A program made the translations under genes and the position numbers. A stretch of DNA of 64,000 nucleotides. It comes from Molanna angustata. Its lineage: Eukaryota; Arthropoda; Insecta; Trichoptera; Molannidae. Under the pieces are notes generated by a model that ran no database searches, was not told where the DNA came from, and saw only the letters and a program-made list of their open reading frames with translations. This document shows positions 1 to 64,000 of the stretch, piece after piece (within the stretch, counting starts at the first letter, position 1; each line of letters starts with the position of its first letter). The stretch covers positions 35,626,556 to 35,690,555 of the forward strand of contig OY754972.1 in the NCBI GenBank assembly GCA_963576475.1. Direction: 5' to 3'.

Positions 1-110
1 ATATGGCTATAAACTAACCACTTAAGTTGCTTTTCTGGGCTGGAAATGTTGGTTAGTTAGAAGAAATTTCCATATGGCAATAAACTAACCACTTAAGAAA
101 TATTTCATTT
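1..110 (+). repeat. 3' tail of a SINE/LINE-type repeat, partly duplicated
   Basis: Two copies of a ~25-base stretch (1-26 and 72-97, ATATGGC[T/A]ATAAACTAACC) lie 71 bases apart. The stretch between them (GGTTAGTTAGAAGAAATT...) matches the 3' part of the tRNA-headed SINE at 46395-46570 and the reverse-oriented SINE at 46140-46325. This is probably the tail of that SINE family entering from the left edge. The head, if any, lies outside the window. Confidence 0.4.
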
Positions 111-433
111 AAAAACGAAATAACCAATAGACTATAGTGAAATGTGTCACGAATTTGATGACACGTCAATTTTCCAGAATAAATATACATAATACATAGG
201 TACCTATTTATTTTCGAGAAATTAAATTATTTGTTCGAAATTTTGGATCCTTCCAACTGTAGTAAGAGTTGCACAATGCAAACATTGAACCAATTAAATG
301 TTTAAAATTGTTAAAAAAATTTCGCAGTTTTGTTTGTACATAATTTACCTATTTGAATGTTTGGTTTTAAAAATATTATTATGATAAACTAAGTTTAGTT
401 TGTCGATCGACAATTCTTGATAGAGCTCCATTG

Positions 434-604
434 TACGTTGATATGTTATAAAAATATAAAAATACTTGGTAATATATAACCACTAGTCTCAGTCTTGTAG
501 AGCATTATTCTGACGATGTGCTTTGCACGAAACGCGTCAATAATCTAATAAATACAATAGAACTTTTACCAAGTATTTTATATTTTTATAACATATCAAC
601 GTTA
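434..604 (+). ncRNA. hammerhead ribozyme at the apex of a long inverted repeat (Penelope-like/retrozyme remnant)
   Basis: The core CTGACGA (510-516) is followed by stem II GTGC-TTT-GCAC (518-528, with one unpaired T at 517), then GAAAC (529-533), a minimal stem III and the cleavage triplet GTC (536-538). Stem I is formed by ATTATT (504-509) with AATAAT (539-544), perfectly paired. So every conserved part of a type I hammerhead is present in order. Cleavage would fall after C538. The ribozyme sits inside an outer inverted repeat of about 36 bases (435-470 with 568-603, one indel). Hammerheads with minimal stem III are known in the terminal repeats of Penelope-like elements and in retrozymes. 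No Penelope RT/GIY-YIG coding sequence is seen nearby, so the host element is inferred. Confidence 0.72.
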
Positions 605-1500
605 TTATGATTAATTTAACAAACCCAAAATTAAATAAAATTAATATTTTTGTTTGATCAATTAACATTTTCGTCATTTACCGCATTGACCCACCATCAC
701 ACTTTATTCCAACAGAATATTGAGTTTATTTTCGTTCGTACATAAATGTTCAGTACCTATATAGATAATTTTGTATATGCCTTCGTTTTTAAATATTTAG
801 GTATGTAAATTCTTACATATGTACATCATTCCGAAAAATCTTATATTCACATAACTGATCCCCATCATAATATATTATACAAATCCAATTGTCTTTCTTC
901 AAAGAACGGATTTCAGAAACAAAAGCAATAACAATAACATATAGTAAAATAATCGAGAATTTAATATGTATTTCATATTCCGTGCTGATTTCGCATGTCA
1001 TTTATTTACTTGACGAGACCTTATTTGAATTTCTTGTGTTTTTATATTATTATCATCATTCATTACGTATTTTTATTTCCACCATTGAAAGGGATTTAAA
1101 TCATGGAACTTCTTTGACTACACCAAATATGTTTACAAAGGAAAAGGGGAAAAAATTGAATACATTTTCCAGGAAAACTCGTCCTTTAGTGATAATTCCA
1201 TGGAGTATTTTCAACGTTTACTGTTTTTCTTTACGTAAAAATTTGTATAATTTGTTTATTGAAGTTCTTAAGAGAAAACGAAAAGCACTTGATAAATAAA
1301 GGCTTTAAATAAAAATGTGTTCACATCTTCTCAGAGTGCAAAAAAGGAAAATAAAAAGGTAAGTATGTAGGTACAATAGGTGTTTTAAAAAAAAAAAATT
1401 CCTTAATAGTCATTATAAAAAAATACTTATATTGTTTAAAATATTTATTAAAATAAAACACATATTCAAAAAACACATCTTCAAGATACAAGAAAAGATA
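605..1500. other. AT-rich stretch without a recognised feature
   Basis: Open frames here are short or lack a convincing start. The longest, 889-1299 on the plus strand (136 codons), begins with a TTG, is very rich in I/L/F/Y/K as expected for translated AT-rich DNA, and shows no domain. I do not call a gene. No tandem or inverted repeats of note. Confidence 0.5.
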
Positions 1501-1504
1501 CAAA

Positions 1505-2075
1505 AAAAAACGAATGGGTTGTGGCGAACGCTATACTCCTTACTACCAGTCACTCCATAAAGTATTCAAATTTTGTATGGAATTTTTTTTTAAGAAATAA
1601 GTTTGTTCAATATTTTTTTTATTTAAATATTTTATTGTGAAAAATTGTTATTTCTTCAATGTCATTTTATGAAAGTGATGTACATTTTTACCAATTTGAA
1701 AATAAAAATTTCAAATTTTATGTCTCCCGAGCTTGGGTAACATTGAAATATTTGGCAGTTAAAAAATTGAGAAGGACTATTCAGATTTCCTTCAAAATTT
1801 TATGGGGAAACATAAGACATACAAATTTGCAAAATTTGAAAAGAATCGAATGAGTGCTTTAGTCTATAATTGACAAAAAAATAAATAAACACGCCGTACA
1901 TAGCAAAAGGCACAAAGCAGTACACAGCAAGACTTTGTGATGAAACTTTCAGAATACAATCTCAGCATGATACTTGTTGATTATCTGCAATAAAATAACA
2001 ACCTTAAAAATTGCGATTTAATAACTCCCCACTATATCCCCATGGGTTAGTGAGGAGTAAAAACATATTGCCCTT
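1505..2075 (+). repeat. interspersed family V, copy 1
   Basis: This stretch is the reverse complement in outline of 48770-49305. Shared landmarks are the GGGTTGTGGC block near 1516, the CGAATGAGT block near 1850, the ATACAATCTCAGCATGATAC block (1954-1973) and the CCCCATGGG...GTGAGGAGT block (2038-2058). A more diverged plus-strand relative occupies about 6060-6400. No coding capacity is seen, so it is a non-autonomous element of unknown class. Confidence 0.55.
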
Positions 2076-2079
2076 TAGA

Positions 2080-2900
2080 ATGCAAACATTCGTGTGTAAA
2101 GGAGCACAGATCTATCCCAGACGAAACAAATTAAACAATAATTAATTATTGTGTATATTGATAGTACATCAGATATACATTTGTCTAAAGTTATATACTT
2201 GTCGATTCCTCTGTGGTTTAATAATCTATGTACATATGAGTTGTTCAACTCCGAAGCATTTTGGAAAAGAGCCAAGTACATATTGAGATGTTTGTTCTTT
2301 TTATATTTTAGAGTTTTCATAAGGATAATACAGCATACAAGATATTATAATTTTATTCATGAAAATATTCAACTTACAGTACAGAATCATCTGAATACGT
2401 ACAAATGGTCCCTAGTTAATTATACCTACGATATATTTTAAAATACTTTTCAAAATGTTGTTATATAGGAAGAATTACTTTTACGTACATATGAAATCTC
2501 CACCATAATATTTTAGAAAGTTATATGTATGTTTATATGTATATTTATATGTATGTATGTATGTGATTATTTTTTTATAGTTATCTTTTCAATCAACAAT
2601 AAGAAAACTTTAAAGGTTAAGGTTATTTTGCGTATCGCTTCCTTTGCGACCAGTGAGTAACTTAGGAAAATTAAAGATATACTCTTTAATGTTTTATCTT
2701 ATTTTCAATTTCGTCACGAATGAAACGACAAAATATTTATGTACTTTTTCGTAAGCTAATATTTGTTTATTTGAATGTCAAAAGTACGTTTTTAGACGAA
2801 TGACATATATTTTCAAGTACAACTTAGCATTTGAATGAAAAACATTGTGACTATTTCATTTAGTTTTGATGTTTTTCGTATTTATAAAAAGTCAATTTTA
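2080..2900. other. AT-rich stretch without a recognised feature
   Basis: Overlapping open frames on both strands (2075-2320 minus, 2151-2441 plus) are short, compositionally biased and unrecognised. A brief (TATG)n tract lies near 2524-2562. Nothing else supported. Confidence 0.5.
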
Positions 2901-2904
2901 TGCA

Positions 2905-3118
2905 ACGAAATGGAACTTAATGAAACAGAACGCAACGAAACGGAACGCACCGAAACGGAACAAAATAAAATGGAACGAAACAAAATGAAATTGAACGCAA
3001 TGAAACGTAACGCAATGAAACGTAACGCATTGAAACGAAACGAAACAAATGGAACTGACTTTCGTATTTTAATTTTTATTTATTTGGTTGGATGTGTTTT
3101 TCTCAGTCTGAATTTATA
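2905..3118 (+). repeat. degenerate GAAACGGAACG minisatellite inside a family-T copy
   Basis: About 150 bases (2905-3055) consist of degenerate 5/10-base units around GAAAC and GGAAC, which makes an artificial frame full of NETER/NAMKR repeats. It is directly followed by TTTTTATTTATTTGG...TCTGAATTTATAGTC. That resembles the sequence before the right end of the family-T elements at 11759-12698 and 18283-18470. I read it as internal satellite expansion within a family-T copy. Confidence 0.5.
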
Positions 3119-3419
3119 GTCATTCCTAAGGAGCGCCGGTTATAAAAAAAAATATTAATGAAGTTAGAGAAATTGCATAAATTCTCGTATATATTCGATC
3201 TTCTGACGTATTCTGCTGGTTATCGTTTCCATGGTTACACATAGAATATAATATTCAAATAAACCAATCTAATGATAGAGGAATTTGTTTTGAATCAAAT
3301 TCGAATATTATTTTTTTTAAATTCCATACTTATTACAAATATCTGACTTTGTTGATAATTCATATTATTTTTTTTTTCCATTAATTACAATTAAATACTC
3401 ATACAAATATTTTAGTGTG

Positions 3420-3868
3420 TAATATATTTGAAATTTTAGTGTGTAATATATCGCTTAGAAGAATTTGTAACAGAACGATGTATGATAGAGTTCGGAATGA
3501 AGATACAAGGAAAGAATGTAAGATAAAGAAAGATGTAATTAACAGAATGAAAGTTAACACATTGAGATGGTTTGGCCACTTGGGGAGAATGAACGAAGAA
3601 CGCCTGACGAAGAAAATATACAAATCTGACAGGAACGGAATAAGAGGTCGCGGGCGCCCAAGAAAAGGATGGCACGACCATGTAAACGATATTTTGAAAG
3701 ATGGAAATGTAAGAAGCGTGAACAACAGACGAACATGTATAAGACGATGTATGAATGTTAAGGAGGCGATGAATGCGTGTCAAGATAGAAAAATGTGGCG
3801 TTCGGTTCTCTCTGCCTACCCCGTGAGGGACATGGCGTGATGGTATGTATGTATGTATGTATGTATAT
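3420..3868 (+). pseudogene. 3' fragment of an RTE-like LINE (ORF2 C-terminus) with TATG tail
   Basis: The frame ending at 3840 carries the C-terminal tail of a non-LTR retrotransposon polymerase: RTMYDRVRNED, LRWFGHLGRM, GRGRPRKGWHDHV and DRKMWRSVL. It is almost identical in sense to the minus-strand copy at 55600-56166, which extends further 5' (AVVVPTLTYASETW). The stop is followed by a short (TATG)n tract (3842-3868), as in LINEs that end in microsatellites. The RT and endonuclease domains are absent, so this is a 5'-truncated, dead copy. The apparent 5' part of the frame (3415-3460, a repeated GTGTGTAATATAT motif) is probably not LINE. Confidence 0.8.
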
Positions 3869-4164
3869 ATTTGAAACTGCCAACTTATTTAAATTATTTC
3901 AAGAGAAAAATAACGTATAGGTAGCTATAGGTACAGCATTCATCTTCAGAGCACGATATCTTATTCATGATTTATCTTTCGCTCTCCCAGTACGTAAAAA
4001 TACGTTTTCTATAGAAAATGTTTAAACTATTCATCAAAATAAATCACAAAACTTCCACACATGCAGAATACTGGATCGTTATTTTACCGTTAAATCAAAC
4101 ATTACTATTTAATGAAATAGGCAAAATAACCTTTGAAAAATGCTCTATAAGAAATTATATAGAA

Positions 4165-4500
4165 CATGTTATTAATTACTAGTTGCAAGCATAATTCTAT
4201 GGTTGCAAGTAACACATTAGATCTAACTATCGATGGCGATAGTATCAATGTAGTTACATCATATTTGTGTAAAAACCGAAATAATTGTATATTTGAGACA
4301 TTATCTTTACCTATACAAACACGTTTGTCAGGATTGGATAGTGTGGAGTTCAGTGCTTTTTTCCGACTGCAAATAGGTAAACAACATGATGGTATGCATA
4401 CTGTATGTATGAAGATTGAGTATCAAACTATAATATTCCCCGTAGATATTGTTTATTCTGCCATACAAATTGTATAAAACGATGTAATCACATTCAATTT
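4165..4500 (+). repeat. family R, diverged copy 1 (5' part only)
   Basis: It matches the first 330 bases of the family-R copies at 46650 and 48105: ACTAGTTGCA, the GTAACACATTAGATC block, CGATAGTAT, CATGATGGTATGCAT, and GCCATACAAATTGTAT near the end. It is much more diverged than the others, so it is an older insertion. No coding function. Confidence 0.6.
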
Positions 4501-4522
4501 AACAAAAATACTTTAAAAATGT

Positions 4523-4862
4523 TTGAGATTAAAAATGTTTCGGCGTTTATCAATAAATGAAAAAAAAACAGGTTTAACCATCCGAGACAGAGTACGAAAC
4601 TCCGAAATTCGGAGGATCTGCGATGCCGAGGATGTCGTGCGATGGGGTAAAAACAGAAGACGTTACTGGAGAGATCACGTCGAAAGAGCGGATTCAGTGA
4701 GAGTGGTGAAAATAGCGTCAGACGAGATACCGTCAACCAGCAGACCCCCTGGACGACCGCCAAAGAGATAGAAGGACAGCTGGACATCCGCGTCCCAGGA
4801 GTGAATCCGAGAATAAACAGTACCCAGTACTAGAACAAGCAGAAGAAGAAGAAAAAAACATG
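4523..4862 (+). pseudogene. 3' fragment of a LINE ORF2 with an in-frame stop and AGA-rich tail
   Basis: The frame contains IRDRVRNSEIRR, RRRYWRDHVERA and RPPGRPPKR, the C-terminal signature of RTE-like LINE proteins. A TAG follows directly. In the same frame the sequence goes on as KDSWTSASQE before the next stop, so the first stop looks like a nonsense mutation inside the old tail. The 3' end is an AGAAGAAGAAG run (4840-4855). No RT domain. Different family from 3420-3868. Confidence 0.65.
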
Positions 4863-5149
4863 ATTTAGACAAGATTGTAAAAAAGTTAGAGAATTTCTAG
4901 AATCTTTCAAAGTAAAATAAGAGATATTATATTTATCTTTATTTAAACAAATTTTCGGTATTCCAGCTTTTATATTTTTTGAGATAATAATATGTGGGAA
5001 TATAAAATGAAAATTAAAAAAAAATTATGAGATATTGTATATTTCTATATATTTATGAAAATTTTCAGCGTTCTTTTATGTTTTTGAGACATATGAAAAA
5101 AAACAATAAAAAATAAAATGTTGACTGAAAAAAAAAATTCTAAATTCTG

Positions 5150-5475
5150 AGTACAAGTGTTTTGTTAACATAAATCTATATTTATAAAAATGGATGTACG
5201 TATATTTGTGATGGACTCCCAAACCAACCATCCGATTGTGATGAAACTTTGGGAATTTGTTCAGCTCATTCCGGAAAAGGATTATGCATTATAACAGATT
5301 TATTTATTTATATCTCACAAAAAAATGAAAAAAAAAATAGTTAGTATTACAATGAAACTTAGTGCGTTTGTTCAGCGTGCACACGAGAAGGTTTATGAAT
5401 TGAAATTTATTCATTTAATATCTCACACAAGAATGCACAAATTTAATATTATCTATTTGGGATTGTCATTGAATT
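5150..5475 (+). repeat. repeat fragment with the CCGATTGTGATGAAACTTT motif
   Basis: The motif CCGATTGTGATGAAACTTT (5231-5249) recurs in similar form at 7738-7757 (CCGATTATAATGAAACTTTG), where it opens the compound element at 7.7-9.86 kb. A second partial repeat, ACAATGAAACTTAGTGCGTTTGTTCAGC, follows from 5349. It is probably a truncated member of a non-autonomous transposon family. Ends not defined. Confidence 0.35.
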
Positions 5476-5519
5476 TTACTGATTCGTCCCGCGCATATTA
5501 GTTTGATTCAATTATTTAA

Positions 5520-5706
5520 CTTTTTTTTTTTATAATAAAAATGAATATGTCCTTGTTAAACAAGTACATATACATCTTCGTACGTTCCCTAAAATAAGCA
5601 AATAAATGCTTGTGCTATAGGTGAACGAAATCGGTCGAGGCAGGATTCGAACTCGCGACCACTGGATTACTAGCCCAGCGCGCTAGCCGCTCTGCCATCG
5701 ACCCAT
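5520..5706 (-). mobile_element. tRNA-derived SINE
   Basis: Read on the minus strand, 5706 to 5632 is a tRNA-like head with an A box (TGGCAGAGCGGCTAG) and a B box (GAGTTCGAATCCT at about 5643-5655). It is followed by a body (ACAAGCATTTA, ATGTATATGTACTTG, GGACATATTCAT) and an A-rich tail (poly-T on plus at 5520-5531). The same body occurs without a head at 16795-16905 and about 10395-10500. The acceptor stem does not pair, so this is not a working tRNA gene. Confidence 0.75.
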
Positions 5707-6059
5707 CTAAATGATTAGACAAGATTGTAAACTTATCGCACAACAGTTTTTGAAAAATGATCTATTTGGTATTTCAAGAAAATTTTAAATAAAATAAATT
5801 AACATATAAATAAATCGATGATCGAATATCAATATGAAGCTGATCACTCAATTGTCCCTTACAGAAGCTATTTTACTTCTGTTATATACATTTTTCATAC
5901 AAATATGAAATTTATTTCACATTGATATGGCAAATCATACATTTTTTCTTTAAATTTTGACAATCCTTGAATGCATTTTGGATGAGTATATTTTTGTTGT
6001 ATCGAAATTTTAAACAGTATACAAAAAACTTGATTTTCCAGACCGTGAGAGCATTTTGA

Positions 6060-6440
6060 AAATTTGACAGATGAAATCTTAGAGAAGAAATTAACGGATA
6101 TCTATGGAAAACTAATCAGCTCTAGGTCTATGAATTACATATATGGTGTAAATATGAAGTCAATCGGACTTATAGTTTGGGCTGTAGAGAGGGCTCAAAA
6201 AAATAATTCCATACGTCGAACGCCGCCATACGCCGTGCGCCATATGCCGTACGCCGTACACACAAAGACATCACGACGAAACTCACAGTGTTCACTCTCT
6301 ACATGATACCCGTTGAGAAATTGATGTAAAAAAATTCGCCTAAAAATTGTGAAATCATGACTCTCCACTATTTCATAGTGTGGAGAGTGAAAAAAAAATA
6401 CAAATTCACTGAAATCTACCCATATAAAATATTCCATTAA
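6060..6440 (+). repeat. family V, diverged copy 2, with short tandem CCGTACGCC motif
   Basis: Blocks resemble family V copy 1: CACGACGAAACTCACAGTG, the CATGATACCCGTTGAGAAATT region, and GTGGAGAGTGAAAA. An insertion of tandem GCCGTACGC/CATACGCCG units lies at 6220-6255. No coding function supported. Confidence 0.4.
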
Positions 6441-6841
6441 AGTTCTCATTTCGTTCTTTCACAAGAGGTGTCGTCTAGTGGATTTCATTAAGCACACACC
6501 CAGAGGACATCCAAAGGACCTTCATCAAACTGTGACGGCAATATTATTTATGCCCTGGGCACATCGGGGTCACATTGTTCTCTCCGTACAAAGGCATACT
6601 TGGACATATTTCTCTCACTCATGCAGAGTTCGGAATCAGTACTTGCTTTGCTGGGAACATTCTTATGTTAACATCAATTTTATTTCAAACAGCACATCCT
6701 TAGCATGCTTATAATATACAAACTTGATTAAAAACATGCTACTTAATGGATGTTTGTGATCGCAGCCTACCCCAGAAAAAACGTGGATTGATATATATAC
6801 ATTTTATGTAGGAATCTAAAGTAATAAAGCAATCAAAATGT

Positions 6842-6843
6842 TA

Positions 6844-6884
<41 letters not shown>
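6842..6884. repeat. (TG)n microsatellite
   Basis: About 20 TG units, nearly perfect. Flanking 6440-6840 and 6890-7690 are AT-rich and hold no feature I can support; the frame 6478-6714 is unrecognised. Confidence 0.9.
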
Positions 6885-6886
<2 letters not shown>

Positions 6887-7789
6887 TCTCACGCCTTCTG
6901 AAAAACCAAGAGCATTTAAAAATCTAATTTAAGTGCGAACATGTACCAGTATACCTGATGCAGTGTCACGCTAAAAAGAATGCGATAAAAATGCTGAATT
7001 TTAAAAATATTTAAATAATTATTTTTTTCATACAAAATTTTCCAAGTCATATCTGTCAAAAAAGTGTACATTTTGCACGCAAATATCTGTTAGTTTAAAA
7101 GTTAGAAGTAGGTATTTACACAAAAAAAATATATTTTGAAGTATAACTTAGCGTTTAAGTGAAAAACATGGTGAATATTTGGTATAATTATAATGTTTAA
7201 CTTATTTTTAAAGTAAGCCTTTTGTACATAAACGCCGCCATTTTAATATCTTTTCATACAATATTTCATTTTCCCACCGAATGAATATGTTCTTGAAAAT
7301 AATAAACCTTTGAAATAAATATAATTATGAAATAATAAAATGAAACACAAGACATTACGGCAAGTTTTAAGACATATATTGTAAAAATGTGTTATTTATT
7401 AGTAAAGATATAGGCATAATAAAATTGCATAATTTGTAAATAATATTTGATTTTTCTGACAATTTTCATTTTTATGGCATCGAACAAACCAATGTGGGTA
7501 CCTACATATTCAAAAAATGTATCCGAACCATTCGATATTACTTACGTGTTCGAATCGTTTCCATGGCTACAGAAAGAATGTGATATTCAAATAAAATTTG
7601 TTAGGAATCGAATTTATTTAGAAGGTTGTTGTAGGTAGGTACCTACCTAATACTATTTACTTACAAATCAACAATAATATACCTATACTGATTTCCTATA
7701 GGAAAATTATTTTATTTATTTATTTATCAACCGTTTGTCCGATTATAATGAAACTTTGGTGAATTGTCGAGCGTATGCCCAGGATGGTT

Positions 7790-8400
7790 TTTGGATTTAA
7801 ACTTTTTTCTTATTCTTCTTCTTCTTCGTGTATTTGGTCGTTTTACCTATGAAGGGGGAGTATCCTGGGAAAAGAAGGTCCGACTGTCCCTCCATCTCTT
7901 CACAGGTCTTCCAGGACGGGTTCTGCATATAAACTTTTTTCTTCTTTTTCTTCAACGTGTACTTGGTCATCTTACCTATGAAGATGATCTATCCTGGGAG
8001 ATGAAGGTCCAATTTTCCTTCCATCTCTTCGCAGGTTTCTGGATTTAAACTTTTTTCTTCTTCTTCTTCATCGTCTATTTGGTCATTTTACCTTTGAAGG
8101 TGGACTAACCTTCGAGAAGAATGTCCAATTATCCTTCCATCTCTTCGCAGGTATCTGGATTTAAACTTATTTCTTCTTCTTCATCGTGTATTTTTGGTCA
8201 TTTTACCTATGAAGTTGGAGAATCCTGGGAGAAGAAGGTCCAACTGTCCTTCCATCTCTTCGCAGGTATCTGGGTTTAAACTTTTTTCTTCTTCTTCGTG
8301 TATTTAGTCATTTTACCTATTAAGTAGAGCATCCTGGGAAAAGAAGGTTCTTTCATCTCTTCGCGGTTCTTCCAGGATGGTTTCTGGATTTAAACTTTTC
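7790..8400 (+). repeat. tandem array A (115-133-bp units, ~5 copies)
   Basis: Unit starts are near 7792, 7928, 8041, 8157, 8275 and 8387. Each unit carries TTTAAACTTTTTTCTT, a CTTCTTCTTC run, TTTGGTCATTTTACCTATGAAG, TCCTGGGAGAAGAAGGTCC and CCATCTCTTCGCAGG. The frame 7764-8048 is a by-product of the repeat. Confidence 0.8.
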
Positions 8401-8579
8401 TTAACCGACTGATGGGACGGGATGTAATGAAGGGAAGGGAGGCACTAAAGGGCCTGAAGGGACGGGAGGTATAAAACTGCCTGAAGGGACGGAAGGTACT
8501 GAAGGGCCTGATGGGAAGGGACGTAATGAGGGATTAAAGGGACGGGAGATACTGAAGGGCCTGAAGCGGCGGGTCCTGG

Positions 8580-9075
8580 AGTCTAATTCTTTTTCTTCTT
8601 AATTTTATGTAGACCTTTAGGGCAGTTTTTATACAAACTATTTCCTATAGTCTAATTCATCTTCTTCTTCTTTTATGTATACATTTGGGTCATTTTTTTA
8701 TAAAAATTATTTCCTTTAGTCTAATTATTATTCTTCTTCATTTAAGTACGTAGACTTTTGGGAAAGTTTTAATACAAACTATTTCCAATAGTCTTATTCA
8801 TTTTCTTTTATGTAGACCTTTTGGTCAGTATTTATACAAACTATTTCCAATAGTCTAAATATTCTTCTTCTTCTTTTTTGTAGACCTTTGGGTGAGCTTT
8901 TATACAATCTATTTCCAATAGTCTAATTCTTCTATTAGGTATATGTATTTTTACTTATTTTATGTAGAGCATTGGAATAGTTTTTTATACAAACTATTTC
9001 TTATAGTCTTATACTTATTTTTCTCTTTTTTATTTAGTCTTTTGGGTTAGTTTTAAGTTTAATAGTCTATTGTGC
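8580..9075 (+). repeat. tandem array C (~75-bp units, ~6 copies)
   Basis: Each unit has TTTTATGTAGACCTTTGGG, TTTATACAAACTATTTCC and ATAGTCTAATTC followed by CTTCTTCTT. Units differ by point changes and small indels. Confidence 0.8.
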
Positions 9076-9859
9076 AGAAATATTATTAACGCTATGCACA
9101 ATTGATGAAAATACATATGAAATGAATGGGATATGGGATATGACGATATAACCTGCACTAGAATCTTTTCAATACTTTTGTTTAATTAAATTTAAACCAT
9201 TTATATCATCCTATTTTGAATAATTTTCGACACCTAATATTTAAAGAATGGGGGTTGTGGCCATTACTGAACTCTTCACAACATTTATATTCAAATTAAA
9301 AACTATTTACTATAGTTCAAGTCTTCTTCTTCTTCGTTAATGAAGACTTTCAGTCAAATTGAGCAAAAATATAATGAACACTTGATGAAAAAATATAAAA
9401 ACGAATGGGATGTGACCAATACTAGATCTTTTCAGTACCTACGTTTGTTTAATCAAATTTTATCCACATCCCAACATCCAAAATTACTAAATTTTCAATA
9501 GGTACACATTACAATTTGTTTTCGATGATAATATTTAAAAATGGGGGTTGTGGCCAAACCAATCTCTTTACAACGTTGATAAACAGTCATATTTAAAACC
9601 ATTACGCATAGTCCATGCGAGCAGAAATTGTATAAATATTATACTTCATTCACACTTTATAGCAATATATAAAAAAGAATGGGTTGTGGCCATCACTTGA
9701 ACATTTTACAATACTTAAACTCAATCAAATTTCAAACCACTTTTCATAGTCTGATATTGCAAAATAATTGGGTGACAATATTATAAAAACGATTGCTTTT
9801 TCTTTCACAATTTTACATTCTTGGCCAACGGCGGGACATAAAAGCTAGTATAAAATAAA

Positions 9860-10960
9860 TGTCAACTTACCATGAAAAAAGCTAGGTATTTTATCTACGC
9901 TTTTAAGTCATCCGTTGCCGTATCACCCATATTTATATTCTTATTGATTGATCTTAGTGACAGCCCGAAAATCATAAACAATTATTTCTTGACGCATATT
10001 ACCATATCGTAACTTCAAAATATCCCCGCAAGATGGAACCTTTATCGTCTGCGTATCAACAACCCCCTATGGTGAAAATCTTGGAGTACGGCTTCTGAAA
10101 TCTAGGAGGGTGAGTTTGATTATATGGAAAATGGGGAGTTCAACGACAAATTTACATAATATTGTTGCCCCTATCGGGGTATTCTCTTGAACGTTATCGA
10201 AGAAAACAGTCATCCCTAAGATGTTAAATATTAATAATAGTTACTATTCTCACACGTTTGACAAGTATTGCTTCTTTAAAGTTGCAAACCCATCATAAAG
10301 TTTTCATCTTAATTTTGTTAAAAAAACTCATTTTAGCAATTTAATCAAATGTCATTTCACAAATCCATATTATATCTTTTTAAATAATAAATATGTATAA
10401 AAAATAATAAATATGTCCTTGTGAAAAGAAGGTACATACATAATATTAGGTATACATCCCCACATATTCCCCAAATTAAACATATGTTATATAAATGCTA
10501 GAGATATCGTACTTGGTTTTGTTTAACTAATTTTATTTCAATTGCGTTAAAAACCTTTAAAATTTTGAAATCATGATTTTCATCAATATCAATATTTTTA
10601 CACTCCATTCAATTCAAAACATTATTATTTTAAATAATAATGTTATTTTTATACTAAGACCAGTGAAGACTAAGGTACAATTTCATCAAATTCTCAATGT
10701 GTATCAAGTTTATGAGCTTTTTTCGCTGTTTTTGCATGTGTGAAGTATGGATTTCTTGTTAAAATTATACGTGCTGGTTTCGCCAAAGTATTGATGAGGA
10801 GGTAAAGTGACGGAATGTATGTGGCTGTATTGGATGTCAGTGGAATAAATTCCGCCTTCCCATTATCCAGTACCTATTTCCTTTTCCTACCAACTTACAT
10901 ACATTGTCCATCTTCAATACTTCATCCACAACAATAACATCATCGCCGCTCACTAGCGGA
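9860..10960. other. AT-rich intergenic stretch with a headless SINE body
   Basis: About 10395-10500 matches the body of the SINE at 5520-5706 (ATATGTCCTTGTG..., TATACATCC, ATTCCCC). The rest shows no gene or repeat I can support. Confidence 0.4.
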
Positions 10961-10974
10961 CGCATTCATTCTTC

Positions 10975-11174
10975 AGTATCAACCTAAACTTCGTATAAGT
11001 TTCGCATCGCTCGTCTGAGTAAGCGTCCATTCAACTTTATTAAAATATTTTTCATCCCGCTAAAATAAGCTTATCTGTGCTTGTGTTTACTCAATTTAAA
11101 GTGTTTTCGTCATCACCATCACCAAGAACTGAGAGGAATGTTCCAGAGTCCTTAAGCCTTCCACAGTCCTTCAG
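10975..11174 (+). other. possible host 5' untranslated exon (weak)
   Basis: Base composition rises here above the AT-rich background. TCAGT at 10973-10977 fits an arthropod initiator. The stretch ends at TTCAG|GTAGGA (11174/11175), a consensus-like donor. The only ATG (in GGAATGTTCC) opens a five-codon frame, so the exon would be non-coding. No TATA box or acceptor partner can be tied to it. This is inference from composition and one splice site. Confidence 0.22.
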
Positions 11175-11758
11175 GTAGGAAATTGTGTTCACTATACCTA
11201 TCTGATTTGAGTCATTTGCGCATTTCGTTATAATATGTATCTTCCAAATATCGGCGAAGCCACGCATCTATTAAAAGCCTCAAACAGATAAGCTAATATC
11301 AGATAATACAAATAAGACCAAGAACCTTAATATTCAATACACAATGCGTCATTTTATCCATGTGAACAATTCATTTTTCTAAACTAACAAAATGCTCTTC
11401 TAGACCAAGTGCCAGCGACAGCCAGACTAACGACAAAGCAAAAGGCTGATTTTTTTTATCTATAATATTTTTTTTATCCACAACTGGTAACAACGGTTGG
11501 ATAATATGAACCCTGACTAGTTGTGGCTTTCGGAGATAACAGCCTTCAAAATGTTAAAAATTTCTATTTTCATATACATCACTAGATATAAAAATTAAGT
11601 CCTATAAAAATCAAGAATCGCGAGATCATGCATTTTTAATTGATGGAATTTTTAAATATTCGTTAGACTTACGTAAAAATAAATGCAATACAAATAGGTT
11701 CCACGTAGTGCATTCAATATTGGTGGAAATTTGAATAAAAAGCAAACATTATTTTCTA

Positions 11759-12698
11759 CTAGCTTTTATACCTGGCGTTGCTCGAGAAGGTAAATGTAAA
11801 GCAATATGCCAATCATAGAATTGTAATGTACAGAAGCCGCGTGTAGTGCAAATTTCGAATTCAAATGTATGCCAAGTTTTTTTACATGTGTGTGTGAGGT
11901 GGTAGATCGGTTGGTCTACGTATTATGTAGGTGTGCGTATCAGTAGATGTACGTATACTATAAATTCGTCTGTTTCAGCGTAGTTTTAGTTGGCATACAT
12001 TCATTGCGCTGACTAGGTATCTGTATCATATATTATCTAAGATGCCAACGTATCAAGAAAATCGTTTTTGTAATTTTCACATTTTGACGTTTCATTCGTG
12101 GAAAATTTTGTAGGAAAATTTACGAAAAAATGAAAAATAATATAATAAAACATTACTAGGTTGATTTTTTACTAGCCTAAAACGATCACTGATTGTAAAT
12201 AAAGATGTGTGCATAGTTTTTATCGTTTAAAACATTATATGTAGTTTATGATTGATATTTTGCTTAAAAAAATTCCACATGCATATAAATATATTAACAT
12301 TCGCACTTAATAACACTATATAAGAACATGGGGGTTATGGTCAACACTAAACTCTTCATAATGCTTAAATTCATTCAAATTATAAAACCACTTTTCAACT
12401 CCAATATTGCTGAAATTTCTTTCCCAGTCCAATACTACTGAAATGTCAAAACAGTTCCCTTTACATTATTTGAGACTGAAGGGAAGGGACGGATGGAGGG
12501 ACTGAAGGGCCGGAGGGGACTGTTATTTAAAAAACTAACTTATTTTTGTTATTTTTTATTTATTGTATTGGATATTTTTTACTCATTCTGAATTTATCAT
12601 AACAAAAAAACAGTTCAAACTACGAAAACGATTTTCTTGATACGTTGACATATTGCTTCACATTTACCTTCTCGAGCAACGCCGGGTATAAAAGCTAG
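11759..12698. mobile_element. family-T element with ~75-bp inverted ends, split by an insertion
   Basis: The left end begins CTAGCTTTTATACC and the right end is its reverse complement (12698 leftwards). Pairing continues through GGCGTTGCTCGAGAAGG and GCAATATG. On the left, pairing is broken at 11812 and resumes at 12048 (ACGTATCAAGAAAATCG), so the original inverted end was about 75 bases and was later interrupted. The inside contains one type-D unit (GGGGGTTATGGTC near 12330) and one type-B purine-rich block (near 12475-12525). No transposase is seen. Target duplication is not clear (TA and TT flank). Other ends of the family lie at 18283 and 9858. Confidence 0.65.
11812..12041. mobile_element. 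230-bp insertion inside the family-T left end, flanked by ATGCCA
   Basis: ATGCCA occurs at 11806-11811 and at 12042-12047. Removing the stretch between them rejoins the family-T inverted end exactly as on the right side. The insert contains inverted TATGCCAA (near 11870) and TTGGCATA (near 11992) blocks and a GTGTGTGTG run. Class unknown; the six-base duplication suggests a DNA transposon or similar. Confidence 0.6.
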
Positions 12699-12935
12699 TT
12701 AACATATATATTAATATATAAATAAATATATATTACACACTTAAATATTATGGTGGAGATATAGCCCAAAAATAAATCGAATTTTTTTCAAATTGACATT
12801 TTTTATAAAAAGGGTCCACTAAATTTTTCGAGTTCATATCTACAACTTTCTCTTTTTGACATATCTATGCGCAATTCTGTTCATGGTATCAAATTCACTT
12901 TCCCGAAAATATCTTTCGATGACGTGCAATCTTTT

Positions 12936-13422
<487 letters not shown>

Positions 13423-13429
13423 TTAGAAA

Positions 13430-14570
13430 AGTATTGCGGTTTAATAAAAACACATAAAAAATAAATTGTAAAGCTCCAAAGCAATTTTATTTTTTCCTTG
13501 TGTTATCGGAGCGAAACTGTTTTATCATTTTGGAAAAATATGCTTCAAGGCTTAATAAATTTGTAGATATACCAAAAAAAATATCAAATACATTTTACAA
13601 TAATCGTACGAGAAATATAGGAATATTCCGAGCAAAAGTATTTTTTCAAATAATTGAATTTAACTCTAGGTACATAAAAAAACAGGAAAATAGTATCTTT
13701 AAACGCTGAAAAATACAGTTATTTTGCTGAAGATAAGTATTTATCAGAAAAAAAAACAAATGAACTAATGTATAACTGAACTATCTGAAAATATTTGGGT
13801 ACTCAATATTATTCTCCTAACTTATCGAGTCTTTTTTTATGTATTCACATTGTATGTTTACAGCAATCAATTTCGACGTCTCGCTGTGTGCTTTAGGTAC
13901 ATAAGTCTGTGTGCTTTAGGTACATTTTTATATTCTAAAATACATCAATACGATATACAATAAAAGGCGGCGATTTTTTACGAACACGACGGATGTTTTA
14001 TAAAATCGTACGGATACTTTTATTTTCTGAAAAGAAAATTGACAATATTGTCTAAGCTAACGAATTATTTATGTATGTGTTATATTTGATAAAAAACATT
14101 ATTTTTTTTTGTTATATATTTTTTTTATATAACTTCTCGGGAAACTTACGTGTACTATGTCAAATAAATTTATTATATATTTACATTTACACAATTGCAT
14201 GCACAGCACAAAATTATTTTGTTAGATTTAACATTTTGCGTCTATTAACAATACCTGTACCAAGTCAACAAAATATACTTAGAATTAAATACATACATAT
14301 AGGTAATACAGATATATTTAAGTATTAATTACATATTGACAGTTAACATAATACAGTGATAAGTAAATTTCAGTACAAGATAAATTTCAATTATTAAATG
14401 ATCTTGATATTAAAAAACTAGTGAGTGTAACTTAATATTTAAATTTTTGAGAATTTTATTGCTAAATATAACCTAAATTCAAGGCTAGGTTACTATTTAA
14501 TGTTTACAGTAAGCTGGTACAAGCAAAAATGCTCCATTAATTAAAATAGGAACAAAAAATTCTGTATTAT
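13430..14570. other. AT-rich stretch without a recognised feature
   Basis: Small frames (13500-13709, 14071-14328) are AT-composition products without domains. A duplicated GTGTGCTTTAGGTACAT lies at 13889-13925. Nothing else supported. Confidence 0.5.
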
Positions 14571-14579
14571 TTTGTATTG

Positions 14580-14775
14580 TCTCATTGGACGTCCAACTAG
14601 GTGAACCTGTTTTAGGACGTCCGATATATAGTTACGATTTGTAGGTATCGATTACTTAACCAATTCAGACCAGACTGAAAATACAATAAATAACTTTGTC
14701 CCCAGAGGGAGTCGAACCCAGACCTTTGCATCAGCAGTCAGATACCTAGCCAACTCAGCCACTAAGACCGATATT
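14580..14775 (-). mobile_element. tRNA-derived SINE, second family
   Basis: On the minus strand the A box (GTGGCTGAGTTGG, about 14750-14763) and B box (GGGTTCGACTCCC, about 14707-14719) have normal spacing, followed by a body with ACAAAGTTATTTATTGTA and a CCTAAAACAGGTTCACC block. The latter recurs in similar form near 19905-19925. The ends do not form an acceptor stem, so this is a SINE head and not a tRNA gene. Confidence 0.7.
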
Positions 14776-14884
14776 GCTTTGATGCTCGTATTTTTTTGTG
14801 CGTTATATGTTATGTAAGTTCAAAGACTTGTGGGTACTTAATTGTGTTTTGTGTGTTATTTAATATGAATAATGTACTGCATTA

Positions 14885-15045
14885 TTTAATGTGGAGTTAA
14901 CAGCGTCAGGTGTGCGGGTATTCGTGCTTCCTCATACATATAATGAAGCGCGACATATTCGTGCATCAACACACACCGGTCTCATCTCATCCAAAAGGGC
15001 ATTAAATGGGTGGTGAATCTCATTGCTAAACTAAATATTTGGCCG
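14885..15045 (-). mobile_element. family S (LINE 3' end), diverged reverse copy
   Basis: The reverse complement shows CAATGAG[A]TTCACCACCCAT, GAGACCGGTGTGTG and CACCCGCACACC-like blocks shared with 17415-17690 and 44026-44310. It is a truncated, older copy. Confidence 0.5.
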
Positions 15046-15074
15046 TTTGTGTGACTTAGTCAGTGTCGTGCTAT

Positions 15075-15497
15075 CTATGTTTCATAAGATACATGGGAAT
15101 TCAGATGACCTGAATGTAAGATACAACATACTAGATACAAAACTGTTATCTCTGACACAGTAATAAATCTTACGAAGAAGCTTTGGGTTAGTTTGTATAA
15201 AATCCTGTTAAAAAGTCTATAAATTAAAGTGGGGAAAACAACTTGATATTCAAATGTTAAATAAATTTCGCTGTTTAACAATAAATTATTCTCAGTTAAT
15301 ATTTGAGACACAATTAAATATAATAAGTAGGTACCAGCCACAAAGGATATTCCCAACAATAGGTGTTTTCTAGGGACAACATTACAGCGTGACCCAGGGG
15401 GATTTAGAGACTTGTGAAATGTTTCTTTCATGAGGCCAGGCGACGATACCAATTTGTGAAAAAATAATGTAGGTACACGTTTTTTGATAAAAGTCAC
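15075..15497 (-). other. unassigned 140-codon open frame
   Basis: An ATG-initiated minus-strand frame of 140 codons with one clear hydrophobic stretch (HLLLGISFVAGTYLLYLIV, near residues 45-63). No recognisable domain, no neighbouring exon, and composition like that of random AT-rich DNA. It could be a chance frame or part of an unrecognised transposon. Do not treat it as a gene without expression or homology support. Confidence 0.15.
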
Positions 15498-15509
15498 ATT
15501 TATTATATG

Positions 15510-17240
15510 TAATATTAACTTGTTGAATATTTAAAATCTTTGTCGTTTAGATCTCTATAGAAAAGCTATGTTCAATGTCGACTTGAATAGGCGTCATATT
15601 TTTTTAATCCCCAATATATATAACACCCGAGGTATAAATGAAGAAAGTGCAACGCAATTTTATAAGGTATCTTAAGTATCAGACATCCAATCAATTGGAA
15701 ACATATCGCTACTCGCTACTGCTACCACCACCCGCTCCGCAGATGGGGGCTGTAAACGGTCCCTTCACAGAACGCTAAGTAAGCGACAAGAAAAAAATGC
15801 ATAGCACGAAAAGTAGCCCATGTCGTTGACTTCATATCTTTTTAAATGAGAGACATCAGGGGTTTGACCGAGAATCCAACAATAGTAAGGCACCATAACT
15901 GTGACAAAACTTCATAAAGGTTTTGAAATTGTTCTTCGAGATCACAAAATTCGCATGACCAATGGGACCTTGAAGAGGCCCATGGACAACAACGAGGAGC
16001 TCCGATCTAGGACACCATTGGGTGGCAACAATTCCACGGGATATGTTCCAAAGTTTGGTCCGGGTATTGACAGAGCTGACATGAAGCAGAGGAGGCCATT
16101 TCAAAGCGGTGAAGATAACTCTTAAAATTTTCGTGTTCTGTGAAAAATTTAAAAGTCATTGGGGACAACCCAGGAAGATTTAAGTCGATTCCTCACGCCA
16201 GGAAAAAATATAAACTATATTCTACCCACTTAGCAAGCCGTCTAACGGGACTGCCAGATGTTTTGTAAATTATCGAAAACACTTATTTCAAGAACACTGG
16301 CTGTATTTCCAAATCAAGGGGTGTCATGGCCGTCATGTCAATATTGGCAATGCTTCAGTAGGACTCGTTCCATATGCTTTGGATAAAGTAATAAAAGCGA
16401 ATCTTTGGCCTGAGAGCAGAATTTTTCATATGGTGTTGAAGCTTACAAGCGTGAGACCAACAGCCAACCGCGTAGCAATCAATGCCGAGGTAAACTGCCT
16501 TATAGACAAGAGACTCTAGCGTCTGGCTCTAGAAAAATATAGGGACTGAAATACGCATACGCACAAAAATGACCGATAGTGTGATCGGTTGATACTTGAA
16601 ACAGATGAATTTTGGTAAAATTATACATTTTTTGGTTAGTTTCAGTTAGTCTTTAAGTTGCTTTATAAATTAAATGGAAATTGGTCTTAGGAAAAATGGT
16701 ATCAACATCTTTGCCATTTGAGGTTAGAAATCAGTTTATTATGTTTTCATATTTGATCTCATTTTTCAAAAAAAATATATTCTCAACATATTATTTTTTT
16801 TTTTAAAAAAGAATGAATATGTCCTTGTATAACAAGTATATATACATCCTTATACATTCCCTAAACTAAGCATAAATGCTTGTACTATAGGTGAATGGAA
16901 ATCGGTATTATTTTTAATAATATTTATTATTTTACATTTATTCAGTTAAATATTTGTGCGCACGCGTATTTCTGACTTCCGTCCTTCCACCTGTCTGACG
17001 GCAGACGCTTATCTCGAAACTGTAAACATCAGTTTGTCTTGGCGATGTTTGAGATCTTTAAAAAAAGCAGACTTAACTTTGTCGATACACAATCGTGCAT
17101 GCTTTTTAAAATTCGGTCCTTTTTCCAGAATAACTCCTTAGCAAGTGACCTGATACCGAAAACTCACATTAGTTCCTAAGAACTTGATAGACGGCCGACT
17201 TTGAAGTAAGCCTCTGATCACCAAGCCATATGAAACATAA
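15510..17240. other. decayed repeat region
   Basis: A block at 15771-15830 (AAGTAAGCGACAAGAAAAAAA, GCATAGCACGAAAAGTAG) resembles 56707-56750. A headless SINE body lies at 16795-16905. Opposing frames at 15856-16125 show no domain. The 16.2-16.7 kb section may be LINE debris but no motif is readable. Confidence 0.35.
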
Positions 17241-17244
17241 TTAA

Positions 17245-17415
17245 GAAGCCCTCGACTTTCACAATGTTGCCCCTCTGGTAAATCGAAGGTCATGTGTTGA
17301 CCAACTTATGTTTAAAATTATAAATGGCCTTCTTGAATCATTTCTTTTATCCCACTTAAGCTTCCAGGCACCCACTAAGAAGTCAGCACGGCAATCTACT
17401 CTATTTCATGTCTGA
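17245..17415 (+). pseudogene. C-terminal fragment of a CR1/Jockey-like LINE ORF2
   Basis: The frame reads LVNRRSCVDQLMFKIINGLL and then LLSHLSFQAPTKKSARQS, ending in TGA at 17413. This fits the RR..D..F..K.I.G...LL..I.F..P pattern at the C-terminus of CR1/Jockey-like LINE proteins. Upstream is degraded and has stops. It runs directly into the family-S sequence, so family S is best read as the 3' UTR of this LINE. Confidence 0.6.
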
Positions 17416-17695
17416 GGCACCGGCTTAGAATAGTGCTTCCATTCTTTTAAATCATTGTTTTCGAGTGTCCCGTAAGAGCCGGGTAATCGAAAATACAACA
17501 GGCAACAATAACATCTCACATAGTTCAGCAATGAGGTTCACCACCCATTCTGAATGTAGTGCCTTTTTTGGTGAAACGAGACTGGTGTGGGGGTATACTT
17601 AGATGTGTTGTTCTCCCTTTTATAAGGCAATGCACACCCGCACACCTTTCGCTGGTTACCCCACATTGTGGGATATTACGTGATGGTATGAATGA
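17413..17695 (+). mobile_element. family S: LINE 3' UTR with TGAATGAATG tail, copy 1
   Basis: Nearly identical to 44026-44310 over about 280 bases: GAGGCAC[C]GGCTTAGAATAG, CCGTAAGAGCCGGGTAATCG, CAGCAATGAGGTTCACCACC, CACACCCGCACACC, CCCCACATTGTGGGATAT. It ends GATGGTATGAATGAATGA. The 3' terminus is shared between copies while 5' starts differ, which is typical of truncated LINE insertions. Diverged copies lie at 19562-19835 (plus), 14885-15045 (minus) and about 20130-20210. Confidence 0.7.
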
Positions 17696-17699
17696 ATGA

Positions 17700-18280
17700 A
17701 AATGATCAGCGATCCTCCTTTTTTCTGTATGTGTAATTCATATCGTAACAAAACTGTGCTATATAGAATATACCCAAATAAAGTTCCTACCTAATTGAAA
17801 TTACTCATGCAAATGTTTTTTTGCAATATTTTACATAGCAAAGAGTGAAGCGTTGGTCACAACAAACACATTTTCTGATAAAGACGTATGCCCAAAGTGT
17901 TACAAAAAATACTTTTGACATTATTTACATATAAAGAGAACAGAAGAATTTCGTGAACTATGTACGATGAAAACATATGACGAAAGGTTGCGTTGGTTAA
18001 AATATAAGCTGTTTATTTTAAATTCCTACGTAAGAATTCACTTTTTGGCTAAAAAAGATTCCCGCACTATTTTATCCTCTACCACAAAAAATAAACTTAT
18101 GACATTAATGTTCACAGCATAAAAATGATTTAGGACAGTTTTTTTTTAGATTCGTTTATATACTACAAGGACTTTGTATTGTTTTAACTGTGGGGTTGTT
18201 GAACATTTGAGGTATTACATAAGTTGAATCGCACAAAACGATGAAAATCTGATATATCTGCGTATTATATTATACTAGTT
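17700..18280. other. AT-rich stretch without a recognised feature
   Basis: No gene, tandem repeat or recognisable element. Confidence 0.5.
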
Positions 18281-18282
18281 TT

Positions 18283-18470
18283 TTATACCCGACGTTGCTC
18301 GAGAAGGTAAATATGAAGCAATATAAAATCGTTTTTATAATTATTGTGAACTGTTTATTTGTTGTGATAAATTCAGAATGAGTACAAAATATCCAATACA
18401 ATAAATAAAAATTAAAAAAACATATCTACATAGAATACACAATATCTACGGGGACTTTTTGATACTTAGG
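18283..18470 (-). mobile_element. family-T end fragment
   Basis: It begins ACTAGTTTTTTATACCCG, ACGTTGCTCGAGAAGGTAAAT and continues with the reverse complement of the sequence preceding the right end at 12698 (CAGAATGAGTACAAAATATCC). The far end is lost near 18470, where an unrelated sequence starts. Confidence 0.6.
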
Positions 18471-18564
18471 CCCGAATTATAGATTCGTTCTCCAGCTTGA
18501 GACTGATCTTGAGAACACGTTCTCAGCCAAAAAGGTATTAAAGAAACAATTTTTAATAATAATC

Positions 18565-18650
18565 GAATTTAGTGACGACATAACTTCATACAATTTGTAT
18601 GGCAATAAATTATATCTAAGAAGACTTAATTGTTTGTTACTTAATCTGTT
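18565..18650 (-). repeat. family R, small internal fragment
   Basis: GAATTTAGTGACGACATAAC, TTCATACAATTTGTATGGCA and TCTAAGAAGACTTAATTG match the reverse of the family-R interior. It interrupts the surrounding sequence without visible duplication. The rest of 18470-19560 holds two similar GAT[C]TTGAG-rich blocks (18500-18530 and 19008-19060) but no identified feature. Confidence 0.5.
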
Positions 18651-19561
18651 ATTTGTTTTATCATTTTTTGAAATGACTGCCTTTCCTGGATCTATTGCTA
18701 TATGACAGATAAACGAAGAAGTATTTCTTTTCGTCTTCCGAATAAAATGATCGACATTTTCACCATTTAATCAGGTATCATTATATTATGAATTTCTCTA
18801 CACTTTCGAAGATTACCAAGACAACGAATCGTCAAAATATCTATAAATAGCTATTCCAACTCATTGCTACCAACATAACAATGCTGAAAATATTACCATT
18901 CACGAGAAAAGGTACTTATTTATAGACCTGAATCCACATTTTTTTCGAGGACGCTTTCTCGAATGAGATGGCGTACGTATTTTACTTTTCAATACGGATT
19001 TTCGAGCATGATCTCAAGATGATCTTGAGGTGACACATTTGGAGAACGGTCTTGAGAATTATTCTTTAATTTGGATCTTAATTTTCATACACAAAACAAA
19101 TGTATCACAGCAATCATTACAAAACAAAATATTTAAAATGATGTTTCCAAATATCCTGAATATATTATATTTATATCCCACATTCTTCGTCCAATTTTAT
19201 TGTTATCTTACCAAACTCAAGATAAAGGTTTTTGCAAACATGATGGTGGTTCTCAAAGTAGGCAACAAATAGAAATTGTAATATTTAAATTCACGGCAAA
19301 GAGCGGAGAACCGAGAATAAATTCATGAAAGATTGATAAAACAGCAAGTATGCAGCATCACTTCTTGTACCTACGAGTATAATCAAACTTATCTGGGCTG
19401 GACCAGCGTATCCTTTTTGTTATTATAACTTTTTCTCATTTTACGACGCTACACAAGAACGTGCAAGAAACTTATTGAAGTCTGGATGTTATGGAGTGTA
19501 CATTTTATTATTTTTGATACTTATTACAGTAAACTTTTGAATGGAAAATAATTTGCTTTTT

Positions 19562-19835
19562 AATTGAATGTGAGGCACACACTTAGAAATGAGCATCAAC
19601 TCTTTTCTATTATTTTAGATATAGGTTGTACATTTAAAGCCTGATTATCGACCCTCACATCTCACATACAAATTCAGCGGTAATGTTCATTATTCAATCT
19701 GAATGTAGTGCTTTTTAAGTGAGAAGAGACTGGTGTATGGAGATACAACCATGTGTTGCGTTTGCTTTCAAAAGGTAATGCACAACTGCACACATGTCAC
19801 TGTTTACCCCACTTTGTGGAATATGCCGTGATTTT
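19562..19835 (+). mobile_element. family S, diverged copy 2
   Basis: Shares GTGAGGCACACACTTAGAA, TCTGAATGTAGTGC, GAGACTGGTGTATG, AATGCACAACTGCACAC and TGTTTACCCCACTTTGTGG with copy 1. An A/T-rich (TTTAT)n tract follows at 19834-19862. The stretch 19862-20130 holds a fragment like the SINE body at 14580-14640 (CCCAACTAGGTAACCCTGTT). Confidence 0.55.
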
Positions 19836-20216
19836 ATTTATTTTATTTATTTATTTATTTTTCACACCTTTATCACAAAGACTATTATGAAGATTACTGC
19901 TGCCCAACTAGGTAACCCTGTTCTAGGGCTAGCAGTTTACAATTTTACCAAGCCAAATATTTGACATTTTGGTTATACATAGTTACATAGAGCGGACACC
20001 AGACATCACAACACAGTAAATTACAATATTACATAGTTACCAATATCTCAAACACAAAAGTATAAACTGATACAGTAAATTTTGATTATTTTTGATTATT
20101 ATTATTATTTTTTATTATTCTAATATTATTTCTACCATAATATGCACACCCGTTGTTGTCATTTATGTTATGTAGCAGTTTGACATTAAAATTGATGGTA
20201 TGAATGTTAATATATA

Positions 20217-20705
20217 ATGGCATTATTGATGAACAAAACGCTCGTCCGTCCAGTCATTGCATATGGCGCCGAATGCTGGGTAATGACCAAAAAAGATAAA
20301 AACACACTTCTGATATTTGAAAGGAAAGTCCTCAGAAAGATATTTGGTCCTGTCAACGAAAACGGAGTGTGGAGGAAACGATTCAATCACGAATTAGAGG
20401 CACTGTATGGCGAACCTAACATTGTACAGTTCATTAAAATAAGAAGACTGCAATTGTTGGGCCATGTACACAGGATGAGTGATGATCGTACTCCCAACAA
20501 GGTTTTAAACACCACACCAGATGGAAGAAGAAGCGGAGGCAGACCAAAAATGAGATGGCTGGACGATGTGGAGGCTGATGTAGGAGCGCTGGGCCCTACC
20601 AACTGGAAGAGAGCAGCAGAGTGCAGGGAGGAATGGCGACGGATTCTGAAGGAGGCCAATGCCCACAACGGGCTGTAGGGCCAATGATGAAGATTGATGA
20701 ACAAA
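20217..20705 (+). pseudogene. C-terminal fragment of an RTE-like LINE ORF2
   Basis: The 153-codon frame contains TLVRPVIAYGAECW, RKVLRKIFGPV, IRRLQLLGHVHRM and GGRPKMRWLDDVEADV, and ends REEWRRILKEANAHNGL. This is the thumb and tail region of RTE-type LINE polymerases, with the standard C-terminus intact. RT active site and endonuclease are missing. The stop is followed by GATGAAGATTGATGA, a short tail typical of such LINEs. The 5' junction lies near the TATATAATGG at 20211. Confidence 0.8.
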
Positions 20706-20709
20706 CTTA

Positions 20710-21640
20710 TATATAATTAAGAGAAATATTAACTCATTTGTTTTGCTAAAACATAGGAAAAACCTATTAATTTGTTTTCGCATTTTTTTGTATACAAATG
20801 TAGTGTGGAAAATTGTGGAAAATGATTGTTATTATCTAAAAATCCCACAGGAATCATCTCGAAAGTATGTCCTTACTCATATACCTAATATTGTCTGAAT
20901 GTTAATAGTTATGGCATGGAGCTAACTTATTTTTTGTTTCATTCAGAAAAAAAGAAGTAAAATAGATTCTTGTGGTACAACGTGTGGTATACAATTTTAG
21001 AATTATTTTAAGATGTAGGTGCCTTATATAATATAATGTAAGTATTTATTTTATCATAAAAACTGAAATATCGGCATAAAAATGAAATAATTTCAACTGT
21101 CAGAAAGTGAATCTAGCTATACGTAAAATAATAAGTATTGCCTTCATTGTTGGAATAAACTTCTTGTGTCAACTTTATGAAAGTATAAATGATTTATGAA
21201 TTCAACTTTTTTTCGCGCGAGTTCGAAAATATTGCCAGTAAAATATACGCTTTTAGATACTTTTTGCTTCTATATTGTTCATTTAACTTTAAATCAAACT
21301 TATGAAGCATAATACAAGATTTTTATGTCGTGGTTTTTTTTACTATGTGAAATACAAAAAAGCTTTATAAGGCATTGTACGAACCTAAATTGACGCATTA
21401 AAAATCCTGAAAAAAGTTTTACGAATTTGAAAAAGTATTAATACCAAAAGAACAACATCTTCTGGTGGCTAATAATGAATATTTATTCTCAAAATTTATT
21501 ACCTATATTAAACATTTACTCGAACATTTTTTTTAATTTGGCACGATACATAATTACATTAGACATAACATTCTAATCGAAATGCTTCGAAAGCTATTAA
21601 CGGCCAAAATTGTAATTAGAAAACGTAGTTTATTTTAAAA
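20710..21640. other. AT-rich stretch without a recognised feature
   Basis: No gene or repeat supported. At 21640-21718 a degenerate minus-strand tRNA-like head (GTGGCTTAGTTG and a GGGTTTTATTTCC B-box remnant) suggests an old SINE that the mariner then entered on its right side. Confidence 0.4.
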
Positions 21641-21722
21641 CTGTGTCTCCACTGGAAATAAAACCCATGAACTTTAACTCAGGAGTAGGATATCAAATCA
21701 ACTAAGCCACGAAGTCTAACTA

Positions 21723-22969
21723 TTAGGTCCTTACATATGAAATTGGCGTTTTGCCATACTGGCAACTTTGATCTCAAATATCTTCTCTTTGGTTAGGAAT
21801 TCGAAATTCAAATTTATACAGCTATTTACTCATATATTTGTGTTTTGAAAATTATAATTCATTTGTTTTTTCCTCAATTTTTTTTTACCTTTACGTCACT
21901 CAGTTTGTAAAATGGAAAACTTGAAATATCGCGTTATTTACGAATATGAGTTCCACCGTGGCACCAGTGCTGCAGAAATGGCTCTATGGATTAATGATGT
22001 GTATGGCGACGGTGCCGCAAAAGAAAACAGAGTGCGTTTTTGGTTCCAACGTTTTCGTTCTGGAAATTTCGACCTGCAGAACATGCCCCGTGGTCGGCCG
22101 GAGACCAAAGTTGATAATGAAGAATTGAAGGCTATTGTGGAAGCGGATCCATCGCAAACCACGTCCGAGTTAGCTGCAGGCTGCGGTGTTAGTATAAAAC
22201 TGTTTTAATCCACTTGAAGCAAATTGGGAAGGTGAAAAAGCTTGGAAAAATCAACAAACGCGCGTTGACTGCTGCGTTGCATTACTCAACCGGCACAAAA
22301 ATGTAGGGATTTTAAATCAAATCATTACCTGTGATGAAAAGTGGATCCTGTACGATAAATGGAAGCGCTCATCGCAATGGCTGAACCCTGCCGAACCAGC
22401 CAAACCATGCCCCAAGCGAAAATTGACTCCAAAAAAGTTACTTGTGAGCGTTTGGTGGACTAGTGCTGGTGTCGTTCTTAAATCTGGCCAGACGATTACG
22501 GCAGATGTCTATTGTCAGCAACTGCAAACCATGATGGAAAAGCTAACTGCTAAACAACTGAGGCTGGTTAATCGCTCTAGGCCACTGCTGCTTCATGATA
22601 ACGCTAAAACACACACTGCACAACAGACGGCTACCAAATTAGAGGAGTTTCAATTGGAATGTCTAAGACATCCACCGTACTCTCCGGACCTTGCCCCAAC
22701 AGATTACCATTTTTTACGAAATTTGGATAACTTCTTGCAAGGGAAAAAATTCAACTCCGATGGGGCAGTCCAAACCGCCTTCAAAGATTTTATTGATTCC
22801 CGTCCGAATGGTTTTTTTTAGTAAAGAGATCGATGAAATACCTATGAGATGGCAAAAGTGCATAGGTAGCAATGGTACATAGTTTGATTAAATAAATATA
22901 TTATATTTAAAAAAAATCGACTTTATGTTCCTCCCATACAAAACGCCAATTTCATATGTAAGGACCTAA
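21723..22969 (+). mobile_element. mariner transposon, cecropia-like, with perfect 30-bp inverted ends
   Basis: Left end TTAGGTCCTTACATATGAAA (21723 on) and its exact reverse complement at 22940-22969 give 30-bp terminal inverted repeats without mismatch, flanked by TA on both sides (21721-21722 and 22970-22971). Length 1247 bp, close to a full mariner. The perfect ends and readable transposase point to a fairly recent insertion. The coding region is disabled (see next entry). The cecropia-type assignment comes from the terminal sequence and protein style and is established knowledge of the family, not a search result. Confidence 0.93.
21912..22880 (+). pseudogene. mariner transposase, inactivated
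   Basis: The N-terminal 98 codons (MENLKYRVIYEYEFHRG..., a paired-like DNA-binding region with GRPETKVDNEE) end at TAA 22206 because one base is missing at about 22194. The following coding sequence continues in another frame, then lacks the linker containing the conserved WVPHEL-type motif (deletion near 22245). The catalytic core is readable: ITCDEKW, LLHDNAKTHTA and SPDLAPTDYHF give the D,D34D triad (34 residues between second and third Asp). A short in-frame deletion lies near AGVVLKSG, and an extra T in the run at 22811-22818 shifts the last ~20 codons (PMRWQKCI). At least three independent lesions make it non-functional. Confidence 0.9.
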
Positions 22970-22974
22970 TATTT

Positions 22975-23440
22975 ACCTAACTGAAGATGTATTTTTGAAA
23001 TTCTAATAATCTTATTCATTTTAGGTTCTTCCGTGAGCTGCATTTGATTTGTTGAGTGTTTATTATTTTCAATAAGTAAACCAAAAGTTTGGTTCAGGAG
23101 TAGTGTTACGTACATAATATCAAAACATATAAAATGCAAGATTGAAAAAACATCACATAACGTCATTTCCTTCCCCGTCCCCTTCTCTCCCCCTCCTACC
23201 CTCTCGCTTACCGCGTCAACTAAGTTGTGTGTCATTTTCGCTTATAAAATTCATCTAACGGCCGTTATACCACGGAAACCAAATCTTGATACAAAAAATA
23301 ATATTCAATATTCAGTGTCCATTAATTTTTCTCCTCGTCGTAATCAATAAATGAAATACTTATATTTTCATATTGATCGACGCAACAAGTAGGATATAGG
23401 AGAGGATTAGGATATTATTGAAAAATGACTTTCCACTATT
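22975..23440. other. intergenic, no feature
   Basis: A pyrimidine-rich run (23161-23215) of CCTTCCCCGTCCCC type is the only notable sequence. The frame 22966-23235 minus is unrecognised. Confidence 0.5.
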
Positions 23441-23444
23441 TCGT

Positions 23445-24375
23445 AAATTAATCCAACTGCCGATTCGTTCATGAGAATTCAATTCCCTGAATGAATCGAC
23501 ATTATCCAACTGTCGATTCATTCATGAGAATTCAATTCTCTGAATGAATCGACATTATTAAGCCAAGATGCGTGTACGAAGGAACATTTTGTATGACGTA
23601 GTGGACTTTTTGCATGCTAATAACACCAACTAGAGGCTTCGCAGCATATATGTTCCCATACATGGATTTACTCAGAATTCGGAGTAGAACATTTTATGTG
23701 AGTTTTGTGTGTCTGTGTGTGTGTCCGTCCCCCCTTTATAACTTTTGATCCGCTCAATTTACAGAGCTCGAAATTTCAGAATATATAAACAGTTATAGGC
23801 CTACAAAACATTTTACTCAGAATTGTGAATTTTTGTTTCAGTCAGAGGTTATCAACTTTTGAAATTTTGGTTTATTTTTCCATATATCTCAGAAACCATA
23901 AAAGCTAGAACGCTGAAAATTAGTATAAACATAGAAAAATACAAAATCACAAATTAATTTATTCAAAAAAAAAATCAGGGTTTCTCAAATATATTTTATT
24001 AAGAAAAATATTTGTTTATGATAAATTTATGAGTTTAACTGCCTATATTTCCAAATTTTTTTAAAAAAGCCGAAACACCCCAACTAGATAATTTAATTTA
24101 CTATAAAAAATATTAACATTGTATTAGCACATCTCAATTTTTTTTTAACAATTTTTATAAAAATTGAATTTAGTGACGACATTGCTTCATACAATTTGTA
24201 TGGCAATAGCCTACACACAATATCTAAGAAGACTTAATAGTTTGATACTAATCTCCAAACATACATACATAACATCATGCTGTTTTCATATTCTGGGTAG
24301 GATCAAAGGACTGACCTCCATACTATCCTATCTTGACATACATACATAGGTACATGTGTTGTATAGAAAACCAAA
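23445..24375 (-). mobile_element. family R, reverse copy with two palindromic 54-bp end units
   Basis: The reverse complement of the family-R body seen at 46650-47730: (TG)n near 23701-23724, the CACAATTCTGAGTAAAA block, GATAACCTCTGACTGAAAC-like block, and the conserved interior up to 24345. The end carries two tandem palindromic units (23447-23553), each containing CGATTCATTCATGAGAATTC. The 5' end of the element is cut by a (TTTA)n tract at 24376. An open frame of 61 codons (24164-24349) is shared with two other copies. Confidence 0.75.
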
Positions 24376-24378
24376 TAT

Positions 24379-24433
<55 letters not shown>

Positions 24434-24436
24434 TTA
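24376..24436. repeat. (TTTA)n microsatellite
   Basis: About 15 perfect ATTT units at the border of the family-R copy. The following 24440-24950 is AT-rich and holds no supported feature; the frame 24673-24897 minus is unrecognised. Confidence 0.95.
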
Positions 24437-24949
24437 CATACACGGCCTCTTAGCCATTATAAAAATATGGTAAAAATAAAACAAAACTCGCATTAAACAA
24501 AAGAAAAACAACACAATAATTCATAAAAATACAAAATCCTTCACACAAAAAAAAAATAATTTAATTAAAAATATTAAATAATTTGTATTTATTTTAACTA
24601 AATTTATTTATTAGAAAATTGAGTGTAACCTGTTCCCAAAAATGTATGCATGTATATATAAAATAGTAATATTTAAGTGTTAAAATATGAACAGTGATGT
24701 TTACATGAATATATCCCAGACGCCACTTCAATTATCATTTTACAGCGTCGCCATGAGGCGTCGCGGCGATAAGATATTTTACAAGAAAAACCTTTTTGGC
24801 GAAAAGCACATTTTTGTTGTTTTAGGTAATCTTTATACCTAATCTTTTGTGATCTCACCCGACCAGACACACCATGTTTAAAAGAAAAATTACCCAAACA
24901 AATACTTTGAAAAATATGTCAGCATTTTAGACATTTTTTTTTTTAAATC

Positions 24950-25375
24950 ACTATTTTTAAGAGTGTTTAACGATAATATCAATAATATTGTTAGGAGTGT
25001 TAAGCCGATTGATGTCACTCCCAGGTATTTGGGGTCAAATCAGTGTGAGACGTTCACCGCTCCATGTCACGCTCAGTTGCCTTGCTCAGGCTTCTGTATT
25101 GCGCAGGTGGAATGCACAAATTCGAGTCTAAGATGGCTTTGGCTTTAAGAAGTTCCCATCATAATAATTTTTCAGATGTTCAAGAGCCTCGGCGAGTTCA
25201 AAAGCACTATATTATGATTAACTGTGGCATAAGCAGCAGGAAGATCCACGAAAGGAACTCAAGTTATCCGCTTAGTTTTAAACTGTACTGTTTTTATATA
25301 CATACTGTGTCAAGTTCAAGATCTGTCCACAGCACGACTTTCTCAGTCTAAACCCAGCCTGTTACCGGATTAAGT
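24950..25375 (-). pseudogene. internally decayed LINE reverse transcriptase fragment
   Basis: On the minus strand from 25370, a readable stretch resembles the AGFR..(K)SC..QILNLTQ region of LINE reverse transcriptases, and further on LSVTWSGERL with a later LG/D-R region corresponds to the downstream part of the domain. Many stops and a deletion between them. The catalytic Y/F-x-DD box is not readable. Confidence 0.45.
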
Positions 25376-25387
25376 TTTCATCAACAT

Positions 25388-27490
25388 ATTTATTTATTTA
25401 ACTTTTTGTACATGATATAAACAAATTAAATGCACACTGGCGGGCTTATTGCCATTAGGCAATTTCTTCCAACCAACCATATTGAGAGATTCTGGTTCAG
25501 AATCGTCCTTTCCAGTACTTCATATAGCCCTTAGGATTTGGGCCTAGGTTGCGGCTCTAAGGGCCTAGGCAGTAAAGGCGGGGGTGGGCGGCCGACGCTG
25601 TTGTGCCCTCGTCAATTCTGTACTTAGAGAAGAGCAGGACGGACGCCTCTAGTCTCGCTCGGCAGTTACTCGTCAAACTGTGGCGAATGTTGTTGTGTGG
25701 TTCGGGCACACCGCTGGCGCAGACGTCGGGTCAGACATCCTGTGTTGACAACTAGACGTCAAATCTGACAGGTGATGATTGCGTCGGATGCCCCCGGTGT
25801 TAGCCCGCGGAACCTTCGGACGCCAACACGAGGACCGAGGGGTGCGGGGGCAAGCCCTTCCGTTCGGTCAGTTGTGCTAGGGGCTTGCCCCGGCTGCCGA
25901 TCTTGAGCGGTTGCCCCGCCGTTTGAGGTTGGATTCTCGGGGGCAGTGGTTAAATCCGATGGATGGTGGATATTTTGTGTTTGTCCGATGTTGCGGCTGC
26001 GTCCGGTGGTGAACAGGGCCAATGGGCTCTATAGCGTCGCCGGCGTGGAAGTGGATCGCGATCTCCCTAGCCCTTAGGATCTGTTGGCTCTTTTCCTGGA
26101 TTTAGAACAGCAGTTACCTTCGCCTTCTTTAGTTAGAGAGTATCATTTTCAGAACGCATCAGTTCATTAAGTTGCATAGCCAGTGTTTTGAGCCAAACAT
26201 CTTTTTGTGTTCTACCCCCAGCTCATCTTATTCTGCCGCTTTATTATTTTTATGGTATTAACTGGCGGTGTTTACTTTAAATAGGTTTAAAAAATCTCCA
26301 AGGAAAGTATTTTCATAGTCAGGCATCGAGGCGTTCCACTTCGCCATTGCTTCTTTAGTCTTACCGTTTGATGAGTTGGTGGACTACTTAGTTTGGGGTG
26401 ACAGTGATGTGATGTTGAGGTGGTAGGGTTATTGCTTAAGATTTTCAGTATCTTCGAGCTCTTTTACTGTTCTGTTTCATATCCAAATTTTCATCTAATT
26501 AACCCCACTTCTCCCTTCTGCCCGTTTCAACCGCGCATTCAACAGTTGTTCACCAATTTGTAAAGTTTCCTCCGAAAAGGGATCGGTCCCATAGAGGTGT
26601 TCATATTTAGATAAGAGTTAATCGCCGTCTTCTGTCAAACCTGGAATATAATAAATTGGTACGGCATCCTCTCAGAATTTTCTTCCTTGATACAGTCTAC
26701 ATACTATTTCAATAAAATCTTCATATTTTTCAGGAGACGGATATATTCCCTCCACCTTTCCATCCAGTTCATCAGCAAACCCCTTCCAATTTGCCTACCT
26801 ATAATTGAATTGCCTCTAAAAAGGCACTGGGGCAGGTTTGATTATGGGTGTGATTGTGCATGACATTCTGTTGAGTTCTAGGTATAGAATTTTTCATCAA
26901 TTTGACGGTCTGGTTCACAATCTTATCACTCACAAAAACATAACCGGGTTTAAGCCTCTCCTCCATCTGGAGCTATTTAAGGATAACGGTAGTTTGGGGT
27001 CATGAATTAGGCGGAGATCATTATTTTCAGCCCATTTCTCCAGTTCGAGGCCATCGCTATTGGTCTCACTTTATCCCTATGATGTACTTACTGTGACTAT
27101 TGAAATCCCCCATTTTTATCTTGAATTTATTTGTATTAAAATTACTCGTTGGACAGAACTTATAATTTATATTGGCTGGTTTATACACAGATATTAAAAA
27201 GCAATCAGAGAGTTCCACGGAGAGGACTTCTATGTCATATATGTCGGTCACACCAACAGACACATTATCCGAACTGTCCCTTACAAAAATTGCGCTGCAT
27301 TACTTATCATGTGGTCTCTCAATCATCAATTTCATGCCCTTTACCTTTGGCTCCTTTATGTGTCTTTTGCATCAAACAACGTCGCAGTTAAGTCCAGATA
27401 AAATCTCCACATTGTCATCACTGAGGCCCTTAATGTTTATTGAGATTGTCTTCATTGAAAGTGGTGAACAGGGAATCTTTCAAATGGATC
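25388..27490 (-). mobile_element. non-LTR retrotransposon remnant with endonuclease part and 3' end
   Basis: The 3' end on minus (25524 to 25388) reads GGTTGGAAGAAATTGCC, TAATGGCAATAAGCCCGCC and ends in TAAATAAATA. The same terminus occurs on the plus strand at 57288-57382. Upstream on minus is a truncated polymerase start (VTAVLNPGKEPTDPKG near 26120-26080, the entry motif of LINE RT), a linker (27000-26400 with scattered stops), and an endonuclease piece at 27263-27066 with SVYKPANI and MGDFNSHS, the catalytic Asp-Asn motif of APE-type endonucleases. Most of the RT is deleted. A GC-rich element has inserted after the PKGY position. Confidence 0.7.
25538..26067. mobile_element. GC-rich 530-bp insertion flanked by 13-bp direct repeats
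   Basis: TAGCCCTTAGGAT stands at 25525-25537 and again, identical, at 26068-26080. Joining across them restores the host LINE sequence, so this is a clean insertion with a 13-bp duplication. The insert is strikingly GC-rich compared with everything around it. A minus-strand frame (26022-25759, 87 codons, rich in P/G/R/T) has no recognised domain. No inverted ends and no A-tail are visible; the left inside edge is GGGCCTAGG...AAGGGCCTAGG, a short duplicated motif. Long duplications without inverted ends suggest target-primed insertion. Class unknown. Confidence 0.6.
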
Positions 27491-27499
27491 TTTCCTGAA

Positions 27500-28280
27500 A
27501 AGAATTGGTCCTAAGAAGAACTGTCTAAGGTCGCGGCCGTGGTTTCTACGTAAGTAAGTTATAAGTATGTAAGTTAATATATAATGTTTTCTTACCAAAT
27601 TGTAGATAACTGTCTGTTTCTGGTATTAAATTAAATAAAAATAAATTTAATTTTTTTTTGTCAAGAATAATAGCAGGTGCACAAGATTAACCTCAAAGAA
27701 ACAAATTAAATTAGTAAATTTCAAATACTAAGGTATCATAATTTTCTTCGCTACGACGCGCGACGGCACAACAGTCAAAGGCGTTGTTTTAGTAATATGA
27801 TGATGGTAATTATTGTTAGGTGTTTTCTTAAACGTTAATAAAATGTGCTTTTATAATTGAAATTGATAAAGGAGTTTGTGTACAGATCGAAATGAAAACA
27901 ATTAAAGAATAGGTAGTATTTCTTCGTCTCTTGTTTAAATTCAATTCAACTTGATCCCTTTCAAATTAACAAAACCTTATAGAAATCAAATTAAAACTTG
28001 TTCTTCCCAACAAAATGACGAAAACAAAATAACACTTTTGGAGATAATAACAACACGATCGCTTTCCCTTCACACTGATTACAATATCGTATTGAATTCT
28101 GAGAAATCTTATTCAATTCAGCACTTGGCCCCTGTTGGTATATAAATATATTTGATTTAAACCCTACCGTCAAATGGACCTATGTAACAATTATTTCTCA
28201 CGTTTTCCTTTCACGCCAAATAAGGGATATTTGGATACCGACATAAATTAAATTTATCCTTTTATTACAAACAGATAAGA
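27500..28280. other. AT-rich stretch without a recognised feature
   Basis: No gene or repeat supported; short frames at 27951-28173 are on both strands and unrecognised. Confidence 0.5.
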
Positions 28281-28285
28281 AATAA

Positions 28286-29412
28286 ATCTAAACGCCATCT
28301 ATTGAGAGAATTGTTTTTTTTTTGTAAATAATGAAAGCAACAATTCTTATACCTGACGTTACAACAAAAATAAATAAAAATAATAAGAATGTTGTTCATA
28401 ATTTCACACATAGATGGCTGTAGTAAAAATCCTTATTTCATCAAGCGAAAAGAATTTCAGTATTGCAATACATAGAACTTTCAAAAATTGAATTGATAGG
28501 GATCTCATTAAAAAGGCATAATAGGTGAACGTTGCGCAAGCGCATAAAGTGATCACGTAAACCAGCGAAGACAGGTCGTAAGCCCTGTAGGTGCCTTGAT
28601 TTCCCGGTTCTCCTACAGTAAATATTCCAACTTCGTCTCTATTGAGATAATTAAAAATCTGTTAAAAAATATCTTTGACACCCGACAGGGAAAAAAATCC
28701 AATGTTTGCGCATATGCAATAATAAAAATATTCGACTCCATATGATAATTATTTCCATGATATGGGTGATCACGAGGGTTTTGATTTCTCCGGCTGGATC
28801 AGACTATGATTTTAATTGAACTCAAAACAGTTTTATTTTGTAAAAAAAATCACAATAAAGCTATTTTTTAACAGATTTTTAATTATCTCAATAGAGACGA
28901 AGTTGGAATATTTATTGTAGGAGAACCAGGAAATCAAGGCACCTACAGGTCTTACGACCTGTCATCGGCTGGTATAAGAATTGTAGCTTTCATTATTTAC
29001 AAAAAAACAATTCTCTCAATAGATGGCGTTACAACAAAATAAATAAAAAATAATAATAAGATTGTTGTTGATAATTTCACCCATAGATGACTGTAGTAAA
29101 AATTCCTTATTTCCAAGCGAAAAGAATTTCAGTATTACAATATATAGAACTTTCAAAATTGAAATGATAAGGATCTCATTAAAAAGGCATAATTGGTGAA
29201 CGTTGCGCAAGCGCATAAAGTGATCACGTAAACCAGCCGATGACAGGTCGTAAGCCCTGTAGGTGCCTTGATTTCCTGGTTCTCCTATAATAAATATTCC
29301 AACTTCGTCTCTATTGAGATAATTAAAAATCTGTTAAAAAATATCTTTGACTCCCGACAGGGAAAAAAATCCAATGTTTGCGCATATGCAATAATGAAAA
29401 TATTCGATCACA
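28286..29412. repeat. compound foldback: two direct copies around an inverted copy
   Basis: A ~375-bp unit is present directly at about 28356-28738 and 29030-29410 (offset 671; landmark GTTGCGCAAGCGCATAAAG at 28531 and 29202). Between them, 28868-28976 is the reverse complement of the unit's AATATTCCAACTTCGTCTC section, and 28976-29034 is the reverse complement of 28288-28347 (GCCATCTATTGAGAGAATTG). Transcripts could fold into long hairpins. A 56590-56650 fragment (minus) shares AACATTGGATTTTTTTC. No protein coding. Class unknown (foldback/MITE-like). Confidence 0.6.
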
Positions 29413-29835
29413 ATAAAGCTATTAGCGCCATTGGAAAGATTCTCCATCAATCGAACAGTAAATCCAAATAATTATTAGTAGGCATATATTTTGATGAACT
29501 TGGTGGAACATCAATGTATCAACGAGCATATAACAAAATGACATTCACCATCTTACGTCAGCTGTAAAAAAATCGTCAAATTAACATTCCGTTTTATCAC
29601 AACATTAAAGTTTCGGGAAAAAATATGAGAAATGTCAAAATGAAGACATTTTCTTTTTGGTACTAAAAGTTTGGCCATAATCATTGTTCGACAGCATAAT
29701 ATGTCTTTCCGTTTATGTCATTTTGAAAAATAACAAATCTTCTGAAACAAGTAGGTTACTTATAAATGAGTTACTTAAATCAAATAAATTCATTAGTTTG
29801 AAAGTTTGAAAAGTCATTGAATCTGGGGAGGCAAG

Positions 29836-29999
29836 TCTGGTCCAATCATCGAAATCAAAACCCTCACGATTACCCATATCATGGATATAATTACAATATG
29901 GAGTTCTATAATATATTAAGATGTCATAGAACTCCATATGATGATTATATCCATGATATGGGTAATCACGAGGGTTTTGATTTTGCCGGTTGAACCAGA
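29836..29999. repeat. 164-bp hairpin element (73-bp arms, 18-base loop)
   Basis: Left arm 29836-29908 and right arm 29927-29999 pair over 73 bases with roughly 85% identity (TCTGG...AGTTCTA / TAGAACT...CCAGA). A half copy, right-arm type, lies at 28728-28815 (ATGATATGGGTGATCACGAG). A short foldback MITE is the simplest reading; it lies 135 bases beyond the donor site of the gene exon at 30135, inside its inferred intron 1. Confidence 0.75.
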
Positions 30000-30128
30000 A
30001 TTGTCCCCCTGGTTTTCCTAGTGAGACTGGGAACAAAAAAAAATATTGTCATTTATTTATTTTTGAATAATATACGCTGGGTTGCCGGCACTGAAACAAA
30101 AAAAAACACATATACCTTTATAATAATT

Positions 30129-30135
30129 GCTCACC
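30129..30135 (-). promoter_or_regulatory. splice donor of the secreted-protein exon
   Basis: Minus-strand CAG|GTGAGC at 30137-30129. It falls on a codon boundary (phase 0), after the codons for YNNQQ. The match to the animal consensus is near perfect. Confidence 0.65.
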
Positions 30136-31142
30136 TGTTGATTATTGTAGTCTTCTCTAGTCGTGTCCTCCGTATAAGGCGTGTAGAAGCTGGCAGGAGG
30201 TGATGGATTAATCAGGGGCGGTGGAGTGCTTCTTCCTCTTGCATTTCCACCAATTTTAACCCCGCTACCCCTTCCACCTGTAGTGGTATTACCACGTGTA
30301 TTACCACTTCCAACTCGCACGCCAGAACCACCGCGTTCTTTCAGAGACCAGCTGAAGTCTCGCTTTTCTCTAACGCTCTCCCAATACGTGTTATTATCAC
30401 CGCTGTCTGTTTCTGCTTCCCTGTTACCGATGCGCTCGTTTATATCCCAAATATCCAGTTGGTCAGTCTTATTTTGGCTCAAAATTTGCCACTCTTTATT
30501 AGATTTCAATAAGTCAGTCTTGTGGTCGTTATCATCAAGATTTATTGTTTTATTATCAGTTAATTTCGTATCATTTTCACCTTCTCCATTTTGACGCATC
30601 ATTACTTTAGCTTTAGGTTCATCAGTTTCAAAATAATCTTTGTATAATTTATTTGTTGGCCTGGTTTTTGATACAGTCTTAACGACAGTCAAATCGTTGC
30701 TATCGTTTTCAAGGTCTTCCGCATCTTTTCGCTTTGCGTTGACGTACTTTGCCCATTTCCGCTTTTGAGAATTCAACAAATACTTAGATGCTATTTTCAT
30801 ACGTTTCAAAATATAATCGTTTTGGTTTTGGACGAATATAGGTTTCGGTGTGTTCTTAGCCCATACAGTGTCGTGTTCCAACCATCTTCCGACAGCTGAT
30901 CTCGACATTCCTCTGTCGTATCTTATCCCAAAATTATTCCGACTGTTTCGAAGTTCGTCTTCGTGGTTCATGAGCCGAGATTTGTATCTCGAGGTTGAGA
31001 CGTCCTCGTTGGACCAGTCTTTGGAGATTTTCGGATTTATATTTTTCTTTATGTGCGTTTGGGGCTCACCATTTTCAAAGCACATCAACACCGCTATGAA
31101 CAGAAAAGCCAGACGGATTGAAAAAGAGCGAGAATAACCCAT
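30135..31142 (-). CDS. first coding exon of a secreted protein gene, function unknown
   Basis: An ATG-initiated frame (start 31142, context GATATGG with purine at -3) encodes 336 codons up to a consensus donor CAG|GTGAGC (exon end 30135, intron from 30134). Translation past it only adds an intronic tail to a stop at 30057. Residues 1-27 form a signal peptide (basic start, then LAFLFIAVLMCF). The mature part is hydrophilic, Lys/Arg/Asn/Asp-rich, with possible N-glycosylation sites (NDT, NKT, NNT). A dibasic proprotein-convertase-like site REKR is at 258-261. Residues 270-304 are Gly/Arg-rich with two GSGV[R/K][V/I]G repeats, then PPPLINPSPP. Less AT-biased than its surroundings, no transposon signature: most likely a real host gene whose other exons lie to the left at unknown distance. 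I do not recognise the family. Confidence 0.65.
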
Positions 31143-31149
31143 ATCTGTA

Positions 31150-31760
31150 TTTTTATAAACATATCATATCTCACAAATAGAATAATTATATTTTCACTCA
31201 CGATTTTTTACGCATAATTATATGAACACACTTTTTTATATTACTCACATACTAATTTAAAAAATGGATCACATTGTATCTGAAACAAAATGAAAAAATA
31301 CACGTTAATATAAAAAAATTATACTATTCACAAATAAAACATTATTTTTTGATCAAACAATTATTTTTAAGGGACAAAGGAGGTACAATATATAAAATCA
31401 TTCTCAATTTATTTTTAATTGGAAAATATATTTTTTTTAAATATATTTATTCACGGATATAATGTAAGCGCGCTAGGTTAGTTACCTGGAGCTCGTATTC
31501 TGCCTTGACCAATTCACCTATATAACAAGTATTTTTGTTTTGTTTAAGGAATGTATGAAGGGTACCTATAATTTGTAATTGCTTCAAAGATATTCATTTC
31601 AAGTAAAATAATTGTGATATATGAAACGTCAATGGATTTGACCAAAGCAGAATTTTCTATTTCTTATTTTAATATGCACATACAAATGCTTTATTGTTAG
31701 GCAGAGAAAAACATAAGTCAAACGTACGTAACAGAAACATACATAATATGACAAAATTTT
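31150..31760. other. upstream region of the secreted-protein exon
   Basis: AT-rich. It should hold the 5' UTR and perhaps the promoter of the minus-strand gene, but no TATA box or initiator stands out from the composition. No repeat identified. Confidence 0.35.
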
Positions 31761-31769
31761 CATATTTAA

Positions 31770-32571
31770 CTAGTTGCATGTAACACATGAAATCCAACTG
31801 TCGATAGCGATAGTATGTATAGTTGAAGAATAAGTACCAAACTATAAACCCATAAATACAAATTATTTAATATTTTAAGATATTTGGTTTTCTATACAAC
31901 ACTTAAACCTAGGTTTGTATGTCAAGAAAGGATAGTATGGAGGTCAGTCCTTTGATCCTACCCGGAAAACGAAAGCAGCATGATGGTATGTATGTATGTT
32001 TGGAGATTAGTATCAAACAATTAAGTCTTCTTAGATATTGTGTGTAGGCGACTGCCATACAAATTGTATGAAACAATGTCGTCACTAAATTCAATTTTTA
32101 TAAAAATTGTTAAAAAAAAATTGAAATGTGCAAAAACAATGTTCATATTTTTTATAAAAAATATTAACATTGTTTTTGCACATTTCAATCTAGTTGGGGT
32201 GTTTCGGCTTTTTTTGATATTTTTAAAAAATTTGGAAATAAAGACAGTTAAACTCATAAATTTATCATAAAAAAATTTTTCTTATTAAAAAATGTTTGAG
32301 AAACCCTGAAATTAAATAAAAAAATTAATTTGAGATTTTGTATTTATGTATGTTTATACCAATTTTCAGCGTTATAGCTTTTATGGTTTCTGAGATATAA
32401 GGAACAATAAACCAAAATTTCAAAAGTTGATAACCCCTGACTGAAACAAAAATTCACAATTCTGAGTATAAAAGTTTTGTAGGCCTATAACTGTTTATAT
32501 ATTCTGAAAATTTATGCTCTGTAAATTGAGCGGATCAAAAGTTATAAGGGACACACACACACACACACACA

Positions 32572-32612
<41 letters not shown>
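31770..32612 (+). mobile_element. family R, left half of a copy split by the Gypsy element
   Basis: It starts AACTAGTTGCATGTAACACA and follows the family-R order through GTTATAAGGGA and a (CA)n tract (32547-32610). The remainder continues at 43541 after the Gypsy insertion, reading CA repeats, AAAACTCACATAAAATGTTC and the GGCCTCTAG-type block. Inside, 32120-32188 forms a 33-bp hairpin that is not present in this form in the other copies. The minus-strand 61-codon frame (32094-31909) is intact. Confidence 0.8.
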
Positions 32613-33940
32613 TGTCATGTTATTTTATTGAATAGCATGACTTACCTCCTCTCAGAGGAAAATTGAAAAAAAAAGGATAATCCACTTTGGAAAAAATGTT
32701 AAAATTATGCTAATAGGCAGAGTTTTTTTTGTCTGCGGGCAACCCGGTTAGTTAGTCGCCGAGCGGAAACACCGGATTGCATTGCTTTGGCCGATATTCC
32801 TTTAACGAGAGGTGACGCGAAAAAGTCAATAAAATGGACGTCACTTAAATAGACAGAGAAAACGCTGTGGCGTTTAAAACATTATAAATAACCATAAGAA
32901 AGGACTAGTGGGAAAATGGGTAAGTCTCCATGTCTATTTTTTTGAACATAATTAGTTTGACGTCCACCGACACACAATAATTTTATAACATATTCCAGGG
33001 TTAACGAGTCCCCCAAATATTCCTTTCTACTAGTTTTTTTTTATATATTTAATATGTAATGGAATCCAAAGTATCATGTAGACTAAGATTAAACAATATC
33101 ATTGCACCGACTATCCATCATTTTGAAGACAAGTTGTTTTGCTGGAAACAGCAAAATATGATATGAAATTGAATCAAGATGGCGATGAGTCGTGTAACCT
33201 CAAAAGACCGACATTTTCTGTGAACAACGATGGCGGATGATCGAATCTTATTTAACTTCGTGCAGTTTTAAAAATAGAAAATTCGAATTTAGTGACTTTC
33301 AATATGAACAGTTTTTTTTAATTTAATTTTGTATGTAAAATGTAAATTAACGACAACCATTTTTTTTGTATTAATGAAATTTAGTATAATGTATTAACAC
33401 CAGTATGTAAATTTGGCCAAATAGTTAATAAGAAGATTTTTGTTAATAAATAATGTTTTATTGGGTCATAATTACATTAAGATAGATTTTTTTCTTAAAG
33501 GGTTAATATTGGGAATGGTAAAATGTAATAGAAATAAAAAATGTGATGAGGTTGTAATAATTTAATTGTCTTATATGGATAATTTTTTTTTATCAAAACG
33601 AAAAAGACTGATTAAGCAAAATGAAATATAAATTGTTATCATAATTCAGGTTTTGTATTTATCTCTCCTCCTTTTGACCTTCTAATGGTATGACAAGAAA
33701 TGATCAAATATTGATAATCTTAAATTATATTTATTTGTGGTATAATGGGAGTCTTTTGATAGACTTCCCTTAAAAAAAATTTCTTTGAATTGGAGTTAAA
33801 TTCCTTTAGGGCAGGTTGCGACCCCGAGAATTCGATTTTTGATAGTTTCATGTGTAAACGGCTGGCTGGCCGGTGGTGCGGGTGCGAGTCCGGGTGGGGC
33901 GAGGCCCTAGGCCTCTGCCACCATGACTTTAACCCTCACA
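32613..33940 (+). repeat. 5' LTR of the Gypsy element
   Basis: It begins TGTCATGTTATTTTATTG and ends TAACCCTCACA, so it has TG...CA ends. Length 1328 bp, long for Gypsy. The frame with RAGCDPENSIFDSFMCKRLAG near the end occurs identically in both LTRs and is probably incidental. Two bases (AT) separate the CA end from the primer site, as expected after 3' processing by integrase. Confidence 0.92.
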
Positions 33941-33942
33941 AT

Positions 33943-33960
33943 TGGCGCGGTGCGTGGGGG
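33943..33960 (+). other. primer binding site (tRNA not assigned)
   Basis: TGGCGCGGTGCGTGGGGG follows the 5' LTR by two bases. TGG complements the CCA end of a tRNA. The remaining bases do not let me name the tRNA with confidence. Confidence 0.6.
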
Positions 33961-35644
33961 CCGACCCTAAAGGCGGGTCAGAAATTTTACAATCTGTTAT
34001 TGTCTTCGAGTTTGCTCTATTCAAGGATGGCGCCCTTCCTGGTTTTTGATTTTTCTTGTCAGTCATTGGGAGGTAAGGAGAGATAAAATAGATAAAAAGT
34101 AGTACACTTAGGCAGGTAGTAAATCCCTATTTCCTATCCTACCCTAATACCCATCCATCCGTTCGAGGCATCAGGGGAAAAGGCGATGACGTCTGGCAGC
34201 CGCGTTCACCTACGGCGGGCGGCAGCACTCTTGGCAGTTGTACGGCACTCCACAAGTTTGGCCTGAGAGGGATGCGGTCGTGTAGCTGTGCGGGTACTCC
34301 AACGTCTTGGGAGAAGAAGCATATTCTTATTCCAGGTCATATTGTTCCATTTATTTTAAAAATGAAATATTTCAATTATATTTAATTTTGCCATCTCATA
34401 ATGGTGGGTAATAATTTTTTATTTCAGTGGATAATATGTTACCTCAACATGATTGGTGAATACCTAATTATATTTCATACCCATTTTATTATTTTTTAGA
34501 TAGTATTGTCCTTAGTACTTGACCATTGAGTAAACAATTTTTGTCTACCTTAGAATATTCACAGTTGACTTCGAACAATACATATCACAACATCTTGTGA
34601 CAAATATATTTTTATAACCTTTTATGTTAAAACAAAATAAATTTTGGAAAGTGTTCAACATTACATTTAAACTAGAAAAGTTAATTTAAATAATGAATCA
34701 TTTGATTGGATATTGATCCTCATTTGAAAAAAATAATCTTTCTAATTGAATTGATGCAGTTTTTTGTCATTGCTTTGGTGAAAATATTGATAAAATTGCG
34801 TACCACCAAAAATAAATAACCACGTTTAAAGTGGGTGAGTGATCTTGTGCTCTTTTACTTTTTACAAGTTGTGAATGGTTACTTTCACCCTGTAAGGAAT
34901 TTGTTCCGTGGTCTTATATTCGAAACATTAAGTACTTTTTAATATTTCAGTTTTTTTTGTCGCTGGATCCTGAGCTACTTGACGAGTTTTTGAAAGTGAA
35001 GGTGTTCATCGTCTACCATAGTTTGCTGTCTACTATTCCATTTTGCTGTTTACTGTCTACCCACTTCATCTTCGACGGGACTTTTCTTCATCATCTTTTC
35101 GGAGAAGGAGGAACACAACCCTCATCTGGATTTCTTCGCAGAGGAACAGAAGATCGGCAGAAAATATCCTTTTTTTTAAGATATGTAGAAGGAGTGATGT
35201 TGTTTGATTTTAGTCTTAATAATTTTTATGTTATGTGAGTTGAGAGAATATTTATGTCTTCGTCGGGGATTTTAATACTTTTTCATGTGTAATATTTCGA
35301 ACTCTCCCTTTTCGAAATCTTTTTTTATGAAATTATTGCATTGCTAGGATTTTAGTTGGATATTTTTTATGGTGTTTTCACACTTTATCTTTTTAAACAG
35401 AGTTTTAGTAATTTTATTATATTGGGCAGTTCATTTTTAGATGGAAAATTGTTTGATATGAACTTGAGTAATTTTATTTACTTTCAACATTTTTATTTGG
35501 AGATAATCATAGGTAGAGATTGCGATTTAATGTTTTTCCTATTCGATCCATAGAAAGATCAAGTTATTCTTTTGCTCGGTATTTTGTTCTCGGTATTTTT
35601 TGGTATCCACTTAGGTATTTTATTAATTTTTTTTACTTATTAAA
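33961..35644 (+). other. 5' leader of the Gypsy element
   Basis: About 1.7 kb between primer site and gag. Small frames (34957-35238, 35356-35553) show no domain. The first 350 bases are GC-richer; the rest is T-rich. Probably carries packaging signals, not identifiable by eye. Confidence 0.6.
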
Positions 35645-36811
35645 ATGGAACCTATACCAAACGATTCGTTTAGATCAGTTAATAAATTAAAAGAAGAATT
35701 GAATGTCAGGGGTATTAAATCCGGCAACCAGTTAAAAATGTTACAGCAACAGGCGCGCGTTTGGAACCACTCAGTCACCCATTTTGAAGAATATTTGAAA
35801 CGCAAAGAGTTGGAAGGTCAGTCTATAGTCGGAGAAGCTTTAGAAAGGGGTACGGAATCCGAACAGGACGTGATAGGGTCTACTCGCTATGTCGATTTGA
35901 AAGATGCGGATGTTAGATTTTTAAATAGAGAAAAAATTAGCGACAGGGTGGCGGTACCTAAGCCTTCGAATAGGATAGAATTTGTGAAGGAGTCGAGGAT
36001 AGCTGGTTTAAGTAGCCTCAATTTACGATTTGACGGAACTTCAGACGTAATAGAATTTTTGGAGAAGTTAGATAATTTGCAGTATTCTCGTGGGATTCCC
36101 GATGAACAAATTTTGAGAGCATTTTCCGACTTACTTACGGGCCACGCCGAAGTTTGGTATCGTGCTTATAGGGAACAGTTCTTGACTTGGGATCAGCTCA
36201 AGTTGTCTTTAAAAAAACGTTTTAGTAGTGCCAGTAGAAATGACGTTTTAGAACAGAGGTTGAGAGAACGGACACAGAAGGCGGGCGAGCCCACGTCTAA
36301 TTATATTGAGTCTGTATATTTCATGTCAAATAAATTAGAAAATCCTTGGTCGGAGAGGGAAGTTTTGCGTCATATCTTTAAAAACGCCCATCCCGAATGT
36401 AAACTTATGTTGCGTTCGTGTCATGCGACCACAATATCCACTTTAATGGATAAGGTACGCACGGACGAAAATTTTCACGAGCAGGACCATATTCAGAAAA
36501 TGAATCATATAAATAAAAGTTTTTCTAAGTCTAAGTATGTTCAGTCCGATGTCGCTGCGATATCTGAGTCACGTCACATGGTATGTAAGAAGTGTAATAA
36601 AGAGGGGCATTGGGCCCGTGATTGTAAATTAATCATTAAGCCTATTTGTTTTAAATGTAAGAAGGAAGGAATTTTGACCAAGTACTGCTGTGGTACTAAA
36701 AATATTTCATCACCGGTCCCAAGTAACAATGTACAAATTGACTCTTCTAAAAATATTAATTTATCAAAAAACGGTCATCATCCCGCGGACGTAGTACCCC
36801 TTCGAAAGTAA
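35645..36811 (+). CDS. gag: Gag of the Gypsy element
   Basis: 388 codons, intact. Residues ~12-45 (VNKLKEELNVRGIKSGNQLKM) resemble a SAP-like helix pair. Residues ~125-265 form the retrotransposon gag core (FDGTSDVIEFLEKLDNLQ, AEVWYRAYREQF, LKKRFSSAS, HIFKNAHPECKLML). Two zinc knuckles follow: CKKCNKEGHWARDC at 314-327 is canonical CX2CX4HX4C, while the second, CFKCKKEGILTKYC from 335, has Ile at the His position and should not bind zinc normally. The protein would form the virus-like particle and bind RNA. It overlaps pol by about 60 bases in the -1 frame. Confidence 0.92.
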   Translation: MEPIPNDSFRSVNKLKEELNVRGIKSGNQLKMLQQQARVWNHSVTHFEEYLKRKELEGQSIVGEALERGTESEQDVIGSTRYVDLKDADVRFLNREKISDRVAVPKPSNRIEFVKESRIAGLSSLNLRFDGTSDVIEFLEKLDNLQYSRGIPDEQILRAFSDLLTGHAEVWYRAYREQFLTWDQLKLSLKKRFSSASRNDVLEQRLRERTQKAGEPTSNYIESVYFMSNKLENPWSEREVLRHIFKNAHPECKLMLRSCHATTISTLMDKVRTDENFHEQDHIQKMNHINKSFSKSKYVQSDVAAISESRHMVCKKCNKEGHWARDCKLIIKPICFKCKKEGILTKYCCGTKNISSPVPSNNVQIDSSKNINLSKNGHHPADVVPLRK

Positions 36812-38724
36812 ATTATTCGGACCCCGCGGCATTGGCAGAACATCTGAAATTTGTAAGATGGTTTTTGTCGTCCACTAAGATTGCGCCCGTTATTTGCGCC
36901 AGGAACAAAGACATCCGCCCCTATTTGACGTTTTTAATAAAAAATTTAAGGTTCGAAGGTTTGTTAGATTCAGGCGCGTCTGTATCGTGCATAAATTCTG
37001 ATTTGTTTAATACACTGTTTCCTTTCAATGTAGGTTGTGAAAAGGTGAAAACTGCCGTGTACACCGCGGACAGGAGTTCACAACCCGTGGAAAGTATAAT
37101 TTATTTGCCCGTCACCGTGGAGGGGGGAGAAAAGATCGTTAAATTTTTCATTGTACCGAATCTTAGTCCTAATATTATTTTGGGAATTGATTTTTTATTA
37201 ATGTTTGAACTATGCCCTCAATTATTAAAGAATGTTAGAGTATCTACTAATGAGGAACGGATTAATTGTATTTCTGCCCTGTCCCCGGCTCAATCACTAT
37301 CAGAAAGTGAAAAATGGGAATTATATAATTTAGTTAGAGAATTTGAAGAGATTTCATTTGAAAGGAAAGGGTTGGGACGTCTTAATTTAACCAAACATAA
37401 AATAGTTACATCCGGAGAACCAATAAAACAACGATACTATCCATTATCGCCTGTGAAATTGTCTCATTTAGAAAAGGAATTGGACGATATGTTAGCGTTA
37501 GATGTGGTAGAGCCTTCAAAGTCTTCGTGGTCAAACCCAGTGATAATGGTGCCTAAAGCAGATGGGACGAGTCGGTTTTGTTTAGATTCAAGGAAGCTCA
37601 ACTCAGTCACTGTGAGAGACTCTTATCCCCTTCCTCACATACAGAGTATCTTGCAAAATTTGAACGGGGCAAGGTATATCTCAGCGTTAGACCTAAGTAG
37701 AGCCTATTGGCAGATCAATCTGGAAGAGGCTTCTCGTGAGAAGACTGCTTTTGTGGTCCCCGGGAGAGGACTATTCCAATTTAAAGTTATGCCTTTTGGT
37801 TTGAAAAATTCGGCTGCAGAAATGCAGAGAGCCGTCGATAAACTGTTTGGTCCCGAATTCGACAAGTCAGTGTTCACCTATGTCGACGATTTGATAGTCT
37901 TATCAAAAGACTTTCCATCACATATTTCAACTTTAAGATTAGTATTGAATAGGTTAAAAGAGGCTAATCTTACTATCAATCTGAAAAAATGCGAATTTTG
38001 CAAAAGCGAACTGAAATATTTAGGATATATTGTAGATGCGGAAGGGTTACGAACCAACCCCCAGAAGGTTGAAGTTATTAATAATTTTCCGAGGCCGAAA
38101 TGCGTGAAAGACGTTAGAAGTTTCATGGGAATCTGTTCATATTATCGTAAATTTATTAAAAACTTTGCGGATTTGTCTGTACCTTTAACTCGTCTCACTA
38201 GTACACGTAAGGGTGTCAGTAATTTTTTATGGTCAGAGGAGGCAGAAAAGGCATTTTTGGCTTTGAAAAAGGCACTTACTACGACCCCAGTATTGATCAA
38301 CCCTGATTTCAGTCAACCCTTTGAAATTCATTCAGACGCTAGCTCATTTGCAATAGCTGCTGTCCTAGTACAGAAAATTGATGGTGACGAACACGTAATA
38401 GCTTATTATTCTCGTACCCTTCATAAGAATGAAATTAATTTTGCCATTACAGAGAGAGAATTGTTGGCGGCTCTGGAAGCCATCCGGCATTTTAGACCTT
38501 TTGTTGAGGGGTCACATTTTAAGCTGGTGACAGATCACTCGAGCCTCAAGTGGTTGGTTACATTGAAAAACCCCACTGGTCGCTTGGCACGATGGTCAAC
38601 CGAGCTTTTACAATATTCCTTCGATGTTGAACATCAACGTGGGAAGTTAAATGTGGTACCCGATGCGTTATCAAGGATAGAAATTGCAACCTTAGATGTA
38701 GAGGTAGAAACGAAGGATGAATGA
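36751..38724 (+). CDS. pol: Pol part 1: protease, reverse transcriptase, RNase H
   Basis: The frame is open from 36751 (no ATG needed if made by frameshifting; 36832 is only a TTG). Counting from 36832: retropepsin with LLDSGAS (catalytic Asp ~46); reverse transcriptase with SRFCLDSRKLN, YISALDLSRAYWQI, MPFGLKNSAA and the YVDD catalytic box at 350-353; RNase H with HSDASS (Asp ~502), ITERELLA and LVTDHSSL, ending DALSR. All catalytic residues are present. The frame is stopped by TGA 38722-38724, yet it stays open beyond and runs directly into integrase. So this is one pol frame with a single break. Confidence 0.93.
36766..36772 (+). promoter_or_regulatory. -1 frameshift slippery heptamer A AAA AAC
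   Basis: The heptamer AAAAAAC is phased in gag as TCA AAA AAC, the exact X XXY YYZ arrangement needed for -1 slippage. The last stop in the -1 frame is TAA at 36748-36750, so the pol frame is open across the site. Ten bases downstream CCGCGG (36783-36788) can pair with CCGCGG (36824-36829) as a stem. Slippage here would give a Gag-Pol fusion. Confidence 0.75.
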
Positions 38725-39963
38725 TATAAGAAAATTTACAAAGGTGTTGTAGAGAAACCGCAGGAATTCCCCAATTATATGGTACAAAATGGTAAATTGT
38801 TTAGAAATACCAAAGTTAATTGTTCGTTGTTGCAAGAGTTTGCATGGAAGAGGGTGATACCGAAAGAGGAAAGATTAGAGATTTTAAGAAATAATCATGA
38901 TGCAGATAGTTCAGCGCACTTAGGTATTTTTAAAACATATAGAAAAATACAACTTTTATACTACTGGCCTAAACTATTTTCAGAGGTCGTAAATTATATA
39001 AATCAATGCGAAATATGCAAGAAATTTAAACACTATCAACAGAAGCCTCTTGGTATTATGTCAAATCCTAAGAGAGTGGAAAAACCGATGAAAATGTTGT
39101 CGATCGACGTGGTCGGGCCGCTACCTAGATCTAAATTAGGTAATATTTATATTCTTTCGGTTTTGGATGTTTTCTCTAAGTACCTCTGGTTATTTCCGTT
39201 AAAAAAATCTAACGCGGAAAATATCATAAAAGCTTTAGAAAACTATGTTTTTCTACCTCATGGGGTACCATCTATAATTATTGCGGATAACGGAGTTCAA
39301 TTCACCTCGAATAAATTTAAAGACCTGATAAAGAAATATGACATTCCTAAGATTTTTTATACACCTTTATATTCGCCCCAAGCCAATTCGGTAGAAAGAT
39401 ATCATCGCACAGCGATAACTGCACTCGCAGGAATCGTTTCTGATAGACAACGAGACTGGTGTAGCTTTATACCACTCATTTGCACTGCACTAAATGCCTC
39501 AGTTAATGTCACTACTAGTTATACACCTTACTTTTTATTTTTTGGAAGAGAGCAGATTTTGGCAGGAAGTCTACATGACAGATTTGGTCCTGGTCCCAGT
39601 ACGTTAGAAGAGGTTGAGATAGAAGATCGTAATGTCTATGCAGAAAAATTGTCTGATCTGAAAAAAATTTTCGACGATGTACAGGAAAATCTTTTTAAGG
39701 CTTTTCAACAGTCTGCTGCCCAATATAATCAAGGCAGAAAAGATGTATCTTATAAGGTAGGCGATTTAATCTGGCGAAAAACTTTTCCATATTCAAAAGC
39801 CAGCGAATATTTCAGCTCTAAGTTGGCCGAGCGTTTTGTCAAAAATAAAATTGTAGCGAAAATTTCTCCTTTAGTGTATACATTAGCTGACGAGAAAGGA
39901 AAAATATTGGGAAATTTCCATATTAAAGATATATTAAAACTTGAACAATCTGCCCAATCATAA
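38725..39963 (+). CDS. pol: Pol part 2: integrase
   Basis: Same reading frame as part 1, downstream of the TGA; first ATG at 38779. From that ATG: HHCC zinc domain (H40, H47, C77, C80), catalytic core D110 (LSIDVVGPL), D170 (IIADNGVQF) and E206 (QANSVERYHRT), giving DD35E. The C-terminal part (GDLIWRKTFP...FVKNKIVAKI) is a GPY/F-like module; no chromodomain is seen. It would join the cDNA to the chromosome. Separation from RT by a stop codon means it needs readthrough or trans supply. Confidence 0.92.
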   Translation, partial: YKKIYKGVVEKPQEFPNYMVQNGKLFRNTKVNCSLLQEFAWKRVIPKEERLEILRNNHDADSSAHLGIFKTYRKIQLLYYWPKLFSEVVNYINQCEICKKFKHYQQKPLGIMSNPKRVEKPMKMLSIDVVGPLPRSKLGNIYILSVLDVFSKYLWLFPLKKSNAENIIKALENYVFLPHGVPSIIIADNGVQFTSNKFKDLIKKYDIPKIFYTPLYSPQANSVERYHRTAITALAGIVSDRQRDWCSFIPLICTALNASVNVTTSYTPYFLFFGREQILAGSLHDRFGPGPSTLEEVEIEDRNVYAEKLSDLKKIFDDVQENLFKAFQQSAAQYNQGRKDVSYKVGDLIWRKTFPYSKASEYFSSKLAERFVKNKIVAKISPLVYTLADEKGKILGNFHIKDILKLEQSAQS

Positions 39964-42195
39964 TGCAACATGAAACTTAGTTAATAGTAATTATTTCAAT
40001 GCAAGAACTTTGATTTGAAAGTCAAAAAAATGTGCATTTTGTATTTGTCAATCTACTGAATCTAGACCCTTAATATAGTTAAGTCTATATTTTTAGCCCC
40101 GAGGAAGACATGAATCTTATTCTGTGTAATGTTGTACTCACTTATATATTATACGATCATATAATTGTTATCCTGTTATTATACATACCGTTTATGTTTA
40201 AAATATGATTATAATGTCATAATGTTTAATGTAGTGAAAAAAATAATTTTTCACCATACATTCAATTTTTTGGAGAGAGTATATCATTGATGTTTAATAA
40301 GGAAATGTATTTATATGTTGGTGTTGCATTATAGAGTATTTAAGTTGGTTTTGATTGACCTTATATTGGTTAATTAAAAATGTAAAGTATAAGTAAAGTA
40401 TATTTAGATGTTTCTACTTAAAGTTGTATCTACAATACCTCAATACAATTGAGTTTAAAAAGTATCAATTGTGGGTGATCTAGAGTTTGTGTTGATTTTA
40501 GTTTAAGGACCGTGGGTCAGTTTTCTGAGAAGGATATTTGTTTGTTGTATGATCTCTCCAAAATTAATTGTAATATGCTCTATCTGTATATTAGATGTCA
40601 CAAGTATTAGATAATATGTTATAATAAGATAAATATTAATCACATAGAATTTATAATGAATAAGGACGGTATTGAATATAATTTATGGTTGCATTCAATA
40701 AATGTATTTTTGATGAAAGAAGGATTATATAACCATGAGTTATCATTCATAATGTTTTCAGTGAAAATCTCATTGCTATTAGTTTTTGAAGAATTTTAGT
40801 GTTCTATATATCATGTCAAATATTTTAAGTCTCAAATTTTAACGTTGTCAGTCCTAAAGTTGATTTGCTGTATTATATAGTAAATGAATTACTAGAATTG
40901 CTTTATGGTAAATCTGAGTTGACTTTTGGTAGAGGGTGTATCCTTACTTTTGGGTTTTGATTTGAAATGTAATATGCCAGTGCATCTCAAGTCGATTCCT
41001 CACTACTGTTTTCTTGCTTACTGGCATGAGCAGGCGAACGGAAAAAAAAGGGAGGGAAATGCTCCTCGCAAAGGTTCAATGAGAATTTATTCAGTGGAAA
41101 TTACTCTGTGTTTTTTAATGCTTGGATGAAAGGATATGGAGTGCTTTCTAAGTAAATTACGATCTAACCTTGAATTTTAGTATAGCCAACTCCATGTCAT
41201 GGTGATATCCTTAATATTGATATTTTCTTTACTGTAAAATGTATGAATTTTCATTGAAAACTAGTTGTTTGAGAAAATTTTTCTTTTGCTTTCTTTTGTT
41301 CTGTTTGATGTTCCATCAAGCATAAGGAAGGAAACCCGAAGGAATAATTAAAAAAAATATTGTTTTATGATGCTTAGGTTTGGTTCTTGTACCAAGGAGT
41401 AGGCGTAAGAGATATTTAAGATATAGAGTATAAGTTTGATAATTTTGCTTAGGTTTGTGTTTTACCAAAAAGTAAAAAATTTTTTTGCTCCATCAGATCT
41501 TTAAGGGACTGTTTAGGTTCCGCTTCGAAAGACTGATGACGTAATTTGGTAGTTGTGAGTCTAGTTTGAGTATTCTGTTATTCCACATGATGGCCAGGAA
41601 GGAATTGGCCTAGAATATATTCCTTACCACATGAGAGCGGGCCCGGACTTGCGCTAAAAATACAAAGACTGTGGGGGTTAAGTTAGAAGAATAAGATTTT
41701 CACCTAGAGTGAAGAAATCTTGTATGATTCATTTCCATTTCGATATTATAAATTATGTTTTTATTTGCCTAGTATTTCTTTGTACAAAAAATAGTTTGGC
41801 GGGTGTTTACTTAGTAAATGCAAGCCATTCTTAAAAAATAGATTGTGTTCATTAGAATATCTTTTGTTGAAATTGTCAATGTAAATTATAAGTAATCATT
41901 AAAGTATGAAATATAAATATAGAGTATATTATGTGAATCAAAATAACATTCTAAGATCCAGGATCTAGATGTTGATTATATTATTGTCAATTCTATATTT
42001 CATTTATGTTTTTTTTGCTGATTTGTTTGATCTGTTTCAGTATACCCATCCTAGAACCATACCTTAATTACACACAGATTTGTATCCTCAATATGTATTA
42101 GGTCTATTCTCAGATTATATATAGACAGGTTGATTACATGTAAAGTTGTTGTGTGACGGTGGACCCTCAAAAATTTTAAGCTCGCTTAAAATTTT
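39964..42195 (+). other. 2.2-kb untranslated 3' section of the Gypsy element
   Basis: From the integrase stop to the purine tract there is no frame longer than 67 codons and no envelope-like protein (no signal peptide plus membrane anchor, no furin site). T-rich, with several TTTTAGTTTAAG-like stretches. It might be a decayed env position or a long 3' UTR. Confidence 0.65.
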
Positions 42196-42197
42196 CT

Positions 42198-42211
42198 TCT
42201 GGGTGGGGTGT
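42198..42211 (+). other. polypurine tract
   Basis: TCTGGGTGGGGTGT lies directly before the 3' LTR (two bases AT, then TGTCATG). G-rich rather than A-rich, but in the right place for plus-strand priming. Confidence 0.65.
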
Positions 42212-42213
42212 AT

Positions 42214-43540
42214 TGTCATGTTATTTTATTGAATAGCATGACTTACCTCCTCTCAGAGGAAAATTGAAAAAAAAGGATAATCCACTTTGGAAAAAATGTT
42301 AAAATTATGCTAATAGGCAGAGTTTTTTTTGTCTGCGGGCAACCCGGTTAGTTAGTCGCCGAGCGGAAACACCGGATTGCATTGCTTTGGCCGATATTCC
42401 TTTAACGAGAGGTGACGCGAAAAAGTCAATAAAATGGACGTCACTTAAATAGACAGAGAAAACGCTGTGGCGTTTAAAACATTATAAATAACCATAAGAA
42501 AGGACTAGTGGGAAAATGGGTAAGTCTCCATGTCTATTTTTTTGAACATAATTAGTTTGACGTCCACCGACACACAATAATTTTATAACATATTCCAGGG
42601 TTAACGAGTCCCCCAAATATTCCTTTCTACTAGTTTTTTTTTATATATTTAATATGTAATGGAATCCAAAGTATCATGTAGACTAAGATTAAACAATATC
42701 ATTGCACCGACTATCCATCATTTTGAAGACAAGTTGTTTTGCTGGAAACAGCAAAATATGATATGAAATTGAATCAAGATGGCGATGAGTCGTGTAACCT
42801 CAAAAGACCGACATTTTCTGTGAACAACGATGGCGGATGATCGAATCTTATTTAACTTCGTGCAGTTTTAAAAATAGAAAATTCGAATTTAGTGACTTTC
42901 AATATGAACAGTTTTTTTTAATTTAATTTTGTATGTAAAATGTAAATTAACGACAACCATTTTTTTTGTATTAATGAAATTTAGTATAATGTATTAACAC
43001 CAGTATGTAAATTTGGCCAAATAGTTAATAAGAAGATTTTTGTTAATAAATAATGTTTTATTGGGTCATAATTACATTAAGATAGATTTTTTTCTTAAAG
43101 GGTTAATATTGGGAATGGTAAAATGTAATAGAAATAAAAAATGTGATGAGGTTGTAATAATTTAATTGTCTTATATGGATAATTTTTTTTTATCAAAACG
43201 AAAAAGACTGATTAAGCAAAATGAAATATAAATTGTTATCATAATTCAGGTTTTGTATTTATCTCTCCTCCTTTTGACCTTCTAATGGTATGACAAGAAA
43301 TGATCAAATATTGATAATCTTAAATTATATTTATTTGTGGTATAATGGGAGTCTTTTGATAGACTTCCCTTAAAAAAAATTTCTTTGAATTGGAGTTAAA
43401 TTCCTTTAGGGCAGGTTGCGACCCCGAGAATTCGATTTTTGATAGTTTCATGTGTAAACGGCTGGCTGGCCGGTGGTGCGGGTGCGAGTCCGGGTGGGGC
43501 GAGGCCCTAGGCCTCTGCCACCATGACTTTAACCCTCACA
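42214..43540 (+). repeat. 3' LTR of the Gypsy element
   Basis: 1327 bp. Compared with the 5' LTR it has eight instead of nine A in the run at about 42266; I see no other difference. It ends CCTCACA and is followed by (CA)n of the disrupted family-R copy. Confidence 0.92.
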
Positions 43541-43551
43541 ACACACACACA

Positions 43552-43607
<56 letters not shown>

Positions 43608-43825
43608 CACAGAAAACTCACATAAAATGTTCTACTCTGAATTCTGAGTAAATCGATGTATGGGAACATATATGCTGCGAGACCTCTAGTTGGTGTTATT
43701 AGCATGCAAAAAGTCGACTACGCCATACAAAATGTTCCTTCGTACACGCATCTTGAATTTATACTGCCTCTTCCTTCAATAGAATTTCATTCTCTTGAAC
43801 GAATCGACAGTTGGAATATGGAAAC
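43541..43825 (+). mobile_element. family R, right half of the split copy
   Basis: (CA)n to 43611, then AAAACTCACATAAAATGTTC, GGGAACATATATGCTGCGAG, CTCTAGTTGGTGTTATTAGC and CCTTCGTACACGCATCTTG, in the order of the unbroken copy at 46650-47730. It closes with one diverged palindromic end unit (ACGAATCGACAGTTGG). Together with 31770-32612 it is one copy. Confidence 0.82.
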
Positions 43826-44025
43826 CAACAACATTTTTATTTCAAACAAATTGGCCAATTTTAACAAAAAGTCTAACTTTCCTTAACAGAAAATTATGAT
43901 TTACAACATTATTCATTCTAACAGGATTTTATATTGATGAATTATCAAATGAAAGATCAATGTTTCACAAACTAAAAGATTTTTAACCACAGATTATATC
44001 AGAAGATGAACCTTAATAATCAAAT

Positions 44026-44312
44026 GATTGTGAGGCACCTGCTTAGAATAGTGCTTCCATTCTTTTAAATCATTGTTTTCGAGTGTCCCGTAAGAACCGG
44101 GTAATCGAAAATACAACAGGCAACAATAACATCTTACATAGTTCAGCAATGAGGTTCACCACCCATTCTGAATGTAGTGCCTTTTTTGGTGAAACGAGAC
44201 TGGTGTGTGGGTATACATAGATGTGTTGTTCTCCCTTTTATATGCCAATGCACACCCGCACACCTTTCGCTGGTTACCCCACATTGTGGGATATGCTGTG
44301 ATGGTATGAATG
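44026..44312 (+). mobile_element. family S, LINE 3' UTR, copy 3
   Basis: Almost identical to 17413-17695 (for example GCTTAGAATAGTGCTTCCAT and CAGCAATGAGGTTCACCACC), ending GATGGTATGAATGAATTG. It starts 5' at GTGAGGCACC, just where the LINE stop codon lies in the other copy. The high identity makes it a recent truncated insertion. The gap 43830-44025 holds nothing supported. Confidence 0.7.
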
Positions 44313-44314
44313 AA

Positions 44315-45650
44315 TTGATTTTTTTTACTTTGTTGATATTTAAAAAAAATACTCCTTTTGCGTAGATTTATTTTTTTTTTTATTGAGTAACATAATATGA
44401 ACATACACATAGTACAAATATTTAAATTAATACAATTTTTTTTTTCAATAGGTACTGTCCCAAAAAAGTTAAAAACTTGTGCTTGGGACAGGAGCAAATA
44501 ACATATCTACATTTAACATATTACATACATTTTACTTATAATAATAGAATTATTTAATAAATTGTAAATCAAGTTCAACTTACAGCTAATACATACAGAT
44601 GATTAAAGTTTATTTTTGTTTTTTAAGTTAATATAGAATAAAAACCATAATTTATCCAAAAAGGAGAAAAAAATAAAAATTCACATATACAAATACACAT
44701 ATACAAATACACATATACACATACACATACATACACACACATATTATTTTTGTATTAATTTCTATGATATTGTTTTCGATATGTTTTGTAAAGGGCAATA
44801 AATATAGTGAATGATTAAATTTATAAATAAATAAGAAGGATGTGCAATAAAGTGCGGACGTATAGTGGAGTGTGTAAAGATATGAAATTATTGAATATAA
44901 GAAATTTCTAAAATGAAAAAGAATTGCGTTCAGCTTTTTCTTTCTATATTGTGCATATAATATTGTAGGTTTGTACATTTTATGTACTTAATGTATATAC
45001 AATTTTCGCAAAAGCGGAATAATGGATTTTATCCGAGAGAGAATCGTATATATATATACGTACACAGACGTAGAATTATTTATGGGATACCAAGTTTGAT
45101 CATTTTTTACGGAAATCAACATTCATAGACTTTTCGTTCCATATTTTGATATGGTTTCCTACTTTCTGTTTGTATAACATATATTGAATCACTGACAGAA
45201 GCAATGTTTGCTTACCGTAGAAGTTCGTATCGAATTCGTACCAAATTCAACGAAATACGAGAATAATATTATAATACGTGCTGACAGGTAGGTACCTATA
45301 CCTATCTGTGCTGTCAAAGTAAATATAAAATTGCGAAAAATCAGGCATTATAACTCCATATACATACATACATCAATATTGATTTTCATTCCAAGTTTTC
45401 GACAAACAAAAAATATAACAATGTTTATTTGAGTCATTCGTATGAATAATACACTACAAATGAAAATAAATAAACTGATTTGTGAACGTCTATCTACCAT
45501 TTTGATTTTTATGTTCACACCTTAGAACAGAAAACTAAGTGAACAACGCTTTGTTGTGTTTTTTCAGGTCTCTTTCGTACGATTTAAAGATTTTCAATCT
45601 TGGAGAATGTAAGAAAGGTCATGGTATTAATAATAATAATAAAAACTAGT
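44315..45650. other. AT-rich stretch with a (CATATA/CA)n tract
   Basis: 44686-44745 is an imperfect ACATATACAAATACACATAC array. TATATATATACG lies at 45047-45058. Overlapping frames near 44156-44497 and 44652-44978 are composition products. No gene supported. Confidence 0.5.
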
Positions 45651-45654
45651 TAAA

Positions 45655-46100
45655 TTGTATCCCATTGCAGGGATAACACCCCCTTACATCAGGCACCTTT
45701 GCAATGCCTTTACAACTGCGAGACTACCCAACCAAGGTTGAAAGCCCGCTAAGATTTCCAAAGGCAATCTGAGGCACTAAAAACATACTAGAGGAAGTCA
45801 AGCTCACCATGTGGCGAGAAAAATCACCAAAAGATATATCGAGCCCCATGAGTGCCTCCCTCCGGGCCACAAACTGGATTGGTGCACCTGAAAGCCGCTT
45901 AACAGATTGAAAACGGGTGTCGACAGATCTAAGGACAACCTAAAAACATGGGGATCCTAACGGATGATGACTGCCTCTTGTGTGAATGCGGCGTGCCGCA
46001 GGCCACAAACCACCTGCAAGACTGTCCTGCTACCTCCTCATATTATGAGGACCTGATGCGCTGTAGCGACGCAGTGGTCGACGTTACCAAATATTAATCA
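45655..46100 (+). pseudogene. C-terminal fragment of a Jockey/I-like LINE ORF2 with CCHC
   Basis: The reading starts IAGITPPYIR, continues LNRLKTGVDRSKDNL, and after a one-base loss near 45952 reads ILTDDDCLLCECGVPQATNH and LQDC. The last part is the Cys-Cys-His-Cys motif found at the C-terminus of Jockey/I/R1-like LINE polymerases. Several stops upstream. Ends TKY with TAA at about 46096. Dead fragment. Confidence 0.6.
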
Positions 46101-46139
46101 CTTGAAAAGAATATTTCACACTTCCTTACACCCAGCGCA

Positions 46140-46325
46140 AGTGGCGAGATTATTGTACTATGGCAATTTCTTCCAACTAACCACTGTTTCCATCCTAAGA
46201 AGGAATTTGAGCTGAAGAAATGAACTTAAATAAATTTCTACTCTGCCGGGGATCGAACCCAGGACGCCCACACAGAAACCAAACGGCATACCAACTGTGT
46301 CATGGCGGTATCAAACTTGAAATAA
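46140..46325 (-). mobile_element. tRNA-derived SINE, third family
   Basis: Minus strand: A box TGACACAGTTGGTAT (about 46303-46289), B box GGGTTCGATCCCC (about 46261-46249), body ending GTTAGTTGGAAGAAATTGCC. The body matches the first 110 bases of the window and the neighbouring SINE. Anticodon and acceptor stems are not tRNA-like. Confidence 0.7.
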
Positions 46326-46394
46326 CCTATAAGTCAATACATTTTTTTATATTTAAATTCAATTAACACTATTCATAATTCATAGTAAGTATTG

Positions 46395-46570
46395 GAAAAT
46401 ACGGAATACTATGACATACATAGTGGTAAAGTCATTTGACTTCTGTGGCGGGGTCCTGGGTTTGATTCCCAGAAGGAAAGAAATAGATTAAAGCTCATTT
46501 CTCACACTTGTCTGGACTAGAAACATTGGCTAGTTTGAAGTAATTGTCATTTAGCAATAATAAAGTATTT
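46395..46570 (+). mobile_element. tRNA-derived SINE, same family, head-to-head with the previous one
   Basis: B box GGGTTTGATTCCC (46458-46470), A-box-like GTGGTAAAGTCATTTGAC upstream, body with ACATTGGCTAGTTTGAAG and tail AATAATAAAG. The two SINEs face away from each other with about 70 bases between. Confidence 0.6.
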
Positions 46571-46649
46571 ATTTTAATATTATGGAGGATTCAATTTTCA
46601 AGTAGGTATATAAAAGTAAAATTGTACATTATTCACGTAAGTGTTTGTA

Positions 46650-47730
46650 TAACTAATTGCATGTAACACATGAGATCCAACTGTCGATAGTGATAGTATG
46701 TACAGTTTAAGAATAAGTACCAAACTATAAACCCATAAATACAAATTATTTAATATTTTAAGATATTTGGTTTTCTATACAACACATGTACCAAGGTATG
46801 TATGTCAAGATAGGATAGTATGGAGGTCAGTCCTTTGATCCTACCCAGAATGTGAAAACAGCATGATGGTATGTATGTATTTTTGGAGATTAGTATCAAA
46901 TTATTAAGTCTTCTTAGATATTGTGAGTAGGCTACTTCCATACAAATTGTATGAAGCAATGTCGCAACTAAATTCAATTTTTATAAAAATTGTTAAAAAA
47001 AATTTGAGATGTGCTAATACAATGTAAATATTTTTTATAGAAAATTAAATTTTCTAGTTGGGGTGCTTCGGCTTTTTTCGATATTTAAAAAAAAAGGAAA
47101 TATAGGCAGTTAAACTCATAAATTTATCATAAAAAAAATATTTTTCTTAATAAAAAATGTTTGAGAAACCTTGGAATTTTTTAAAAAAAACGAATTTGAG
47201 ACTTTCTATTTGTCTATGTTTATACCAATTTTCAGCGTTCTAGCTTTTACGGTTTCTGAGATATATGGAAAAATAAATCAAAATTTCAAAAGTTGATAAC
47301 CCCTGACTTAAACGAATTTTCACAATTCTGAGTAAAAAAGTTTTGTAGGCTTGTAATTTTTTATATATTGTAAAATTTTGGGCTCTGTAAATTAATCGGA
47401 TCAAAAGTTATAAGTGGCGGACAGACACACAGACAGACACACAGACACACATACAGACACACACACACACACAAAACTCACATAAAATGTTCTACTCCGA
47501 ATTCTAAGTAAATCCATGTATGGGAACATATATGCTGCGAGGCCTCTAGTTGGTGTTATTAGCTTGCAAAAAGTCCACTACACCATACAAAATTTTCCTT
47601 CGTACACGCATCTTGGCTTAATAATGTCGATTCATTAAGAGAATTTAATTCTCATGAAGGAATCGACAGTTGGAATAATGTCGATTCATTAAGAGAATTG
47701 AATTCTCATGAACGAATCGACAGTTGGAAG
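46650..47730 (+). mobile_element. family R, most complete copy
   Basis: Reference copy: starts ACTAATTGCATGTAACACAT, interior with CATGATGGTATGTATG, GCTTCGGCTTTTTTCGAT, ATAACCCCTGACT, (CA)n-like tract (47410-47475), GGAACATATATGCTGCGAGG and CTCTAGTTGGTGTTATTAGC, and ends with two tandem 54-bp palindromic units (47620-47673 and 47674-47728). Length about 1.08 kb, no transposase. The minus-strand frame 46977-46750 (75 codons) begins MNLVATLLHTIC like the frames in two other copies. Class unknown; ends do not form classical inverted repeats. Confidence 0.75.
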
Positions 47731-47734
47731 AGAC

Positions 47735-48100
47735 TAAGTACATTCGTTTTTATTGTTCTCGATGTAATATTAGCATTCAGCTATCAGAAGGGTCACGATT
47801 TATGACCTTTCTTGGATCTGCAGTGTTTTTATGGCTTATGTCATAATTTATATTGGAAACAAAATATCTTAAAAGATTCAATTAGGTATTTTAATTTAAA
47901 GATTTATTGTTTGGTACATATTCTTCAACTATGCATGGATACTGACGCCATTGAAAGTTGGTTGATCTCATTATGCATTCAACTTGTAGTATTATAAATT
48001 TTAAAGTAGGTACCTACTTACATGAAAGTTGACCATTTTTAATTTATACAACCCATATAAAGATTACCGGGTATATGCATGTATGTTCGCGTTGAAACTA
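47735..48100. other. spacer between two family-R copies
   Basis: No feature supported; the frame 47812-47997 is unrecognised. Confidence 0.45.
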
Positions 48101-48104
48101 AGTA

Positions 48105-48765
48105 CTAGTTGCATGTAACACATGAGATCCAACTGTCGATAGCGAAAGTATGTACATATAGTTGAAGAATAAGAATCAAACTATAAACCCCTAAATCCAA
48201 ATTATTGAAAATTTTAACACAACATGTTGGTATGTATGTTAAGATAGGACAGTATGGAGGTCAGTCCTGTTTTCCTACCCGGAATATGAAAACAGCATGA
48301 TGGTTCTGTATGTATGTTTGGAGATTAAGTACCTATCAAACTATTAAGTCTTCTTACATATTGTGTATAGGCGACTGCCATACAAATTGTATGAAGCAAT
48401 GTTGTCACTAAATTCAATTTTTATAAAAATTGTTAAAAAAAATTTGAGATGTGCTAATACAATGTAAAAAATTTTTATAGAAAATTGAATTATCTAGTTG
48501 TGGTGTTTCGGCTTTATTCGATATTTTTGAAAAATTTGGAAATATAGGCTATTAAACTCATAAATTTATAAAAAAAAAAAAAAATCTTAAAAAAAAATGT
48601 TTGAGAAACCCTGGAATTTTTTTGAAAAAAGTAATTTGAGATATTATAATTGTCTATGTTTATACCAATTTTCAGTATTCTAGCTTTTATAATTTCTGTG
48701 AAATATGGAAAAATAAAGTAAAAATTCAAAAGTTGATAACCCCTGACTGAAACAAAAATTAAAAT
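48105..48765 (+). mobile_element. family R, 3'-truncated copy
   Basis: It starts ACTAGTTGCATGTAACACAT and follows the family through ATAACCCCTGACTGAAAC, then ends before the (CA)n and palindromes, where the family-V sequence begins (48770). The conserved minus-strand frame is broken here by stops. Confidence 0.75.
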
Positions 48766-48769
48766 ATAA

Positions 48770-49305
48770 TTTCTATCAAAGTCTCCATGTCTTTCTCGTT
48801 GATTTTACTCCTCACAAACCCCATGGGCATAGTGGGGAGATATTAATTCGCAATTTTTAACGATGTTTTTTTGTTGCAGATTATCAACAAGTATCATGCT
48901 GAGATTGTATTCTGAAAGTTTCCTCACAATGCATACGTGTGTGTGTGTACTGTACAGTATTATTATTCTACTTTATCGATTATAGACTCATTCGATTCTT
49001 TTCAAATTTCGCAAAAATGTATATTTAATTCTCACTTAGACCCCATTAGTAATTCTCAATTTTCTTATAATAAAAATCTTTCAAAGTGACCCCAAGTTCA
49101 GGAAATTTAAAATTTGATATGTTTATTTTCAAATTGCTAAAAAGGCATATATTCAGTTTGCATAATAAATTACTTAAATAAGAAATAATTTACCAAACAC
49201 AATTCATGAAAATATTATAAATTTTCTGACAAACAAAATTTGAATACATTGTGGATTGAATTGGTAGTGAGAAGCATATCGTTGGCCACAACCATTTTTT
49301 CATGT
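48770..49305 (-). repeat. family V, copy 3
   Basis: Reverse complement of 1505-2075: CCCCATGGGCATAGTGGGGA, GCAGATTATCAACAAGTATC, CTGAGATTGTATTCTGAAAG, ATAGACTCATTCG, and GGCCACAACCATTTTTTC at the far end. It abuts or interrupts the family-R copy. Confidence 0.6.
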
Positions 49306-49309
49306 ATTT

Positions 49310-49970
49310 ACCTATGTTTAGCGATAAAATTTTACCACGTTGACTGATTTCGATGATTCTGTTTTTATTTTAAAGGGGATATACGTTATTGTTAATAAAG
49401 ATATACTTTATTATTTTGAAGGCGGTAATTTATATGAAAGATTATCATGAGCCACTTTTCAATACATTCTACAATTCAGTTATAAATATATTCTTTGTCA
49501 ATGCAAACATGGTGCCTGCCCAATTCGATCATACAAACTAGGCGCAATCAGAGGTCACCACTTACTAATATAAAAGGGATGTATGAAAGGGTTGGAATTC
49601 CAAACATTCCGACATTATTGTTTGAACCTTTTCTCTTTCAGCAGTGACCGAAATATTTTAATATTTGAAATACTATTCTATGCCATGGTGCCATTTCCCT
49701 CAACCATAATTGGGGTTTTACAATCAATCCAGGCAATCTTTTTTGTGTCTTCGGTTGAAATGCTTAAAGAGAGGGTTAACAAGTTGACACATTCTGGAGG
49801 CTTAGGATATTTATATCGTCATAATATACAAAAATGGATGTTGATACATATGTACGAGTATGTTTTCATGTATGTATGTTGCCGATAAACTCCTACATCG
49901 ATCATCTGATTTCGATGATACTTTCGCGCTGGGTTGGTATTTGGTTTTAAATATTAATTTATTACTTTAC
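49310..49970. other. AT-rich stretch without a recognised feature
   Basis: The frame 49583-49888 (101 codons) shows no domain. Pyrimidine-rich sequence near 49955-49972 precedes the possible exon. Confidence 0.4.
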
Positions 49971-49972
49971 AG

Positions 49973-50080
49973 AAGGGTGCTCTGGTCTAGACAGGCACTA
50001 GGTAGTAACCTGTCGCCTGTTCCCCAAATCCAACGCGAAATGATGTCGCGTGTGTATTCGATCCTGCTGTGCGCAGCTCG
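49973..50080 (+). other. possible short host exon with start codon and signal-peptide start
   Basis: TTACTTTACAG|AAGG gives an acceptor-like site at 49972/49973, and AGCTCG|GTAATT a donor-like site at 50080/50081. Inside, a double ATG (50040 and 50043) opens MMSRVYSILLCAA, which looks like the start of a secretory signal peptide, interrupted in phase 2 by the donor. The segment is GC- and CpG-richer than its surroundings. No further exons can be identified. Weak: could be part of a decayed LTR element, since 50320-50520 is also GC-richer and unassigned. Confidence 0.25.
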
Positions 50081-50084
50081 GTAA

Positions 50085-50765
50085 TTAGTTGCAAGCTAAT
50101 TAAAGAACATTACACAACAGAGCGAGGTACCCACGCCACACAATAAAACATTTATATATTTATCAGAAGAATATGAATTAATTAATATTATGGACAGGTA
50201 TTAAAATAGTTTGAATTGGACTTACGTATTTTATTTGATAGTGTGACTCTAATTATAAATCAATGTTGATACTTCAATAATGGACTATTAAATATTTTAA
50301 ATAATATAGATCGCTGAATGCGCGTAATTATAATCGAAATGTGAGTCGGGCAGAGTGACTGCCTATCGCTGGCCTTGGTTAAACTGAACACTGAGACGTG
50401 ATGTGCGTCGCCTTAAATAGCCGGCTGACGTCCCCCTACTCCTTGAAGTGGGTGGTCAACTCGGCTGGTTGCACCCGCTACAATACTTTGGAGATTTGTT
50501 AGCGCACACCGTAGAAGATAATTTATTGCATTGTAATAATGTTGTAAGCAAAATCCGGTAGACATTGTCCTGCATGTGGATAATTATAAATCTTCCTCTG
50601 TGCATGTAAAAATGGTTAATCTGTATCTTTTACTTCATAAGATTGTTATCTAGAATCTTTTATTATAATTCCGTTCCTTATCAGTTTTTTCCGTCCGTCT
50701 TCAGTCCCATACGTTGCTTTTCTGTCTCATCCGTCCCATTTCAGTCCCAGCACTCCATTCCGTTC
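50085..50765. other. unassigned section with a GC-richer block
   Basis: AATAAAACATT near 50143 looks like a polyadenylation signal. 50330-50510 is GC-richer, with CCTTAAATAGCCGG (TATA-like). 50695-50760 resembles, on the minus strand, the purine-rich type-B block of family T (CAGTCCCATACG, CGTCCCATTTCAGTCCC). No firm feature. Confidence 0.3.
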
Positions 50766-50766
50766 A

Positions 50767-51601
50767 TTAAGGTAAGGCGCGCAAGGAAGCTTAAATTCAT
50801 CGGCCGATTATTATCGGCCGATTATTATCGGCCGATTATTATCGGCCAATGAATTTATCGGCCGATAATAATCGGTCGATCGGTTCTAACGCGCATGGAA
50901 GCTTACGATTGGAAATATCACGGCGGTCAACTATCATATATTTAAAATACAATATGTATACCTATTCATTAGTTTTTATATATACATATATGACTGTATT
51001 TTGTAAGATAATATGATAGTAGTGTAAGCTAATAATTGATGTATGGAGATGATAATTGTTATATTTAATATTTTTATACATATTATATACTTTTCTTTGT
51101 ACATTATAAGCTTCAATTTGAAAAAATAAAAAAAAATATATATATATGATTAGAAATATGGATTTTTTTGAAGGAGCATGTGTTTGTGCTCTTGTCCTCA
51201 AAATGCGTAAAAAGAATCGTCAAAAAAGTACTGAGTTCATCCGCTAATAAGTGCTAGATTATTGAAAGGACAATTTGCCTGGTCCTATACGAAGATCACA
51301 ACCCTGAGAAGTTATTAACTACACCAGAATGTCAGTCAATAGTTTCGATATGTTAATGTACTTCACGATCTACTGCGCTCGGACGATTAAATTATCGGTG
51401 AGAATGCGCCATGCGCGCCCTCTCATACAACAGAATTGGTTACAAAAAATCGGCCGATTTTTTTGTGTCTCGTCACAGATTTTTAAATCGGCCGATTCTG
51501 TTAGCTTTCATGCGCGCTCTTACACGTAATTCGTATGTTGTAGCTCACCGATAAGTAATCGGCCGATGAAATTACATAGCTTCCATACGCGCCTACCTTA
51601 A
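50767..51601. mobile_element. TTAA-flanked MITE (piggyBac-like) full of ATCGGCCGAT palindromes
   Basis: TTAA at 50767-50770 and 51598-51601 flank inverted ends beginning GGTA[A/G]GGCGCG, with GGAAGCT and TTCATCGGCCGATTA further in (about 45 bp with mismatches). The 10-base palindrome ATCGGCCGAT or close variants occurs about eight times (cluster 50799-50878, then 51448, 51486, 51558). GCGCGCATGGAAGCT-like subterminal repeats occur near 50890, 51400 and 51506. No transposase. TTAA target use is characteristic of piggyBac-type elements, hence the suggested class. Confidence 0.6.
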
Positions 51602-51604
51602 GAC

Positions 51605-52250
51605 GTTCCGTTCTATATGTATAATATACCTATATTTTACCGTAAAAAAACCGTTAAACACGCCACTGGATCGTTGAATAAATTCAAATTATATTTTTTC
51701 GTAGAATTTTGCTGAAATGTCAAATAAATAAATAAACTTCCAAAACCTTTTAGGCGCTGAACGAATCCCCTTTATGTTAAGTACTTGTGGATATTTTACG
51801 TAGTGGAATTCCATTTTAAATTATATTAAAAAATAAAACAATATATATTTTTTTTTTAAAACAATATATTTTAGATAGGTACTACGTATATTTTTAAATT
51901 CGTCTAGTGCTATTTCGCCTTGTTAGGACATCTTCAAGACTTTGACGGCGTGGAGTTTATGTTGGGTTATATATTATGTAGGTAGAGGGTTGAGCTTACA
52001 GTGTTTTTTTATTGGTTAGTATCTGCAAACAGAGTATTAGGTAAAAATGGTAGTGGGTGGAGACTATTTATTTATTTTATTTTATTAATTGTCAACATCT
52101 TTGAACATACATATTACAATAGAGATTACAATTAAAATGAGCCAATTATAGTTAAACTTAACAATTGACAGACCAATCCCTAAATATGTTTATTTACAGG
52201 TAGTTACATTAGTTTATTGATATAGTTCTAAAGTGGATGATCGACGTACG
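51605..52250. other. AT-rich stretch without a recognised feature
   Basis: No gene or repeat supported. Confidence 0.45.
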
Positions 52251-52255
52251 AGCCT

Positions 52256-52319
52256 ATACCGCGGTTTTGTGAGTTGACGAGCCACAAGTCAGCCTCGTCA
52301 ACTCACAAAACCGCGGTAT
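52256..52319. repeat. perfect 26-bp hairpin with 12-base loop
   Basis: Arm ATACCGCGGTTTTGTGAGTT... (52256-52281) and its exact reverse complement (52294-52319) flank CCACAAGTCAGC. A third copy of the ACCGCGGTTTT core is at 52351. GC-rich arms in AT-rich DNA. It could be an element terminus or a transcript hairpin; the function is unknown. Confidence 0.9.
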
Positions 52320-52504
52320 TGCAATGATACACCGGCGAGCTTTTTTAACGATCCATAAGACCGCGGTTTTACTTGCTTGTCGATCAGGGCCTTAAGAATT
52401 TTATTTTATTGGTGGATTATTTTCTAGGCATAATAGGTATTTGTTTATTTGTGGATATTGCTATTGCTATAATATGGCCTTTTATGTGTTTTTTGACTTG
52501 CGAA

Positions 52505-52626
52505 AAACCATGCGATTTCTCTACTACGCCAAACAAAATGTTCGTTCCTAGTACCTACCCATGTGTTGGCTTAAACTGAAAATTTAGAGAAATAAATTAT
52601 CTCGAACAAATCGACATTTGCATTAA
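52505..52626 (+). repeat. family R, diverged 3' end
   Basis: CTACGCCAAACAAAATGTTC, TGTTGGCTTAAACTG and ACAAATCGACATTTG match the family-R end including a decayed palindromic unit. The frame 52645-52905 (86 codons) that follows is unrecognised, and I do not call it a gene. Confidence 0.45.
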
Positions 52627-52955
52627 AATCATAAAAAAATATCTATGCAAGCTGTGAAGGAACAAATTATTATTCATGCAGTAGGTACTACAGAAGTGCC
52701 AGGAGTGGTAAAGGTTCCCTGTCGAGTCACGTGTTACCGTGGCACTGATGGGTGGGAAACCCACGCCATGATTGACGGGCCTTCATGTTTGTGGTTAACT
52801 CTTAGTTGTAGTGGTATGAAATATGCTATCGTAGTCCTTGTTTTGTCCGACGAACAGCCGCTTCGGGGAGGAAAAGAGCTACAAGTTCTAAAACTTTCCC
52901 TATGAAGTGGGGTAGGAGACTGCGAAATACTCTAGTAATAAAACTTAGCAATGGC

Positions 52956-53301
52956 AATGCCGCGTTCCTTGCGTCTTTATTTTTATAATCTTTTAATTTA
53001 TCGTTCCATAGAACTTCTTCCGCTATGCATACCCAATTTTAAAAATTTAGCGGTATCACGCTCAGACCACTTTTTTTACCACGAGATGAATTATTTATTA
53101 TGTTTGTTGTTGTACGCCATTTTGTTTGACTATTCCTATACGAGCTAACTCGGAACAATAGGACGTGGTCCGAGTCTACACGGATCGGACGCCATCATCT
53201 GAACGGGCTCGGATTACCGGTTGACATAATACGAGTGGCGTCCGAGTAGGTATCTGAGTGAACTCGATCCGAGCGCACTCGGACTGTGTCAACGCGGCAT
53301 T
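52956..53301. mobile_element. possible CpG-rich MITE with AATGCCGCGTT inverted ends
   Basis: AATGCCGCGTT (52956-52966) and AACGCGGCATT (53291-53301) are exact inverted repeats. The right inner part is dense in TCCGAGT/ACTCGGA motifs (53165-53290). No coding. Duplication at the borders is not clear. Confidence 0.4.
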
Positions 53302-53594
53302 ACGGGTCCGGACCTTAGACCTTACCACTCCAACAGGCGGCGACGGATATCGCCTTGTCGTTCCCTGTTTTTAAGTCGTCTGTGCTGCATGTTGTCTTTT
53401 ATCTGACATTATGCTATCGATATTACACAATATGTTAGTTGCTCTGTTTACTCATTTTTTTATTTATACTTATTCGGTTTTGGTACTGAATCGAATTGAA
53501 ATATTTCCAATCGGCGTAAACTCGTAATAACTTTTCTTACAAACGCTTCTTGTCTGTTTCATAAATATTATGCATTGTAAAATATGTTAAATAT

Positions 53595-53882
53595 ATTTTC
53601 TTCTTCTTTCTCGTTTTGGTCCCGTTTCTATCGGGTACGCTTTGACCATGATCCTGGAATTGGCGAGTCTGGTTATTACATTGAAGCGACTGCCATCTGA
53701 CCTTCGTAACCTTTAGAAATGGGAACCAGACAAATTGGATCATGGCTACACATAGCAAGTGATATAAATCCGCACATAGATTTTTTAAAAATCCAGAGGT
53801 GCGTGCCCCGCCCGGATTCGAACCGTCGACCTCACACATGTGAAGCGACGACCTTACCGCTGGGCTATCACCGCTCGCTATG
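53595..53882 (-). mobile_element. full-length tRNA-derived SINE, fourth family
   Basis: Minus strand from 53882: A box TGATAGCCCAGCGG, B box GGTTCGAATCCGG (about 53823-53811) with normal spacing, then a ~200-base body with CAGATGGCAGTCGCTTC and a tail GAGAAAGAAGAAGAAAAT. The GAA-rich end resembles the LINE tails at 4840 and 58076, suggesting which LINE type moved it. The frame across it (53537-53839) is incidental. 53310-53590 holds no feature. Confidence 0.75.
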
Positions 53883-53884
53883 TT

Positions 53885-54880
53885 AAATATATTTATTTAT
53901 AAAATTTAAACACAATGAAAAGTATAGCGGTGACATCTATGGAAGTTTGTTTGTGGCTTCATAGCTAGGTTCAGAACCTTTCAATGTGTTCTTTCTTAAA
54001 GTATAAAAACTTTAAGAAAGTTATATAGATGTCAGTAGATCATTTCATGATTGAACTGTTGCTAGGAATATAATTAGGTATTAAAATTTATTATTTATTG
54101 AAAACGTATTATTGTTCTCTGTTGGATTGGAACAATAAAAAGTATATGTTATTAATGAAAATTAACATAGGTTCATTCTGGTAACGTACCTCTAATAGAT
54201 ATTATCTAATCTGAATCTCAAACTTGTAAATTGTACAAACGATTTAAGTGTAAATATATTGTAATTTAAGTAAATTACAAGAGCAAGTCTTCTTCATTTC
54301 AAAACTCCTAGATTCCACAATTCAACAAAAAGAACTCTCTCATTAGAATTATAGAGGGATTCCACATGCATCCATACTTGAATCAAGTTTAATCATAGAC
54401 AACATAATTTCTATTCTGATTATCACCTGCTTTAATTTCACCAATGAATGTAAACCGTTTACTATTCGAATAAAATTTATGAAAATATGTATGTAAACAA
54501 AAAATACATAAATGTATTTCCATGAACCTTGAATCTTTCACTGTTGAGTAGGTATTGGGTTGGTATTCAATACCTATACTGTTGTGTATTGATGAAGTTG
54601 TCCCTAAAACAATCCAATTCTAAGGTATGTTTACTGGTATTGAACAAGGGTTTCCATAATATATGTAGTTACATATTCTTTCAAGGAACAACATTTTCAT
54701 AAAAATACGAAGGCTGTGGGTCGGGTTTATATAATATATTGCGGCCACGTTTTACTGCGGCCCTTTGCAGCCAATGACTACCCATAAAAAATATTCTCAG
54801 GGGAATCCCCCTATGATGTCTGCTGCTGCCTTCACCGCTTTCCGCTTCCACATCCAGCGACCTTATTTTATTCAAGAATA
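53885..54880. other. AT-rich stretch without a recognised feature
   Basis: A short inverted TTCTTAAAGT/ACTTTAAGAA at about 53993-54018 is the only structure noticed. No gene supported. Confidence 0.45.
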
Positions 54881-54883
54881 ATA

Positions 54884-55419
54884 AAGGGTGTCTCAAAATA
54901 AAGTTTAGGTATATTTATTCGATTAAAAAAAAGTAAGCACTGTATCGAAAAAATGTTTGATAATTATTTAAGGACACAATTTGTGAATTTATTTCTTAAA
55001 AATAATATCGTCCAAATGTAAACCCTCGCGTTCGCAGCACTCATTTAATCGAACAGTACCTAAAATTACTTATGACGGCTCGGCAAGTGGACTCAGTGAT
55101 GGCTACCATTTCGTGACGGATATTTTCTTTCACATGCGCCAGGGAAGTCGGTTTACTGACTTAGACTTCAGATTAAAGATAACCCCATAGCGGTTAAATC
55201 AGGACTGCGTGGAGGCCAATTTATGTCACTTCTCCTGGAGATCAATTTGCCTGGGAAAATTCCACGAACTCGTGGCAGAGATGTATTGGACGTGTGTAAC
55301 GTTTCTCCGTCCTGCTGATACCATGTTCTTTGGTTATAGCCAGGAAAGTTTTATAGTTCAGGCACCAAGAAGTCGTCTAACATCTCTTTTGAAATTAAAA
55401 TTTCTTTTGAGACACCTTG
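54884..55419 (-). mobile_element. Tc1/mariner-superfamily remnant with GGTGTCTCAAAA ends
   Basis: Inverted ends GGTGTCTCAAAA (54887-54898) and TTTTGAGACACC (55405-55416), flanked by TA within a few bases (54882-54883 and 55420-55421). The minus strand reads, in broken frames, WYQQDGETLHT (second catalytic Asp region), INWPPRSPDLTA, and near the end a VYIWTILF-like C-terminus. This is the second half of a DDE/D transposase of the Tc1/mariner type; the last catalytic residue region is degraded. Internally deleted and inactive. Confidence 0.65.
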
Positions 55420-55571
55420 TATATCAGGAACAATTTCGCTTCTGCAATCGAGTGCATCTCTTAAAACATACATATTATATACATATATTTCTCTACAGTA
55501 ATGCTGACACGCCCGGTCTTTTTTTTATCAAGCGATAATTTGATTCAAACCTATCAGTAGTTTTTTGAATA

Positions 55572-56195
55572 ATACCATACCATACATACATACATACCAT
55601 CACGCCATGTCCCTTGCGGGGTAGGCAGAGAGAACCGAACGCCACATTTTTCTATCCTGGCATGTCTCCCTCGCTTCGTCCACATTCATGCATCGTCTCA
55701 TACATGCTCGTCTATTGCTCACACTTCTAACATTTCCGTCTTTCAAAATTTCGTTCACATGTTCGTGCCATCCCTTTCTTGGGCGTCCCCGACCTCTCAT
55801 TCCATTCCTTTCCGCTCTGTATATTTTCTTCGTCAGGCGCTCCTCATTCATTCTCCCCATGTGACCAAACCATCTCAATGTGTTCACTTTCATTCTAGTA
55901 ATGACATCTTTCTTCATCTTACATTCTTTCATTATGTCCTCATTTCTTACCCGGTCATACATCGTTCTATTACAAATACTTCTTAACGATCTCATTTCAA
56001 CTGCATTTATTCTACTTTCATGCGTCTTCTGCCATGTCCAGGTTTCACTTGCATACGTCAAGGTTGGCACTACGACGGCGTTATGAATGGCAACTTTGGC
56101 ATCCTTTGATATGTTGCGATCATTCATAATTGGTCTTAGTGCTCCATTCACTCTGTTTCCTGCCATAACTCTTCTTTCGATCTCTTTATCGAGTC
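55572..56195 (-). pseudogene. RTE-like LINE 3' fragment, longer copy of the family at 3420
   Basis: The minus-strand frame 56166-55600 (188 codons) holds AVVVPTLTYASETW, MRSLRSICNRTMYDRVRNED, LRWFGHMGRM, GRGRPRKGWHEHV and DRKMWRSVLSAYPARDMA. The last ~125 residues match 3460-3840 almost fully. Tail on minus: GGTATGTATGTATGTATGG (55572-55596 on plus as CATACATAC). Upstream RT missing. The shared tail and protein show one family, with the copy here about 180 bp longer at the 5' side. Confidence 0.82.
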
Positions 56196-56365
56196 GTCAT
56201 AATACCATACCATACCATACCGTTATGCCATTTCCCTATTTGGGGTAGGCAGAGAAAACATAACGCCAGACGCCTCTCTCTTGACATACGTCTCTCGCTT
56301 AATTCACGTCCATGCATCGTCTCATACACGTTCTTCTTTTATTATTACTTCTAACGTCCATCTTT
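56196..56365 (-). pseudogene. second, more diverged LINE 3' end of the same family
   Basis: AATACCATACCATACC tail (56198-56222), then GTTATGCCATTTCCC, GGGGTAGGCAGAGAAAAC and CATCGTCTCATACACGTTCT, parallel to 55590-55712 with many changes. It abuts the preceding copy, tail to truncated 5' end, in the same orientation. Confidence 0.65.
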
Positions 56366-56369
56366 CAAT

Positions 56370-57280
56370 TTTTTTTCGTACTCTAGATGCGTTAAGCAAT
56401 ATTTTTTTTATTTTTTGACCTAAAATTAATTTAAATTATCTCTATACCCCCCCCAAGGATTTTTATACGAAAAAAAGGTTGTAATCAATTTATAAGTTAT
56501 GTTATCTTTAAATAGGTCTGATGGCGGAAATTGGCAGGACAACCAATTCACAATTCTATCTGTATTATGCATAATATATAGAATATACCATAAAATCGAA
56601 TATTTTTTTAATTGCATATACGTAAACATTGGATTTTTTTCTATACCATGTACAAATTACGTAAAAAAAATATTTTCCTCCGCTACTCCACCACGACCCT
56701 CGCAGAAAGGTAAGTGAGCGACAAAAAGTGCACAGCACGAAGAGCAGTTTATGGAGTACTTCTTTGTGCAAAAAGAACTATCGACGAATGTGACTAGAAA
56801 CATACAGATTGGTAACATACATAAAATTAAGTATGTATAAAATGAGGTCTACATAATATCGGCCTATCGCTTCGATCTGCTCAACGTACTACATTAACCC
56901 AATTCACAACAACCACAAAGTAAAAAACAATCGTTTGTCGATGACGGGCTCAATTTTTCAGCTCTTCCTTTGAAGTACGTTCAGCAAGAAGACAAGAATA
57001 ATTTGAGTCCTGATATAACTTCGTCAAATTCGCTTTCCATTTTCAAGAAAATACCAAAGCAGGGATATATTTCCGAAAAAACCTGATCCTTCTTCTTTTT
57101 CTTCCTTCCCTTTGCTACAGAAATATTTACTAAAGAAGGTTTATTAATCCCTAAATACCTGATCTCGATTTCATCTTTTCTTTCCCAATCCTTCTTTTTT
57201 TGCTATGATGTATATTTTCTTTGTTCTTTTCTAGCTTTCATTTTTTGTTGATGTACAAAATACAATAATTATGTCACTCT
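56370..57280. other. decayed repeats, no gene
   Basis: 56590-56650 matches (reverse) the foldback family at 28690-28735. 56690-56750 resembles 15721-15830 (GTAAGTGAGCGACAAAAAGT, GCACAGCACGAAGAGCAG). The rest is unassigned. Confidence 0.35.
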
Positions 57281-57284
57281 ATAA

Positions 57285-57382
57285 TCTGATTGGTTGGAAG
57301 GAATTGCCTAATGGCAATAAGCCCGCCAGTGTGCATTATATTTGTTTATATTGTGTACAAAAAAGTAAATAAATAAATAACA
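57285..57382 (+). mobile_element. LINE 3' terminus, plus strand
   Basis: GGTTGGAAGGAATTGCCTAA, TGGCAATAAGCCCGCCAGTG and the TAAATAAATAAATA tail equal the terminus found reversed at 25388-25524. Only the last ~100 bases are present. 57385-57930 is AT-rich without a supported feature. Confidence 0.7.
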
Positions 57383-57934
57383 TAAGGTGAACTACATCCA
57401 AGGCGGTCTATGGCAGAACTATGAACTAGTTGTTTTTTAATTTTCTAACGATTGTATCTTGATTGTATATTAAATGCTTATATTATTATATATCATCACA
57501 ACCACATAATGTATTATTTTCTATTAGAATCTAATATGAATCTCGTCAAAATATTTAAATTACATACATTTGTCAGATATCACAAGTATATGTATTTTGG
57601 CATTCAATTTTCACACGAAAAACGTGACGCGTATTCAGCTGAAATTTGATTGAAAACGACACTGATTTTTACATAGAGTTTCTTCAATTTCAAAATAACA
57701 TGTTTGAAATTCAATTTGATCCTGTATAGAGAGAATTGAATAGAAATTCTAAAATTCCAAACTGAAATGTTGAAGTGTGCTTTGGATGGAAAATCCTCTC
57801 ACAAGCTTACTATGATCGAACATAAAAGAATTCAAATAAAAAATATCGTGAAGTATTTTTCTATATGCAGTGATGTTGAAAATCATATCACTTATTTGAA
57901 ATTTAAATAATAACCATGTGTAGAATTAATAACC

Positions 57935-58078
57935 TCACTACTGAATATGTGAAGACAGGGGAGTCAGACAAGGATGTATACTTTCGCCCATGATGTTCAA
58001 CCTGTACTCGGAATTCGTTTTCAGAAATGCCCTAAAAGATGTTGACATAGGGATAAAGATAAATGAAAAGGCTATCTC
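57935..58078 (+). pseudogene. RTE-like LINE reverse transcriptase fragment
   Basis: The plus strand reads RGVRQGCILSPMMFNLYSEF and VFRNALKDVDIGIKIN, the conserved RT motif 4 (RQGC.LSP..FN.Y) of RTE-type LINEs. It stops abruptly at a CTTCTTCTTCTTC run belonging to the next fragment. YADD box not included. Confidence 0.65.
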
Positions 58079-58160
58079 TTCTTCTTCTTCTTCCTATCCT
58101 TCCCTCCACTGCTGGATGTAGGCCTCTTCCATCTGTCTCCATTTTTCTCTATAGTAGGGT
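58076..58160 (-). pseudogene. LINE 3' tail in opposite orientation
   Basis: On minus, WRQMEEAYIQQW followed by GAAGAAGAAGAAG is the C-terminus and tail of an RTE-like LINE. It joins the previous RT fragment at their GAA/CTT run, so two pieces meet with opposite polarity. Confidence 0.5.
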
Positions 58161-58343
58161 TCTTAACGTTTAAACATCCCTATAATCTAAAATAATGTGA
58201 TAAAATTAAATATTTTAACTTAGAATCATAGCTTTATTCATTGCGAATGCCTATGGATACATTTATGTTGATAACGTAATTTATCTAATAAATGTAAATA
58301 CTTAAATGAAAAAAGGCATTTGACCCGCTATGCCCCGTGCATA

Positions 58344-59076
58344 GGGGTAAAGTGGGGTCTCCTATGGGGCATTGTGGGATGGTCATAATAAGGAACGAAA
58401 CACAACTTCCAAACAAAATAGTTTTGTTTCTTAGCAACCTAATGACAGTTTAAAAAAAATAAAAATATCAACAACACTTTAGCATAACAAATTCAGTACA
58501 AAAAATTCAGTACAGTGTTCTTTTAGTTTTTTTATGACTAGAAGCTCGTTTTCGTACGGTGATTCTGTGATGATTGCTGTTTTCCCTCGTTGCTTACTAA
58601 CTCTTTTGCTTGTTCTGTTCTCCTTAGGCACTGGCATTATTTGTTCTGGAGTTGTTGAAAAAGGGGAGCCCCACTTTGCCCCAGGTGCCATACCCCACTA
58701 TGCCCCAGCGGCTCGTTCAAAATTAAACACAAACTTACGGTATCTCACATGTGATTCAATGACCTTGTGCTTGTTGATTAAGAAGTCCGGAAGGGAACTG
58801 ATTCATAATAAACTATAACACACCACAGTACACACGTACGTTTTAGAAAGGATTGCTGTTCAATTTCAATAAAATTTTTAAGAAAAACATTAGTTTTGAT
58901 ATTTTTGTTTATATCACACAAACGCGTACCGAAATGGCGTGGCTCGCGTATGGAGGTCACGAACCGGCTAACGACAAATCAAAGCGAGCTATTTGACAGT
59001 TTGCACAGCGTTCGTTTCGAGCTGCATAAGGCTCGCCCCGCTATGCCCCGTGACCCCGCTATGCCCCACTCTCCCC
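58344..59076 (-). mobile_element. pogo/Tigger-like DNA transposon remnant
   Basis: Inverted ends GGGGTAAAGTGGGG (58344) and CCCCACTCTCCCC (ending 59076) with repeats of GGGGCATAG[C/T]GGGG inside are bordered by TA (58342-58343 and 59077-59078). The minus-strand frame 58691-58479 reads PFSTTPEQIMPVPKE, RGKTAIITESPYENELL: the C-terminal region following the DDE domain of pogo/Tigger-type transposases. The rest of the transposase is deleted. More CTATGCCCC motif to the left (58328-58337) suggests a second end or an older nested copy. Confidence 0.6.
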
Positions 59077-59120
59077 TAATTGGTTCCACAGCCGGGCTTC
59101 GTGTATTGTGAACGAGTAAG

Positions 59121-59552
59121 TGTAGAAGGATGTATGGCAAGACCTATCACATTTCGGAAAATCGGCGCGCGCACAATCGGTGACGTCACGCCAGGTATAA
59201 ATGACGCGACGGACCGTTGATCGGCATTCAAGTTCGTTCCTGCCTACCAGCTTCTCCCCTGACCGGAATTCGTTACGACCCAGCCACGTTCCTGAAGTCG
59301 TTTAAATTTATCGAGTTTTAATATTTATAATCTTCGCGTAATACCAGTATCATGTGTAATTAACTTTGTGAATAAATCCAGTAAGTTTTAATCTTTGAGT
59401 TCTTATTTATATGTCTATTTAAATACCCAATTCTATTGTCGGTTACAGTCGTGCATGGTTAAAGAACACGCAGAAGTATTTAGCCGATCAACTGGTTCGA
59501 TCCCAGAAGTCGAGCTCCTCATAAAGACACCCTCTGCACGGCAATAGTAACA
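59121..59552 (+). repeat. 5' LTR of the CsRn1-like element (5' boundary inferred)
   Basis: Starts TGTAGAAGGATG (best TG candidate; not testable without the 3' LTR) and ends ATAGTAACA just before the primer site. Contains TGACGTCA (59181-59188), a TATAAAT box (59196-59202) and AATAAA (59371-59376), so promoter and polyadenylation signals are in LTR order. Confidence 0.65.
59181..59202 (+). promoter_or_regulatory. LTR promoter: CRE-like palindrome plus TATA box
   Basis: TGACGTCA is the perfect cAMP-response palindrome; TATAAAT follows eight bases later. Transcription would begin about 25-30 bases downstream, near 59227. Activity is inferred. Confidence 0.5.
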
Positions 59553-59553
59553 T

Positions 59554-59571
59554 TGGTGACTCACGACGATT
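59554..59571 (+). other. primer binding site, Trp-tRNA type
   Basis: TGGTGACTCACGACGATT begins one base after the LTR end. TGGTGAC complements the 3' end of the Trp tRNA used by CsRn1-type elements; the middle bases diverge. Confidence 0.6.
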
Positions 59572-61567
59572 TTAATGTATTTTTGTTTGAATTTTTAGCA
59601 TATTTTAGTAAAAAATTGTTTTGTTACATATTATTCCTCCAAATTACATATACATTTCTTTAAAGTCATTTATAACATTGATAAATAACATTGGTATGGT
59701 CATTAGTTATTTTTTTTCCTCATAGTAGTACGCTCTATTTTTTTCCGTTCGTTTTTATATACATCGCGGACAGTAGAATTGGGTAGGCAATAAATAAGTG
59801 TAATTATTCTCTCGAACCGGTGGCAGGGACGGATTTGGATCATCACGGACAGCCAAATACCGTGAAAGGTATGTGTAAATTTTGACAATAATTTAAATTT
59901 TTCCAACGCAAAAGGCCCCGTGATTAAGCGTTAATTTTTTTTATAATGAATCTTCGTAATAATCAAATGTAGTACATGTCATACCTTATGGTATTTATTT
60001 TTTAAAAAAATTGTTGTATGAACAACTATTATTTTATTTTATCGCATTTTAATCGTATTTTATTGTAATATTTTAACATTCTAAAAGAAGTAATATTGTG
60101 TGAATTTGGTGCAGTTCGCACAAACATTTTAACAATTTAAAAAAGAAAAATCAGTGTTTTTTTTAAAAAAATTGAAAGAAATCATTTTAACATTCTTATT
60201 CTTACAATTTTTAAATAACTTATAAATCTTCATTGTAACCAATTGTAACATAAAATCAGTTTCTTTTTGTAAAAAATAGTGTTCTCACAAATTACAAATT
60301 ACACTATCGTAATTATATGTACTAATTACTTGTGTTTTTTCTTTCATATGAAACATCGAATTGGAGCAAAAAGCAAAAACCCAATCATTTTGATTGAAAG
60401 CTGTAACTATTGTAAAAAAAAAAGAGGGAACAAAGAAAAAAAAACGATAATCAAACTTGGATGAAAAACTAAATGTGAAATAAAAGGAGCAAAAACCAGA
60501 GAAAAGATTCAAAAAAAATTCAACAAGCTAAGTAATATTGTTACTATTTAGTGTGTCATTCTTATTTTAAATTCATTTAAAAAAGCCGTTGCAGTAAAGT
60601 ATAATTTGTTTTTTTGAATACCTACTGAAATAAAAATTGCTAAATTCAAATTTAAATCGTAAAACTAACTTAATTTAATTTTTATTTGATTAAAAACATC
60701 AATAATCATTGTAACATTTTTATTTTACATTAAATTAAGTGAAATTTTTATTTAGTTTGAACAATGCCTAATTATTTTGTTGTTGAAAATTGAATTTATA
60801 ATATAAACATAGACGATAGTCGAATTCGCCTAGCGACAAATCGTCGTCGCATAGTGCGAGCAGTATTATTATTATTATTCTCACCAAATAATATACGCCG
60901 CAAAAATAAATACTAGTAGCTACTGTCAGTGGGAAAAAAGATACAAAAAACCCGCCCTTTTAATTATACGCAGTTAAGCTAAACGGAATTAGCGCAGTAC
61001 AATACTCCGTATATATTTTTAATGTTGTGCAAATATTAATGAACTGTATTTTCAGAACGATTATTAAAATATTTTATTATTATTTAACTGTAACCATTTA
61101 ATAATATAGCAAGAAATTAAGATCAATTATGTGTACAGATAATAAAAAACGATAATTTCCATTTATTAATTTAATCATAAATAATATACATATGGGACTT
61201 AGAAAATTCCAACTTTAAAAAAATAATCATAAAAATATTTTTTCGCGAATAATTTGAACAAAATACTTAAGTTTTACAAATAAATTTTATTGTTATTCAA
61301 AAATTTTATTTATTTATACAAAAGTTTTATCGATATTCATTTTTTTTTTAAAAAATTATACTTTAATAATTTTAAAAAGAATATAGGTAGTGCATCAAAT
61401 TTTAAACAAAACATTTAGTAGCAAAATTGGATTAATTTTTTTTTCTTTTCCAAAAATTCAAAGCATAACAATTTTAAATTTTCTCACATTTATGTTTCAA
61501 AAGTCAAGCAAGCTTTGAACAGTGGTAAGTGGAAAAATATTCTCATCTTTTAATTTGAATTGTAATC
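59572..61567 (+). other. 2-kb AT-rich leader of the CsRn1-like element
   Basis: No frame of interest; homopolymer runs of A and T dominate. It is unusually long for this lineage, so an unrelated insertion inside it is possible, but I see no borders. Confidence 0.5.
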
Positions 61568-62554
61568 ATGGCAACGGAGAACAAGGACAACACGAATACA
61601 TTTGACAGAGCTTCATATCAACAAACATCAGATGAATCAAGAAACGAAATTTTCGCAGCGAACATAAAATTACCCACAGTATGGAAGGACAAAATCTACC
61701 TATGGTTTATAACGGTGGAAGCCCAGTTCAATTCTGCAAGGATCACCAAAGACGAAACAAAATATCAACACATCTTGGGAGTACTGGACCCCGATACAAT
61801 CTCATGTGTGGCTGACGTCATCCAATACCCACCAACAAAGGATAAATACCAACATTTAAAAGAAACCTTATTAAACCGCCTTCAGGAATCTGAAGAGAAA
61901 AGACTTTCTCAACTTCTACATGGAGTACAGCTTGGTGATAGGAAGCCTTCACATTTACTTCGACACATGCAGAGCCTTGCAGGACCAACCTTAGCGAATG
62001 ATGCACTTCTTAAAAGACTTTGGATCGAAAGATTACCACATAGAGTACAGGAAATAATCTCGGCAATAATTACAAACGACATCAGCGTGCTCGCGCAAAC
62101 GGCCGATCGGATCTTGGAAGTAAACGAAAGAACAGAAATTCAGTCCATTAATTCACCATCCACATCAGCAAGTAGTCAAGCTCACCAGAGTGATTTAGTC
62201 ACTAACAGCTTACTTCACAGCATGCAGCAACAAATTCAACTATTGACAGACAAGATCGTCAGATTGGAAATTGATCATAGACAATCAAGAACACAGTCAA
62301 GACCTCAACATAATAATAATTGGAGGAATCGTTCAAGATCACGTTCTCCAAGCAGGAATCGATACCAAAACTACAATAATAATCACCAAAATAGGAATCA
62401 GAAAAATTACTATGACAACAGAAAGAGTAATAACAACAACGTGAAGCAAAACAACAATTATAGAAGAGAAGACATTTGCCATCTACACCAAAAATTCGGA
62501 ACAAAAGCATTTAACTGCATAGCACCATGTAAATTCAACGATCAGGAAAACTAA
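61568..62554 (+). CDS. gag: Gag of the CsRn1-like element
   Basis: 328 codons, intact. Core matches the lineage: IKLPTVWKDKIYLWFITVEA, QFNSARITKDETKYQHILG, the RLQESEEKRLSQLL segment and HLLRHMQSLAG. Then a Gln/Asn/Ser/Arg-rich stretch (residues ~195-300; RSRSRSPSRNR), a basic RNA-binding region. The C-terminus carries C304-x2-H307-x9-C317-x3-C321, the CHCC finger typical of CsRn1 elements in place of the usual CCHC knuckle. Start at ATG 61568 (context AATCATGG). Overlaps pol by about 20 bases, -1 frame. Confidence 0.9.
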   Translation: MATENKDNTNTFDRASYQQTSDESRNEIFAANIKLPTVWKDKIYLWFITVEAQFNSARITKDETKYQHILGVLDPDTISCVADVIQYPPTKDKYQHLKETLLNRLQESEEKRLSQLLHGVQLGDRKPSHLLRHMQSLAGPTLANDALLKRLWIERLPHRVQEIISAIITNDISVLAQTADRILEVNERTEIQSINSPSTSASSQAHQSDLVTNSLLHSMQQQIQLLTDKIVRLEIDHRQSRTQSRPQHNNNWRNRSRSRSPSRNRYQNYNNNHQNRNQKNYYDNRKSNNNNVKQNNNYRREDICHLHQKFGTKAFNCIAPCKFNDQEN

Positions 62555-63060
62555 AATTGCGGCAGGTGTGCGAGACGTCCCAGTCGCAGTTGAAACATCG
62601 TCTCTTCATTACAGAATTAGTAACAGGAATTAGATATCTCGTAGACACTGGAGCTGAAATCTCAGTAATACCTAGATATTTCAGAAATGACAAATCAATA
62701 ATTTCAACAGATAGCATCGTCACTCCACTTTATGCAGCAAATGGTACTGTAATACCTAGTTATGGGCACAAAATAATCAACCTGAATTTGGGACTACGAA
62801 GGAGTCACAAATGGAAGTTTATCATCGCAGATGTCACAAAACCCATAATAGGAGCTGATTTTTTGGAATATTACGACGTTTTAGTGGATATTAAAAGGAA
62901 AACATTGATTGACAAAGCTACAGGAATGTCAACTAGAGGGATTGTCTACAAAACCAGTATAATGAATATTGCCACGGTTCATTCCACATCAAAATTTTAC
63001 AAAATAATTGAGAAGTACCCAAATATCACTTGCGCAGATTTGAACCCAAATCGCATATAA
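62533..63060 (+). CDS. pol: Pol of the CsRn1-like element, protease section
   Basis: The frame is open from 62533, overlapping the gag end in the -1 frame, so expression by -1 slippage is likely (GGAAAACTAAA at the overlap is not a classical heptamer). The retropepsin motif YLVDTGAEISVIP has its catalytic Asp at codon 62644-62646; a second block, PIIGADFLEYYDVLVD, forms the flap/C-terminal part. It stops at TAA 63058-63060 and continues in the same frame with RT. Confidence 0.85.
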   Translation: MQRSGKLKLRQVCETSQSQLKHRLFITELVTGIRYLVDTGAEISVIPRYFRNDKSIISTDSIVTPLYAANGTVIPSYGHKIINLNLGLRRSHKWKFIIADVTKPIIGADFLEYYDVLVDIKRKTLIDKATGMSTRGIVYKTSIMNIATVHSTSKFYKIIEKYPNITCADLNPNRI

Positions 63061-64000
63061 CACAACGTTACTCACCACATCCAGACGAGGGGACCTCCAG
63101 TCACAGCCAAAGTCAGGAGACTCAATCCACTTCAATTGGAGATTGCTAAAAAGGAATTCTCTTATATGGTCGAACAAGGCATTTGCCGACCATCCAAAAG
63201 CAACTGGTCCAGCGCCCTACATATGGTCAGGAAATCGGATGGAAATTGGCGTCCGTGCGGTGATTATCGCAGACTGAATTCAATCACCAAACCTGACAAG
63301 TATCCAATACCTCAACTACAAGATTTCGCACATAAACTTCACGATGCGAAGATCTTCAGCAAAATAGATTTAACCAGAGCTTACCACCAAGTACGAGTAG
63401 AAGAAGAAGACATTCCAAAGACCGCTATCATAACCCCATTTGGATTATTTGAATTTCTAGTAATGCAATTCGGACTTTCTAACGCAGCTCAGAGTTTCCA
63501 AAGGTACCTTCATAATATTACCAGAGATTTGGAATTCGTATTCACTTATATTGACGACATCCTGGTTGCCTCCAAAAACATGGAAGAGCACGAAAAACAC
63601 CTAGACTTATTGTTCGAAAGGCTATCTAAAAATGGTCTAATTATCAACCTAAACAAATGTAAATTAGGAGAAGAAGAAATTGAATTCATTGGTTATAAGA
63701 TCAACAAGAATGGAAGTTCCCCAATCAAGGAAAGAGTTGAAGCGATAACCAAAATTGAACCCCCAACCAACGCAAAAGGTCTTCGAAGATTTTTGGGGAT
63801 GATAAATTTTTACAGGAAGTACCTACAAAACGCAGCTGGGACCCAAAAGATACTTTTTGATCAGTTAAAAGGTTATACAAAAAACGACAAAAGGAAAATT
63901 CAATGGACAGAAGAGTTAACCAAGGCCTTTGAAAAATGTAAAAACGACCTGGTACAAGCGTCGCTTTTAGTACATATTGACCCCACAGCCGAAATATCAA
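63061..64000 (+). CDS. pol: Pol of the CsRn1-like element, reverse transcriptase (partial)
   Basis: Same frame as the protease after the TAA, open to the last base of the window. Motifs in order: RGPPVTAKVRRL, EQGICRPSKSNWSSALHMV, WRPCGDYRRLN, KIDLTRAYHQV, TPFGLFEFLVMQFGLSNAAQ, and the catalytic YIDD (63547-63558), then EFIGYKINKNG and LRRFLGMINFYRKYL (connection). All RT catalytic residues are kept. RNase H begins at the right edge. Confidence 0.9.

What the first reader, a model, noticed from the sequence alone, without database searches (positions are those of the whole stretch)
434..604. Complete type I hammerhead ribozyme inside a long hairpin
All conserved parts (CTGACGA, stem II, GAAAC, GTC cleavage site) and a perfect 6-bp stem I are present in order, nested in a 36-bp outer inverted repeat. 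Additional pairing TTGTA (495-499) with TACAA (553-557) can extend stem I. The only oddity is one unpaired T before stem II. Such minimal-stem-III hammerheads mark Penelope-like elements and retrozymes, but no such coding sequence is nearby, so this may be a stand-alone ribozyme-bearing element.
Basis: partly seen in the sequence, partly recalled or inferred. Interest (0 to 1): 0.82.

Follow-up and report, generated by a model that had tools for sequence, protein, structure and literature searches.

The report
Ribozyme-bearing remnant of Penelope retrotransposon
The hairpin with a hammerhead ribozyme is a short, dead insertion of a Penelope-like jumping gene whose close relatives with open reading frames, carrying the same ribozyme, sit elsewhere in the same genome; it is a well-preserved example of a known kind, not a stand-alone element.

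Summary
The hammerhead motif is real: core, 4-bp stem II, two-pair stem III and 6-bp stem I at 504-544, predicted cut after 538. Chance is unlikely (one looser match in 1,200 Mb simulated). Rfam Hammerhead_1 is the only match in a 49-nt search, but below its gathering score. The host genome (995 Mb) shows what it is: a 216-bp insertion (386-601) between 10-bp target-site duplications (376-385, 602-611), made of two inverted 3'-end fragments of one retroelement. One has 40 nt plus a 46-nt 'tail' (minus strand); the other, 130 nt, carries the ribozyme (plus strand). The 'outer hairpin' is their overlap. 17 of 20 insertions examined show 10-16-bp duplications. Close relatives lie in direct tandem, mostly 2,899 bp apart, with open frames of 857 codons; the one read in full has a reverse transcriptase and a GIY-YIG-type endonuclease, the same ribozyme 70 nt before the putative start codon, and a start encoded by the tail. 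So this is a Penelope-like element remnant; 'stand-alone ribozyme element' is not supported. Self-cleavage was not tested. Folding energies favour other structures for monomer and dimer alike, so activity, if any, may need a dimer or protein.

The parts
376..385 (.). target-site duplication, left copy (TTATTATGAT)
   Evidence: 10-bp exact repeat flanking the insertion; 10-16 bp in 17 of 20 insertions examined
389..434 (-). 46-nt 'tail'; on the minus strand, after ACA, it reads ATG GAG CTC TAT CAA GAA TTG TCG ATC GAC AAA CTA AAC TTA (MELYQELSIDKLNL), matching the start of the Penelope-like frame
   Evidence: conserved next to the unit in the 21 flanks aligned; the 857-codon frame of L318 contains MEFYQELSIDKLNL
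435..474 (-). 40-nt truncated element end next to the tail (pseudo-LTR positions -40 to 0); 435-472 is the left arm of the hairpin
   Evidence: mapped on the element's 3' end, 98.8% identity including the tail
473..602 (+). 130-nt inverted fragment of the same pseudo-LTR (positions -131 to 0), without the tail, carrying the ribozyme; 2 nt (473-474) are shared with the other fragment
   Evidence: 97.7% identity; 94.7% to both pseudo-LTRs of the tandem stretch L318, 96.9-97.7% to units in L319 and L320
504..544 (+). minimal type I hammerhead motif; predicted cleavage after C538
   Evidence: 38 of 50 family units have the identical 41-mer, the window's own included
532..537 (+). self-complementary ACGCGT, able to form a 6-bp stem III between two copies (dimer)
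   Evidence: sequence; dimeric hammerhead model -13.1 kcal/mol, monomer hammerhead without stem III -2.1; other folds are more stable in both cases
602..611 (.). target-site duplication, right copy (TTATTATGAT); its first T is also the last letter of the ACGT arm end

Best explanation
A non-coding, truncated insertion of a Penelope-like element (PLE). The parent RNA ends in a pseudo-LTR with a minimal type I hammerhead, followed by the start of the next unit's reading frame. The element's own reverse transcriptase/endonuclease cut a chromosomal site with a staggered break; reverse transcription of element RNA began at two preferred sites, one at the pseudo-LTR edge (0) and one about 46 nt further on (the tail). 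Here one cDNA covers 40 nt of pseudo-LTR, the other about 131 nt, and the two were joined head to head at a 2-nt match, leaving a 10-bp duplication and a long hairpin. Shown: anatomy, duplication, family, close coding relatives, ribozyme motif. Inferred: that each fragment was primed on a different target strand; that the ribozyme cleaves, perhaps as a dimer (ACGCGU stem III) or with the element's protein; its role in cutting tandem transcripts into units.
For: Genome search: 1,084 first-look candidates, 40 scored, 97 matching pieces. Of 20 insertions tested, 17 show 10-16-bp duplications; in the 13 of these with an inverted fragment the right copy abuts that fragment's end. Of 18 insertions mapped, all 18 have a fragment running through the tail to +45/+46, and 15 also have an inverted fragment without the tail, ending between -3 and +8 (10 of 15 within 1 nt of 0). 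L319 and L320 hold the frame's C-terminus and, 0.3-0.4 kb on, the ribozyme unit (96.9-97.7% to the window's). The tandem stretch L318 has ribozyme - 857-codon frame - ribozyme; unit 2,899 bp, 1,002 of 1,002 overlapping positions identical. Its frame holds RVT_1 (E 2.4e-13) and GIYKLNC..C..TYIGQTGRAF, and is 45% identical over 382 aa to a genomic paralogue with Pfam GIY-YIG (E 6.5e-7). Published PLE traits match: inverted pLTRs, 8-10-bp TSDs, a 31-bp tail extending over the frame's first codons, minimal type I HHRs (PMC3846280, PMC11167929, PMC7761336; passages).
Against: Pfam GIY-YIG does not hit the L318 protein itself; that domain rests on the motif (recalled as the family's hallmark) and on the paralogue. 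L318 is a sister subfamily (94.7%); the exact source copy was not identified. Rfam score is below gathering. Monomer (-11.2 vs -3.1 kcal/mol) and dimer (-22.3 vs -13.1) both prefer other folds. 3 of 20 insertions lacked a clear duplication (L282, L294, L296), and duplications had no shuffled control. The mapping reference itself stops at +46, so cannot show where the tail ends; that rests on the flank alignment. In the lizard PLE, hammerhead mutants inserted normally in vitro and no RNA ends were found at the cut site (PMC11167929), which speaks against a needed role. No cleavage or expression data here.
Confidence: 0.95

Rival explanations
1. Stand-alone ribozyme element or non-LTR retrozyme that spreads as small circular RNA.
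For: Small size, type I hammerhead, low GC, many copies without coding sequence; published retrozymes give 170-400-nt RNAs (PMC7229834, passages).
Against: The unit is the pseudo-LTR of coding PLEs, with the ribozyme beside the frame; copies are truncated at varying points from a tailed end. In the 28 stretches read around copies no tandem of whole ribozyme units without the frame was seen; L306 has a partial direct repeat and L285 two units in a 1,163-bp local duplication. PLE machinery could still mobilise such RNAs.
Confidence: 0.03
2. A MITE-like DNA transposon with terminal inverted repeats that happen to hold a hammerhead.
For: Inverted ~130-bp ends in many copies.
Against: Asymmetric ends (tail at one end), duplications of 10-16 bp, varying fragment lengths, copies without a mapped inverted fragment (3 of 18), coding PLE relatives.
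Confidence: 0.01
3. Same PLE insertion, but the inverted structure arose by self-priming/fold-back or twin priming on one cDNA rather than by priming on both target strands.
For: Self-priming on antisense templates was proposed for rotifer Penelope (PMC3846280, passage).
Against: Fold-back does not by itself explain why the tailless fragment ends within -3 to +8 of one point in 15 of 15 inverted copies; a purified PLE protein extends both target strands and starts at two adjacent sites (PMC11167929, passages).
Confidence: 0.35
4. Chance resemblance to a hammerhead.
For: Rfam score below gathering; core alone expected 0.41 times per window; competing folds are more stable.
Against: Looser descriptor occurs once in 1,200 Mb of simulated single strand; the same motif lies next to the frame's start in coding relatives, where PLE hammerheads are reported.
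Confidence: 0.02

Closest known systems
Penelope/Poseidon-type Penelope-like elements (e.g. PAc of Anolis, Penelope of Drosophila virilis, Pen_Av of Adineta vaga)
   Same: Frame with RT and GIY-YIG-type endonuclease, tandem units, pseudo-LTR, tail over the frame's start, inverted truncated copies, short duplications, minimal type I hammerhead next to the frame's start
   Different: Here the putative ATG lies 70 nt after the cut site, whereas the PAc frame starts at stem II, before the cut; this particular copy is non-coding and very short. Clade was not tested with a tree
Minimal type I hammerheads of PLEs and Terminons (Cervera & De la Pena 2014; Lunse et al. 2017: not held, seen only as references and through reviews)
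   Same: Stem III reduced to two pairs, palindromic so that a dimer can form
   Different: One unpaired T between core and stem II; known alignments have at most one or two nucleotides inserted there (PMC10085705, passage)
Animal non-LTR retrozymes (PMC7229834, passages and one section)
   Same: Type I hammerhead in small AT-rich repeats
   Different: Those lack a linked frame and occur as unit-length tandems; this belongs to a PLE with coding relatives

Membership tests
Penelope-like element | frame with reverse transcriptase | tested here: met
   RVT_1 E 2.4e-13 in the 857-codon frame of L318; the window copy itself holds none
Penelope-like element | GIY-YIG endonuclease after the RT | tested here: met
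   GIYKLNC..YIGQTGRAF motif; 45% identical paralogue with Pfam GIY-YIG; the Pfam model does not hit L318 directly
Penelope-like element | pseudo-LTRs from tandem or inverted partial copies | tested here: met
   direct tandems mostly 2,899 bp apart; inverted fragments in 15 of 18 mapped insertions
Penelope-like element | tail at one end only | tested here: met
   tailed fragment in 18 of 18 mapped insertions, no tail on the inverted fragment in 15 of 15; tail end from flank alignment
Penelope-like element | short target-site duplication | tested here: met
   10-16 bp in 17 of 20
Penelope-like element | place in the PLE reverse-transcriptase tree | not tested
   no reference PLE proteins at hand
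Hammerhead ribozyme type I | core CUGANGA ... GAAA ... UH with three stems, stem I open | tested here: met
   one extra U before stem II
Hammerhead ribozyme type I | Rfam RF00163 gathering score | tested here: not met
   17.6 of 34 bits, E 0.023 in 49 nt
Hammerhead ribozyme type I | self-cleavage | not testable with these tools
   needs RNA
Non-LTR retrozyme | unit-length tandem repeats without coding sequence | tested here: not met
   the tandem unit read (L318) contains the 857-codon frame; only the stretches fetched were examined

The most novel reading that the evidence does not exclude
The copies record a two-site start of reverse transcription in a very young PLE of an insect-like genome: an insertion typically joins a cDNA begun at about +46 (tail) to one begun at about 0, each primed on a different strand of the cut target. 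This would show in a living genome what has been seen in vitro for one lizard PLE, with up to about a thousand candidate insertions to test it on.
Probability: 0.5. Interest if true: 0.45.

Novelty: new member of a known kind. Interest (0 to 1): 0.3.

Why it matters
It explains a striking hairpin-ribozyme as ordinary retrotransposon debris and links it to closely related coding copies in the same genome. That family, with a preferred tail end and pseudo-LTR edge and many recent insertions, is a good natural data set for how PLEs start reverse transcription and what their hammerhead is for, which a review read here calls still a mystery (PMC7761336, passage).

Tried and rejected
Rejected: MITE (asymmetric ends, duplications of varying length); a 4-bp ACGT duplication at the hairpin ends (automatic, since ACGT is its own complement); stand-alone retrozyme; miRNA precursor (Rfam hits far below cut-offs); stem I extension TTGTA/TACAA (chance level).

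Led nowhere: exact-motif scans of viral contigs and genome contigs (0 matches); a loosened pattern (one search stopped at 120 stretches, at 116) gave 236 loci, of which 2 had even weak stem pairing, so I take these as chance; arm pattern, 35 loci, best local match 20 bp; stem II pattern, 0; phage search, 6 weak arm matches, and plasmid search, none; PDB comparison of the C-terminal peptide; peptide scan of viral contigs; paper search for the letters GAAACGCGT with 'hammerhead' (0). Pfam on 30 of 52 window frames found Gypsy and mariner parts but no PLE. Covariation was not tested: copies are too alike. Papers not held. Dropped before counts: L287 from the duplication table; L287, L294 (used as reference) and L295 from the mapping; L308-L317 from the unit count.

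Full report
Observation. The motif is present at the stated place: stem I 5' strand 504-509, CTGACGA 510-516, an unpaired T 517, stem II 518-521/525-528 with a UUU loop, GAAA 529-532, a two-pair stem III (A532-T537, C533-G536), C538, then stem I 3' strand 539-544. The outer arms are 435-472 and 566-602. In 150 dinucleotide shuffles of the window the descriptor does not occur. In 1,200 Mb of matched random sequence the looser form occurs once and the strict form, which the window meets, not at all. The bare core is common (0.41 per window), so the weight lies on the stems. Rfam is lukewarm: no hammerhead at gathering, none in 281 nt up to E 10, but Hammerhead_1 as the only match in 49 nt, 17.6 bits, E 0.023, gathering 34. 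Three stretches with chance cores gave no hammerhead.

Folding. As free RNA the 63-nt core region prefers another hairpin (-11.2 against -3.1 kcal/mol), and two 41-nt copies together also prefer another pairing (-22.3 against -13.1 for the dimeric hammerhead). These energies ignore core contacts. The ACGCGU stem III is self-complementary, as in hammerheads thought to work as dimers (Aedes example in PMC3088659, whose monomer showed no cleavage; passages; review PMC7761336, passages).

Genome copies. The window lies in a 994.8-Mb genome. The 171-bp query had 1,084 first-look candidates; 40 were scored, giving 97 matching pieces. Many match only the ribozyme half (query 40-169), several in inverted pairs. 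I read 20 stretches and later 8 more around copies.

Anatomy of the insertions. Next to the unit stands a conserved tail, ACTAAGTTTAG...CCATTGT; beyond it the flanks differ from copy to copy (21 flanks; the two in L285 are a local duplication). Exact duplications of 10-16 bp were found in 17 of 20 insertions, the window's included: L282 had none, L296 only an unrelated 8-mer, L294 a low-complexity match, and L287 was not tested. There was no shuffled control, but in the 13 with an inverted fragment the second copy abuts that fragment's end. Mapped on the element's 3' end (reference L294, stopping at +46; 0 is the pseudo-LTR/tail border), 18 of 18 insertions have a fragment running to +45/+46, and 15 of 18 also have an inverted fragment ending between -3 and +8, 10 of 15 within 1 nt of 0. 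Their other ends vary: -36 to -518 for the tailed fragments, -51 to -240 for the inverted ones (L299 has further pieces to -367); -131 recurs in 3 of 15, the window's among them. The window copy is -40 to +46 joined to -131 to 0. In the 8 further stretches, 7 hold a fragment reaching +46; L302 does not within the stretch, and L306 shows a direct partial tandem.

Coding relatives. L294 carries, upstream of the ribozyme unit, a 76-aa frame without a Pfam match. Searched against the genome it matched 150 places (150 scored of 4,517 candidates). By my count of that list, 21 of the 150 lie in open frames of exactly 857 codons; direct tandems are spaced 2,899 bp, a few 2,900-2,901, and others stand head to head. 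L319 and L320 hold this C-terminus followed by the ribozyme unit, at 96.9% and 97.7% identity to the window's unit. The tandem stretch L318 has the ribozyme at 634-662 and again at 3533-3561, with an open frame at 591-3161; the window's unit matches both pseudo-LTRs at 94.7% and the L294 3' end matches at 94.8% over 729 bp. So L318 is a sister subfamily; the exact source of the window copy was not identified. The tail encodes MEFYQELSIDKLNL, whose ATG is at 732 (810 codons from there to the end of the frame, 70 nt after the cut site). The frame has RVT_1 (E 2.4e-13) and near its end GIYKLNCNSCTGTYIGQTGRAFKTRIKEH. Pfam's GIY-YIG model misses it, but a genomic paralogue, 45% identical over 382 aa, passes it.

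Ribozyme in the family. Of 50 units in the loci searched, 38 have the same 41-mer as the window and 43 keep all core letters and pairs tested. An older copy (L295) has lost G12 and a stem II pair; one unit in L288 has lost G8. Because the copies are so young, this shows common descent, not selection.

Comparison with print. The passages read describe PLEs with pLTRs, inverted pLTRs, 8-10-bp duplications and a 31-bp tail extending over the frame's first codons (PMC3846280; also PMC8969392); a lizard PLE whose protein extends both target strands, starts reverse transcription at two adjacent sites that bound the tail, and has a protein-assisted hammerhead beside the frame's start (PMC11167929); and minimal type I hammerheads in PLEs, often as dispersed motifs (PMC7761336). 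The present family fits. Against a needed role of the ribozyme, the lizard study found that hammerhead mutants inserted normally in vitro and saw no RNA ends at the cut site. The one unpaired T is within known variation (PMC10085705), though an earlier screen discarded mispairs there (PMC3088659).

Verdict. A minimal PLE-type hammerhead motif inside a dead, truncated PLE insertion. The hairpin is a by-product of how two cDNA ends were joined. A new family member of a known kind; most interesting as one of many recent insertions that may record the element's start sites.

Noticed in passing
G000:C7:16617022-16631905 (minus and plus copies), C5:1787545-1794800, C12:32942345-32951918 (and L318): Direct tandems of Penelope-like units 2,899 bp apart, many with 857-codon open frames, some arrays head to head; in L318 the 1,002 overlapping positions are identical, so the family is very young
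   Followed up: partly
L295 7500-7680 (minus): An older, diverged copy of the same pseudo-LTR and tail lying inside a younger copy; its hammerhead has lost G12
   Followed up: partly
L289 1670-7276: 5.6-kb insertion with one 13-bp duplication that holds further sequence with direct repeats (about 1924-2175 and 6315-6566), perhaps a nested LTR element
   Followed up: no
L303 and L304 (C27:28624650 and C27:5725450): The same insertion (-280 to +46) with nearly identical neighbouring frames at two places on one contig, suggesting that it lies inside another repeat or a segmental duplication
   Followed up: no
window 35645-39963: Gypsy/Ty3-type element: gag with zinc knuckle, protease-RT-RNase H frame, integrase frame
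   Followed up: partly
window 21858-22821: mariner (Mos1-type) transposase in two frames: HTH_48, then Transposase_1/DDE
   Followed up: no
window 61568-63060: Two adjacent frames with DUF7041 and a retroviral-type aspartyl protease, apparently a retrotransposon gag-protease
   Followed up: no
window 1-97, with matches at 25446-25479, 46139-46195, 46507-46560: Direct 26-mer repeat in a short element with several matches in the window
   Followed up: no
window 12840-13484: Long TA-type simple repeat (reads as YIYI in the four frames listed)
   Followed up: no
window 5632-5703 (minus): tRNA-like sequence scoring just over the Rfam tRNA cut-off (32.2 vs 29 bits), possibly part of a SINE
   Followed up: no
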